Source: Chrysoperla carnea (Eukaryota; Arthropoda; Insecta; Neuroptera; Chrysopidae). Taken from it: a stretch of 64,000 nucleotides of DNA. The notes beneath the pieces were generated by a model. It was not told the DNA's origin, did no database searches, and saw only the letters and a list, made by a program, of their open reading frames with translations. Position 1 is the first letter of the stretch. The number at the start of each line of letters is the position of its first letter. This document shows, piece after piece, positions 1 to 64,000 of the stretch. The stretch covers positions 16,066,001 through 16,130,000 of the forward strand of contig NC_058339.1 in NCBI RefSeq assembly GCF_905475395.1. Reading direction: 5' to 3'. A program made the position numbers and the translations under genes.

Positions 1-180
1 CAAAACAAGTGAAAAATTGCAAATTGATACACTTCATTTTTTTTTTTTGTATTTTTGCAAATTTTTATCGTTTAATCGCGGTATCACGGAGATATCTTTA
101 CCACAGATATCGTTATCGAACTTACAAATCAATTGATAAAGAAAAATTCGTAATTATTATAAAATTATATGATTCCCTAG

Positions 181-3100
181 ATGGTCGAACCGTTTGCGGT
201 AGAAGAGCACGAGTTGAAATGTCTAATGGAAAAAGTGGTGGTGGAGGTCGTTACCGTGGTCCTCCACCAAGATCACGTGGTCGACCATTTCATCCAGATG
301 ATAGATGCTATGAATGTGGAGATCGTGGACATTATGCAAGAGATTGTACTCGACATCGTAAAGGTGGAAGCGGTCGTCGAAGGTAAGTTATGTTGAATGA
401 TGTAATCCATTTGCTTCCACTTCAAATTCTACTAAAAACAGATGTTTTACATTTACAACTGATGAAATCTCCTACCACTTTATAAGGGCAATTTTTGAAT
501 CGTATTTATAATTTTATTTCTTGTTAACAAATAGTTATTTTTTACCTAGAGGTTAAATAACTCCATTTTTTTAAAATAAAATTTGCCCTTAAAATACTAA
601 AGAACTGGGCAAAACATTTATTATAAAATTTAAATTTGCGATCAATGATTTAAATAATTTTTTAACTAGGATTCTGATTTTGTGATCGAATCCCGAGCAT
701 GAAAATTTGTTAATTTATTTACCATAATAAGTCATCGGCCGTGTCAAGTTCGGTTGTTTTTATTATTGGAATAATAAAATGCCAAATGTTTGTGGCTGAT
801 ACGATGATCTGTAAATTATCTACCAAGGCTTGATAAATTTATTAGTTTTGATATCGTGAAATGATGGTAGTAAGTGGTCGCCTTTTTTTGTTCAATAGCA
901 TTCGGAAAAATATTTTCAGCCAATAACTGCCAATTTTATTAAAAACTACTTATTTTCCCCCATAAATCGATCACTTATTAAAAGCTACGGTAAATTTAAT
1001 AAATTTTCATTTTATACCTCGATAACTCGATAATTTTTACTTTTAATTACCGTTTAACTCCAATGAATTCCAAGAAAATAATATAACATAAAACTTATAT
1101 CTCTGATTTTTGAGATTTACATTTTAATGAAATTATTTAAAAATAAATATTTGCCTACTTCTTTCAAAAATATACAACAAGAGCGGTGTTAAAATAATCT
1201 TGAAAGATACTAAAAACGTAATTTAAAAAATCATGACGTGTTCACATTGATTTTGCTACAAAGCATCGTTTTATAGGTATTTTTTGAGATGAGAGAGCGC
1301 CGATCAGATTCAAAAGGTAATCAATTCTCATAGATCACACATTCCACTCGTCGTCTTGATGTGTGAAACGCACGCATTCAATCACTGACACACACAAATG
1401 TGAGTTCCAACAACTAAAGAAAGAAATTCACATGTATGGTATGTATAATCAGATGGTCTACGTAGACTCTTCGCAGACGATTTACTGTGTACTCTACGAC
1501 GATGACTTTCAAGTTCAATATGGCCTCCTCTCCTACGACTACTCTACTACTTGCGTACTTCCGACGACGTGTTAAAGAGAGACTGCTAGCTACTTCTCCT
1601 TGTACCTCTAGACCGTAGTATTTCGTCGTCTTCACGTCAGTTCTACTGTCAATTCTACTAATAGTGTGTCATTTGCAAAACAAAACACAAAATGCAGTAA
1701 GATTTATAGTAATTTGAAAATAATATATTTTTTAATTTTTTATTAACAAATTAAATCATTCATTCGTTTGTTTGAATGTATGTATCACTTTGAAAAGTTT
1801 TAAGTTCAATTTGAAAACATTATCAAATTTAAGATTTAACATTTTGTATAAGTTCGTTTGGAGATTGGAGGCTTACTCCTCGACATTCGAATACTACAAT
1901 TATTTAGTAATAAGACTCGCGGCATTGATTTTACAAAACATGATTAAAGCGACGTCTCTTGGTAATCATATTCATTAGATCCAAAAACATTTTATGGAAC
2001 AAGTTGCCACTCGCTGCTATTGAGGTATGAGTGGAGTTATAATGTCCCTTATTATACCTTTACACACATTATGCTCAGAAATGGAACAGCCAACTACAAG
2101 ATAACTCGTAGAAAGAATCTGTAAACTGTAAGTAAGTTTGGGACTTAATTAGTATGTGCTGCCAAGGGGTATTTCTTAATTATATTTTACTAAGACCATT
2201 GCCATAAGCGTCTAACTAAAGTAATTGTGATTTTATTTATAATTCAGTATTAGATACTTCTAATTACTAAGATTAAAGAAAATTTTGTGATTTTAATCCT
2301 GTTATTTGGCTCTTAAAAACATGATGCTGTTCTCAAATTGAATGTATCCATATTGAATTATCTGCATAAATGCTGAAAGCGTAATGAATATTTCCAACAA
2401 TTTTAGTTGTTTCCAGAATATAACCACAGATTTGAATTAAAATTAAAGTAATAAGTTTTTCCGTGATAATTATTCGTAGGTCCTAAATAAATAAAAAGAT
2501 TTGAACTCGGTAAAAGAAACACATTTTCTTTGGTATTCTTGAATGTTTTTCCAATCAAAAATCAGAAAAAAAGGAATTGATCAAATCAATTTTATTTTAG
2601 TTCCATAAATTTAATACAGGGTGGGCCAATTTTATTTTAGTTCCATAATTTTAATCTATTATGGCTGTGACTCGTTTAGACTATTAAAAAAACCCGAAGA
2701 ACTAGGCATCAAATTGGACGTACCTGATGTCAGAACATGATTTGATTTATTAACTACAAAACGAGATATTAGCCATTTTAGATTAAAATGCCCCACTCTG
2801 TATACAACTATATAGCCAGCAGAGAAAGAGGTTTAATGAAATAATTAAAGTGCAGATGATCGTTTCTCTCTCGCACAGTTTATTCTGCGCATGCGTTGTC
2901 ACATCATGAAGGTCGTGCTCATTGTGAATGACAATAGACCTTTTCATTTTAAGAAATGATTCTTTTTTGATTCGGGCAGTGCTGTTTGACAAAGAGGGGA
3001 AATATTTGTTATCTTTACTTCTATGGTATTTGACAATTGTCCGAAATAAAAGCGAATCGGTGAAAAAGGTGTATAAACAATGGAACGCTGGCTATATAAA

Positions 3101-3994
3101 TATATAAATATATTACATATATGTTTATTTCGTTACTATAGTTGTCTTTTTGGTAAATTCCTTACTTTTCCTTTTTTGGTTGTCATTTATTTTGGTAAAT
3201 TCTTCATTTCCATTTCAGATTCATGAAAAAAACTTAAGAAACTTGCTAAGACCGAGTATTTATTTTATACAATTGACAGTTTTCACGAAAATAAAACATG
3301 TAATAAAGCAAAATAGTCGTATCCTACGTACAAACAGATTTAAAATATGCGGCTCAAAATTAGCCCATTAGACTTAAACTTTTCATAATTTTTTTTTTTA
3401 ACTTTCAAGAAAAAATACAACAAAATAAAAAATATTAAACCTGATAATAGTTGTAGTTTTCATGGAAAAAAATTAAACGCATATTTTAAATCTTTCTGCT
3501 ATATTTTTTTTTTGTTGCTAAAAAATTAAGACTAATTTTAAAATGGGTTAGAAATGAGTGAATCCTATTATATGGGATCTTATTTTAATTTTAGAAATTA
3601 TCAAAGAAAATAAATACGACTCACCCATTTCTTATGTATAACTAATTTAATAATAAATTAAAAATAGACAAATCATTGTCATAAATAATAATATTTTAAT
3701 GATTTTTTGTTTAGATCTAACAGTCGTAGTAGCCGAGATCGATCTAGATCACGTTCAAAAGATCGTCGCAGTCATTCACGAAGTGAATCCGATCGCTCCA
3801 GATCCCGTTCACGGGGCAGAAGAGATAAGTCTAAATCAAAATCTCCACGTTCTGGTTCGGAGGGTGGAGGGCGTCATCATCGAAGTCGTTCAAACAGTCG
3901 AAATAATGATAAATTAAGATCAAAATCTAGGTCGCATTCACGATCAAAATCGAGGTCACGCACAGAAAATGGAGTTACTTCTCCAAAAAATTGA
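181..3994 (+). CDS. SRSF7: SRSF7/x16-type SR splicing factor with zinc knuckle (3' part)
   Basis: This is a partial gene for a serine/arginine-rich RNA-binding protein of pre-mRNA splicing, acting in nuclear speckles. Two coding exons are visible. Exon 181-382 follows a CCCTAG acceptor and ends at AG|GTAAGT; exon 3715-3994 follows TTTAG and ends at TGA. The phases match (2 to 2), giving 160 residues in the window. The first exon carries the end of the RRM (DGRTVCGRRARVEMSNGK), a Gly/Arg-rich hinge, and a CCHC zinc knuckle, CYECGDRGHYARDC (C-X2-C-X4-H-X4-C). The second exon is an RS domain of repeated RS/SR dipeptides. An RRM followed by a zinc knuckle and an RS domain is the order known for SRSF7 (9G8) and fly x16. 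The start and most of the RRM lie left of the window. The intron is 3.3 kb and holds MITEs and a possible regulatory cluster. The family call is firm; the exact paralogue is less so. Confidence 0.9.
1440..1660 (+). promoter_or_regulatory. GAC/GAT-triplet cluster in the SRSF7 intron, possible poison-exon control region
   Basis: Within about 150 bases there are at least eleven GAC or GAT triplets, several in tandem (ACGACGATGAC near 1496, CCGACGACG near 1561). Their base composition differs from the surrounding AT-rich intron. GAY triplets are the known binding preference of SRSF7/9G8. In vertebrates the SRSF7 poison exon lies between the zinc-knuckle and RS exons, as this cluster does. An acceptor-like TTTTATAG ends near 1276 and a strong donor-like ATG|GTATGT lies near 1439. 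Read on from the upstream exon, that candidate exon meets an in-frame TAG near 1332. The exon borders are a guess; only the cluster itself is seen. Confidence 0.35.
2617..2800. mobile_element. Small MITE with CAGRGTGGG ends and TA target duplication
   Basis: The left end reads CAGGGTGGGCCAATTTT. The reverse complement of the right end reads CAGAGTGGGGCATTTTA, an imperfect terminal inverted repeat. TA lies on both sides (2615-2616 and 2801-2802), as expected for the Tc1/mariner superfamily. A 30-base stretch containing ATTTTATTTTAGTTCCATAA is repeated across the left border. There is no coding capacity. It lies in the SRSF7 intron. Confidence 0.55.
2809..3098. mobile_element. Hairpin-type MITE with TATATAGCCAGC inverted ends
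   Basis: TATATAGCCAGC at 2809-2820 is matched by its reverse complement GCTGGCTATATA at 3087-3098. Interior pieces (TTTGACAAT..GTCCGAAA with AAAGCGAA) resemble the element in PUS3 intron 2 near 52915-52950, so a dispersed family is likely. It lies eight bases right of the preceding MITE. No coding region is seen. Confidence 0.5.
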
Positions 3995-5509
3995 AAATTG
4001 TACAAAAGCTCATGTCAATTAAAATTCAAATTATTTATTTTACTTTTATTTGACTTTTAATGCATCTTAGTTAATATTACCAGACTAAGATAAAGAAAAA
4101 TTGAATTTTCAGAAATTGTTAATCACTTTCTCTGTAAAAAGTTGCACAAAATCCAAGTTTCAGAGCGAGAAATTTGAGAAATTTTTTCAAGTGAATGAAA
4201 GTAAAAATTTTTTAAAGTGCTTCTTTTACACGCTATTGTCTTTTGGACATATTTATTTTCATCTCAGGCCCTATCCTTCATCCGTAGCCCTATAAATTTT
4301 ATTTAAAAAGATAAATAGAGTAAGACTTTTTAAGTTCAGCAAAAAAATAGGCGATGATCCTCAAAATCGGTTTAGTTTGGAGAAGGCTCTAAGCAAAAAG
4401 GTAATTTAATGGAGAGTGTCCTCAGATATGTTTCAAGTGCAAGTTTAGGATTCCGTACCCGAAAATTTGTCGGGGATTTTTTAAATTTTGTAAATTTCAC
4501 TTGTTTATTATAATTAATAAAAAAAATTACTTAAATATACTTTAGATGAATTATTGTTTCATTTGTATAATATGAATTTGTGGCAAAGAAATTAATGCAA
4601 CTTCTCTATTGTATCAATTAACATATTTGGCAATTATTAAGTACCTACTAATCAAAGTATTTTATTTATTATATTATTTTCAATTATCTTCTTTTTTTCT
4701 TTTAGTTTTGTTCATTCCTATTATGTAAATCTTTTCTTCAAATATAAAAATAAACTATATTTAAATCAACTCATATTAAATTAATTGTTTTTAATGATTA
4801 TAATTTCTTTCTTATAAACAAATTCTCTACATTTTTCGACCCTTATATAAAGCAAGAAAGCGATTTTGTAAAGTTCTAAAAGCATTAATACCTACTCGCG
4901 AACAAGTTTCGCAAATTAAATTTTTTGATAATTATTGCTCTTTGCCTTGCTTACTTAAAGTTGAGAGACATATAAGTAGGACCTTAGAATTACATGTCGC
5001 CTACCTATTAATCGAATTCCACTTAATATATGTATAAACAATTTAAAATACAACAAGTTAAATTTCGCCTTACTCGAATTTGAAGTATAATTTTCAATGA
5101 AAAATTTATTGTTGCAACACAAGACAGCTAGATGTATGTATATGTAGGTAGTTATGTGGGAATTTTTAGTTGGTCACAGTAGTTTTCAGCTAGCTATTAG
5201 CAATAGTCCACGTGGATCCAAACAAAAGCTGTGACCATCATTTCATATACCCTACCATTTTTACTGTTAAAATAAAAAATTATAATTTATTTAAATCAAA
5301 GTTGCGTTCATGAATTTTTATTAATATTTTTTTTACTGCATATTTCTAAATTAACAAATTATTTTGAAGCCTACAGCTAAAATGAAATGATTTTGCTCGT
5401 TCATGAATCTAAAGTCACTTTTTAGCTCTAGAATGGAAACCCAAAACAAAATATATAATTTGGATTTAGCACTCGTTTAGTATATAGCTTAAATATTAAT
5501 TATTCAATA

Positions 5510-5611
5510 CACGAAGGTTAGTTAAATTTATCGAACCTTCGTGATTCAATGTTAGGAATAGAAATGATACTTTCTTATATATATATATAAGAAAGTATCA
5601 TTTCTATTCCT
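5510..5611. repeat. Two adjacent hairpins, one a perfect 58-bp palindrome
   Basis: A 10-bp stem, CACGAAGGTT/AACCTTCGTG, spans 5510-5543. Ten bases further, 5554-5611 is a perfect palindrome of two 29-base arms with no loop, starting AGGAATAGAAATGATACTTT and centred on an (AT)n core. No coding capacity and no target duplication are seen. Confidence 0.8.
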
Positions 5612-5670
5612 ATAATATAATATCTTTTTAATTACTTAAAATTAATTAATAAAAGTATACAAATTCAGTG

Positions 5671-6110
5671 AGGGCATTTAAAAATTTCTAAAACAGAAAT
5701 TCATTTTTTTATACGGACGTGACAATAAAATACGGGCTTGTCAAATTTATTGACATACTGTATGATATTAATTATTTATATTTTATATGGTATTTCATTA
5801 AATTATACTATTCTACTGCTTTTTATTAGAAAACTTAATAATAACGAGTGTAAATTCTGTGTTGTCAATTCATTTTTTTAAAGTGTAAATTATACATTGA
5901 ACTGTCACCAATTGACAGATCACGTGCTTATACGTCATCAACAGAGAGTGCCAGAAAACTGTGTTTAAATATCTCAAAATTATAATGTATTTTAAATATT
6001 TTTTTACTCTTAAATACAGCATTTTTAAGCAGTATTTATATTTTTTACTTTGTTATAACGGTGTAAATAATGAATTAAAAATATAAAAAAATACATGAAT
6101 ATTCCCTATT
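5671..6110 (-). mobile_element. Truncated copy of the AATAGGGAATATT MITE family
   Basis: The right end is GAATATTCCCTATT, the reverse of the family's left terminus. The interior matches the element at 18261-18793 in inverted orientation, including the block GTTATAACGGTGTAAATAATG. The match stops near AGGGCATTTA (5671), so the other terminus is missing. Confidence 0.6.
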
Positions 6111-7825
6111 GGCAGGTATACTAACTGCATTCTTTTTAAAAGTATTATTCATTTTTACTGTGCAGTATTTTGTGAAAGTTTTCATTTAATTCTCGCGTGT
6201 CGAGTTAGTCGGATAAATAAAATCGAGACTCAAAGAAAACCAAGAAAAATTTGCGATTAACAAAAAATAGATCGGCCTAATCACTTAGACGTACAAAGCA
6301 GAACTTGTTAACACTTGAATGTTGAAATTTTTTCCTGATAATAATTTGTAACTTCAGTAAAGTTTTCGTTTCTAAAAGGTCACCTCATTTAAAACATAAA
6401 TTTTAAATTAGTTGAATTTCTCTTCCGCAAATAGGTTTTTAAACAATGATTTCATTCCCATGATATGTAGAACGCTCCCTATTTATATTCCATTTTAAAC
6501 TGTACACACATACCAAATACCAAAACAAATACATAAAAATATTGTCAAATGTAAACGTCAACATTAAAGTTATATATTTGTATATAAAAAATTATTTTAA
6601 AAATAATAATAACACGTAATATAAACAATAATTGATTGCATTCAGTATTGATGCAAGCAAACTTAATTTAAAACTTAGTATATTAGTTAATTTTATTTAA
6701 GTTGTAAGTATTCTACTATCAATTATTTAGTTCAGAACCATATTGTTTAATAAGTTTACAAACAAATTTTGACTTTTCTTCTTTGGGATCAGGACAATTT
6801 TATAATATATTTTTGGTATTTAAATTCAAAAATTATTATAAAATTATGTAAGTACTAGAAATAATCTCGTCAATCGATTTGTATTTATAAATAATTCTAG
6901 TGATTATCTGAATGACCCTGATAACAAGTATCTCTTTTTTTTTTTGCATACGTATGAAAGTAATAACATTTTTAACAAAAATTTAACACAAAGATTGATC
7001 AATTGACAAAATTTCTGTTTGATAAATATAATTTTTGCCCATGATTTAACTCGATCGAATTGATAATCAATGGGCCTATGATCCAAGAAAATTAAATCGC
7101 ATTTAAAATGATTTATTTATTGACTTAAAATATAGATAAAGCACTTAGGATTATAAAAATGTTCTACATAGATCGAATTTGTACCAAGCGGTTAATTGCT
7201 AACCGTTGCGGTTTTTATTAAATAATTCGAAAATCGTGGTTTTTTACAACTTCAAATTCAGATCAATTTCAATACATGGGATCCTCTATCTATATGTTAT
7301 ATACAGAATGTTCGATTTACATCTAGGCATATAAATATCACGAGTATGACAGAATACATGCGTTAAGCAATGCATCTAAGTGAGATACATATATGATACA
7401 CTGTTGGAAGATTTTTCGATGTAGCAACTTATCGAATATTCGATATTAGGCCAATATAGAGACTTTTATAAATCGATTCATCTTTCGGTTCAGGCCCTCC
7501 AAGCTTTTCCTTGTGCAACTGTTTATCGACTGATATTTTACCACTGTCCCAGCTATAACTTATTAATGACCAGTCGAAAAATTCACAGTCATTTCAATGC
7601 TGTGAGTCCCCGCAATTACACTTAGCGATTTATCTAAATTTTAAGTCTGTAGTAAATTATTTTACGGTTAGTAATGCTTATTCTTGGATTAATGTAATTT
7701 CTACACAGAGTTCGGGATACATCTGAAAGGGTTGTTTTTCGAAACTATGTACCTTTATTTAACATAAATAATATTAACTGTACAAAATAATTGATTGTAG
7801 ATAACTAAATAATATTGTCATAATT

Positions 7826-10343
7826 ATGTCGGACGATGATGGATCCGCTATGGATTTATGTGAATGCGTTTGGGGCCATGAAATGGCAATGAGACGTTTA
7901 TTGTCTTTAGTAAGTTTGATTCCTATATAATTCGTACCACAAGAGATTAATGTTCAGATACGAATGTGACCTACTTTGAAATAATCATTTGTGGTACAAA
8001 ACTGATTACATGATCGTATATAATTTTATTTATAACTGATTCATGATTGTAGCTGCGGCAATCTCAATCTCTTTGCACGGACACAGAATGTTTCAATCGT
8101 AAGTATAAATAATTAACTATTATACGGAGTGAGCCAAAAATCTCTTTCCAATTTAAAAAAACTAATTATTGTACAGCTACTAATTGCCTTAAACATTTTA
8201 TCTTGATTTGATAATTAAAATTTGCAGCTACATCTCAGCAACAACAATTAAATAATAACAATGCAGACGCCAACTTATTGATGATAAGTTTAATGATTGT
8301 TTTCGCTCTTGCATTGTATTTATTACGACCACGATCAATAACCAATTCCAATACTGATCATATAAAAAAACCTTCAAATCCCAATTCTGAATTTGGACCG
8401 GTAAGTTTCCTTTTTATACAAATTATAATTCACTATTAATTTTAAATTTGCATTTATATTAAGGTAGTTTGTTTGTTATCCATAACATTTAGTCAAATCA
8501 GCAACAATTTCTTTCAAAAAAAACTAACTAAACATTGAAGTTTTTGTTCTGAGTTAAAAAAATAATAAACTCTTAATTATTGACCGTTTCATTATTATGA
8601 CCGTGTAATTACTCAAAGTTGATCAAGTTCTAGTATTGGTAGTTGAAGAAAGAAATCTTTTTTAACAGAGACTTTATTAGGATAATACAAAACATTTATT
8701 AAGGTTAAAAATAACACATTTTTTTACTTCAATGCATGTATATTATTACCGTGCATATAGTCCAAAACATGTTTTTTATATTTTTTACAATATTTTACGG
8801 AGCCAACACCCTTAAATTTTACAATATTTTACGGAGCCAACACCCTTAAATGTACTAATTTTTCAGTACACAGTTGGTATATTTCATAGATATAATATTA
8901 TCTCTATGGTATATTTTAAACTTATTGCAGCATAGCCAATATCTAAAATATACAAACAAAAAATCACTAGATATATTTATTTAGTAACATAACATTACGT
9001 TGTATTGTGGTTATATGTCAAATATATGCCAAGCTGATAAAATATTTTTAAAACAATTTTATAAAATTCAAAAGTAATTTTTTTAATTCTTATCCAAGGT
9101 ATGATGTGGCATATTGTAATTAATTAATTATATTAATGCGTCTTTTTTTAAATTATATTAATTGAATACGTAATAAATTAAAAAGTTTTTATTTACCTAC
9201 ATTATTATTAAAATTGACTTAATCAAGTATTAGTTATACAACCAAATTTTCTTTAATATTTTGTAAAAGTGCGACTAAATCATTGACTACCCATGTATGT
9301 TCATTAGATGTTATTTAAATTAAGATGATATGACAAATAATCAAAGAAGCCGGCGATTTCATCCTAATATCTCATTTAGAATTTCATCTTAATGTCTCAA
9401 TTATTCTGTGTTTTTTTTTTTTAAGTGTTTAAATATTTGAGACTTACTTTTCAAATTTTGAGGGTGCATTCTATTAGAACTTGGGAAAATTAAACGAAAA
9501 TAAAGAGTAAAATTTTATAATATGCACCGTAGTTTTTGAAATGTTGATGTCTAAACATTTAGAGAAATTCACTTATAGAAGAAATAAGACACATTTTCCA
9601 TTCTTTTCATCACTTTAAATGTATTTTATAGAAAAACCGTCTTTATAATTTTCTTTATAGAGAAATATTTTTCATGTTTTTAACTAATGAATATTAGTTT
9701 TCCACATTAATTTTAAGAAAACTGACCTTATTACATAATAAATCATACCTTCAAAAACACTTCAATATAGGATTTACATGTCAGGTTAGGTTAGAGTGGC
9801 TGTCCTGGGGTGAGACACACTTAGACTATAGGGTCCGTTGTGATACCGTTAATGGGTTGGCCCATCCTCGCCCACTACTCCATGAACCATTTAGAGCTGT
9901 TTAAGAACAGCAGGAGGGCTTTGACGTCGACTGACTTTAGGTCGGAGAGGTCGTCAAAGAGAGGCTGGCTCAAGTAAGTCCACCTCCTCATGACAAGAGC
10001 TGGGCAGTGACAGAGAAGATGAGACATTGTCTCCTCCTCGTCACCACTGGGACAGCCCCTACAGTAATCGTGATACACTGCCAGGCCTAAGCGTTCAGCA
10101 TGCCTGCCGCCCAGCCAATGTCCTGTGATAGCCGCAATTAACATTACATGTTAAAAACGCAAACTTTAACAGCTCAAATCTAAAAAAAGCTAGTCCTAAT
10201 AAAGTGTAATTTTTTGGGACCGTCTTTAAGTACAAAATTTACTTTACTCGAAATTGTTATTAAAAATTGTATTAATTTAATATTTTTAGGATCCAAACGG
10301 ACCATCATCACCACCTCCTCCGCCACCATCAAGTACATTTTGA
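7826..10343 (+). CDS. SMIM14: Small integral membrane protein 14
   Basis: This is a conserved small membrane protein placed in the endoplasmic reticulum in vertebrates; its molecular role is not established. There are four exons with matching phases: 7826-7909, 8053-8098, 8228-8400 and 10290-10343. They give 118 residues, against about 99 in human. The N-terminus carries the family signature CECVWGHEMAMRRLLSLLRQ followed by SQSLCTDTECFN. A hydrophobic segment (LLMISLMIVFALALYLL) forms the single membrane span, followed by a polar tail and a Pro-rich end (PPPPPPSS). The start is the first ATG, in the expected frame before the conserved CEC motif. Intron 3 (1.9 kb) contains a 34-bp tandem duplication and a LINE tail. 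AATAAA signals follow within about 20-40 bases of the stop. Confidence 0.93.
8783..8850. repeat. Perfect 2 x 34-bp tandem duplication
   Basis: The 34-base unit starting TTTTACAATATTTTACGG is present at 8783-8816 and again at 8817-8850 with no visible difference. It lies in SMIM14 intron 3 and suggests a recent slippage duplication. Confidence 0.9.
9782..10143 (-). mobile_element. 5'-truncated LINE tail (RNase H-bearing Jockey/I/R1 group)
   Basis: On the minus strand a frame from 10143 to 9875 encodes GHWLGGRHAERLGL, then CRGC and EEETMSHLLCHCPAL. This is the C-terminal RNase H and zinc-binding tail of an I/Jockey/R1-group retrotransposon. It ends in a TAACCTAACCTG-rich 3' end. The insert is flanked by an 8-bp target duplication, TTACATGT, at 9774-9781 and 10144-10151. 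It is more GC-rich than its surroundings and still open in frame, so it is fairly young. It sits in SMIM14 intron 3 opposite to the gene. Confidence 0.85.
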
Positions 10344-10410
10344 TTATTATGGGTGGGATCAAATAAATAATATAAATAAATAAATATCTATTAAATTACA
10401 AATATATAAA
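10344..10410 (+). terminator. SMIM14 polyadenylation signals
   Basis: Several overlapping AATAAA hexamers lie between about 10361 and 10385, right after the SMIM14 stop and about 220 bases before the MIPEP start. No other candidate for ending the SMIM14 transcript is seen in the 263-bp gap. Confidence 0.6.
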
Positions 10411-10606
10411 ACTGTATTTATATATAAAAAAAAAAAAACTAATCACAAATTTTAAAATTGTTTATAAAAAAAATATAAATTAAAAAAACCTACTACCTAG
10501 TTAAATGAATTCAAATATAATTTAGAATAATATTTTAAATAATGACAATTATTTATTATTATTACATTCCAACATAAATTTTACAAAAACACAACAAACA
10601 AACAAA

Positions 10607-12688
10607 ATGTTACGTTTAAATCGTTTCACCATCAAACATCTGGTTAAAAAATATTCAACATTAACATCAAATAAGAATACATCGTTGTCATTAACATTTA
10701 ATCAACGACCAACACGTCACAAAGTTAATATTAATCAATTACTATTATCACCAGATCAATCAACTGGTTTATTTGGTTGGTCAACATTAAAATCACCCGA
10801 TGGATTTTATATATTAGAAGAACAATGTCAAATCAAAACACAACAATTAATTACAGAAGCATTAAATCACGATCGTAAACGTAAAATGGTTGAAATATTC
10901 GATGATATGTCTGATACATTATGTAAAGTTGCTGATTTAGCTGAATTTATACGTTTAGCACATCCAAATTTTAAATATACAAATGCCGCTGAATATGCAT
11001 GTATTAAAATCAGTGAAATTGTTGAACAATTAAATACAAATCGTAATTTATATAATGTTTTATTGGAACAACGTAATGTTCCACAAGAAAATAGTATCGA
11101 TAAACATGTTATTGATTTATTTTTATTTGATTTTGAACAGAGTGGTATTCATTTAACTGACGATCAATTACGTAACTATGTTGTACAATTAAATAATTAT
11201 ATATTACAAATTGGTCAAAAATTTGTTAATAATACCGTACAACCACGGTTTATATCAAATAATATACCAAACATACCGAAAGATTTATTAATCAATGATC
11301 AAATAACTGGTTTATGTGCGGATTCAAATAATCCGTTAATACGAGAATACGGTTATAAATTATATTTACAACCTGATAAGGAACAAGAATATTTATTAGA
11401 TTCATTATTAGATTCACGATTAAAATTAGCACAAACATGCGGTTTTCAAACATATTGTGATCGTGCTGTTAAAGCAAGTATTGTTGAAACACCAAAATTT
11501 ATTCAAGAATTTTTATCAATTTTAAATGATAATATTAAATCACGTTCACTTTATGATTTTCAATTAATGCAAAAATCATCGAATTTATCGAAAATTAATT
11601 GTTGGGATGTACCATATTTAAATAATAAATTAAAAAAAGATTTACTACGAATTGATCATTACGAGTATGCACCATATTTTTCATTAGGAAATTGCATGGA
11701 AGGTTTAAATATGCTGATGCAATCATTGTATGGGATACAATTACGTAACGAGGAAACGGAACCTGGTGAATTATGGTCGAATGATGTGTATAAATTATCC
11801 GTTGTACATGAAAATGAAGGTGTTTTAGGTTACATTTACTGTGATTTTTATGAGAGGGAATTAAAACCAAATCAAGATTGTCATTATACGATTCAAGGTG
11901 GAAAACAATTAGCAAATGGATATCAATTACCAATTGTTGTGGTTATGTTAAATTTACCAATGCCACGATGGTCATCTCCAACATTATTAACACCAAATTT
12001 AGTTGATAATTTATTCCATGAAATGGGTCATGCTATGCATTCAATGTTAGCTCGGACAAAATATCAACATATAACTGGTACACGTTGTTCAACTGATTTT
12101 GCGGAAGTCCCATCAATTTTAATGGAATATTTCGCAAATGATTCACGTGTATTATCAAAATTTGCACGACACTTTCAAACGAACGAACAAATATCGGACG
12201 AAATGTTAGAACGATTATGTTTATCACGTAATTTATTTATTGCTAGTGAAACTGAAATGCAATTATTTTATTCGGCGTTAGATCATCGTTATCATAATTG
12301 TAAAGAACATATACCAAATAGTACAACGGCAACATTAGCTGAAACACAAAAAGAATATTATACATTACCATATGTGGAGAATACCGCATGGCAATTACGT
12401 TTTAGTCATTTAGTTGGTTATGGTGCTAAATATTATTCATATTTAATATCTAGAGCAGTTGCTTCATGGATCTGGCAACAATATTTTGAAATGGATCCAT
12501 TTAGTCGAACGAATGGGGAACGTTATCGTAGAGAATGTTTAGCTCATGGTGGTGGTAAACCACCAAGAAATCTAGTAAATGATTTACTTAAGAAAGAGTG
12601 TACACCAAGTAATTTGGCAATGGCTTTAATAAATGAAATTGATTTAAAACAAGACAAACATCATTATTTATATAAAAAATTTAATTAA
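10607..12688 (+). CDS. MIPEP: Mitochondrial intermediate peptidase (M3 metallopeptidase)
   Basis: This zinc peptidase removes an octapeptide from imported proteins in the mitochondrial matrix after the first presequence cut. A single uninterrupted exon encodes 693 residues (human about 713). The N-terminus (MLRLNRFTIKHLVKKYSTL) is basic and lacks acidic residues, as expected for a mitochondrial presequence. The zinc site HEMGH lies at residues 471-475. The third ligand is probably Glu500 in DFAEVPS, 25 residues after the second His, as usual in family M3. The C-terminal block (YYSYLISRAVASWIW) is also typical. The gene follows SMIM14 by 263 bp on the same strand. The lack of any intron is unusual beside its intron-bearing neighbours. 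It looks intact and functional. Confidence 0.97.
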   Translation: MLRLNRFTIKHLVKKYSTLTSNKNTSLSLTFNQRPTRHKVNINQLLLSPDQSTGLFGWSTLKSPDGFYILEEQCQIKTQQLITEALNHDRKRKMVEIFDDMSDTLCKVADLAEFIRLAHPNFKYTNAAEYACIKISEIVEQLNTNRNLYNVLLEQRNVPQENSIDKHVIDLFLFDFEQSGIHLTDDQLRNYVVQLNNYILQIGQKFVNNTVQPRFISNNIPNIPKDLLINDQITGLCADSNNPLIREYGYKLYLQPDKEQEYLLDSLLDSRLKLAQTCGFQTYCDRAVKASIVETPKFIQEFLSILNDNIKSRSLYDFQLMQKSSNLSKINCWDVPYLNNKLKKDLLRIDHYEYAPYFSLGNCMEGLNMLMQSLYGIQLRNEETEPGELWSNDVYKLSVVHENEGVLGYIYCDFYERELKPNQDCHYTIQGGKQLANGYQLPIVVVMLNLPMPRWSSPTLLTPNLVDNLFHEMGHAMHSMLARTKYQHITGTRCSTDFAEVPSILMEYFANDSRVLSKFARHFQTNEQISDEMLERLCLSRNLFIASETEMQLFYSALDHRYHNCKEHIPNSTTATLAETQKEYYTLPYVENTAWQLRFSHLVGYGAKYYSYLISRAVASWIWQQYFEMDPFSRTNGERYRRECLAHGGGKPPRNLVNDLLKKECTPSNLAMALINEIDLKQDKHHYLYKKFN

Positions 12689-12693
12689 ATAAA
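12688..12693 (+). terminator. AATAAA overlapping the MIPEP stop codon
   Basis: The hexamer AATAAA begins on the last base of the MIPEP TAA stop. If used, the 3' UTR would be only about 15-30 bases long. No better signal is seen in the next 30 bases. Confidence 0.5.
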
Positions 12694-12828
12694 ACAAACT
12701 GTTTACAAAATATGTTTTTATTTATTAACATAATCATAATAATCATTAATCCAGTCATCTTAGTCAAAAAAGGGGTCAATAATATTTGTACAAATAGTCC
12801 GATAAAGGAATGCATAAAATAGTCATTC

Positions 12829-13340
12829 TTAAGGAGTCCTCAATAACAGCTCCGATTTTTTTTTTTTTTCTAATGATTCTTCTTGTATATTATTTACAAT
12901 CAGAAACGTTTCATAAATGGGAAATAACACAGGTCTGCAAAGTAAAAATTTTTTGTCAGCTGCATAAGATATGAAAACTCCCTCTTTCAACTTTGCTTCT
13001 GACAGCTTCGGGAATTTTGTATATAGATATTTAAAACAGTCTCCATCCTTTTGTAGTGATTTTACAAATTGTTTCATCAACCCCAATTTGATATGGAGAG
13101 GTGGCAACAAAACTTTTTCTGGCGGCACCAAAGTAGTATTGATAACATTTTTATCCCCAGGTTTTAAAGTTTCTCGGGGTGGCCAATCAGTTTTAGTCCA
13201 GTGCTGTCTTCTGGCTCTACTATCCCATAAGCATAAGAAGCATGGGTATTTAGTATAGCCTGCTTGCTGACCCAAAAGCATCGTGAGAATTTTGAAATCC
13301 CCACAAACCATCCGTTAATGGTCCTGATATTTGATTCTTT
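12829..13340 (-). mobile_element. Fragment of a multicopy transposon-associated protein (GDxKxLxxLLGQQ.GYTKYPCFLC type)
   Basis: The minus strand encodes 160 residues containing GDFKILTMLLGQQAGYTKY, then PCFLCLWDSRARRQHW, WPPRETLKPGDKN and LPPLHIKLGLMKQFVKSL. I recognise this pattern from multicopy, uncharacterised proteins in arthropod genomes that behave like mobile-element genes. I cannot name the superfamily with confidence. The copy is a broken fragment: related sequence continues upstream past its start, and the terminus is not found. It lies between the 3' ends of MIPEP and ZCCHC8. Confidence 0.55.
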
Positions 13341-13519
13341 CCAGGATAATGGCCAAATTGTTAAAGTTAGTTTTCTTCCATATGCACAGAATACCCCATT
13401 GGAAGCGAAGCTAATTTATTTTTATTGTGCAATAATACTACTTAAAGACAAGTTTATGTTGTTATTAATATATAAAGAAATGCAATTTAAAAATTTTATA
13501 TACTTTTGAAATAAATATA

Positions 13520-13941
13520 CAGTGCAACCTCGATATAACGAATCTGAAGGGAATCAGTAAATATTCGTTATATCAAGTAATTCGTTAAACTGAGGTTTGT
13601 TATATTGAGGTTAAGTTGGTCTAAAATTCGTTATAAAGAGGAAAAAAGTGTGGGAACCTCTCGCGACATGAATTACATACTATGGAGTATACTAACTGTC
13701 ATATATTGGTGAGACTTTATACGTTATATAAAGGTTTTGAATTGACGAATTTCGTTATATAGAGGTATTTAAATTTTTTATGTAGTTGAAAATTCGTTAT
13801 ATAGAGGCTGTTCGCAAAAAATATTCGTAATGTAGAGGTATATTTTATATTGACTCTTATGGACAATTCAAGGGGATTGCGAAAAATTCGTTAAATCGAG
13901 GAATTCGTTATATTGAGGTTCGTTATATTAAGGTTGCACTG
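13520..13941. mobile_element. Pogo/Tigger-like MITE with repetitive interior
   Basis: The ends are CAGTGCAACCTCGATATAA on the left and TATATTAAGGTTGCACTG on the right, a clear terminal inverted repeat of the pogo type. It is flanked by TA at 13518-13519 and 13942-13943. The 422-bp interior is built from many imperfect copies of ATTCGTTATATNGAGG in both orientations and has no coding region. It is a non-autonomous element. It lies between MIPEP and ZCCHC8. Confidence 0.85.
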
Positions 13942-14301
13942 TATTTATATTGATTTAAATTATATAAAATTTATTTAATTTTGAAATATAATTTCATACG
14001 TCAATATATTTTTTTTTAATGATTCCAATTTGGTACATACGTCAACATTATAAACAATTCAATATACAATCAAATTATAAACAATGATTTGTAAAATTAC
14101 ATCTTCAGAACATGCAGAACGATTTCCATAATTTAATGTACTTGTACTTAAACAATGATACTAAGGCGTTGTAAATAATTAAAGTAGTCAGATGAATGTA
14201 CTAAAACAAAAATTTAAAAAGCATTAATTTTTTACTACATGTATCAATTTTTTATCTCTATCGATGGACTTTAACAATCAAATAAATACAAACCTATGCT
14301 A

Positions 14302-17300
14302 CTACGATGGATACGGGTGTATATTTTTTAAAGTCGTCCTAACTTTACTTAATAAACCTTTCATTTTATTATATGTACCAACAGAATCAGATAAATTTTC
14401 AAACATAATTAATGGTCCCATATCTTTACTAAATTTATCCATTTCTGGTAATGTTCTGTATGTTGATACTTTTGATAAGAGTGGTGTACGAGCAAGTGTT
14501 GGTGTTGATTTGTTATCATTATTTGAGAACGTTGATGATGATGTATTATTATCATTATTATCAAAAGCGTCACTACTTTCTTGATTACTATCTCCATTTT
14601 CATTATCATTTTGATTATTGTCATTAATTTTATTTGTAGATGGTAATTCATCCTGATTTATTTATGTAAAGAAAAATTAATTAAAATGGATAATACATTT
14701 ATACGTGCTGATTTTAAGAACAAACGCACTAAAAAAAAGGACACTAAAGCACACTGGAAAAAGGGTGAGCAGCTCTTGAAGGGGACACTGTCAATTAAAC
14801 TATCACCTTCATAACATAGAGATCTATGAAGATTTACGCTTGTAGGGCCTATATGGAGGACGATGAAACCTCCATACATGTTATTTGCAAAACATAAAGC
14901 AAAAAAAATGTTGATAGCTGTGAAAATTTTTCTCATCTCTTAAGTAAAGTAGGTTAAGAAAAGAATTTAACTCGGATTCGTTATACTTTGGGCTATTTTA
15001 TAAGTGACATTATGTATCTAGAACATTAAAAAGCGAAGTAAATTTAATATACCATTCTTTCATATTAATTAATGTATTTTCACACGTATGTAACCTAAAA
15101 ACATATTGTAAACAAAATTTGAAATTTCGCTGTTGGCGTTTGCGTAATACCGTAAGATTTTCTTTCATCACAAAAGTAATGATTTTGGTACGAAAGACGA
15201 CCAGCTTGAAGGGTGAATAAATGGTGACCTTAAAGAAAGTTATCATCTCTTTCCTTGGATTGGAATATAATATCCCTACTATTTAGTGCGTTTTTTCCAA
15301 AATAATCCATTATTATACATTAATAGTATCCTGAGATTAAGTGACGATAAACAAAATAATTTATTTACAAAGATATATACCTGGCTATTGGTATCAGTAA
15401 TGTCTATTGGAACAGGTAATGGTTCATCACTATTTGGTATAATTTCCATTTCAACACTGAGTCTATCATCATCATTATCATCATCGTCGGTATTATCTGT
15501 TGAAATATCAATAATATTGTCTTTGTTTGTATCAATAATAATGCTGTCTTTATTAGTATTAACTGATGATGAATTCCTGCATTGATTTAAGTATAATATA
15601 AAGTTTTGTTTCAAGTGACATTCTTGAATCGGTGGCACTTTATATTTCCAATATTCCTTAAAATTATATTAATATATTATTAAACTTATCTTAAAATCTG
15701 GGTATAATTTGGATAATTTTTTATGGTATGTACTGAGTTTATTTTAGCCCTTAGGTCTTGTTAAGGTAGTACCTACACGAAAGTGATATTCCAAGAATTT
15801 CTCAAAACTCAGAATATAAAATATTTAATTCATAATACACTTGCTGTTAAAATTAGAAGATGATTTACCATGCCATACATGAGATATTAGCAATTAAAAG
15901 TGACGCAATTTGTACGTGTACATGGGAGAAGTGTATAAAAATACACAAATTTACAAATATTATATTTATTTACCAATGAATGACGTCCACCATCTCTATG
16001 AAAAACTAATATAATGTAGAATACTATATTTAGAAAATATATAAATAAAAATAAAAATTATTTACCATATAGTTTCGATAAAAAACTTAAATAAATAACT
16101 CGTTTTAGCGATGATTTTTGTGGAAAAGATATGAAGACTAATGTTAAAGGCATATGTCATAGTGTGTGTGTTTATATGTATACTAGAAACAGTAGTGAGG
16201 AACTACAGTCTTGTGAAAATAATATATGGTATATGTATAATAGTCATAGCACAGTTAATGCACTGAATGATAGTATTAGTCCAAAACTTTTTGACTGGAC
16301 GGTCGCGGAGGAACTACCTTATTCGTGTTGATTACATTTAGGTAGTGTTTAATTGTGATTACATTGCATTTAACTTACATCAAACTAATAATTAATTGTT
16401 ATTAATAATGGTCATATTAAAATAAATGCTATTTTGTTTCAAATATTGCAATAAATTATTATTTTATTAATATTTGTTGTTTTATTTAAAAAAAACTCCA
16501 CTTTAATTAATTAGAAGACAAATAAATACAAAAAATTTAAAAAAAAAAAATGATAAACTGAATAGAAATATTTCGAATAGAACCTAATTCCCGCCTTTTT
16601 TTTTTAATAGTTCACTGTAAGTGCCTTACTCCAGGGGGCTTTTTGTTGACAACATTTCATGTACAGTTGCCTATCTATTTATGTAATAAATTATAATCTG
16701 TGCGTCAAATATGTATCTAAATCTAAGCACATATAAATTGATCTTAATATCTATAAGGAATTTAAACATGAATTCAACTGAAATGTATACCGAGTATTTA
16801 AGAAGTTAATTTTGTTAGTTATCACGATTTTATTAGTATTGTAAAATAAAAATACTTACATCTTTCATATCCTTCTTTAATGGAACGTTAAATCCTGGAT
16901 ATTCAATAATCATGGAATCCTTGACAATAATATTTGATGTATCAATTGTGCCATTATTATCAATTGTACTCTCGTTTTGATTATCAGTAAACATTGATAA
17001 CGTATCATTATGCGTAACTAACTCTTGATACCATCCAGGCGGATAACCTAACATTCTCATTTTATAAATATGTAACGGTATTTCTTTCGATTTTAAACCT
17101 AATGCATGTCGTAATTCTCTAGATAATTCACCACCTGGTTTAAACGCAGCAAATCGACTATCATCATTATCAGCAACATGATAACGTTGATTATGTGTTT
17201 GAACATCTTTAAATTTTTTCCGTGCTGCATTTATTCGCTCCCAATTTTTAGGGAGTGGACAATCTTTTAAATTATGTTTAACGCCATCCTGATCACCACA

Positions 17301-17930
17301 ATTAAAACAACTAAAATTACTTATGTTATTTTTTTGATTTTTTGGCGCTGATAATACATTATATTGAACATCATCAGTATTATCAGTTAAAACATTTGGT
17401 GTTGTATCTAAACATATCATATCATCAACAACAACTGGACTTTCATCAGTACAATTATCAGATAATATTATTTCATCAACATTTTGTGATTCGTCATTAA
17501 TTTCTATCACTTCTACTTCATTATTATCCGGTATCTTTTTTTCAAATACTTTAATCGAAGTCAATTGACAACTAATATCACTATCTTGAAATGTTTCTTT
17601 TAAAAATGGCACAATTTGTTTATTATATTTATCAGCAACACTTTCATTTTGATATTTAATTGTTAATAATGGTGTTTTATCTTCGATTTTATTTTGTTGC
17701 TCTTCTAAATCATGTACTTTTTGCTTTAATTCATCAATTTGTTGTAATAAATCATTGATGTATTTATTACTTGTTGGTAAATAATTAGTGAGATCATTTG
17801 TTTTTATTTGTATTTTAGTTGGTGGTTCATCATTCGAATCATCGTCATTTGAATCATTTGTAAATGAATTTAATGTAGAATTATTATCATTTGACGACCA
17901 TCTGGTTCGTTTTAATCCATTTGATGACAT
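14302..17930 (-). CDS. ZCCHC8: ZCCHC8, NEXT-complex zinc-knuckle/PSP protein
   Basis: This scaffold subunit of the nuclear exosome targeting complex links the RNA-binding subunit to the MTR4 helicase for decay of short nuclear transcripts. Minus-strand exons are 17930-16860, 15656-15381 and 14652-14302, all phase 0, giving 565 residues (human 707). An acidic, Asn-rich start and a coiled coil (INDLLQQIDELKQKVHDLEEQ, about 60-80) precede the zinc knuckle near residue 210. The PSP domain follows (RFAAFKPGGELSRELRHALG, then IYKMRMLGYPPGWYQEL). The C-terminal FENLSDSVGTYNKMKGLL matches the conserved end thought to engage MTR4. The knuckle spacing is C-X2-C-X7-H-X4-C instead of the usual X4. Intron 2 holds a LINE remnant. 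The gene is divergent from MORN3, 1.35 kb away. Confidence 0.92.
14700..14900 (+). mobile_element. Decayed LINE C-terminal remnant
   Basis: CACCTTCATAACATAGAGATCT and what follows resemble the stretch near 31777-31830, which reads as an RNase H-tail motif (HLHNMGI...LTC..C). Here the frame is broken. It lies in ZCCHC8 intron 2. The call rests on this internal similarity and is weak by itself. Confidence 0.35.
15657..16859. other. ZCCHC8 intron 1
   Basis: An AT-rich intron with no recognisable element. A 66-codon plus-strand frame near 16131-16331 shows no family resemblance and is taken as chance. Confidence 0.5.
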
Positions 17931-18260
17931 TATTCAATGTATATAAGGTTAGAAAAATTTAAACAATTAATTTACCCTTTAATATTTAGGGTTTTGTTTG
18001 AAAATAAAATAGTAATAATTATAGCTAATTTAAAATCCGTTATGTTGCACTTGCTTGTGTACTAATAAATTTCTTTATACAAATATAATTTGACAACTTA
18101 TACAAATAAGTGACGGCTTCACTTTTTGGAAAATTGGGTACATGTTTTTTTATTTAAATAATCTTATTTACAATGGTTGCGTTCAGCAGATGTAACCACT
18201 AAGCAAAATGGCGATCCGTGCAGTGTAAAGAGGTGTTTAGACTATCAACGAAATTGGACA

Positions 18261-18793
18261 AATAGGGAATATTTATGTATTTTTTTTATATTTTTAATTC
18301 ATTGTTTACACCGTTATAACAAAGTAAAAAATATAAATACTGCTTATAAATGTTGTATTTAAGTGTAACAAAATATTTACACTTAATACATTATAATTTT
18401 GAGATATTTAAACGCAGTTTTTTTGGCGCTCTCTGTTGATGACGTATAAGTACGTGATCTGTCAAATTTGACAGTTCAATGTATAATTTACACTTTAAAA
18501 AAATGAATTTACAACACAGAATTTACACTCGTTATTATTAAGTTTTCTAATAAAAAGCCGTAGAATAGTATAATTTAATCAAATATCATATAAAATGTAA
18601 GTAATTAATATCATACAGTATATCAACAAATTTGACAAGCCCGTACTATGATGTCACGTCCGTATAAAAGTTTGAATTTCCATTTTAGAAATTTTTAAAT
18701 GCCCTTATAATGGTTTAGTTGAAATGTCCAGCCATTAAAGTTACGGAAGAAAAATATTTGAACCAAATTTAAATTTCATGAATATTCCCTATT
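18261..18793. mobile_element. Longest copy of the AATAGGGAATATT MITE family
   Basis: The element begins AATAGGGAATATTTATG and ends CATGAATATTCCCTATT, a terminal inverted repeat of about 17 bases. Its 533-bp interior includes ACACCGTTATAACAAAG and GTTACGGAAGAAAAAT, both also present in the copy at 63479-63657. The copy at 5671-6110 is inverted and truncated. There is no coding capacity. It sits in the shared upstream region of ZCCHC8 and MORN3. The target duplication is not clear. Confidence 0.75.
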
Positions 18794-19279
18794 ATTAGTA
18801 CAACATGGATAGATTTAGATGACAGTATATTCCATTTCCAATTAATATAAAATAAATAAAGATATTTTTAATTTTATCCATATTTTGCGACTATTTTGTT
18901 TGTTATGCTTTCGCGAAAAACTACTGAATAAATTTTGATGAAACTGCACCGTATTATAATGTATGCATCAGAATATAGAGAAAGAGTCCGTTGCAAAAAA
19001 TCGTTGCGATCGCGCAACAGAATTAAATGTTTTTGAAACTACGTTGCTGTACGTAACTACGCACAGCAACTATTCGATCGATTTTCCAATAAGAGATAAA
19101 TTTTCATTGCCTAATGATGTTATATTTCAACTTGCTTTTTAGGTCTGATCAGCGGAAAATAGTATTTTGTACTACGACATATCACCTTACATACGAACAA
19201 TTTAAAAAATTTTTTTGTATCAAACTCTCTCATATTTACTTTAATAATTTAACAATGTTATTTATTGAATTAATGAAAA

Positions 19280-21158
19280 ATGCCATTTTTACACAATCAT
19301 AAGAAACCCAAAGTGTGGTGGGTATCTGCATATGCTGCTACCAAAAAAACGGGATTACAAAATACGGTTTATACAGTTTCTCGAGATGTATATGTTGGTG
19401 AATGGGCCAATAATGTTTATCAAGGTAAAATTAAAACTTAATTAAAATTTTTATACTAAATCTTATGATTCCATTGCCCATATTACTATTTTCTGACTTT
19501 ATTGAAACTTGAAGGAAAAGGGCGTTTGATTACAAATCATGGTACAAAAGTATATGAAGGTGATTTTAATAATCATATTCGCGAGGGTTATGGCACTTAT
19601 GCGAAATTGGCCAAAGATAAAATATCACATCAATTATATTATGTGGGTGAATGGAAAAATAATAAGTTTCATGGTAATGGTACTAAATATTATTACAATG
19701 ATGATGGGACTAGTTCTATGTATATTGGAAATTTTGTAAAAGGGAAACGTAGCGGTTATGGTAGAATGTGGTATGCAGATTGTTCATATTACGATGGGGA
19801 TTGGGAGAATGATTTATATAATGGCTTTGGAATGTTTGTTCAAAGTATGTTTTCTTATATATATTGTGGAAGCGGAGCCTATGATAACATAGGCACATTT
19901 GATCCGATATTATTGGGATTTTTTTTGAAACCCATTAATTTTGGGTCATTCTTTTCAGCTGTGATATCAGTTTATAGCTAGCTATCTCTTATGTACTATC
20001 AAGATAAAAAAAACTCACAGTATACGTGATAGATAAATAAAAATTATTTTTACAGCCAATGGCAACAGGTACGAAGGGGAATTTAAAGCAGGTTTGAAAC
20101 ATGGGAAGGGTCGATTTTATCATTTAAATGTTGGTCAATTACAAGAAGGGTTATGGATAGATGATATGTGTAAAGTCAGTACCATAATTATAATTCCATT
20201 TAGACAGTCAGCTTTAAATCCAACGGAATACCCAATACCACCGGTAATTAAAAAAATAAGTTTAAAGATAAATTGGTATATATCCTATTATTATTTCCAT
20301 TATTTAAATTGTCCACTTTCTTGAGAGATTCGGAAAGACATTTTTAACTCTCAAACTTAAGTATCTCCTGGACAAAAATGCACCGATATACATAAACTAG
20401 ATCTTGAGAGTGGGTTTGATACACTCCTTTAAAAAAAAAAAAAAAAATATCAAAACAAAATAACTTGATTCTGTGAGTGAAAATCGGGTGATTATCAATA
20501 CAGGCAATAGAAGAAATAGAAAAACAAAAATAGACGACTGTTTATGTTTAGTTTTCCAAAAAAAGATTCCAAGAAATCTGGTTACCTGGGAATTTGTAAC
20601 TACGTATTCGCTCCGAGCGTGAATTTCGTTTCCATGACAACGATACACTACTTTAATTATAGAATTAATGGATGCATATATAATTGTGTGGATTGCATTG
20701 AAAACTTACATTTAAAATTTAATATTCTTGTTTCACAAATTTAAATAAATAATTACGATAATTAACATTTGAAAAATAATATTTGTACAATTTGATTTCT
20801 TATTTTCACAATTTTTAATGCATTAAGTTTAATTAATTAGTGTTTTTCAATCATTTTAATTTGACAGTTTCTATATCATTAACATGTAAATAATTGCAAA
20901 TTAGTCATAACAGCCCACTTTATCTCCAAAATTTTTCACTTAAAGCGCTGGCATCGATTTTATTATCCCTACCATGACTACGCACACAACGAATAGTTAC
21001 AAGCTAATAAATTGGCTTTAATGGTCATAAATTTTAGCTTATCGGATTTATTAACTTGTTTTCTGATTATAATATTCATCAACATTGTTTAGGTTAAATT
21101 AGTTGATCCAGAAGATATCATCAAAAAATCAATGGAAGAGCATCAAAAACATAAATAA
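19280..21158 (+). CDS. MORN3: MORN repeat-containing protein 3
   Basis: This is a MORN-repeat protein, expressed in testis and linked to spermatogenesis in mammals. Exons are 19280-19424, 19515-19844, 20056-20243 and 21093-21158, with consistent phases (1, 1, 0). They give 242 residues, close to human MORN3 (240). About seven MORN units follow one another (YVGEWANN, YEGDFNN..GYG, YVGEWKNNKFHGNG, YIGNFVKGKRSGYG, YDGDWENDLYNGFG, YEGEFKAGLKHGKG, LQEGLWIDDM). The C-terminal PTEYPIPPVKLVDPEDII matches the MORN3-specific end (PTQFPIPEVKILDPDG). The start is the ATG before PFLHNHKKP; another ATG just upstream is in a different frame. The unit at exon junction 2-3 reads FVQTNGNRYEGEF. Confidence 0.93.
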
Positions 21159-22048
21159 TGTAACATAAATGTATAAAAATTTAAAAAAATTATTTAACTA
21201 CTAGTAAATGATTTTTACTCTAACTCATGCATCATTTTATTATTTTTTTTGTAATATTTACTGTGACATTTATATACTACTCAAAAGTATTAAAGGAAAA
21301 TTAAAAAAAACAAAAGATTTTACAATTTCAAACAACTGTATTTCTACGAAAAATCATCCCCCCAAAAGCTATGTAAAATTTCATGTTTCTTGACTTTTTT
21401 TCTTGACAACGGCCAAAAGTTCACAGGGCTCGAAAACACACTTTGAAGTTCCCAAATTTTTCCTTTCTAAACTAAGTCGGGTATATATGCTTTGAGCATA
21501 TGCATAAACAAAAATGTATTAAAAACGTTTATATAAATAATGTATTTTATTTGATATAGATATACAAATATACTACTAAACTAATATTTTAAGTATTTAC
21601 AATATATTTTGATATAAATTTTATAAATAATATAAATTCTTTATTTATTTAATAGTAAGTGAGATTCCTTCAAATAAAATCATGTGAAACATATACCTAT
21701 TATTTACATTTACTTTATTTATTGTCTTTTAAAATTTTTTTTTAGTAAGGCATCACATTATTATTAATCAATATGAAAGTCTTAACGATCGAATTGTAAC
21801 GAAACACTGATCATTTTATTGGAAATAAGTATACTCTATATATCATCAAAATCGTATCAGTTTAAAACCTTCTAAGTTTACTCATCACATGCAATGTTAT
21901 ACTAATAACACTTAGAATGTTTTAAATGGTGTGATTTTAATGATATAGAGATAGAGAATACATATATAAATTTGATAGGTACTACGACTTATCACACCTT
22001 CAATCCAACACTGATACGAAGGATATTACACATCTAGGGAGAAAAAGT

Positions 22049-22114
22049 AAAGAATGTCTCAGATGTCATGTTCATTAGCCGAGGATCACAAGCATGGGAT
22101 CTGAGACATTCTTT
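22049..22114. repeat. Hairpin with 16-bp perfect stem
   Basis: AAAGAATGTCTCAGAT at 22049-22064 is matched perfectly by ATCTGAGACATTCTTT at 22099-22114 across a 34-base loop. It is followed by a relatively GC-rich stretch (CTTTCCGCCCGGAGAG near 22160). It could be the end of a decayed foldback element; no further copy is seen here. Confidence 0.7.
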
Positions 22115-23298
22115 GTTTGCTTCCGTGGTGTGTTTAGCACAACGGGACGAAAGTTAACACTTTCCGCCCGGAGAGAAGAAAAATTGTTTTCATTATTTAA
22201 TTCGTTATCTGGCAAGTGACATCGAAAAACAATCTTTTTCAAGCGACACGATGAATGTTTACGGAAAACATAGTGAAAAATCAATATTTATTTATTTAAT
22301 AAAATTTTTTGACGTTTCAAGTTATTTGTGTACATCCTGATAAGTACGAATGTTAATTCTAATAAAATATAGATAATTATTTTCTCGAATTAGTTCCATG
22401 CTTTTTTTTTTTTTTAAAGATAGTAGACAAATAATTGAAATTTTGTCGTTGATCAGAATTCACGAAGATTGTGTTAGCGATCTAATTTATTCGAAATTTG
22501 AGTTCGGATATATGATATATCTTAAAACATCAATCAACCATTTTTATGTTGTATGAAAATAAGCATTCATTTTAATTATTACTATTTAAATATTTGATAT
22601 TGCACTGATTAAACTGATTAAACTGAACCTAATTTTTAGATTTTATTTAAATCAGAAACAAAATTTTGAAACATACGACGTCTTTATAACATAAAATAGT
22701 TCAGATAAATAGACAAAGAGCTAAAATAAGTGATTGAAATAAACTGTAAAAAGAGGTAGATAAATAAGCAAACTAAAATTTTACATAATTCTATTAAAAT
22801 TTAAAAAAATCGTCTTAAGGATGCTTGTAATTGAACTAATGTAAGTGCATAATAATAAATTTATACGGTAAAATAACGAAGAAAAAACAAAAACTATAAA
22901 ATATGATACAATAGTAAGTTAATGTGGCTAGAAAAGTGGTAGGACTAGACAGTCCAATTATATAATGGTTAATTTCTACAGGTACAATAAATATAAAAAA
23001 AGTCACCAAAAGCTTTTCGAGAAGTAAAAAAATTATTAACCACTTGAGCTGGAGTAGAATATTATGTATGTCTGTTTTTATTTGTTCCAAATTTTGATGG
23101 TGTGTAGAACATCATTTTTATTTAAGGCTGTTATGTACAAATAAACATTCTTTGATTGGGGAGAAACTTTATAATTTTTTTTAAGAATCCTCTTAAATTT
23201 TCATTGGTGGAAAAAAAATTGTAAAGAAAAGCGCTCAATTAACGAATTTTAAATAAATAAAATAAGGGGTACTATATCGACTTACAGAACTAATCTAA

Positions 23299-23579
23299 AG
23301 TTTGGCAACCATCTTGTTAGCCATTTATAATATATGAAGTAAGAAGAGTAGAAAACAACACACCAGTGTTGTATAGCAATCACATAGCCAGTCTGATTTG
23401 GGGTATCTATTGACAGCGATCATGCTTTCTCTCATATGTGGTATGATCGCTGTCAATAGACACACCAAACCTGCCTTGCTATGCGATTGATATATAACAC
23501 AGCTGTGTTTTCTTTGTTTTATGCATAAGAACGTCATACTTCATATATTATAAATGGCTAACGAGATGATTGCCAAACT
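23299..23579. repeat. 281-bp imperfect palindrome (foldback MITE)
   Basis: The outer arms are AGTTTGGCAA and TTGCCAAACT. They continue as imperfect inverted copies (TTAGCCATTTATAATATATGA on both sides) to a near-perfect core, TCTATTGACAGCGATCAT against ATGATCGCTGTCAATAGA, with a short loop. The block ending ATGGCTAACGAGATG recurs at 34764-34778 in the lipocalin intron, so a dispersed family is likely. It has no coding capacity. Confidence 0.8.
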
Positions 23580-23893
23580 GTATAGGTAGATAAGTAGGTA
23601 TGAATTTATTAAAAATAATTTTAGTTGTTTAGTTTAACTTGATTAAATTGATTAGCCAATTAAACATGATAATTGTTTTGTTTGAAAACAGAAAGATTAA
23701 GATAAAAATTTATGAAATAATTTAAAAATTTAATTTTAAGTACATTAATTACGATCAAATAAAAGTGTTTAAAATAAGTAAATATCTACAAATAAACTTG
23801 GAATAATTAGAATTAAAAGTCAGATAACATCCTTGGGAGTTTATTGAACTGCACTATTAGGTTTAAAATCGAAAATAAAAAACATGCGTAACA

Positions 23894-25499
23894 CTAGACA
23901 ACATGTGTATTAATCAATTGATTAATTTCATTATAACCAGTACCAGGTCTAGTGGATCCATTATTTTGTGATAACAACAAGTCATCACCACCACGTTCAA
24001 TTTGTTCCTTAATTAACTCTAATTCACGTATACCACTAATTGTCGTCTCATATTTATGTTCAACTAACGATCGATAAAAATGTATTGCAAACGCTAAAAA
24101 TATAACTAATACTGGTATCAAAACAATTGATGCAGACCATGCAGCTGTTTTCGAGAAATCATAAAATTTGACCCAACATAAAATTGCAATTTCACATAAA
24201 AATAATAATAGACCTAATAATGTTGAGAATGCCCATGCTGTCTCAATATACCAATGTAAACGTTCATGTGGTGATTCGTGTACCAACGATATCGAATGTA
24301 AATTACAGATAGCATCAATATTTGGTAAAATACATGTTGATATCATTAATGCTAACATATGTACAGCAACGAGTAACGTTGTACAGATAGCGAATGCAAC
24401 TAACACTTCTTGTGGTACTTTTGTATCGCTATTTAATTGTACTTCAACCATTGCAACCATTGCAAAACCTGATAATAGTGCAGATGTTTTACTTGATGCT
24501 TTTAATTTGGCACGACTTAATTGTAATTTACGCCATGATAAATATGAAGGTGTATGTAAACCTTCACCACCGCCTCCACCATTTCCACCGCCTCCATCAT
24601 CCATTTGTGACATTCTTACTGATGAGAATTTATATTGCTAGATAGAGAACAATGTACTACTATTATAATCATTTTTCTTACTTTTTTAAAGGATTACAAA
24701 GTTTGGAATGAAAAATATAATGGTTTTCAAAAAGAATTTTGATTGATTGAAATACTTGATTTTTATAGTCCGGATGGTAACGAATATTTTTTGATAACTT
24801 TGGACTTAATGATAAAGCGAATTAGGTACATATATCAATGAGAACCCAAAGCCGATTTTAGTCAATAGTCTCCGCAGATTAACCCATACAGAGCTAAAAG
24901 TTGTTTACCTACAAGGGATATATTTCAAATATGTTATGAAAATGCTGTGAATGGACGGTTTACAACCATTGAGGGTGGGTATGGGATTAAATCACTATAA
25001 TGAACATGTGTACCGAATGGATATAAGGTTGGTTCCACAAACTTTTTCGCTAATGTACATGTTACCTACATTCGATGCTACATTCGCTGTATCGCTTTAA
25101 AGCAACAAAAATTAAAACCGTATATCTTTTCTTATCCTTTTTTTTTTTTTCGAGCTTTGTACTTAAGATATATTGCGAACTATAGTCTCGCCCTTTGTGA
25201 GTGAATTATGCGCAGTTATCGGAAATCTTAGTTCGATAATGTAAGTGTGTTTGTGTATAGAAAAATATAAACATTTTCGAACGCGAGAATTTTTTCTAAG
25301 TAGGATCAAAAAATTCTTCTTAGTCATTTTATATACTAAAAAGTCTTGCAAAAATATATATAATGCTTACTCTATTATTTAACAGTAACGATTGATTATA
25401 CCATGAACAATTTCCTCCACTACTTTGATTGCGCCTTAACGGATTGAAAAATGCACCTGAATCTCCTATACCTGCCGTACTTGTTGACCAAACAGACAT
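23894..25499 (-). CDS. Orai: Orai store-operated calcium channel
   Basis: This is the pore subunit of the calcium release-activated channel in the plasma membrane, opened by STIM when the ER store empties. Minus-strand exons are 25499-25371 and 24637-23894 (phase 0), giving 290 residues (human ORAI1 301). Exon 1 starts MSVW as in Drosophila. Exon 2 carries LSWRKLQLSRAKLKASSKTS, then TM1 (SALLSGFAMVAMVEVQL) with selectivity-filter Glu108 (human E106) and Lys93 at the place of human R91. TM2 (LLVAVHMLALMISTCILPN), the loop ESPHERLHWYIETAWAF, TM3 and TM4 follow. The C-terminal ISGIRELELIKEQIER helix is the STIM-binding coiled coil. The fly protein's long low-complexity N-terminus is absent. A Met in exon 2 (24613) could be a second start. 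Confidence 0.96.
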
Positions 25500-28227
25500 T
25501 TAAATTGATCCTAATATTTAAAAAAAAAAAAGAAAAAAAAAGCAGTTTCAATTATGTATAGTTCGATATTCATATAAAATTTAAATAAAAACCTGATAAC
25601 ATTGAAAAATTTACTGACTTTAAACTTGTTTAGAATGGCCTTACTTTTGTTGACCTTTTGAGTCATACAAATAATTCCAAATCTAAAACAGTCAATTCGA
25701 TTAACAATAAGTTACTTTTATAAAATTTTACAAATTTTCTTTAAATCACAAAAAACATATGTGTTTTCGAAAAAAAATAGCGGGATATTTAAACAATTAT
25801 AAAAGTAATAAGTGCAACACAATAATGTTATGCAACATAGACAGATTAGTTTTTCAATGTTATTTTGGTTAATGCTTTAAAATTTTTGGAAACAACAAAT
25901 ACAAACTTTATAAAAACAACACACAATTGAAGTTAAAATTTAGATATTTGTTGGTGCTTCAAGCTAAGCAGTAAGTAAAAAAAACTGTTTATTTGATTAA
26001 CTATTGAAAAATAAATGACCTAATCAACTTTATAAATTAAATTCATCAATTTATATAAATTAATATTATGATCTCAAAATTTATCAGACACATTTGTACA
26101 AATATTCATTTAAATCTTCATATGTAATCAACATTGTGTATATATTATTTAGTACGCATGTGATTATCACCTATGGAAATATAACCGGAAGTAAAAATGT
26201 TAGTAGCATAATTTGAATATTAGACAGAAGAGGTATAAACTAATTATTAAATTAAATACCACGATACTCGAAATAAAAATAGATGATATCGTGGTATTTA
26301 TTTCAATAACTTTGTCTCAACTCGACGTCAACAAAAATTCATTCTTATAGGTATAAAATAAACTATTATTGTTATTCAAAAATCGGCTATTTTTTTGTAT
26401 TTGAATTTCCAAATTCCATCAGACATTAAAAAATTAAACGTTCAAAAATTAGGAGTTTTTGAATAAACAACAAACCAACTCGAACTAACTGTAGTGATAG
26501 ACTAATTACGTCGTAATCTAAGTCAGTTCGTTAGATATACGAACACTGTTGATAGTCAATTCATAGTTGTGGAAACTGGCTAATTTATACAAATTAATCA
26601 GACGTCCAGGTTCACCGAGCCCGTTCGCCAATGTGTGGACTCGATCAACTTGCTCGGCGAGTGGGCTTGCCAGTGAATGGCGTAATTAAATTTGGTTAAA
26701 AGTAAGAGTTGATTCTTTCTAGGTAAAGTCGACCGTTACTAGTCTTTACAGTATAAGTTTATTAATACGGAAGAAGTTTTGAAATTTGAGAAACATATAC
26801 ATACTAGTCAAGTTAACTGTAGCTAGGTAAAGTATACTCTCTACTAGTAATTCTCGCAGCCAATAATAATTGCAATTACAATTAAGCGCGCAAACAATAC
26901 ATGTTTTGTTTATACTATTATGGTTAAAGCTGGCGTGGGACTACGAATGTTATGTATATACATACTATTATGATTATAGCATTTATTAGAGAAATGAAGA
27001 CAGCTAGCTATACACGCCTATCTTATCTGGTCTCTCTCTACTGCGATTAATCGTTTGGGTGGCAACTTTACTTCTATGGTAGTATCTCTATGGTTTGGCG
27101 TGAGTCTCGATTAACATAATTTGGAGATAATTAGCGTGTAAAAATCTTATCTAAGTTTTTTGAACTGTTTTCAGGTGATCTTTTCTGAGGATTAGTCAAT
27201 GAACGTAATCACAATCTTAGCCAAAAAGCCGAAAAACCTGCAGACCATTGCTAGCTCAACCCCATGCAATCACAGGGTTAACAGTTAAAAATGGATAAGT
27301 ACGTAATTTGTTACTTCAAATCTACAACCGGTTGGCCATGCTTTTGGGTTTGCGGGATTTTTTTGGCTTTTTTCTTAACTCTGTAATTGTGTTCGTTCAC
27401 TGAATTCTCAGAAAATCTGAAAAAAGCTCGAAAAACTTAGATAATAATCTGTTCACACTAATCATTTATTCCAAATTATTTTAACGTGAGACTCATGTTA
27501 GACACACGATAGTGCCCGAAACCTCACCCTAAAATTTTACGGTAAATTTATTTCTTAACTTGAACGTTTTGGCATATTATGCAGTGCCAAAATATTGTTA
27601 AGAAGCAGCAAATTCACATATTACATGAAAGAGTATAAATATTAGAGTTAAAATTAAATAATTAAATCATTTATTAACATTGTTTTTTACACAATATGAA
27701 AATCATATGTTAACATTCTAGCCGATTGGTTAAAGCTTGTTAAAAAAATTTTTGTAAGGACGTGTAAAATAACCTTATCTAGTTATAAAATATATATCTT
27801 GGAATTATATTTAGTATATATATTTTTTTAGTATATATTTATATATATCTTAGAATTATATTTAATATAAAATTTTTTATAACGAACCTTTTTATTTATT
27901 CCGCTAACCATTCTTAATTATTGCTTAACCATAACATAAGTAAATAATTAATTAATTATAACCAAAAATTACGTAAATTCATTTATTTTTTTCTATATTG
28001 TAATTAAATGTCAATTAAAATTTCAGTGCTTATTTGTAGTGTTTTTATTTACTTGTCAATTTATAATTTATTTATATTAATCAGTTGGCAATACGAATTG
28101 ACTTAAAGTAATGCAAAATGCTTAAAACACTATAGACATACGCTACTGTACATAGATGGTACAAACAAAATATGTAAATGATAAACGCTTACTGTTGAAA
28201 CAATTTGTACTTGGAAATCTATAGTAT
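25500..28227. other. Intergenic, upstream of Orai
   Basis: AT-rich sequence without a credible gene. A short hairpin (AAATACCACGATA with TATCGTGGTATTT) lies near 26256-26300. A locally GC-rich patch near 26608-26685 holds imperfect inverted pieces (CCGAGCCCGTTCGCC, GGCGAGTGGGCTTG). The part next to 25499 should hold the Orai promoter; no core element is certain. Confidence 0.5.
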
Positions 28228-28640
28228 TACTAGCAAATAACCGCCCGCTCTGCTGGGCAATTCAATCACGCTATAGCCCTCACTTATCCTCCCTTTTGTT
28301 CACAATTTTATGGATTTTAATTTTTTGTTTTAAGTTTTGCCCATGATACTCACTTACCATTACTCGCTGATAAATGTTAAGTATCAGGTGGTACAAATTG
28401 GAACTACTCAAAAAGCGGTCTACTTCCTTTTTAATAGTACAAATTTTTATCGCCAGTTGGCGGAATTTATCTGATTTGAATATCTTTATTGGTCTTAAAA
28501 AATTGTAAGTACAAGTATATCCATCTGGTAGTCCAAATTTTAACTACTGAATTCGGGTCTTCTTCTGATTTTAATCAGTACGTATTACTTTTGCCAGTTG
28601 GCGAGTTGCAACTCCCAGTTATCAATAGGTAAAATCATTA
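28228..28640. mobile_element. Uncharacterised transposon-like sequence leading into the satellite
   Basis: It begins with CTAGCAAATAACCGCCCGCTC, a start of the 'ACTAGC..CCGCCC' kind often seen in dispersed insect repeats. It contains two spaced copies of GCCAGTTGGCG (near 28453 and 28595). It runs directly into the tandem array at 28641. The family cannot be named. Confidence 0.3.
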
Positions 28641-29333
28641 AATTAACCTGATTTTTATACTTTTTGGATCAAAATTACCCCATCCACTAAGTTTCATCAA
28701 ATTCCAATACAAAATTTTTTTTCCGATTTTCTCGATTTTTTCAAAGGGGTACCCCTTAAAAAATTGCAAAAAATCGAAACATTTTTTTAATCTCCAATTT
28801 CGATAAAACTCAGTTTATAAGGTAATTTTGACCCAAAAAGTACAAAAATCAGGTGCATTTGTTGACTGGTTCAATATTTTTTGAGATACGGACTAAAATC
28901 GATCCAAATATTGCGATATTTCAGAAACCTTGCATCCAATCAATAAATTAACCTGATTTTTATACTTTTTGGATCAAAATTACCCCGTCCACTAAGTTTC
29001 ATCAAATTCCAAAACAAAATTTTTTTTCCCGATTTTCTCGATTTTTTCAAAGGGGTACCCCTTAAAAAAATTGCAAAAAATCGAAACATTTTTTTAATCT
29101 CCAATTTCGATAAAATTCAGTTTATAAGGTAATTTTGACCCAAAAAGTACAAAAATCGGGTGCATTTTTTGACTGATCGAATAGTTTTTGAGATACGGAC
29201 TAAAATCGATCGAATAATTGGGAAATCTCAGAAACTCTGCATCGAATCATAAAATTACCAAGATTTTTATACTTTTTGGATCAAAATTAACCCATCCACC
29301 GAGTATCATCAAATTCCAAAACAAAATTTTTTT
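28641..29333. repeat. Tandem array, about 2.3 copies of a ~305-bp dyad unit
   Basis: AATTAACCTGATTTTTATAC recurs at 28641 and 28946, and in altered form at 29253. Each unit is itself an imperfect inverted repeat centred on AAGGGGTACCCCTT (28744-28757 in the first). The left arm CCTGATTTTTATACTTTTTG faces CAAAAAGTACAAAAATCAGG on the right. The third copy stops near 29333. There is no coding capacity. It is probably satellite-like DNA carried by a transposon, but the family is not named. Confidence 0.85.
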
Positions 29334-31280
29334 GCGTTTGAAAATTAATGCACTGTAGATAATGGGACAATTTTTGGGACCACAATTTTCAACAATTGCA
29401 AGAAATTGAAATAAAAATAAAAAATGTCACTAATATTTGTATTCGTAAATTTTATTAAATGAAAATATATAAGATAACAATTCTTCATGATTTTTTTATT
29501 ATTTTTAAAAACATACGATTTGAATTTTCTTAGATATAAATTTTTTTCTCATTCAAGAGCAAATTTTTATTAAATAATAATGAAAATAATTGAAAGATAT
29601 GATTCAAATTGCCTGTTTAAATTTATAAAAGAATTAAAAGATTAATTCTAATTAAAAATTTGAAATCTATGCGTATTTGGTACTAACTTTGGTAAAGACT
29701 AAAAACACAATAATTATATTAAAATGTAATTATATTATTTTTAAATAATTATTCTCGCATTTTGCTGATTCATATCCTTTTAAAATTCAATTGTATTGGA
29801 CTTTATAATTTTACAATATAAATCGGCTGATAAAATACACAAACAACATTGTATACAGAGTGTCATATGAACAATTATCTATCTCATTCACTTTTTTATT
29901 GGTGTTCTTGACTCATATGAAAATGAATAAACTCATCATTTTGGCGGAAATGTATGGTAAACTATATGTGCATAGTCAGAGGAGGATTAATAAATTTTGC
30001 GCCCTTAGGCAGTTTCAAAAATTTGGTTGTAAACTTTCTTTGGTTGTTTGGGGTAGTTCTCCGAAAAACGTAGATGGATCCATTCAGTATTTCTCTTATT
30101 TCTAAGTTACTAGAGTACCTCGTTAATTGTTAGTAACTTTCTGGGTCCTTTTCTTATTCTTTGACTATTGAAAGTTCCAAGGCTTGCTGTTTCTTTTTAT
30201 TAAAATTGTCCCTTCCTGCAGAATTTATATGAATTAGACTGTCGTACATTTCAATAACTGTACAAATGTCAATATCAACTGACTGTAATTTGTTGCATAC
30301 TTACACAATTAATTTTATGTTTGTTTAAAAACTTCACGCGTGTGCTCCTTTGTAACCTCGAACCTGTAGACACTTGTCTTTACTTTATGGATTCGAATTT
30401 CAAATCCTCAATCCAGTCTGACTCATTGTGCGCAGACACGGAGTTGAGAGGTTAAATAAACCCAGATCGTAGTTCTCTTTTCTGTCACTGGGCTACGTAA
30501 GAATTCAGGACGTAATAAAAAGAAATGGGAAGGTGTTTCATATACATAATAATAAACCCCGATCATAGTTTTCTTTTCTGCCACTGAATTCAGGACGTAA
30601 GTACCTATCTGTCCCCTAAATTGAGACCATTCATTCAACATTGCGTTCGGACTCCTTGTATCTATACTTCGTGAATTATACATAAAATAAATAAACCTTT
30701 TTTATTTTTTTTTCCAATTATAAACAATTTTCATATCGCTTAGATCAAAAAATGTTCCAAAATGATTTTATTTACTTATTTCTAATGAATCAACTACCAG
30801 ACAGACTTATTGTTGACTGCTGGAGTTCGTAGTACTTAATTGCTACTATAAAGCCTTTAAAAGGTATTTTATATTTATTTAAAGAATATTTTAATTAAAC
30901 TACTACGAATTTACGATTTGTGTATAAATTATTGATATCGATATAAAATGTATTTATATAAAGTATTTAAAACAATGTTTGCATTATTTTGAATAGCATA
31001 CATAATAAACAATATTAATTCGAAGAAATTGTTTATGTTTTAGTGTTTGCGGTAGAAAGTTTTATATTTAAATAATAATATAGAGTGTCTATAAAAAATA
31101 TTGATAAGTTCTTAATTGTCTAATTCTACCAAGGGAATAATATATATAGGAACAATTTCTATAATTCTACCAAGGATAATAATATTTCTAACTTGAAGAG
31201 CTATAGTAATAGAAAAATAATTTCTGTTTGTAAGGTAAGAATTACGTTCATTTATTATATTAATAAGTGGCTAAATTGAG
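29334..31280. other. Intergenic, with a local direct duplication
   Basis: AT-rich sequence with short chance frames only. A direct repeat of roughly 55-60 bases, spaced about 90, lies at 30462-30517 and 30549-30602. Both copies carry TTCTCTTTTCTG or a near match and end GAATTCAGGACGTAA. Text near 29980-30020 (GGATTAATAAATTTTGCGCC) is reminiscent of degraded hAT-MITE ends, like the clearer one at 58450. Confidence 0.4.
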
Positions 31281-31335
31281 CTAGCAGGCGCGGCACCCTG
31301 GAAAACCAGGCGTCCCACCTCTAAAGCCGCTAGTG
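31281..31335. other. GC-rich structured motif ending CTAG|T, possible Helitron 3' end
   Basis: In very AT-rich surroundings, CTAGCAGGCGCGGCACCCTGG continues through a hairpin (CCTGG-AAAA-CCAGG) to GCCGCTAG followed by T. The outer bases can also pair (CTAGC..GC with GCCGCTAG). A hairpin upstream of CTAG with a following T fits a Helitron 3' terminus. The spacing is longer than usual and no 5' end was found. Confidence 0.3.
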
Positions 31336-31689
31336 TTAACATCTTTGAAAGATGTATTAGAAATAAGTAGGATGTATTAAAAATAATATATTCTAATACT
31401 ATAAAGTATAAAAGTTATTTCAATGACTTTTCTTAATTTTCCTAAATCGATGCCAAGTCATAGGTCAATATTTGACCTGATTTGAAGTGGATAGTTTGTC
31501 TCAAAATATATCATTTTATCAAAATCCTTAATGAGATTAGTTTTCGGTCCAAGTTTCTCTTCTAACTTCGTGGTATACCTGTTGCTTTTTAATTGTGGGA
31601 TTTTGAATTCAATGAATAGTTAATGAGTGTCGATTTTTATTGTTTTGTTAAGATGTGCCGTAATTTATCGAATTAAGGGTTGACTATGA

Positions 31690-31990
31690 CAAGTAGATCT
31701 TGATTACCGGGACTTTGCCCAAGTCATGCGATAAACTCAACTATATAACCATAGCTAGAAGTCGATTGAACTACCTATACCACCTTCATAACATGGGGAT
31801 CTCTGATTATCTCACTTGTAGGTCCTGTAAGGAGGGTGGTGTTAGGTTATCTTGGTATCCCTTGTTATCTCTCCCTTGCACCAGCAAATATATACAGCGT
31901 TGGTGGATACTACATATAGGTATTCGAAGCGAATTACATAAATGCCATACAGAAATAAATCCAATAACTTCCATTCGATACAACGTTTGA
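31690..31990 (+). mobile_element. Decayed LINE C-terminal fragment
   Basis: The plus-strand frame encodes RSRLNYLYHLHNMGISDYL, then TCRSCKEGG. This resembles the RNase H/zinc tail of I/Jockey-group retrotransposons. The downstream CCHC pattern has decayed. No target duplication is seen. Confidence 0.5.
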
Positions 31991-32486
31991 TCTATGAATT
32001 TGCGGCAAAATCGAAATTTAATTCGAAATATCTTAGAAATCTCATTTATTATCTTTTATAATTTTTTTTTTTTTTACTCTCAATAGGTGTGTTGTTCACA
32101 TATTTTGAAACTCGACGTGGAATGCTCTGGGGATTTTGCGATTAGAATAATGTGATATTTATAAGATGCTTTCATTTTCTCTTGGCTATTTGGGTTCTAT
32201 TATTTAATTTGGCTGGTTACCTAAGTGTGAAATAAGTAAAATATACCATATTGGACACATCCTATAGTGTGGAAATATTGAAAAGCAATACGTCGTATTT
32301 AATATTTATTAAAAATGTTAAATAAAATATTTATATATTTACATATTATTACTGGCTTTTGACAATTTGTTTGTAACAAACAAATATACAACAGTCTTTT
32401 TTGATTATTAAATATGTAATTTAACAATATGAACATTGTTTACAATAATTAATTAACTTATTAATAAATATAAATAAATAAACGCA

Positions 32487-34970
32487 ATGTATAATACGAG
32501 TGTAAATAAAAGTTTTTTAAAATATTATCATTTTATTGTAATTTTAACTTTAATATTTATTTTTTTAAATTATGGATTTGCTACTGGAATTGGAAACTGT
32601 CCAAAGTATCAAACGATGAAAGATTTTAATATTACAAGGGTCAGTAAAACCTTATATTTTCCAATATATATTTTTATTGAATTTTCATATGTAAAAAAAA
32701 AAAAACTAGACTAAAAAATTTAATGAAATATACGTATGAAAAAAAACTAGACTAGACTAGACAGTGTCACGGTTTAAGATCAAAGCAGGGGGCATTTGAT
32801 TGATAACTTGCATATTTAATTATGACAGTGAAAATTCATATATAATTTTGTTACTTTTTATTGTTTTATTCTTAGTTCTAAAGTCTTCAAGTCTTATTAG
32901 TACGTGAACAAAATTTATTTAAATGTTTTTTTGTTAAAATATGATTTGCCAAAAACAATGTAATGGCCCGTTGTATCCGATATTTGACTCAGATTAGCCA
33001 AACTCATGTCCAACTAACTTTAGAAATCAAAATAATACGCAAAAACATACTAGCTAGGTGTTCTTGTGTCCGGTACCTGTCCTAATTCAATCTAGACATA
33101 CTTTAATTTAGGGTTCAGTAACATAATTCATGATAAGTTTTGAAGATACTTAAATACAATTTATATAAATTTACTTTGAATTTATTTGTCTAGTAGGCAA
33201 TTCGGATGCAGTTTCTTTTTTATTTTTAACTATGAAACTTAATAGAAAAAGTGTAAGTTGACACCAAAGGTTGTGGTCGAGATTAAGAAGTCATGATTAA
33301 TTTGATCCACGACATGTCGATGCTATCACTTTTCTATTAACTTTAAGTTTTTTAAAGAAAAAGTTCGTGATATAAGAACTTATTACTTAGATAAATTATT
33401 TGCATTAAGATTTAACCTGATGACGCTTGACGCTAGCTTTGAGCGTCAAATTAGGGTTCCAAAAAATATTGAGTTATGTCCAGAGTCAAATTTTAAAAAT
33501 GAAGGACATAAAAGTTTATTAATATCGAAAGTTGATATCTCGAGATATACATACTAAAATTAATTCCCTAACCTCATCTTCAATTAAAGACATGGTAATG
33601 ATAAATAAACAACTAGGAACTTTAGGAGCTATGGCCGTATAAACAATTAATTTGTTTATAACAATTTTCCCCATGCTCTGAGCGATGAGCAAATTGAAAA
33701 TTCGGATTCAGCGGGTCAAAATACGTCGAAATACACTCCTCTTTTGGTAGGACCAGTAAATGCACACGAAACCCACTCAGCGTCTACAATAAGTGCTACT
33801 GCTAAAATAAAGTAAATTTTTCCATTTCTTAATTGACTTAAATTAAATATGCTACGTCAATGCCCAGAAGGCGGTCATACCAGTCAATTTGAATCAACTG
33901 ATTCAAAGAAGAGCCATATGAATCAAAAAATCTCTACGTCACTTTGGAATTCGATCTATAGCTTTATTCGCTATCCGGGCAAATAGCTCTAACTTAGCCA
34001 AATAATGTTATGTACGATGTGCAAATTTTTTAACATAATTTGAATTATTTAGACATTGAGCCATTGGAAATATTTACAAGAGGAGGGCTCATCGTATGAG
34101 CTCATACGATAAAACTAGTTTTGTTGAATAATTATCAAAAAAATTTTTTTTTCTTTATAGTTTGTTGGTAAATGGTATGAAATAGAACGTTCATTTTATT
34201 TAATGGAATTAACATCATCATGTACAACGTTAGACATAAGTATGAATCATAAAGATGACACAAAATTAGATGTTGAAACAAATTTAGTAAATCGTATAAC
34301 TGGTGAGCCATCATCGCCAAGTAAAGGTGTAGCAATACAATCCAAAAAAGATCCAACCATATTAAAGTATCAAATACAATCAACACGATTACCAACAACA
34401 ATTGCACGTCTAATGCCTGGCGCTGGCACATATCAAATATTGCATACTGATTATAATAATTATGCAATATTATGGACGTGTTCTAATTTAAAAATTGCAC
34501 ATTCTGGTCAGTATTTTTATATAAAACAATATATAATCCAAAAAAACGATTCACATTAATAGGGCTTTTTATTTTAAAATCACGATTCACTTTTATTTCG
34601 GACTAAATGATTTATAACCAATGTGATAAAATAGTGAGATGCCACTCCCACCTAAATCAAATGAAATGATTGCGCGCATCACACACAATAAATTGTCTGA
34701 AGAGTTTTTCTTTGTCTTGTACATAAGAACGTCCATAAAAACTGTTCTTACTTCATATATTAGAATGGCTAACGAGATGTTCTACAAATGGAATATGTCT
34801 AATAAAAAAATCACAAACTTTTTTGCCTATTTTTAGATTTGGTGTGGATATTGGGTCGAACAAGAGAAATAAATGCAAATAAAAGAGCTGAAATATATAG
34901 TGTTTTAGCTGGTTTTAATATCGATTCAGATCGTTTGGTATTATCTAAAAATAAAGATTGTCCTACATAA
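32487..34970 (+). CDS. Apolipoprotein D/Lazarillo-type lipocalin
   Basis: This is a secreted carrier of small hydrophobic ligands. Exons are 32487-32639, 34161-34506 and 34837-34970 with phases 0 and 1, giving 210 residues. A signal peptide (FIVILTLIFIFLNYGFATG) is followed by GNCP and then the lipocalin signature GKWYEIERS (residues 54-62). Strand and loop blocks (MPGAGTYQILHTDYNNYAILW, then TCSNL) and the third conserved block WILGRTREIN follow. Four cysteines (GNCP, SSCT, WTCS, KDCP) fit the ApoD disulphide pattern. The nearest families are insect Lazarillo, Karl and NLaz; I cannot say which. AATAAA lies at 34979-34984, right after the stop. Intron 2 holds a MITE. Confidence 0.93.
34558..34800. 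mobile_element. MITE with AATAGGGCTTTT start in lipocalin intron 2
   Basis: AATAGGGCTTTTTATTTT at 34558 matches the start at 52777, and its reverse complement AAAAGCCCTATT occurs at 51787-51798. The right part (TACTTCATATATTAGAATGG, then CTAACGAGATG) matches the arm of the palindrome at 23299-23579. The right border is uncertain. Confidence 0.5.
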
Positions 34971-34984
34971 GTTATTTTAATAAA

Positions 34985-35539
34985 TAATATTTAAAAAGTC
35001 AACACAAAATTATTTAGTAACATGCACAGATTAATAGCCAACAGGATAGTAAGCCAGGAAGATATTAAAAATTATAAACAAAATAATCCTCGATTTTATG
35101 CCAATCAGTAAGTAAAGAAGCCTGGACAGTTTCGTAGAACATTGGTTCTACTTTATTAGTTTACAGGTCGATATTTACAAATCGGATTAGAAATCAGCCT
35201 TTCTTTGACGACTGGAGTAGCCGGGGATCCTCTCCATCCCCAAAGACAGTCACTCTAGTCTAACCTAACATACTTTTAAAACAAAAAATTTTTAGGGGGA
35301 TCTTAAAACACGAAATATTGAAGAAAACCAGAAACTTTTTTTTGCATGATTGCTACATTATGTAAATGATAAAGTAAAAATAATTAAGACTTTTTAACTT
35401 TTTTATTCATCAATTTCTTATTAATCATTAAATTTTGTTGATATAACAAATCTTATAAAAGTACGATTTTATACAAAATTACATAACAAATATATATATA
35501 ATCATATTTATTTTAAAATTAATTAAGCTCAAAATACGC
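34985..35539. other. Convergent gap between lipocalin and NCAPH, with a LINE 3' end
   Basis: Plus-strand sequence ending AGACAGTCACTCTAGTCTAA, then CCTAACA, near 35225-35273 matches the 3' end of the LINE at 9782-10143 read on its own strand (CCACTCTAACCTAACCTG). It is probably a short 3' fragment of the same family. The NCAPH side has TTTATT at 35507-35512, an AATAAA on the minus strand about 30 bases after its stop. Confidence 0.5.
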
Positions 35540-38500
35540 TCACCCCTTATTAATATCAACGTCCGTCAATTCATCATTCCCAGTTAATTTTAATGAATTT
35601 TCATTAGCTAAATGTAATAAACCAAAAAATGATAATGCTATACTAATATTTGCAGCTTGATCACGTGGTAATAATCCCGGCAATTTTTCAATAATTGTTG
35701 AAAATTTGGTTTCAGTTGCGTCCTTTTTATTAGCTTCTGTATTTAACTGAAAAAGAATTCAAAGATTATTTTTTATTTGTATTCAGCATTGAGTATTTAA
35801 CCTTCATTTCAATAATCAACAATTGGTTAAATACTCATTCATGATTAAAGGCATATTACATTGTTTACATTTTCGTCATTCTCCTCATCGGTACTCTTTG
35901 TAATTATATCCCACATAGCTTGCTTAATTGCTTTCATGTTCACTTTTTTTGCCCGTGTTGAATATGGTACAAACAGTTTTGGTATCTAAAAAACAAAAAT
36001 ATTAAAAAAATTGACAACAATAATAGTACAATACACTCAAAGGTAATATTGTTGAAGGGAAATTTGGAAAAACTTAATTACAAGATTAAAACAAATTTTT
36101 AAAACTTACAATTCTTGGCGCAGGAAGTAAATTATCACCAGTAAGCATCATATCTACTTCTTCACCATGTTCTACACCAGTAAACATATTATCGCCATGA
36201 TCAACTTCATGATCACTGTACTCATGTTCAATATCATTGGATTTGTCAAGAAGTTCAGGCTAAAAAAACGAATTTACAATTATAAAATGACATAACTTGA
36301 GATATGGTGGCATATTTTCTGTAGACGCCCAAAGGGAAGCGGTAAGACTAAATTGTATTGGATAAGACTGATATAACACCCTTGGAGGGCGTTGCAAAAT
36401 GATTGATTCTCGAAGTGGACAGTAGACGAAATAAGTTTGAGAACCTCTGAAATAGATTAAAAGAGTCTTTGTATCATTTCAACCCCTTTGCCACTTCCAG
36501 AATTTATGCCTTTCGATTTCCTTCCGCTCCTTGTGTAAATTTTCGAGATGATGGTGACGCTCCTCAAATATTCCTCCAATTAATCTCGGCGGTACAAGCG
36601 AGAAATATCAATTGTCATTATTACAAAATTTGAAAAACTTACGTCTGGCGGATTGCAAAATGCACTGTCATTTAAATTATTATAATCATATTGATTATTT
36701 TCTATTGATAAGGTACTTGCTGGTCGTTCTTGACGTACCAATGACCATGTTTTATTCAAAAATAATTTTAGCGTATCTGCACAAGTGATGTGTAAATCTA
36801 TTGGCAATTCATTCCTAAAATATTATGTTATTTGTTATTGTAAGAACATGAAGTGTCCTTTTTCTCAAAATTAACCCAGAAACTGTTGAAGGTAAGTTAT
36901 AACAGGTATGCTAGTTTTAATTAGGAACAAGTAAAATTTACAAAGTTTAAAAGCCCTCGCCCCCTCAGATTTTCTGAGACATAGCTAAGAGAGTGTACTA
37001 AGTCGAAAAAAGATGTTTGAAAAGATCATTTGTAGTGGGCGTCATGTAACAGATTTAAGACACTCCCTCTCTCCTACCCGCTGACCTTAGATATAGTGCA
37101 TAAGCCTATATTTTCAGAGAAAATATTACTTAAAATGTTAGAATAAATTTAAAACAGGTATGTGTACTAGATGAAACATGGAAGAGGTAAAATTTCAAAC
37201 GACGTGACATAACACCTCAAAAAGAGAGATTAAGTTAAGCAAATCAACTCGGATTGAAAACAAAATTAATCACATAATAATGGGAAAATGTACTATTCAA
37301 TCCAGTTTCTCGATTAATTTCTTTGATCCGGAAAACTTACTTGTTTTTATCCCAAGTATATATTGTTGTCATTTTCAATTTATTTTCACTACATTTTAAA
37401 AATGGTTTTATCATTGTTGATTCTTCTTCATCTTCTTCTTCTTCTTCTTCAGGTACTTCCTCAAATGGCACTTCAAAAATCTTTTGTTTTGATGTCTTTT
37501 TTTTTGTATTAGCTTCTGCAACGGTGGCACTACGTTGCATCGTCATTCTTGGTTGAGCTATATATAATACAATTTTAATTCCTGAGTATCCAGTTTTTAG
37601 ATACAAAAAATATAGTACCATATTTAGTTAGTTCTAACTTTTTGACACTACACTCTCCCACTGTAACTTTTTTTGCGAAAACGCAATCAAACTGCGAGAA
37701 ACATCAACAATAATGTTGCTTGCCAACGCCATACTAATAGTGTGTAGGTTTCAGCACTAGGAGGCAGAAATTGGAACTGAATTTAAATGACTAGACTAGG
37801 CAAGTAGTTAAACTATCGATCCAAATCATTTGCCTAGCTGTTTGATTGAAAAGTTTAATATCATTCAGGCCGCTAATTGGACGGGGCTGTTTAGTAAATG
37901 GGCTAGAATGTTAAAAGAACGGCTAATTAAGCCAGTTGGGTACAACATCTATAAAATAAAGAAATAAAATCTTTACACTTACTCCTATGTACAATAGATT
38001 TAATTTTCCAGTGAGCAGGTCCCGCCCATATACCACTAACAATTGAATTATAAGAATATTCTAAATTTCTTGTATGATTTGGATGTGATGGTCTCATATC
38101 GACAATATTTTCAATTTGTGGCTTACAACCAGCTAGAGCTGTCGGGAAATTTGGTTCAATATTAGCTTCTTGAACAACTTCTTCATCACTGTTATAATTT
38201 CCTGGATTGCCTGCATCTTCCATAGTTACATCCATAATAGATTGCGGTTCAGCGTTTATATCAAACGCTAAATTAATTTGGTCAGCTGTTGATGGAATAA
38301 TAGTTTGATTTTGTTGGGAATTCAATGCCCTAAAAAATAAACATGGCTTATATCAAAAATTTGATACAGGGTAAAATTTATGTACAGGGTCATGTATTTA
38401 TGAAATATATCAAGGTATACTAAGTTTAGTCCCAAGTTTGCAACGCTTAAAAATATTGATGATACGAACAAAACTTTGATACAGGTGTTCATTAAATCAC

Positions 38501-40676
38501 AAACAATTTTTTTCTTAGTCATTTTTCTTTAATTTCTGAGATCGAAGGGGGTTCCGATACTTTTTGAAAGCCTCGTATACTCATTTCACGGGTAATATGT
38601 TTTCATTCTTAATGACATTAAATTTATAAAAAAAATTTGAATAAATGGTACTCACTCTTCTTCATCTAGGGACCAATTTGTAAGAGAAAATTCTGAAAAT
38701 GTTGAACATATTTTTAAAGTATTAATAATTATATTCGGTGATTGCAAGGTTATTGGTAAAATGAGCTTTTTTGTATCTTCGTCAAGTTCCATTGCAGCGG
38801 GATCTGTTCTTTTTACGATTTCACAATCGAAAAACTTTTCATTTATTCTAAAAGCAAATAAAATGGTTAAAAAAAATTAATAGTGTCGGCGCTAAAGGGA
38901 ATTTATTTAAAATTACATGCCGCGAATTCTCTTTACAATCTCTATTTGCCCAAAAATAAATCAGACTACAGGGTTGGCTTATAATTACCCAATTTTCCCA
39001 GTTTTTACTCGGCAAAAAGCATATTTTTACTTTCATATAACCTCTAGGCAAGAATTTAACGTAAAATCGCGTGGCATAACTTTGTAAATTTTCTTCCCTT
39101 CTAAGGTCTACATCATTTTCTTCTAAATTTTTTAAATAGTTTTACCTGATGTCATATTCACTTGTCAGACTATTGAGTGGGACAAAAACTTGAAACATAT
39201 TATCAGTACCAATAATATCTCCACTACGTGTATTTAATTCAGCAAAGATTGGATGAGCTGTGTCTAACAAATCAATATCACCAACGAGTGCTCCGGGATT
39301 TGTTGTAGTTTTACTTTTTCCTTTTTTCTTTCTTTTTATTCGAACACTTTGGGAAGCCTCCATATCGTTTCCTTCCGCTTGGTGTCCAGCACCATCTTCA
39401 TCCACATCATGTTCATTATTTTGATTACCTCGATGTCCTAAACTACCAGCCAATCGAATAACTTCCGTATATACATCATCCACTCGTAAACTGTATACTT
39501 TAGCACTGGCAGTCAATGAAGCTGTAGCTAATTGTAATGGATTTTCTGTGTTTTTATCCACTAATATTCTTAAATAATCAATAATGTGAATTTTCCATAC
39601 ATTCTTGGCATTGATTTTCTGAAAATATAATTATAAATTTATATCCATTGATTTTAGTTGAGGAAATAAGACTTTTGAGGCCATAATTTAAAAGTAACCA
39701 TCCGATTTTTACGGGATCGGATGCAAACTGTTCGTATGAGGGTGTAGAAAAAAGTCAATTTTGTCAGAAAGTGTGGTCTTTAAATTTACACATATAAGTG
39801 CGCTTACGAGTTCGTAATAGAATAATTCTACTCACATGCGAAGCGTTCGCGCTCGGTCCCATAAAAATCAAAGGTGTACTTTTAAATTCCGAGCATTTTG
39901 TCATTTTTCGATTTTAATACCTCGATTATATTTTATATAGAATAACAAATAGAAAAGCCTTTTGATTCGACATATTACATAATAGGGTATTCTTCGATAG
40001 ACTCCTGGAAAATTACAAATTTTTGTTCGCATGAGGACGAACACCCTATGTATTATTTTCCCTGGCCGAGAGGGTTATTTCCGAATATTTCTATTATCTT
40101 AAAACTATTTGACATTAGCATCTAGACAGACAAAGCTATGTATTTTGCAAGTAGATAGCAATGTCATCAACCCTCTCGCCATTAAATAATATAGTCATAA
40201 ACCAGTTTTCGATCTATATTTTCAAAAAACGTAGCGCCAACGGCAGCTCTTAAAGGTAAAATAAATTAAAAAGGGGGTTCTATTAATTTGTTTATGTTTC
40301 AATTATAAAAAAAAAAAGCATACATTTTCGACAGACATCCGAACCCAATTTCCTAAAAACTCTTCTAATGTATTTAATGGAATTGATTCCGTTCTTTTAG
40401 CGCTTTCCGGTTCTTGTTGCAATGTAGATAAATGTTTCCAATTTCTTCGCTCAGCTTCATCGTCGTTTGTCTAAAAGAAATATTAACAAACATCAAATGG
40501 TTAAACGTTTACTGCCGCCCATATGTATTAAATCTTACTTGGAACACGACTGGAGTTGATGTTACAAGACCAATGGATGACATTCTCATAGGATTTATAC
40601 GTCCTATTGGACTTTCTAAAGAACTTCCTGGCATAGTTTTACGTTTTCTACTTGGTACATTTGGTGTTGTATCCAT
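35540..40676 (-). CDS. NCAPH: Condensin complex subunit 2 (Barren/NCAPH kleisin)
   Basis: This kleisin bridges the SMC2/SMC4 heads of condensin I and is needed to compact mitotic chromosomes. Ten minus-strand exons join with consistent phases: 40676-40539, 40470-40324, 39618-39146, 38847-38656, 38329-37983, 37557-37341, 36814-36643, 36259-36110, 35985-35869 and 35746-35540. The product is 719 residues (human 741). The N-terminal part has WKIHIIDYLRILVDKN and an early kleisin helix region (TASAKVYSLRVDDVYTEVIR). An acidic middle (EEVPEEEEEEDEEES) follows. The C-terminal winged helix reads KKVNMKAIKQAMWDII and later ISIALSFFGLLHLANENSLK. A dispersed repeat lies in the 38330-38655 intron. The gene is divergent from GTPBP1. 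Confidence 0.96.
38360..38485 (+). repeat. Dispersed repeat, first half (ATCAAGGTATACTAAG type)
   Basis: ATATATCAAGGTATACTAAG and the following AGTCCCAAGTTTGCAACGCT match stretches at 60855-60945 and 63745-63810. At 63721-64000 this part is joined to a second half (CGTCTGTC..AAAACGAAAAGAG). Here only the first half is present, in an NCAPH intron. Confidence 0.75.
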
Positions 40677-41134
40677 GGTGAGATTATTAAAAATTGTAAA
40701 ATGTTAAATGGTTAAAATAATTTAGCGGATTTTTGAAATTTTCTATTGTTTAACTGTTAAGTTTCATATTTTTATTAATTAATAAACTCATTATTATTAG
40801 ACATTCATCATAAATATTATCCATTTTATATTAAAACGTTTTTCAATTCAAGTGTTATCTCGAAAATTTTAACATTCAGCAGGTGTAGCGTCGTTTTTCA
40901 AAAATTGTACACAATTAGTATTTTGGTATTCACACTTAAAATGAAATAAAAACGATTCAACTAAAAATTTTTATAATTCATTTGTTTAATAAACATTTAA
41001 AAAAAATACTATCAAGTACAATTAATGTTAATAAATTAATTAAAAAAATTGTTATACAAACAGGTTATAATATTATTTCAAATTTGAATTGATAACAGCG
41101 CCATGCTATAATTATTCAATTAATCACAGACTTG

Positions 41135-41580
41135 CACTTCTGTATATTAGACTGCCTATATACGTATGGTTGTAAAAGCTCGACTATTAACAAAAACTTA
41201 AAAAAATCTATTGAATCTTTTGAAGTTTGGTGTTGGAGAATAAGTTTTAAAACAAAATGGAATGATTATGTGACAAATGAAAAAGTGTTAAAAAAAGCGA
41301 AAGTTAAAAAGGAACTTTTTAACAATGTTCTTCGTAGGCAATTATCATTCTTAGGTCACATAATCAGAAAGAATGGCTTCGAGATTATATGTTTGACGGG
41401 AAAGTTTGAACGAAAAAAAGCAAAGGGAAGACAACGTTTAAGCTATTTTGATAGTTTAGAACTAAAAAACTTAAATTCTAGTGAAATTGTGCACATGCCT
41501 AGAGACAGAATAAATTGGAGGAACATGCTGATCAACGTCTGTGAAAAACAGACATGATACTCTCATCATCATCATCATAT
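41135..41580 (+). mobile_element. LINE reverse-transcriptase ORF tail (RTE-like group)
   Basis: An open frame of about 140 codons encodes YTYGCKSSTINKNLKKSIESF, then EVWCWRIS, RRQLSFLGHIIRKN, GKFERKKAKGRQR and INWRNML. This is the C-terminal end of non-LTR endonuclease/reverse-transcriptase proteins. It ends in a (TCA)n tail at 41563-41577, typical of LINE 3' ends. It is 5'-truncated and shares its domain with the element at 48123-48523. A target duplication could not be fixed. Confidence 0.75.
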
Positions 41581-42103
41581 ACGTGTGGAATATTAAAATA
41601 TCTCCACGAGGACAACTCCATATGATTAAAATAAAAAAGAAATGCTTTTAGTTATATTTTAGGAATCTATTAAAACGCACCGTTCTCCTCTTATTTGATG
41701 GTCAAGTAATTACCAACAAAGCGTTTTCATTAAAAAGATGTGTTTATACTATGTTTTATTTTTTTTAAATCGTAAAGTTCCCGATCCGCTTTCACACGGT
41801 AGAAACCGCTAAGTATGCATCCAGCTCACCCTAAATCTAGCGTACGAGAAGATATAATGTTTTACATCTAAAAATATGTATGAATTTATTATTTATACAA
41901 TTAACAAAATTTTAATTCGAATGTACTTATTAAATTATCTATACGATGGTCAACGTGTTTTGAACGCAAAACAAAATGTGTTTTGGATGCTTTGCACCCC
42001 CCCACTATAGATTTAAAACAGCATTAGCAGTCTATATTTAATAAGTCTGTACATGATTGATGCCTACCAATCGTCTTTGATAAATACTATTACAATATCT
42101 TTG

Positions 42104-42242
42104 CGTTAGCCCATGTAAACCAGCGTGATTATTGTGCAATATTGAAGTATATAAATAGGACTTTATGTTGAATTACGTTAGCTCATGTAAACCAATGAGA
42201 TTATTGTGCAATATTGAAGTATATAAATAGGACTTTATGTTG
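42104..42242 (+). repeat. Direct tandem repeat, 72-bp period, upstream of GTPBP1
   Basis: CGTTAGCCCATGTAAACCA starts at 42104 and CGTTAGCTCATGTAAACCA at 42176. The block GATTATTGTGCAATATTGAA, then GTATATAAATAGGACTTTATG, is shared. Each copy carries the TATA-like TATAAATA about 300-400 bases from the GTPBP1 ATG. Confidence 0.85.
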
Positions 42243-42535
42243 GTATTAGTTGTATTATGTTGGTATACAAAGCGTTGACGTTTAACAAGTCACTAAAATT
42301 ATTGAACACGTTACGTTACAGGTTACAAGAAGGAAATAAGTTTACATAAATACGTGCTGATTATTTATCAAAACATAACTTGTTATGTTATTGTTATTAA
42401 AAACATACAGGTGTTCTATACAATTTTATTGATAGTGATGTTATCTAACCATACTTATTGGACATTCAACATATAATTATTGTGTAAAATTACATAAGAT
42501 TAGCAAAGAAGAATTTTTTTACTCAAATCAAAAAA

Positions 42536-44682
42536 ATGAATGCTAGTGGTGAAAGGGAGGCTGCTACAACCTCCACAAAAAATTCAAATATTCGTGATAA
42601 ATATGTGTTAGTGAGTCCAACATCTGAACAATACGATCTATTAGTTGAACATATTAAGAATCTGTTAGCCGATGGTCGAGGTGAAACAATAATTGAAGTA
42701 GGTGTCGGGGAAAATGGAAACGAAGATGGTTTAACATCGGATGAATATGCAGCAGCGCGTGCAACATTACAATCAATTGCAACACAATTAGATGCAGATT
42801 GTGTACAATTACGTGAACGTAAAGTTGATAAAACTGGTGACAAGTGCACTGGTCAACATTTAATTCGTTCACGATGGACAACGGATAATACAGATTTCTT
42901 AGAAATACGTGTAGCTGTTGTTGGTAATGTAGATGCTGGAAAATCAACCTTACTAGGTGTTTTAACACATGGGGAATTAGATAATGGACGTGGCCATGCT
43001 CGTCAACGACTGTTTCGACACAAACATGAAATGGAATCCGGACGTACCAGTTCCGTAGGGAATGATATTCTAGGATTTGATAGTACCGGAAATGTTGTTA
43101 ATAAACCTGAACATGGCACTTTAGATTGGGTCAAAATATGTGAGAAAAGTTCCAAAGTAATTACCTTTATAGATTTAGCTGGGCATGAACGATATTTAAA
43201 AACGACAGTCTTTGGGATGACTGGTCATGCCCCTGATTTTGGTATGTTGATGGTTGGAGCTAATGCAGGAATTGTTGGTATGACAAAGGAACATCTAGGC
43301 TTAGCATTAGCGTTATCCGTTCCAGTATTTGTTGTAATTACAAAAATTGATATGTGTCCACCAAATGTATTGCAAGAGAATTTAAAATTATTAGTAAAAA
43401 TATTAAAATCACCTGGATGTCGTAAAGTTCCTGTAATGGTTAAAACACCCGATGATGTTGTATTATCTGCAACAAATTTTGTATCCGAACGTCTGTGTCC
43501 AATATTTCAAGTATCTAATGTAACTGGTGAAAATTTGGATATGCTAAAGATGTTTTTAAACTTGCTAACAACACGTATGCCACATACATTGGATGAAGAG
43601 CCAAGTGAATTTCAAATAGATGATACTTATTCGGTACCTGGAGTTGGTACCGTTGTTAGTGGTACAGTATTGCGTGGTGTTATCAAGTTAAATGATTCTC
43701 TATTATTGGGACCAGATCCATTAGGACATTTTCAACCAATTGCAGTGCGATCTATACATCGTAAACGAATGTCCGTGAGACAAGTACGTGCTGGACAAAC
43801 TGCTAGTTTTGCTTTAAAGAAGGTAATTTAATATTTAACGAATTAGCGCTTCTAAAATGCTTTATAATTTGCTTATATTTTATTTGATAATAGATTAAGC
43901 GATCACAAATCCGAAAAGGTATGGTAATGGTGAATCCAATTATAAATCCACAAGCTTGTTGGGAGTTTGAAGGTGAAGTACTTGTGTTACATCATCCTAC
44001 TACAATCAGTTCGCGTTATCAAGCAATGGTACATTGTGGAAGTATCCGACAAACTGCAAGCATTTTATCAATGTCTCAGGATTGTCTAAGAACAGGTAAT
44101 TATCACTTTCATTTTAACAGTTCTCTGCCTATTTTACAGTAAATTGGATTTATAGTAAAAGGAATCGTAATCATTTATAAGTTGTCCTTTTGATAAATTC
44201 AATCTGGACATATTGTATGTGAATTCCATACCATATGAATCACGGATCTAGTAATTATAGTAAGGATGTAGTATAAAGTCCTACTTCCCCCTGAGTGAGA
44301 CTCACCCCACTCGGTTATACTCCGTTCCTTTTAAAATATTCCTATATCCATGATATGAATACACTGTTGCCTATTTAAAATCATAATGTTATTTGCAGGT
44401 GATAAAGCATTAGTTCATTTTCGTTTTATAAAACATCCAGAATACATACGTGCTGGACAACGTATGGTATTCCGTGAAGGTAGAACAAAAGCTGTTGGTA
44501 ATGTTATCAAATTAATACCACACATAAGTAATACGGGTACAACAGTTACCACTGGTGGTGGAAATCATCCTAATCATAATCGATCATCATCTTCAAAGAT
44601 GAACAAAATGCAATCTTATAAGCAACAGCAACGAGTTACTTCGAATACAGCAAATGCCGTTACAACCACGCCTACTAAATAA
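42536..44682 (+). CDS. GTPBP1: GTP-binding protein 1 (EF-Tu-like translational GTPase)
   Basis: This is an EF1A/EF-Tu-like GTPase that binds aminoacyl-tRNA and is linked to rescue of stalled ribosomes and exosome-mediated mRNA decay. Exons are 42536-43822, 43894-44095 and 44399-44682 (phases 0 and 1), giving 590 residues. The G1 loop GNVDAGKST lies at residues 130-138. G3 DLAGHE and G4 TKID follow in order. The later domain carries [20 protein letters not shown] and [15 protein letters not shown], both close to animal GTPBP1. The last conserved block is [13 protein letters not shown]. It ends in a low-complexity Asn/Ser/Thr/Gln tail. Drosophila Dgp-1 is the likely counterpart; GTPBP2 is a less likely reading. 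Confidence 0.94.
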
Positions 44683-47600
44683 TTACTTTTCATAAAAACG
44701 CAGCAATATAGTGTCCAATATAATTTTATTACAAATTTTGAAGGATAAACTTTATAAGGAAAATAGTTCGTTTTTGACAGCTTCTTTTCAATAATAGGCC
44801 GACGGCTAAAATAGTATATTTTGACAATACCAATTAGATTTGTCAATTGTATGTTGTCTCATGCAATGACATTGATCCACAGTAACTCCAAACATAGAAA
44901 ATCTTTTTTCCGATGGAAAACTTAGATTCTCCCATCAAACAAATTTACACAAAATTTCAGCCAAATTGGCTAGTTTTTTTTAATATGTTACAATTTTTTT
45001 TACTCCTAAGTAAACATGAGTAAAAATAATCACTCTGGGAAAGTTATTAATATTTAGAAGTTATAAATATTGAAAATTAAAGAATTTTACTGATATTACC
45101 TGGTTTTGTGCATGATTCTTTAAAAAAAAAATAATTTTTAGCTTGTAAATTGTCTTATTCGTTGCATGCAAAACCGAATTTATTATAAGTTCTATGTTTT
45201 TTAATTATATCATTATCATGATTTTTAACAAAATGAATTCATCATTCATGTAATAATATAGCATATATTTTTATAATAAATAGTACAATTATTTAAAAAT
45301 ATAGGCAATATTTTTACATAAATGAAGAAATCATGTTACAGGCCTTTTATTCTAAATTTTATTGTGTTTTCTACATGCACATAATATTGGTTTTTACTCA
45401 TAGGATGAGATTTATTAAATTTGGGCAATTATTGCTCTTTTCGTATCGAAAATAAATCATAAAAATCTATATAAATAGATGCAAATAAATAGTACGAAGT
45501 GGAAATTTTAATAAAATAAATTATTAACCTATATTGATTTCGTAACTGTCATAAATATATATGAAACTTAACTAGTAATAATATGGTTCAATTAATTTTA
45601 AACCATTTTTCTTAGCTTTAAAATGGCTGTGTTAACAATAAAACATCGACTTTCCTTCAATTATTTTGATTACATTTTTAATTTATTATTATATTTTGGA
45701 TAAAACAGTGATGTCCTTCTATAATGTATAAATCTATTGAGCGACTAAATAATCCTTTGCGGTGACCATCATACACCAAACTTCTCAACACTGTTCTCAT
45801 TGTCACCATCTTATTGATGTCCAATAAATATAATAAAAAAGTTTTCTTATATAAAATTAAATCCACCCATACCCCCTCAAAGTTTACATTTTTACGATTC
45901 AAAAAACTAAAGAAAATTTTTTTTTCTCCCGTATTTTCATTAAAATCGTAAATATAATAGTAACTTGTGTAAGTCATTTGTAATGTTTTTCATATTCCAT
46001 TCATTTAAGTTAAATGTTTTCATAATCTGAATTTAAAATTGTTAAATTTTATGTATCTCATCCTTTAACTTTAAACTATATAATTAAATTCATATAATGT
46101 ATGGCATTAATGAATCCTTGGCAAAAAATGACACTTTTCATCACTTGAGAATTAAATATTGTTCGTTGGCTTTAATTACTACAAATTTTATTAAAACTGT
46201 ATTTTATTTAAAAAAAAGCACAAATTTCTAATAAAAACGAAGCTTAAATTTTTAACCGTGTAATTCACATATTCCGTATACACCGAACACTTTCGCATGA
46301 AAAGAACGTACGGGGTATAATAACCATAAGTAAAGCATTGTAAATACTACAACAGCAAAAATTTCCCTCAAAATTTGTAATTTTGTATTTCAAAGGACAT
46401 ACATTTCTTTTCGAAAATTTCGATGCGATATATATGCAAATCTACACATAAAAAATGAATATTATAAAACACTGTAAAATCAACTCAGTTTTTTAATAAT
46501 TCCATTCAATGATAAAACAATAAAAAAGTAAACCCTTTCAATGACGAGTAAAATTTAAAAAACTAAACCGATAACACCCTCTTTTTGGTTCGTGGGTAAA
46601 AAAAAAACTGATATTTCAAGCCATTTGTGAATGAACCTGGCTGAAATTGAGGGGTTCGTAGCAAGTATTACCTTTGAAAAAAATAAATAAATTTTTGAGA
46701 AGTTTAGCTGAAAAACTTTTGTATACGTTTAAAATAAAGGTTGTTTTTATACGAACCTCTTTTTCTTACACTCATTTCTTTGCACTAGGATCTTGTGTGT
46801 TCGCATTCGCTTTATTATGGTGGATGTTAGTTTCATGGCAAACCAACAGAATTTGGTTTAATTTTTTAGGCTTAGATTACTTTAATCGTGATTCCCTCAA
46901 TTAACAGAAGCAAACATTGGGAATGTTTAAAATAACGATTGAAAAACCGGTATTTTTTTTTTAAATATCCAAGTTACACAATTAATCGCAAATTTTTTAG
47001 CAAAATTAAAAGTAATTATTTTAATCAAAAAGTCAGACTTTAGAATTGTTTTATCGTTTGAGGTATTTTTTTTATAAAATAATAAATTCCTACAAGTAAT
47101 CCACTCAAATTAGTATAAAAAAAGGGATTCACCTCGGTATCTAACGGAATAAGCTAAATATTTGTACAAACCTTTATTTTGATAGTACAAATATTATCTC
47201 AAGAGTCACATAAAAACAGTTTTTTTGATAATATCTCGTTTCCTTTGCCTTTAATCGTATTTACATTAATTATAAATATTGTCCAGTATAAAATTCGCTA
47301 CAAAGAGTAGAAGAATGAAATGATAAATCGAAAGTAGAATATCGAGTATCCTTCGAGCATGACTCGATTACGGCTAAAGCAAAATACCACTCCGATGGCT
47401 ACAGCAATTTTTAAAAGACAAATAACATCTCCAATAAGAAAGGTTTACCAAACTGAAAATTTTGCAACCATTGATCTTGAATATCTATGGACGCTGACAC
47501 GCAACTTTTGAAATATTTATAGAATCAAAATTGATTCCCAGGTGAAACCCTAAAATGATTGGACTAATGAACATTTTATTTTCCATTCATAAGGTTTTAG

Positions 47601-48122
47601 TGAATATAGTATTTTTTAAAAGTGTATAAATAATATTCTATTTTGAATACAAATTGAGCAACGTAATTTTATTTTTTAAATATTACCACATGGAAAATTT
47701 TATAACAAAATTAAAATTTTAAAAATTATTAACTACATAACAGAACAGCAATAGTGAATTTAAATATTGAAAATATAATTTTGTTAAAAAAGTTTTACTC
47801 ATTTATCAATCAATATTTAAATCATCATACCTTTTTATTTAATTTAAATTATATTTTTATTTTTAGATAACATAAAATTTATTTAATAATTTTCTATATT
47901 AATTATATTTGAGAATCTATAGTGTCTATTATATGTTTTTGTGATTGTTTTAAAATTATATTTGGTCCTCAATAAAATATTTTATAAAGTATTCACTTTC
48001 AAATATTTATTTAGTATCTAACACATAAAACCATCTTTGTAAAAGTAAGCTCAATGGAATAGTGTTGACTTTTTAAAAATATATAACTCCAATGAATATT
48101 GGTCGCTAGTATAACGCCTAGT
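44683..48122. other. Gene-poor region between GTPBP1 and PUS3
   Basis: AT-rich sequence with no recognisable gene. A 76-codon frame at 46674-46904 contains a hydrophobic run (ALGSCVFAFALLWWMLVSW) but has no family resemblance, splice support or neighbouring signal; I treat it as chance. The first few hundred bases are presumably GTPBP1 3' UTR. Confidence 0.5.
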
Positions 48123-48523
48123 TAACGAAAAGAAAACTGTTTACATGTATATGTCAGCCTCACCCGATCGGAGGAAAGTCCAAGACCTTCAGATTGAAAA
48201 TGTGATATTTAAAGGAGTCTCTTCATTGTGACGGTGAAGATATTGTTAAGTTCATCAATTCCAAAAGACTGCGTTGGTTTGGGCACGTCCAGAGAATGGA
48301 AGACGCCAGGATGCCGAAAAATATACTTAACGCCAAGATCTATGCTACTAGGAAGAGAGGAAGGCCAAGGCTCAGATGGATGAACCAGGTGCTGGATGAT
48401 TTGAGGACAATGCGAGTCACTGGATGGGGAACTAAGACCCAGGACCGCAACGTCTGGAGGCGCATTGTGGAGGAGGTCAAGGCCCACGTCGGGCTGTAGC
48501 GCCTATTGTTGTTTTTGTTGTTG
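48123..48523 (+). mobile_element. Young 5'-truncated LINE with perfect 13-bp target duplication
   Basis: It is GC-richer than its surroundings. The frame encodes [37 protein letters not shown] and [14 protein letters not shown], the C-terminal tail of a non-LTR reverse-transcriptase protein. It ends in a (TTG)n-like tail. TATAACGCCTAGT occurs at 48110-48122 and again at 48524-48536. A third copy of this 13-mer at 48552-48564 suggests the target already lay in a small tandem repeat. Confidence 0.85.
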
Positions 48524-48956
48524 TATAACGCCTAGTATTATAACTCGCAAGTATAACGCCTAGTATACAATAATAATTTAGACTGTATCTTGAGGACAAT
48601 AAAATTGCAACACAATCTATTCGCGACTCCAAAATACTGAGCTGACATCTACAGATTTAAATATGATTTGGCGAGGAGGATGTAAACATTATTTTAGAAC
48701 ATACTAATTAAATGACCATGGAGATTAATGTTTGCAGTGCCACTTGTATATTCTTGCAGTCGCGAATATATCAGATATATTTGGTGGTTGAAATGCTACC
48801 AAATATATCTGATGTACACATGGCGGGATCTTAAAATACAAAAAATTAAACAACTATTGATCAAAATAAAAAATAAATTTAATTTAAACATTTTATGTAC
48901 ACTTACTTTATTAAATATAAATGAACACTTATTAATTAAATTCGTCTAAAAATTCG

Positions 48957-51900
48957 TTATTTTTCTGAAGATAAATTATATGTTTTTCGTTTTTTGTTAA
49001 AATGTGTTATACGATTTTCCAAACTTTCTAAAATGTAAAAGAATACCATTACATATATTTCCATTTTACTACACATCAAGTTCTATCGTAAATTAGGGCT
49101 TGCAATATTGAGTTGCCAATAAAATAATATGTTTTCTGTACAACATACTTACCACATGTTTTTCTTTGAAGCAAAGGCTGATATATTTTGGATTGACTTT
49201 CTTTAGCTAATAATAATTCATGCTGTTTATAAAGAGATTCGTTACTATCTGTCTCAGTATCTGTTGCTTTACAATAATTATTATATTGTTCTACTAAATC
49301 ATTTATCATTGTTTGAACCATGGATGCTCTAAAAATAATCTTGAAGTCAATTTTAATTTTACAAATAACGAGAAAAAAAATGGAAACAAATAGAAAATAC
49401 TAGTTGTTAACTTCGGAACAATCGTATCAGAGAGATGTTTAACTATGTAGTCTTTTAGACCGACAGCTACTACCATAAATATTGTGTCAATCGAATTGCG
49501 TATGCCATACTAGATTTTTATTATTTGAAAGTTACTGATAAATAATTGAGTTTGATTAAATCTCAACCTTGGGACCTAAGCGTAATATTTAATCTTCAAT
49601 CAAATTTTATCGCCAACCCATGTCAATGGGACATCTCTGAGAGAAACTTGGTGCGTATCAATCTAGTTTGCAATTTTTATAGTTTCAAGCGATATAGAGC
49701 ATTTTTTTTTTGTAGATCGTGTGCTTTACAAAATATTTCCAATAAAATTTTTGTTCTTCTTCCCCAAGTGTGGTACGTTGGCGCAGGTAGGCAATAAAAC
49801 GTGCCCTGAATTTTTGAATGAAATTATACTTTTATAAAACACACAATCCGTTTAAGAGAAAAGGTTTATATCGTCTAAAAACTGCAAGGTTCAAGCTATC
49901 GATTAATATAGGCCTCACGTTCATTCGTTCTCTGGCGTGTTACCTTTGCGCATTCAGTTAATTATTATTTCTCTATCCTGTTTTTAGCTACGGGTACCGT
50001 ACTGCGTAATTCCAAACGGATCGATCTAGTAAATTATAATCAACTAAACTTACTTAACAGCGTTTTCACACCAACTTTGTTGCAAACAACAAATGGAATG
50101 TTTCAATGCATCACTTTTATAAATCCATTGATTTTCATCAATATTGTATTGACAATTGTATAAATTTAATGGTAAATCTGATGCTAATACATATTGTGGT
50201 TTCTTTGGAACATAATCAACATTTAATAAATCTTTTATCACTTCTGGTTGTTCTTTTTCTTCTCCAATCAATAATAGTATAGACATTATACAACGTATTT
50301 GATGCCATACAAATGCTTTACCCGTTATTTTTAATACATACATATTATATGTACTATTTTTATTATTCTCATTTGATTCGTCAATAGAAATATCGATGAC
50401 ATTTCTTATGTACTCTGTTACACCATTTGCAACATCCAATTTACAAAAATTACGAAAATCATGTGTCCCTATGAAGAACTTACAAGCTTTTTGCATTGCC
50501 TGAAAATAATATGTTTATTTTGCTATGTTAGTTTAGTAATATCTAACAGTTATTGACGGATTTCAAAAAAAGTAAATTATCCTTTCACTTTTCAATTATC
50601 TGTTAAATTAAATTGCGTATTTATTAAATTGACTGGCTCTATAAAATAATTATATACATACTTCAATATTTAATTGTGATTTTGGAAAAAAATATTTATA
50701 TGTTCTAGATTCACAATCAAATCTTGCACTAAACTCTTCATTTTGTAATGGACACCAAGCAATACATTGTATTTGTTTTGGTAATACTTTATTCAATAAT
50801 TTACAATATTCGATTTCATCTTTTAATGATTCCTCGTTGTTTTGTTCATTCTTATCAAATTTACTTCGAACATTTATGGATATTACCTAAAACACATTTA
50901 AAAAAAATATATTTTTAACTTTTTATTATTAATATAAAGATATTTTGTTTTAAAGTTTAATCAACTTTGTTATTTAGCATTTTCCAACAAAGAATCTTCC
51001 AATCTACCTATCTACCAATAACTCCGTCATTAACGACCCTAGTTCGAATGAGTGAAAAAGAAGTTGCCTAATCTAAACTTTAAGGAGGTCATACCATTGA
51101 ATTCCATAATGCTGTGTAGGCAAGTAATATACCGGATATAGTAAGGTACCTCGAAACAAGGTATCTGGACTAGATGATAAGTTTTATCTTTTACATCACA
51201 GGATTCAATAAAAACCATCGACTTTAAAAGAAAAGCACGTAGTCTTAATTAAAAACGCATCCCCAAAATAAATCTATCCAATGAACGGGATCAAATTCTT
51301 CTCTTCGCGAATATATGAGTATGACGTTGCGATGCTTGCGCTCAACGAGTCGAATTTTGCGGCAGAGATAGAAACAACCATTTGCTGCCTCGCTTACGGT
51401 CTAATACTTCCACTTACGGGCGCTAGCAATATAGGAATGTATTAAATATAAAATGGTCTCAACTGCTTATCAGATGGATGAAGGTCGACCTTATACCGTC
51501 TCTTAGACTATTATATACAAAACGGTCAGGCCAACTGGAAAGATATATGATATCATTATTTACTACATAAATGTGGATTGAAGACAGAGGATGTATAGAT
51601 GTAGATTGGTGACATCATATCATGCCAATAGGGGTTTTAATCATGTCTTAAGCGCAAGCGCAGACTTCGTTTTTTCGTGCATGCAGTAATAAGTTAGACT
51701 ATGATAGAATATATTTGTTATTCATTTTATCATATTGGTTATCAATCATTGTGTACGAAACAAAAGTCAATCGCAATTTTATAATGAAAAGCCCTATTGG
51801 CATTCCGATTTCGGAACTAAAGCATCATTATTAAAACAAAATCTAACTCTATTATCTATGATTTAAACTTACTTGACAAAACGCACTAACACCTTTATCT

Positions 51901-53424
51901 GTCCGTCCACAACGATGATAATTTGATGAATTACGATCTTTGATTAAACATGTTTTAATTAAGGCATCAAATAAATAATGTTCAATTGTTTCCGTACTAT
52001 CTTCTTGGCATGCAAACCCTTTATAATCCCATCCTAGGTAATATAATTTTAATAATATATGTCTATAATGTGCTCTAAAAAAGTTTTTATCATGTTTATA
52101 AAGATTGGTCTAAAATTTAAACTCTATCTAGCGGTAGAAAAAAAACAAACTATATATGTTAACTAGATAATATTTAACGGAAATGTTGTTTACAATGTCG
52201 TATATTGCATACTATATACACATATATAAAATAGGTTAATGTAATAATTTTTGGCAACAAATTTGTCTAAAGAATTATATAAAATATTGAGATGGTTGAT
52301 TTTATTTTAAATTGGGTCATTATGCCATTTAAATATCGATGTGGTGTACCAATGTGCAAATCTTTAAATCCCGACTTAAGCTTTCATAAATTCTAAAAGT
52401 ATGGTGAGAAAGTAAAAAGCTTAAACGAAAGCAAGTTTAAAAACTTAAAATTTCAAAGTGTGTGTACCAGAGTTATTGTAACATCAATTATCTGTACTTA
52501 CATATGGTAACATATGTAAGTACAAATATGAAACATCTTTTGTCTTTTCATTCAATGAAAAAATCAACTGAGTCTAATAAATACCCAGTTCGCAACGTAA
52601 CCACCTTGTACGGGTCAACAGAATGAGACGAATGGATCATTGAGTGAGCAGATATAGGTTACAATAAACGGTCCTTCAACGACCAATCGAATGTACCGTC
52701 GAGTAAAATAATTGTTCGATCCTTAAATGGCCAATCTAGTTGCATCCACCATTATAAGTCCATTCAGAATGGACTAATAGGGCTTTTCATTTACAAAATG
52801 ATTCTTGATGACTGTTTTCAATCAAGTAAAGACATATCTTATATCTTCTATCCTTGTCAAAAAGCGCTGCTTGAAAAAGATAAAATATATTTAACTTTCT
52901 TAGATAGAATAGTTTTTTGACAACTGTCCGAAACAAAAGCCAAACGATGAAAAGGTCTATAGCGAACCCCACGTTTTGCTTACATTTTTTTGTTAACTCG
53001 TATTGCTGATGTTTTAGCGTTAAAATGTTTTTGTTGCATATAAAAACCGAATAAAACCTTTAATTTGTACGCAAGCTTTTGAACAGGTAATGTTTTTGGA
53101 AATATTGAAGTTTCATCATGCAAATAATTAAACATCAACGAAAAATTGAAAATCTTACTTAGAAAAATCAAAAGGCTTTTGACCTTTTTTGAAAAATGAT
53201 TCATTTTGACCGTTTGTAGAATTTTTATTGATAATATTTATTAATTGAGTATTGTGTGCATTTATTTGAATTATTTTATCAATTAATTCCTAAAACGAAA
53301 TGTTACAAATTACATCAATTTAAAATTAAAATAGATTAATTTTATCGCTTACATTTTTGCTTAATTTTTCTAACTCATCGCGTGTAATAGGTAATTTTTT
53401 TCTTTTTAAATCTAGCTTTTCCAT
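48957..53424 (-). CDS. PUS3: tRNA pseudouridine synthase 3 (Deg1 family)
   Basis: This enzyme converts uridine to pseudouridine at positions 38/39 of tRNA anticodon arms. Seven minus-strand exons join in phase: 53424-53353, 53289-53159, 52074-51873, 50886-50662, 50499-50054, 49328-49153 and 49027-48957. The product is 440 residues (human 481). The N-terminus (MEKLDLKRKKLPITRDELEK) leads to HILLKLYYLGWDYKGFACQE. The catalytic motif CGRTDKGVSAF places the nucleophile at Asp127 (human D118). Later blocks are FSARFDCESRTYKYFF, GTHDFRNFCKLD and GKAFVWHQIRCIM. The family-typical end YQPLLQRKTCESLENRI is split across the last two exons. MITE pieces sit in introns 2 and 3. A TTTATT at 48907-48912 gives an AATAAA after the stop. 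Confidence 0.95.
52776..52985. mobile_element. MITE piece in PUS3 intron 2 (AATAGGGCTTTT type)
   Basis: It starts AATAGGGCTTTTCATTTACA, like the copy at 34558. Its right half (TTTGACAACTGTCCGAAACA) resembles 3031-3050 in the SRSF7 intron. A short hairpin, AGTCCATTC-AG-AATGGACT, lies just before it. A related terminus in the other orientation is in intron 3 at 51787-51798. Borders are approximate. Confidence 0.45.
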
Positions 53425-54360
53425 ATTATTGTCTAATTATGAAACACGTGTAAAAATCAAATAAATTCAAAAAGAAATATGTGGCGAGTGCTTCATGACA
53501 CTCAAGTCATTTCACTATAGATGTGTAACACAAAGAGCATAGGGTAGAGGAGAAGCAGCCCATATGAGCTAATAGTCCCGGAGCTGACCGTAAGAACGCG
53601 AGCCGATCAGCGGTACGCATAAAATATATTTTCCCTACTACTACTAACCATAGTCAATAGGATGGGGCTTTAGTGCCTCAACGCAGTGGGCACATATAAC
53701 ATGGGTGCTTTCTTGAAAGTAAAATTTTTGTTGACGAACTGTACCAACTTTGTCCTGCTTGGTAATTACTTTAAAATCTTCTATTCATTGAATAGAACAA
53801 AATAATATTTAAGTGCCTCGACGCAACCGGTGATAACACGGTGGCACGGATTTTTCAATGAATTTTCCCGTGTGCACGAACTATACCCATTCCGATCCGC
53901 TTAAAACTTTAACCAAATGAAAATTTAAACAATTTTATATACAAAAAAAAATAAGTGCCTCATTAGTTGCGGTTCTATATGCCTGGCAGGACGCCTAACA
54001 TTTCGCGAGCTCCTATGCTACTATGTAGATAACTCTTCCGTCCGTCCGTCCGTCTGTGGTCACGATTACTCAAAAACGAAAAGAGATATCAAGCTGAAAT
54101 TTTTACAGCGTGCTTAGGACGTAAAAAGTGAGGTCAAGTTCGTAAATGAGCAACATGGGTCAATTGGGTCATGGGTCCGTAGTACCCATCTTGTAAACCG
54201 TTAGAGATAGAATGAAAGTTTAAATGTAAAAAATGTTCCTTACAAAAAAATAAACAACTTTTGTTTGAAACATTTTTTTGTAAACATCACTGTTTACCCA
54301 CGAGGGCGTTAATTAGGTACAAATTTTATAGTATGTATGTATTAATATAGGAATATCAAA

Positions 54361-54834
54361 GTGAATATCTTTTGTTATTTACATGACGTCAAAAAAAATC
54401 AATTTATGTCAACGTCTCTCACAGATTATTTTATTAAGAACATAAAAAAATTTGATTCTTCCCAGCTTCCACCATGTTGGAAGTCATTAAAGCAAAAAAT
54501 ATTGAGAACAATTTATGTCACCTCGATGTGGCAGAATGCTACAGTAGCGAACTGTCTTATTTGTTCACCAGAAGAATGTGGATGGATCAAAAATGAAAAT
54601 AGAATTGAACCACTTTGGTTCGAAGGTGCTCCAACGCCTCTTCTTGTTGAAGATATTGTTGCTGTCGAACTTGATGAAAATGTAGATAATGATAATGATA
54701 TTAATATAGATAATAATGATGAGTATGATCGTGAAGATTATGATCAGCATAATGATGATGACGAAAATATTGATGATAATGATAATGATGATAGTGATGA
54801 TGACGATGATCACAATAAGAATGATAATGTTTAA
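54361..54834 (+). CDS. Unrecognised 'SMW..GW..PLWFEG' protein in the left palindrome arm
   Basis: The open frame encodes up to 157 residues. It opens on GTG, so in a eukaryote it is either an exon of something longer or starts at the ATG of MSTSLTDYFIKN near 54409. Notable pieces are LPPCWKSLKQKI, YVTSMWQNATVANC, SPEECGWIKNENRIEPLWFEG and a long Asp/Asn-rich acidic tail. The W, GW and PLWFEG pattern recalls multicopy mobile-element proteins of arthropods. I cannot name a family. There is no catalytic motif I can identify. The same frame lies in the other arm. Confidence 0.45.
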   Translation: MNIFCYLHDVKKNQFMSTSLTDYFIKNIKKFDSSQLPPCWKSLKQKILRTIYVTSMWQNATVANCLICSPEECGWIKNENRIEPLWFEGAPTPLLVEDIVAVELDENVDNDNDINIDNNDEYDREDYDQHNDDDENIDDNDNDDSDDDDDHNKNDNV

Positions 54835-55113
54835 AAATATATTTTTGTAACTCGTATTTTATTAGGTAAATAGGTTTTTTATGAATTAATTTAAGTATAT
54901 TGCTAATAAGATTATACCTTTTTCTATTAATATAAATTAAGATTAGCCTGTGTACATTGTGTTAAATCAAGTAAGAAATGCTTAAATGACAAGTAATAGA
55001 TTATTGAAGTATTTATTCATCTTTCCCCATAAATCTCTACGATAATTGTGATCGAGAATCATTGGCCTTAGAAAAGGCGAAAATAGTTGTGATTGAAAAA
55101 ATGTAGCATTTAA

Positions 55114-55587
55114 TTAATAACAGAAATTTTTCGCCTTTTCTAAGGCCAATGATTCTCGATCATTATCATTATCATCAATATTTTCGTCATCATCATTATG
55201 CTGATCATAATCTTCACGATCATACTCATCATTATTATCTATATTAATATCATTATCATTATCTACATTTTCATCAAGTTCGACAGCAACAATATCTTCA
55301 ACAAGAAGAGGCGTTGGAGCACCTTCGAACCAAAGTGGTTCAATTCTATTTTCATTTTTGATCCATCCACATTCTTCTGGTGAACAAATAAGACAGTTCG
55401 CTACTGTAGCATTCTGCCACATCGAGGTGACATAAATTGTTCTCAATATTTTTTGCTTTAATGACTTCCAACATGGTGGAAGCTGGGAAGAATCAAATTT
55501 TTTTATGTTCTTAATAAAATAATCTGTGAGAGACGTTGACATAAATTGATTTTTTTTGACGTCATGTAAATAACAAAAGATATTCAC
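55114..55587 (-). CDS. Same protein in the right palindrome arm, with a different end
   Basis: The minus-strand frame is identical to the one at 54361 through the acidic tail (...DENIDDNDND). It then runs into the central hairpin and ends RESLALEKAKNFCY. The alternative ending comes from the junction of the inverted copy, not from a separate gene history. It is not an independent gene. Confidence 0.4.
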   Translation of the reverse strand: MNIFCYLHDVKKNQFMSTSLTDYFIKNIKKFDSSQLPPCWKSLKQKILRTIYVTSMWQNATVANCLICSPEECGWIKNENRIEPLWFEGAPTPLLVEDIVAVELDENVDNDNDINIDNNDEYDREDYDQHNDDDENIDDNDNDRESLALEKAKNFCY

Positions 55588-56808
55588 TTTGATATTCCTA
55601 TATTAATACATACATACTATAAAATTTGTACCTAATTAACGCCCTCGTGGGTAAACAGTGATGTTTACAAAAAAATGTTTCAAACAAAAGTTGTTTATTT
55701 TTTTGTAAGGAACATTTTTTACATTTAAACTTTCATTCTATCTCTAACGGTTTACAAGATGGGTACTACGGACCCATGACCCAATTGACCCATGTTGCTC
55801 ATTTACGAACTTGACCTCACTTTTTACGTCCTAAGCACGCTGTAAAAATTTCAGCTTGATATCTCTTTTCGTTTTTGAGTAATCGTGACCACAGACGGAC
55901 GGACGGACGGAAGAGTTATCTACATAGTAGCATAGGAGCTCGCGAAATGTTAGGCGTCCTGCCAGGCATATAGAACCGCAACTAATGAGGCACTTATTTT
56001 TTTTTGTATATAAAATTGTTTAAATTTTCATTTGGTTAAAGTTTTAAGCGGATCGGAATGGGTATAGTTCGTGCACACGGGAAAATTCATTGAAAAATCC
56101 GTGCCACCGTGTTATCACCGGTTGCGTCGAGGCACTTAAATATTATTTTGTTCTATTCAATGAATAGAAGATTTTAAAGTAATTACCAAGCAGGACAAAG
56201 TTGGTACAGTTCGTCAACAAAAATTTTACTTTCAAGAAAGCACCCATGTTATATGTGCCCACTGCGTTGAGGCACTAAAGCCCCATCCTATTGACTATGG
56301 TTAGTAGTAGTAGGGAAAATATATTTTATGCGTACCGCTGATCGGCTCGCGTTCTTACGGTCAGCTCCAGGACTATAATGTAAAATCGTAGTATACGAGT
56401 TTCAGCGCCTCTACCGAGTCAGGCTTTCAAACTTAATAGTTAATAGTCACCCCCGCAAAGTAGTTAAACTTAATAGTCATACCCGCAAAGGCCTACAAAC
56501 TTAATAGTTGATCGCCTCAGACTCCAGATGTCACTTATAATTATACTTCTGCTTCTTGTCTATCCTATAGTCTTTGGTGTAACACTCAAGTATGTGTAAC
56601 CACCTAGTGCCACCTTGTATATACCAAATAATAAAATTCAAGCTCAAAATGAACTTAAGCTTACAGTTAGTTTTAAATTGTTATATTTGCCTTAATAATG
56701 GCCTTGCCTACCTATTAAACCGTCTAAATAAGTTAATGTATGATTCATACATAAAATAATAGTATAACTATTACAATATCTTTGGTATGATCTTTCCTAT
56801 CGTTAGGT

Positions 56809-56839
56809 CCATAGACATTATGTTCTATAATGTCTATGG
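56809..56839. repeat. Small hairpin, 13-bp perfect stem
   Basis: CCATAGACATTAT and ATAATGTCTATGG are separated by five bases. It lies upstream of TRAPPC11 in otherwise unremarkable intergenic sequence (56586-57467), where no gene is seen. The TRAPPC11 promoter is presumably in the last few hundred bases. Confidence 0.8.
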
Positions 56840-57467
56840 TTAAATCTCAACTCCATACTAATATATATTGGGCGCTAAGAACGTATTTACTTCGTTACAT
56901 TGGTATTTATTGATACTCTGCTCGGAACCAAAACTAAGCGTAATATAAAATCAAAAGTAAAGGAAATTTGAGGTACTTTCACATAAAACGAAGTATCACT
57001 CTCCAGTAACGGAATGTTGCATTATGCAATTAATGCGTATCGTAACATGTCCTATACTTGTCCATCTATACACATATAATACCTCTATGGTTTGACTTTT
57101 GACAATTTGACAGCCCGTGGTTTGAATTCTGTCAAAGTCAATCACGCGTCAATTGATTTAAATATTAAATTGTATTATTCATTTAAAAATATTTTGGATC
57201 GATTTAGATTTTTCTAGTAATAAACTATAAAAAAGATACCGCAATCACGTCCCTAGCACGTATAGCTCCTCTGTGTTCGAAATTTTCTGTTAAGAATAAA
57301 AATAAAATTTAACATAAAGCTAAAAGAGGAATTCGATATTAATTATTGAATCGTATGGATTTTATTATTATAACCAGGTATGACCAAGATTGATTCTTGA
57401 AATAAACTCAAAATGATTTAATAAATTTAAACACTTTTCCAGATAAAATAAATTCACAGTATCTAAA

Positions 57468-60400
57468 ATGCAATCAAGTGCGAGTGCACAACAATTATTA
57501 ATAGATCCAAATGTAGATTTTCCACCAGAATTACTAACAAAACCGCAAGCATTAATTGGATTTAGCGGCTTGGATACAGTAAATAATGCAATACATAAGA
57601 CAATATGGTGTGATTTTCGTACAAATGATAAAATGCAACGTGTTCCCGTTCAATATAAATTATTAAGTAATGCTCATGTATTTCCTGTAGTAAAACCAAA
57701 ACGTAATACATATGAATGGTATATACCAAAAGGTATTATCAAACGTAACTGGATGAATAAACATTTAAATCAAATACCAGCTGTAATTGTTATCTTTTAC
57801 GATATGGATTGGAATGATGTTAATTGGAATGAAAAGTTAATTGAATGTTCATCTAGAGTACAATCGATGAGGTAATCTTGTATTTTCTCTTTACTATATA
57901 TCAACTTTTTTTAAAGCTTTGTCTTAAAACAATAGAGAAGTTGACGTTGCCAGTGACGTCAACATATCGCTTTAGTAACGCCATCACACGGAGAAATGAT
58001 AAAATAACATAGTTTTATATGGAAACAAGCCGAGAAATGTGAATGTATTAATAATCCCCACCTTTTTTTATAAAACTAACTGAAGTTTCATTGTATATTA
58101 ATTTATTACAGAGCTGCCGTAAATGGTCGAAATATTCGTATAGTTGTGGTCTTAATACAACAAATAGCGCCACAAGTACCAGCTACAGATGATTTAATAG
58201 CTACTGATCGTGCTGCCATATTATGTTCAACTTGTGAAATAAGCTCAGAACATTTATTTATACTCCTGCCACATGACAACCATTTAATTGGGTAAGAAAA
58301 TGTGAAAAATTTAAATATTATCAAATGCATAAGCACTATAAGTATCTGAAATAAAGTTTCAAATCCGTCTCAATATCTTGTCAAACTTAATTGTTGTCAA
58401 AAGTATAAATATAAATAAAATTGTTGTACAATTTATTCTATGTGTCATCCAGGGGCGGATTTACGAATTTGCTGCCCATAGGCAGGCATCAAAGTGCCAC
58501 CTTTTTTATAAACAAAAATCTGTTTTATTTATTCGCCCCTGGTGTCATCCTTTGCATTATACTTTTCTTAAATGATTGTTATTTATTTGTAGATATATAT
58601 CACGATTAGAAAATGCATTTTATGATTTAGCTCAAACATATTATCAACAATTAACAAAAAATATAAAAACACATCGTGAACATTTAAATAAAACAATGCA
58701 TCAATCATTATACGTACGATATGAATTCAAAATGGGTTTCTTATCAGAATTAAAACAAGATTATCATACCTCACATAAACATTATACGTATGCATATAAT
58801 CATTTACAAGAGATACGTATTGTTGATACGAATGCATATGAAATTAAAACGATTGCTGGTTATATTAATTATAAATTATGTCGTATATTATTTACGTTAC
58901 GTTTACCACGTGATTCAATATCACAATTTAAAGCGCATATTGATTATTATAAATCACGTTCATTTGGTTTTAAACAATTACAATTTGAACATTATGCGTG
59001 GTTATCGAAACAGTTAAGTTTATTTTTTTAATTATTCCTTTTTTTATAGTTATCATTTCATAAATTCTCCTTTTTAACTCCTTTCTATTCGATTATAGTG
59101 TCCTAAAGTAGTTTAAATGATTACGTCGCAGTCAACTAGCTTAATTAGACGTTCAATTAACTGTCTTCTTACTAAACGGCACCGTTAAACTAGCGAGCGG
59201 AACGATATTCAGCTATTCAAATGACTTGAATCGATAATGTTTAACTACTTGCCTAGCCAAGTCATTTAAATTTAGTTGCACGTTTTACAAGGTGGCGCTT
59301 ATTTTAGTACTATATATTTCAATTATTTGTACTCCTAAATATTTGGCGATAATGTTACGAAATGACAACTTATAAAATTAAACATCTGATAAATTAAATG
59401 ATAATAGTTTGATTAAATGTAAAAAATTATTATGTAGATTTAGTACATTTGGTGATTTATTTTACGAAGTCATACATTTATTTCCTGTTGTTCAAACACA
59501 ACATCCTGGTTTTTATTATCAACAAGCTGCACATTACGCAAAATTACGTCAACAAGAAGTGTTTAAAATTTCTAAAAATTTAAATGTAACAGCAAGTCCA
59601 ACAACAAATTCAGCCAATTCTCCAACCATAAATGAATTTTATGGTCAAAGAACTTGGTGTAATAGGCCTGGTGAACAACCAATAGATCCATTAATTGAAC
59701 AAGAACATATTCAACAGTTACAATTACAAGAAATTAATACCATCAATCATTCAGTAAGTTCATTATCCTGGTATTTATAAGTACTAAATAATTTATAAAT
59801 GTTGTATATTTTTATTTTAGAATATAATTATAAATTTATATGGCTCAGCAATATTTCACTTTAAAGCAAATAAATGTCCACGTATGCGTACAGCTGTTGT
59901 TGTACAAATGGCTGATGAATATTGTTTAATAAAAGATTATGGTAAAGCGCTCACGTAAGTTTTTCATTTTTTATAGCATTATTTTCTAGGAAATAGTGTA
60001 CGAAGATGAAAAGTTACCATATACCAATTACTAATCGCAGAGAGTATATACAAACCAAAAATTTTCCTAAGACTGGCAGATATTATTTTCAAATATACCT
60101 CTACCAAATAATAAAAATTAAGACTATATCTAGTGAAATCTGGTTAAGTGAGATTTATTTATCCAGGTATAGATAAATATCTGTCTCATTTGCAGACGAT
60201 TCCATTAATAACAACATTTCTTCAACAAATTGCTTTGAAAACTATAACGTATCTTTTTTTAAAATTTTCCAACCATCCATTGCTGCTACAAAAATTATAA
60301 ATACCGAGCCCTCGCGCGAAATATTGTGCCTTTTCTTTAATCATCGGTCTACTTAGCGGTACGTTTTTGTTACGAAGTTGCTTGGCCTATGTTAGTAAAC

Positions 60401-63400
60401 ACTGTTCAAGTTCAAGATATTATGATAAACGTACACGTTTTAGTTTTCCTTGTCCTTCCGCACATTGTGATGGAATTTCACCTTTATTCTGAATTATTCT
60501 ACAAAGAGTAGCGTATACCACTTTCGTAAACGGATATTAACTTCAGTTTTTGTCTGTTTTCTCGGTTAGGTTAATAACACATATGTTACGAGATTACCGT
60601 TCAGAAAAATGGTTTACAATATTAACAAATTTATTAAAAAGGACAATAGAATGTGCTTTGTATACTGGAAACATTGAAGATTTTATTACTTATTCAATTG
60701 AGATATTATCAACGAGTATATCTGTGGACGAACAATATAAGTTATTATGTTACAAATATTTATTGAATGTTTTAAGTGTAAGTATTTAATTATATTTTAC
60801 CATTAGTTTTTTTAGCGTTAGCACCCCATTTTTTATTTTTATACCATGTATATATGAAATATATCAAGGTATACTAAGTTTAGTCCCAAGTTTGTAACGC
60901 TTAAAAATATTAATGTTACGAGCAAAATTTTGCCGCACATCCTGCACTTTAAATAAGTCATTGTTTATCGTTATTTGAAGTTCACTAATATATTTGTATT
61001 GATTGGTAATAGAAACAAACAATATCAACAAATATCAATGAAGAAATGCCATTATCATTAACTGATAATCAAATAATTGATATATGGAAACCAGTACATG
61101 CCAAAGTCGAACCAACAGTAATTAATGTAGAAATGAATAAATTAAGTGTTTGTATGCAAGTAAAAGCAAGATTTACGAAAAATACATACTCAGTCAACGA
61201 AATTGTTCATGTAGAAGTTTATTGTAGGTATGTATTTATTGTACGAAAACTAAACGCACATCTAAATTGTCTTTAGCGGAGAATTTTTTATTTATTCATT
61301 AAGATATTTAAATTCTGTCCAACCCCGCGTCCACGTTAAAATTCATTCGTTCGTTCAGGCTAGCATTAAAATTCATGAAATGTTATTTGAATGAATAATT
61401 TATTATTATGATATGATTATGATTTCCTTTGTTTTTTTATAGATGCCGTACTTCAATTAACATAGCATTTTCAAAAATATCAATCATAATAAATAGTCCA
61501 AATTATAATATTGAATTATTTGAATCAAAACCATCGCAGCAAGAAAATGTAGATGCATTAAATTTTGAACCAAACGAAACAAAATTATATATATTTGAAT
61601 TCAAACCAAGTATGTTGGATGCTGGTAAAGAAATACAGGTAAAATTTAATTATTTCACTCAATAGATATATAGATATTCCCTATTTTGTATATCATGGTT
61701 TTTTCTTTTTAGATAAGTGGAGTAAACTTATATTTAGGTGGTAATGGTAATAGAGAAGCAAAATTAATATATTCCGGTACAAATAATGAAATATATTCAG
61801 CAGATAATACACATACAGAATTCGAATCATTTAATTATAAAAATAATCAATTAAAAACAAAATCACATGAGTTTTATAATATTAAAGCATCTACTCAATG
61901 TTTTATATCATATTCAAATAAATCATACTTAAATTTAATTATTGATCATCAACCACCAATATTGATTGGTGAATGGTATTCAATTAATATTTATTTATCA
62001 AATGATCGTAATCATCTACAACATCAAGATGAATTTATCGATGAAAAATATGATATTGTTGATGTTAATTTAGAGATACAATATAAATCGGATTTACCAC
62101 CATCTAATAAGTGTAAGTATATCATCTATTTTAAATAATAATTACTAAATTTTATCACTTTTGCGAATATTTGATGATATTTATGTATCGAATAATTTTG
62201 TCCAATCTACTTTCTACAATGGAGAAATGGCACTATACATATGTTTATCGATGATGTTGACGAATGTAGTGGAGATATTTATCGAAACTGAATTCAATTA
62301 AAAATTGCGAACATCAATGAATCAAGAACGCTTGTCGAATATGATATTTCATATTTTGGAAAGTGAATACTTCGTGGTATGAAGTTTAACGATATTATTC
62401 CAAAATAATTGTAAAGGAGATATAAAACATTAAGAGTAAACGTTTGAAATGCATCATGAATGTTGTACACTTTAAGTTTACTTATTCCTAAAAAGTTCTC
62501 TACCAAATTAAAAGGGCCTGTACCAAATGTTGACCCCAGAGCCTCAGAATTCTAAATTCGGTCCTAATTTAACAAATTGTTTATTTTTAGGTATATTATG
62601 TAATAACTATAACGATATAAAAAAATTACAAACAAAATATGAATATAAAGAAATAAAACAAAATGAGAAGGAAAAAATCGAATTATATTTAAATTGTGAT
62701 GATCAAACTGATATTATACTATCAATAAAAATCAATTACAATATAAAAATCTATAATAATGATTCATCAATCGTAATATGTCCATCATTAATTGAAAAAA
62801 ATATTAATATAAAATCAGTAAAAGCATTTGATTTTATTTGTAAATATTATACAAATTTATTTGAAACATCATATCAATTATATATCAATGATAATTTTTA
62901 TTTAACACCAATTCTTACAAATATTTCACCATTTCCATTAATTATTGAACAATTATCAATACAACAACAACCATCAAATTCAAATATAACAATTATTGAT
63001 CAAATACAAAATAAACAAATCAATAAAAATGAAATACAATTAAATGAAAATAATGGTGAATATTGTGATTTATATTTAATGAATATAAAAAATTCAACAG
63101 AATTAAATGATATTGGAAGTTATATAATTAAATGGAGACGTGTACAACAAAATAATAGTAATAATAATAAAACGATTACAAATACAACTAAGTTTAGAAT
63201 AACGCTGAATAATAATAATACAAGTAATAATGATGGATATATTGTGTTGAAAGAATTAGGTATTCAATTACATTTAGATGTACCACCATATGGTATTGTT
63301 TTAAAACCAATGTATATTACGTATTCGTTGTATAATAATACTCAACAGTTTATACAATTGGATATTCATATGGATACCACTGATGCATGTATACAATTTA

Positions 63401-63420
63401 TGTTTTCTGGTTACAAACAG
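57468..63420 (+). CDS. TRAPPC11: Trafficking protein particle complex subunit 11 (TRAPPC11, Foie gras family), 3' incomplete
   Basis: This TRAPP subunit acts in ER-to-Golgi transport and autophagy. Ten exons join in phase: 57468-57871, 58112-58291, 58593-59012, 59438-59753, 59821-59954, 60570-60777, 61013-61227, 61443-61638, 61713-62112 and 62591-63420. That is 1,101 codons (human 1,133 aa). The start is MQSSASAQQLLIDPNVDFPP. The N-terminal part has SGLDTVNNAIHKTIWCDFR. The Foie-gras domain follows with LKQDYHTSHKHYTYAYNHL, HYAWLSKQFSTFGDLFYE and HPGFYYQQAAHYAKLRQ. The later part is Asn-rich and fits the Gryzun beta-rich region. Exon 3 uses the donor GTTAAG. The last exon or exons lie right of the window after GTGAGT at 63421. 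A hAT MITE is in intron 2. Confidence 0.95.
58450..58541. mobile_element. 92-bp hAT-type MITE with perfect 8-bp target duplication
   Basis: The ends are CAGGGGCG and CGCCCCTG. Both flanks are GTGTCATC (58442-58449 and 58542-58549). The inside begins GATTTACGAATTTGCTGCCC, a composition common in insect hAT MITEs. It has no coding capacity. It lies in TRAPPC11 intron 2 and must be young. Confidence 0.9.
60839..60945 (+). repeat. Dispersed repeat, first half, in TRAPPC11 intron 6
   Basis: ATATATCAAGGTATACTAAG, then TTTAGTCCCAAGTTTGTAAC and TTACGAGCAAAATTTTG, match 38360-38485 and 63721-63815. The second half of the repeat is absent here. Confidence 0.75.
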
Positions 63421-63478
63421 GTGAGTCTAGTTATACATTTCTATTTAAAACAAATGAAAACAAACAATTGACTGAGTT

Positions 63479-63657
63479 AATAGGGAATATTCATATATTT
63501 TTTTTTATATTTTTAATTCATTGTTTACACCGTTATAACAAAGTAAAAAATATAAATACTGCTTAAAAATGCTGTATTTAAGTGTAAAATGTCCAGTCTT
63601 TAAAGTTACGGAAGAAAAATATTTGAACCAAATTTAAATTTCATGAATATTCCCTAT
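63479..63657. mobile_element. Internally deleted copy of the AATAGGGAATATT MITE
   Basis: It starts AATAGGGAATATTCATAT and ends CATGAATATTCCCTATT. The first about 100 and last about 75 bases match the 533-bp copy at 18261-18793 closely; the middle is missing. It lies in the last visible TRAPPC11 intron. Confidence 0.85.
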
Positions 63658-63720
63658 TGATTGTTTTAATTATTGAAATACGTCGTATAAAAAGTTTTGA
63701 ATGCCAGTGATTGCATTATC

Positions 63721-64000
63721 ATACCCTGTATATATGCATTATTTATCAAGGTATACTAAGTATAATCTCAAGTTTGTAACGCTTAAAAATATTGATGTTA
63801 CGAACAAAATTTTGTTATATTTGTTCATAAAATCACCTAATTAGTCCATTTCCGGTTGTCTATCCGTCTGTCTATGGACACGATAACACAAAAACGAAAA
63901 GAGGTATCAAGCAGAAATATTTATAGCGTGCTTAGAACGTAAAATGTGAGACTAAGTTCGTAAATGAGCAACATAGGACTTTGGATCCATAGAACTCATC
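63721..64000 (+). repeat. Dispersed repeat, both halves joined, running off the window
   Basis: It begins ACCCTGTATATATGCATTAT and carries ATCAAGGTATACTAAG. It then continues into GTCCATTTCCGGTTGTCTAT, CGTCTGTC and AACGAAAAGAGGTATCAAGC. The second half matches the arms of the giant palindrome (54031-54200 and its mirror). This copy shows that the two halves belong to one repeat. Confidence 0.75.

Follow-up and report, generated by a model that had tools for sequence, protein, structure and literature searches.

Foldback (FB), Tetris and Tm1 elements are characterised by very long inverted arms with little unique sequence in the middle. Tm1 is placed in a Mutator/Foldback family by the title of its description. 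Galileo, a member of the P superfamily in Drosophila, has long terminal inverted repeats (TIRs) of variable length and includes foldback-like copies (PMC4168063). That account also describes the recruitment of the final piece of the transposase open reading frame into both TIRs, with more than 500 bp in one copy, and a case in which another transposable element inserted in one TIR came to be in both; its section 10 proposes that aborted or template-switched gap repair gave rise to this structural variety (PMC4168063). In D. willistoni, Galileo has target duplications of 7-8 bp and a P-type transposase (PMC4168063). In maize, Mu killer is internally deleted, has both TIRs from the same end and carries a partial inverted duplication of the transposase gene, and is reported as a locus with genetic evidence for silencing a MULE (PMC3440606). 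Target duplications of 3-4 bp are given for AcademX, a lineage of the Academ superfamily (PMC10045372).

Here, a large palindrome is examined that lies in a 64-kb window, i.e. the whole stretch of 64,000 nucleotides analysed (C3:16066001-16130000 of a 559-Mb assembly). The palindrome is real. It is a recent insertion of a non-autonomous DNA transposon, the halves of which are inverted copies of one parent stretch. It is very probably a foldback-type, AcademX-like element of a young family with long TIRs and 3-bp target duplications, in which the palindrome formed once in an ancestor and then moved, the window copy being shortened later. The kind of element is already known, and its nearest parallels are Galileo and Mu killer of maize.

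Results

Extent of the element and its target site

The whole element comprises 2,803 bp, and its outline and surroundings are as follows.

53573-56375 (no strand): entire non-autonomous foldback transposon, with the tips TAGTCC(C/T)GGAGCTGACC at both ends, a TAA duplication and empty sites
53573-54789 (+): left arm, 1,217 bp, from inverted-repeat comparison
55159-56375 (-): right arm, 1,217 bp, one mismatch against the left arm, from inverted-repeat comparison
54790-55052 (+): 263 bp of the left half with no mirror in the right half, from comparison with sister copy L031; ATCA microhomology by eye
55049-55162 (no strand): palindrome centre, a 35-bp stem (55049-55083 / 55128-55162) with a 44-base loop; fusion point common to L031 and L032
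53570-53572 (no strand): target-site duplication TAA, left copy, from flank comparison
56376-56378 (no strand): target-site duplication TAA, right copy, from flank comparison
53530-53572 (+): left part of the target repeat, including one TAA, from flank matches and direct reading
56379-56576 (+): right part of the target repeat, from flank matches and direct reading

The arms make up 87% of the element and are separated by a spacer of 369 bp. Their single mismatch falls at arm position 7, and the longest perfect stretch is 1,210 bp; as a control, ten 64-kb sequences were simulated with an order-1 model, and their longest perfect inverted repeats measured 16-22 bp. In the sequence-only reading the arms had been given as exactly 1,218 bp. 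An inverted pair of that length with one mismatch does exist (53572-54789 / 55159-56376), but since the triplet TAA is duplicated at 53570-53572 and 56376-56378, the outermost A/T pair belongs to the target duplication, the element proper runs from 53573 to 56375 and its own arms are one base shorter. The smaller inner inverted repeat that had been noted, with a loop of about 43 bases, corresponds to the measured 35-bp stem and 44-base loop. The reported 263-base asymmetry likewise held when checked against a sister copy, although the junction is ATCA (4 bp, by eye) rather than a three-base GAT.

Both flanks of the window copy are parts of one dispersed repeat of approximately 241 bp. Uninserted copies of this target were chosen where left- and right-flank matches abut, from the best 40 non-self matches per flank of 331 and 211 candidates, and at least nine such places are present among the matches listed (C5:44905929, C2:82752258, C1:122259275, C1:31396490, C3:9158856, C4:58048973, C1:90951761, C1:65290222 and C1:100671303). 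Eight of the nine read as the last 32 left-flank bases of the window, a single TAA and then the right flank directly; the ninth has two differences, one of which makes the triplet TAT instead of TAA. An empty site was likewise found for the insertion of copy L040, in that case against the repeat termed unit365 below.

As judged by eye, the element sits between two divergent genes, with the 5' end of each facing it: PUS3 frames on the minus strand reach approximately position 52109, and on the plus strand a TRAPPC11-like frame begins at 57447. A Pfam scan of the four flanking frames matched the two outer frames and gave no match for the two nearest the element. The matches, PseudoU_synth_1 at 50053-50514 (-; E 1.8e-27) on the PUS3 side and Foie-gras_1, the TRAPPC11 domain, at 58576-59028 (+; E 5e-10) on the other, support the identities previously proposed for the neighbouring genes. 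Other repeats in the window include a stretch of about 395 bp duplicated directly in tandem at an offset of 305 bp (28633-29333; 92% identical), and a dispersed repeat seen as an inverted pair of 446 bp (5671-6110 and 18261-18705; 92% identical), with more pieces near 63479.

The family and the make-up of the arms

A search of the 559-Mb assembly with the outermost 28 bases, allowing up to three mismatches, returned 32 tips, against 0 in a reversed control, and these belong to 15 two-ended and 2 single-ended copies (17 in total). A search with the left half gave at least 60 matches (40 of 4,581 candidates scored). It had been suggested that copies occurring elsewhere only as single arms would argue against a foldback element, and this is not what was found, 15 of the 17 copies being two-ended. 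The terminal repeats of the copies are approximately 98-100% alike. Identical 3-bp flanks are present in 13 of the 15 two-ended copies, 12 of 14 in the main reading (TAA, TAT, ATA, ATC and CCG) together with L051 (TTA). Unlike the other two-ended copies, L031 and L043 have no 3-bp target duplication when their flanks are read directly; with ectopic recombination in mind, the triplets beside them were checked by eye against one another and against those of the single ends, and no reciprocal pair fitted.

The longest copy, L043, is 7.83 kb in length with TIRs of about 798 bp. Its long frames, one of 573 and one of 560 aa, are consecutive in the same reading frame and separated by a stop codon, and shorter frames of 115, 201 and 92 aa lie upstream. 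The neighbours of L043 are an integrase-like frame at 111-782 (+), with a weak rve match (E 0.00067) below the cut-off, and a frame at 8788-9666 (-) that appears DNA polymerase B-like by eye and has no Pfam match; the setting is as if L043, itself lacking a target duplication, had inserted into a Maverick/Polinton-like element. Copy L035 reaches 7.2 kb because of a nested non-LTR retrotransposon (RVT_1, E 1e-33), which occupies L035:2899-7058 and has frames of 435 and 964 aa, the latter with the RVT_1 and endonuclease matches.

Alignment to L043 as parent resolved each arm of the window copy into the TIR (positions 4-469), a foreign repeat of approximately 362-366 bp (unit365) and parent sequence from 6157 onward.

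53573-54038 (+): parent-family TIR (positions 4-469), left copy, 98.9% to L043
55910-56375 (-): parent-family TIR, right copy, from alignment to L043
54037-54402 (+): foreign dispersed repeat unit365 in the left arm; many other genomic places match this stretch alone
55546-55911 (-): foreign repeat unit365 in the right arm, from alignment
54395-55128 (+): transposase gene 3' end and downstream sequence, parent 6157-6890, 98.9% to L043
54394-54831 (+): last 146 transposase codons (residues 415-560 of the second L043 frame), 96% identity
55153-55554 (-): mirrored transposase end (residues 415-548), shortened by the 263-bp deletion, from translated comparison

By eye, unit365 and the transposase piece are joined at a short shared run of A. 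Both halves of L033, L034, L037, L038, L039, L040 and L035 carry the repeat at an identical TIR position, partly deleted in L040 and separated from the right TIR by the retrotransposon in L035, and its single position in seven copies indicates that it joined both TIRs early. It lies beside one TIR only in L041, and likewise in the single-ended L036, while the TIRs of L042, L043, L044 and L045 run past position 469 without it. A longer form of unit365 with a TCCG-rich start is present in L042. The repeat is abundant in the genome, and a diverged relative (87%) lies at 63863-63977 of the window.

Transposase and superfamily

No uninterrupted transposase of the palindrome's family was present among the candidates scored (78 of 491 in one search and 76 of 201 in another). 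Since the only full-length copy carries an in-frame stop, a source of transposase is assumed. A relative, L052, has one frame of 1,533 aa that is open across the region split in L043, and this relative was probably active recently. The related 1,533-aa frame is open with equal score at C3:8845463, C3:16663027, C6:10694308 and C6:10894834, one of which is approximately 0.5 Mb from the window.

Sequence and profile searches with the family proteins and their relatives gave a best Pfam or PDB match of E 0.13. The proteins have a conserved HEEADT...DTDVLI...TGCD pattern with a motif-level resemblance to the XPG nuclease core. An XPG_I search of the genome returned seven places, none at the transposase loci read, and hhalign of the transposase against a host EXO1-like protein gave a probability of 0.1%. 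The superfamily name is accordingly provisional, XPG or other catalytic homology not having been detected. The 3-bp duplications of 13 of the 15 two-ended copies suit AcademX, a provisional placement by duplication length. PIF/Harbinger elements are known only with the 3-bp target duplication TWA, and that superfamily was ruled out by duplications that include ATA, TAT, ATC and CCG. The P superfamily was ruled out by duplications of 3 bp as opposed to the 7-8 bp described for Galileo (PMC4168063).

A related long-TIR family with the termini TGG(T/A)(C/G)CAAGAGCTC is represented by 84 tips, reading TGGTCC at one end and TGGAGC at the other, and 3-bp duplications were seen by eye in both of the two copies read. 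In this family, L063:1253-3161 and L064:1376-3234 have only the 3' part of a transposase gene, flanked by TIRs of 502 and 587 bp, and 13 of the 14 C-terminal pieces listed for this family (ending at residue 559; 64-68% identical) are without a stop.

One centre at three sites

The fusion-point sequence occurs at exactly three places in the whole assembly at up to two mismatches, namely the window, L031 (on C1) and L032 (on C4), and at none in the control. An identical centre at exactly three places indicates that the palindrome arose once and then moved. L031 and L032, each 3,066 bp, are near-perfect palindromes from tip to tip; when compared with its own reverse complement, L031 shows differences confined to the central ~110 bases, and L032 shows them in the central ~110 bases and at eight other arm positions. 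Relative to these sisters, 263 bp are missing from one half of the window copy, with ATCA (4 bp, by eye) common to both ends of the deletion. In this way the central spacer grew from 44 to 369 bases, and the larger spacer probably stabilises the palindrome.

Arm-to-arm conversion

L031 has five derived changes on both arms (positions 585, 814, 836, 1008 and 1414) that are absent from the window copy and L032, and L032 has two (708 and 1305) that are absent from the window copy and L031. At 585, 708 and 814 ten other arms of the family retain the ancestral base, and at 836, 1008, 1305 and 1414 the L043 parent does so (the last two being columns 1309 and 1418 in that alignment). Polarity at 836 and 1008 was taken from the window copy, L032 and L043, the outgroup rows there being misaligned or absent. 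Non-homologous rows are aligned at 833 and 836, and for this reason the outgroup letters at these two positions differ from most or all of the palindrome arms. Since the junction is common to all three copies, the seven changes postdate it and would have been copied between arms, and at the level of sequence these both-arm changes point to arm-to-arm conversion. L032 still has eight differences confined to one arm and the window copy has one, and these nine unconverted positions indicate that homogenisation is incomplete. With a cut at position 500, which was chosen post hoc and divides few sites, all six differences below are unconverted, and above it three are unconverted and seven converted, too slight a basis for claiming that conversion weakens towards the tips. 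Arm identity had previously been ascribed either to a recent event or to gene conversion; both apply, the terminal repeats being so alike and conversion between arms being visible.

Formation of the palindromes and alternative explanations

Counting the window type, the 17 copies include at least four inverted duplications that differ in their centres. L044 has arms of 1,724 bp with six mismatches, derived from the element's left end, and a spacer of about 250 bases. In L038 and L039 the arms measure 1,051 and 1,033 bp, respectively, and flank a middle consisting of parent 6633-6960 in inverted orientation. L051 contains a 108-bp perfect palindrome from the first 54 TIR bases, centred on the 12-bp palindrome AAAATATATTTT (TIR 49-60), which, as the window sequence shows, the normal TIR already contains. 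At the centres of the window type and of L044 there are, by eye, 0-1 shared bases or a filler base, as in end joining. Inverted duplication, transposition, one-sided deletion and partial homogenisation have thus all taken place in this family.

Judging from the junctions, the palindrome may have formed when an internally deleted relative was excised and the resulting gap repaired. With identical TIRs, each of the two broken ends could have copied the same end of the template inward, through the TIR, the foreign repeat and the transposase end in that order and over slightly unequal distances; joining of the two copied ends would then have produced inverted copies around a short loop, and later movement would have relied on transposase supplied in trans.

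The sequence-only reading had offered three origins for the palindrome, i.e. a foldback transposon, a template-switch inverted duplication or an assembly error. Near-identical arms do commonly signal a false inverted duplication or chimeric join, but an artefact of this type is very unlikely: it would not be expected to yield a doubled TAA, empty sites and an identical centre at two further chromosomal places, the three loci each have private variants, and the 263-bp deletion is one-sided. The assembly-error option is therefore rejected on this indirect evidence. Local template switching in host DNA, unrelated to transposition, is known to yield palindromes with short spacers and microhomology. 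As the origin of the window locus it is scarcely conceivable, given that a 3-bp target duplication and a TIR present at 17 loci both coincide with the arm borders, and that the flanks are two halves of one interrupted repeat; a one-off duplication at this site is refuted by the empty sites. Template-switch inverted duplication thus survives for the palindrome's first formation within the family and fails for its arrival in the window, where the target duplication, the empty sites and the sister copies at other loci bear out the foldback transposon.

For that first formation, snap-back synthesis, in which a single strand folds during replication or repair and copies back to the tip without the need for two broken ends, is a credible though less favoured alternative to gap repair, and the transposon reading is unaffected by the choice. 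Its product would look the same as that of two-ended gap repair, and L051, centred on a self-complementary 12-mer of the normal TIR, fits it at least as well. However, the centre common to the window copy, L031 and L032 has at most one shared base and L044 has a filler base (by eye), and their spacers are 44 and ~250 nt, whereas inverted microhomology would usually remain after snap-back. With regard to the seven both-arm changes, they could feasibly reflect separate palindrome formations from slightly different single-ended parents, particularly since the family has palindromes with other centres (L044, L051 and L038/L039). This is improbable, however, since all three copies share a fusion point and 44-base loop seen nowhere else in the assembly at up to two mismatches. 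Conversion between the arms of a palindrome that formed once is the preferred reading.

Discussion

The main use of this family is as a clear case of transposons that become palindromes and keep their arms alike. Its 17 lightly mutated copies record several of the steps involved, from the parent through extension of the TIR by a foreign repeat, several inverted duplications and a palindrome at three sites to a later one-sided deletion, and the three palindrome copies enable inter-arm conversion to be counted directly.

It is conceivable, though rather unlikely, that this is an animal family with its own natural "killers", namely the palindromes. If so, transcripts across the window copy, L031 or L032 would fold into a long, near-perfect hairpin that includes the transposase 3' end and would feed the siRNA pathway; silencing would agree with the lack of any uninterrupted transposase of the window family among the candidates scored, and the hairpin would be kept almost perfect by arm-to-arm conversion. 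The family thus supplies a concrete candidate for Mu-killer-like self-silencing outside plants. Mu killer is the nearest parallel with respect to what an inverted fragment of a transposase gene can do. The likeness is that the window element, too, is internally deleted and has an inverted partial transposase gene between two copies of one TIR. The differences are that there are three mobile copies, in an animal genome, that the duplicated part is the gene's 3' end, and that the element is known here from DNA.

The very long inverted arms and small unique middle resemble those of FB, Tetris and Tm1. Galileo is the closest structural parallel, since long TIRs, with the transposase end and a foreign sequence in both of them, are found in both systems. 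In contrast to Galileo, the window family has 3-bp duplications and a long protein (frames of 573 and 560 aa) that gave no Pfam match, and some of its copies are palindromic over almost their whole length. A trait that the 2014 paper calls so far unique to Galileo (PMC4168063) is seen here, on comparison with the literature of that year, in elements with another duplication length.
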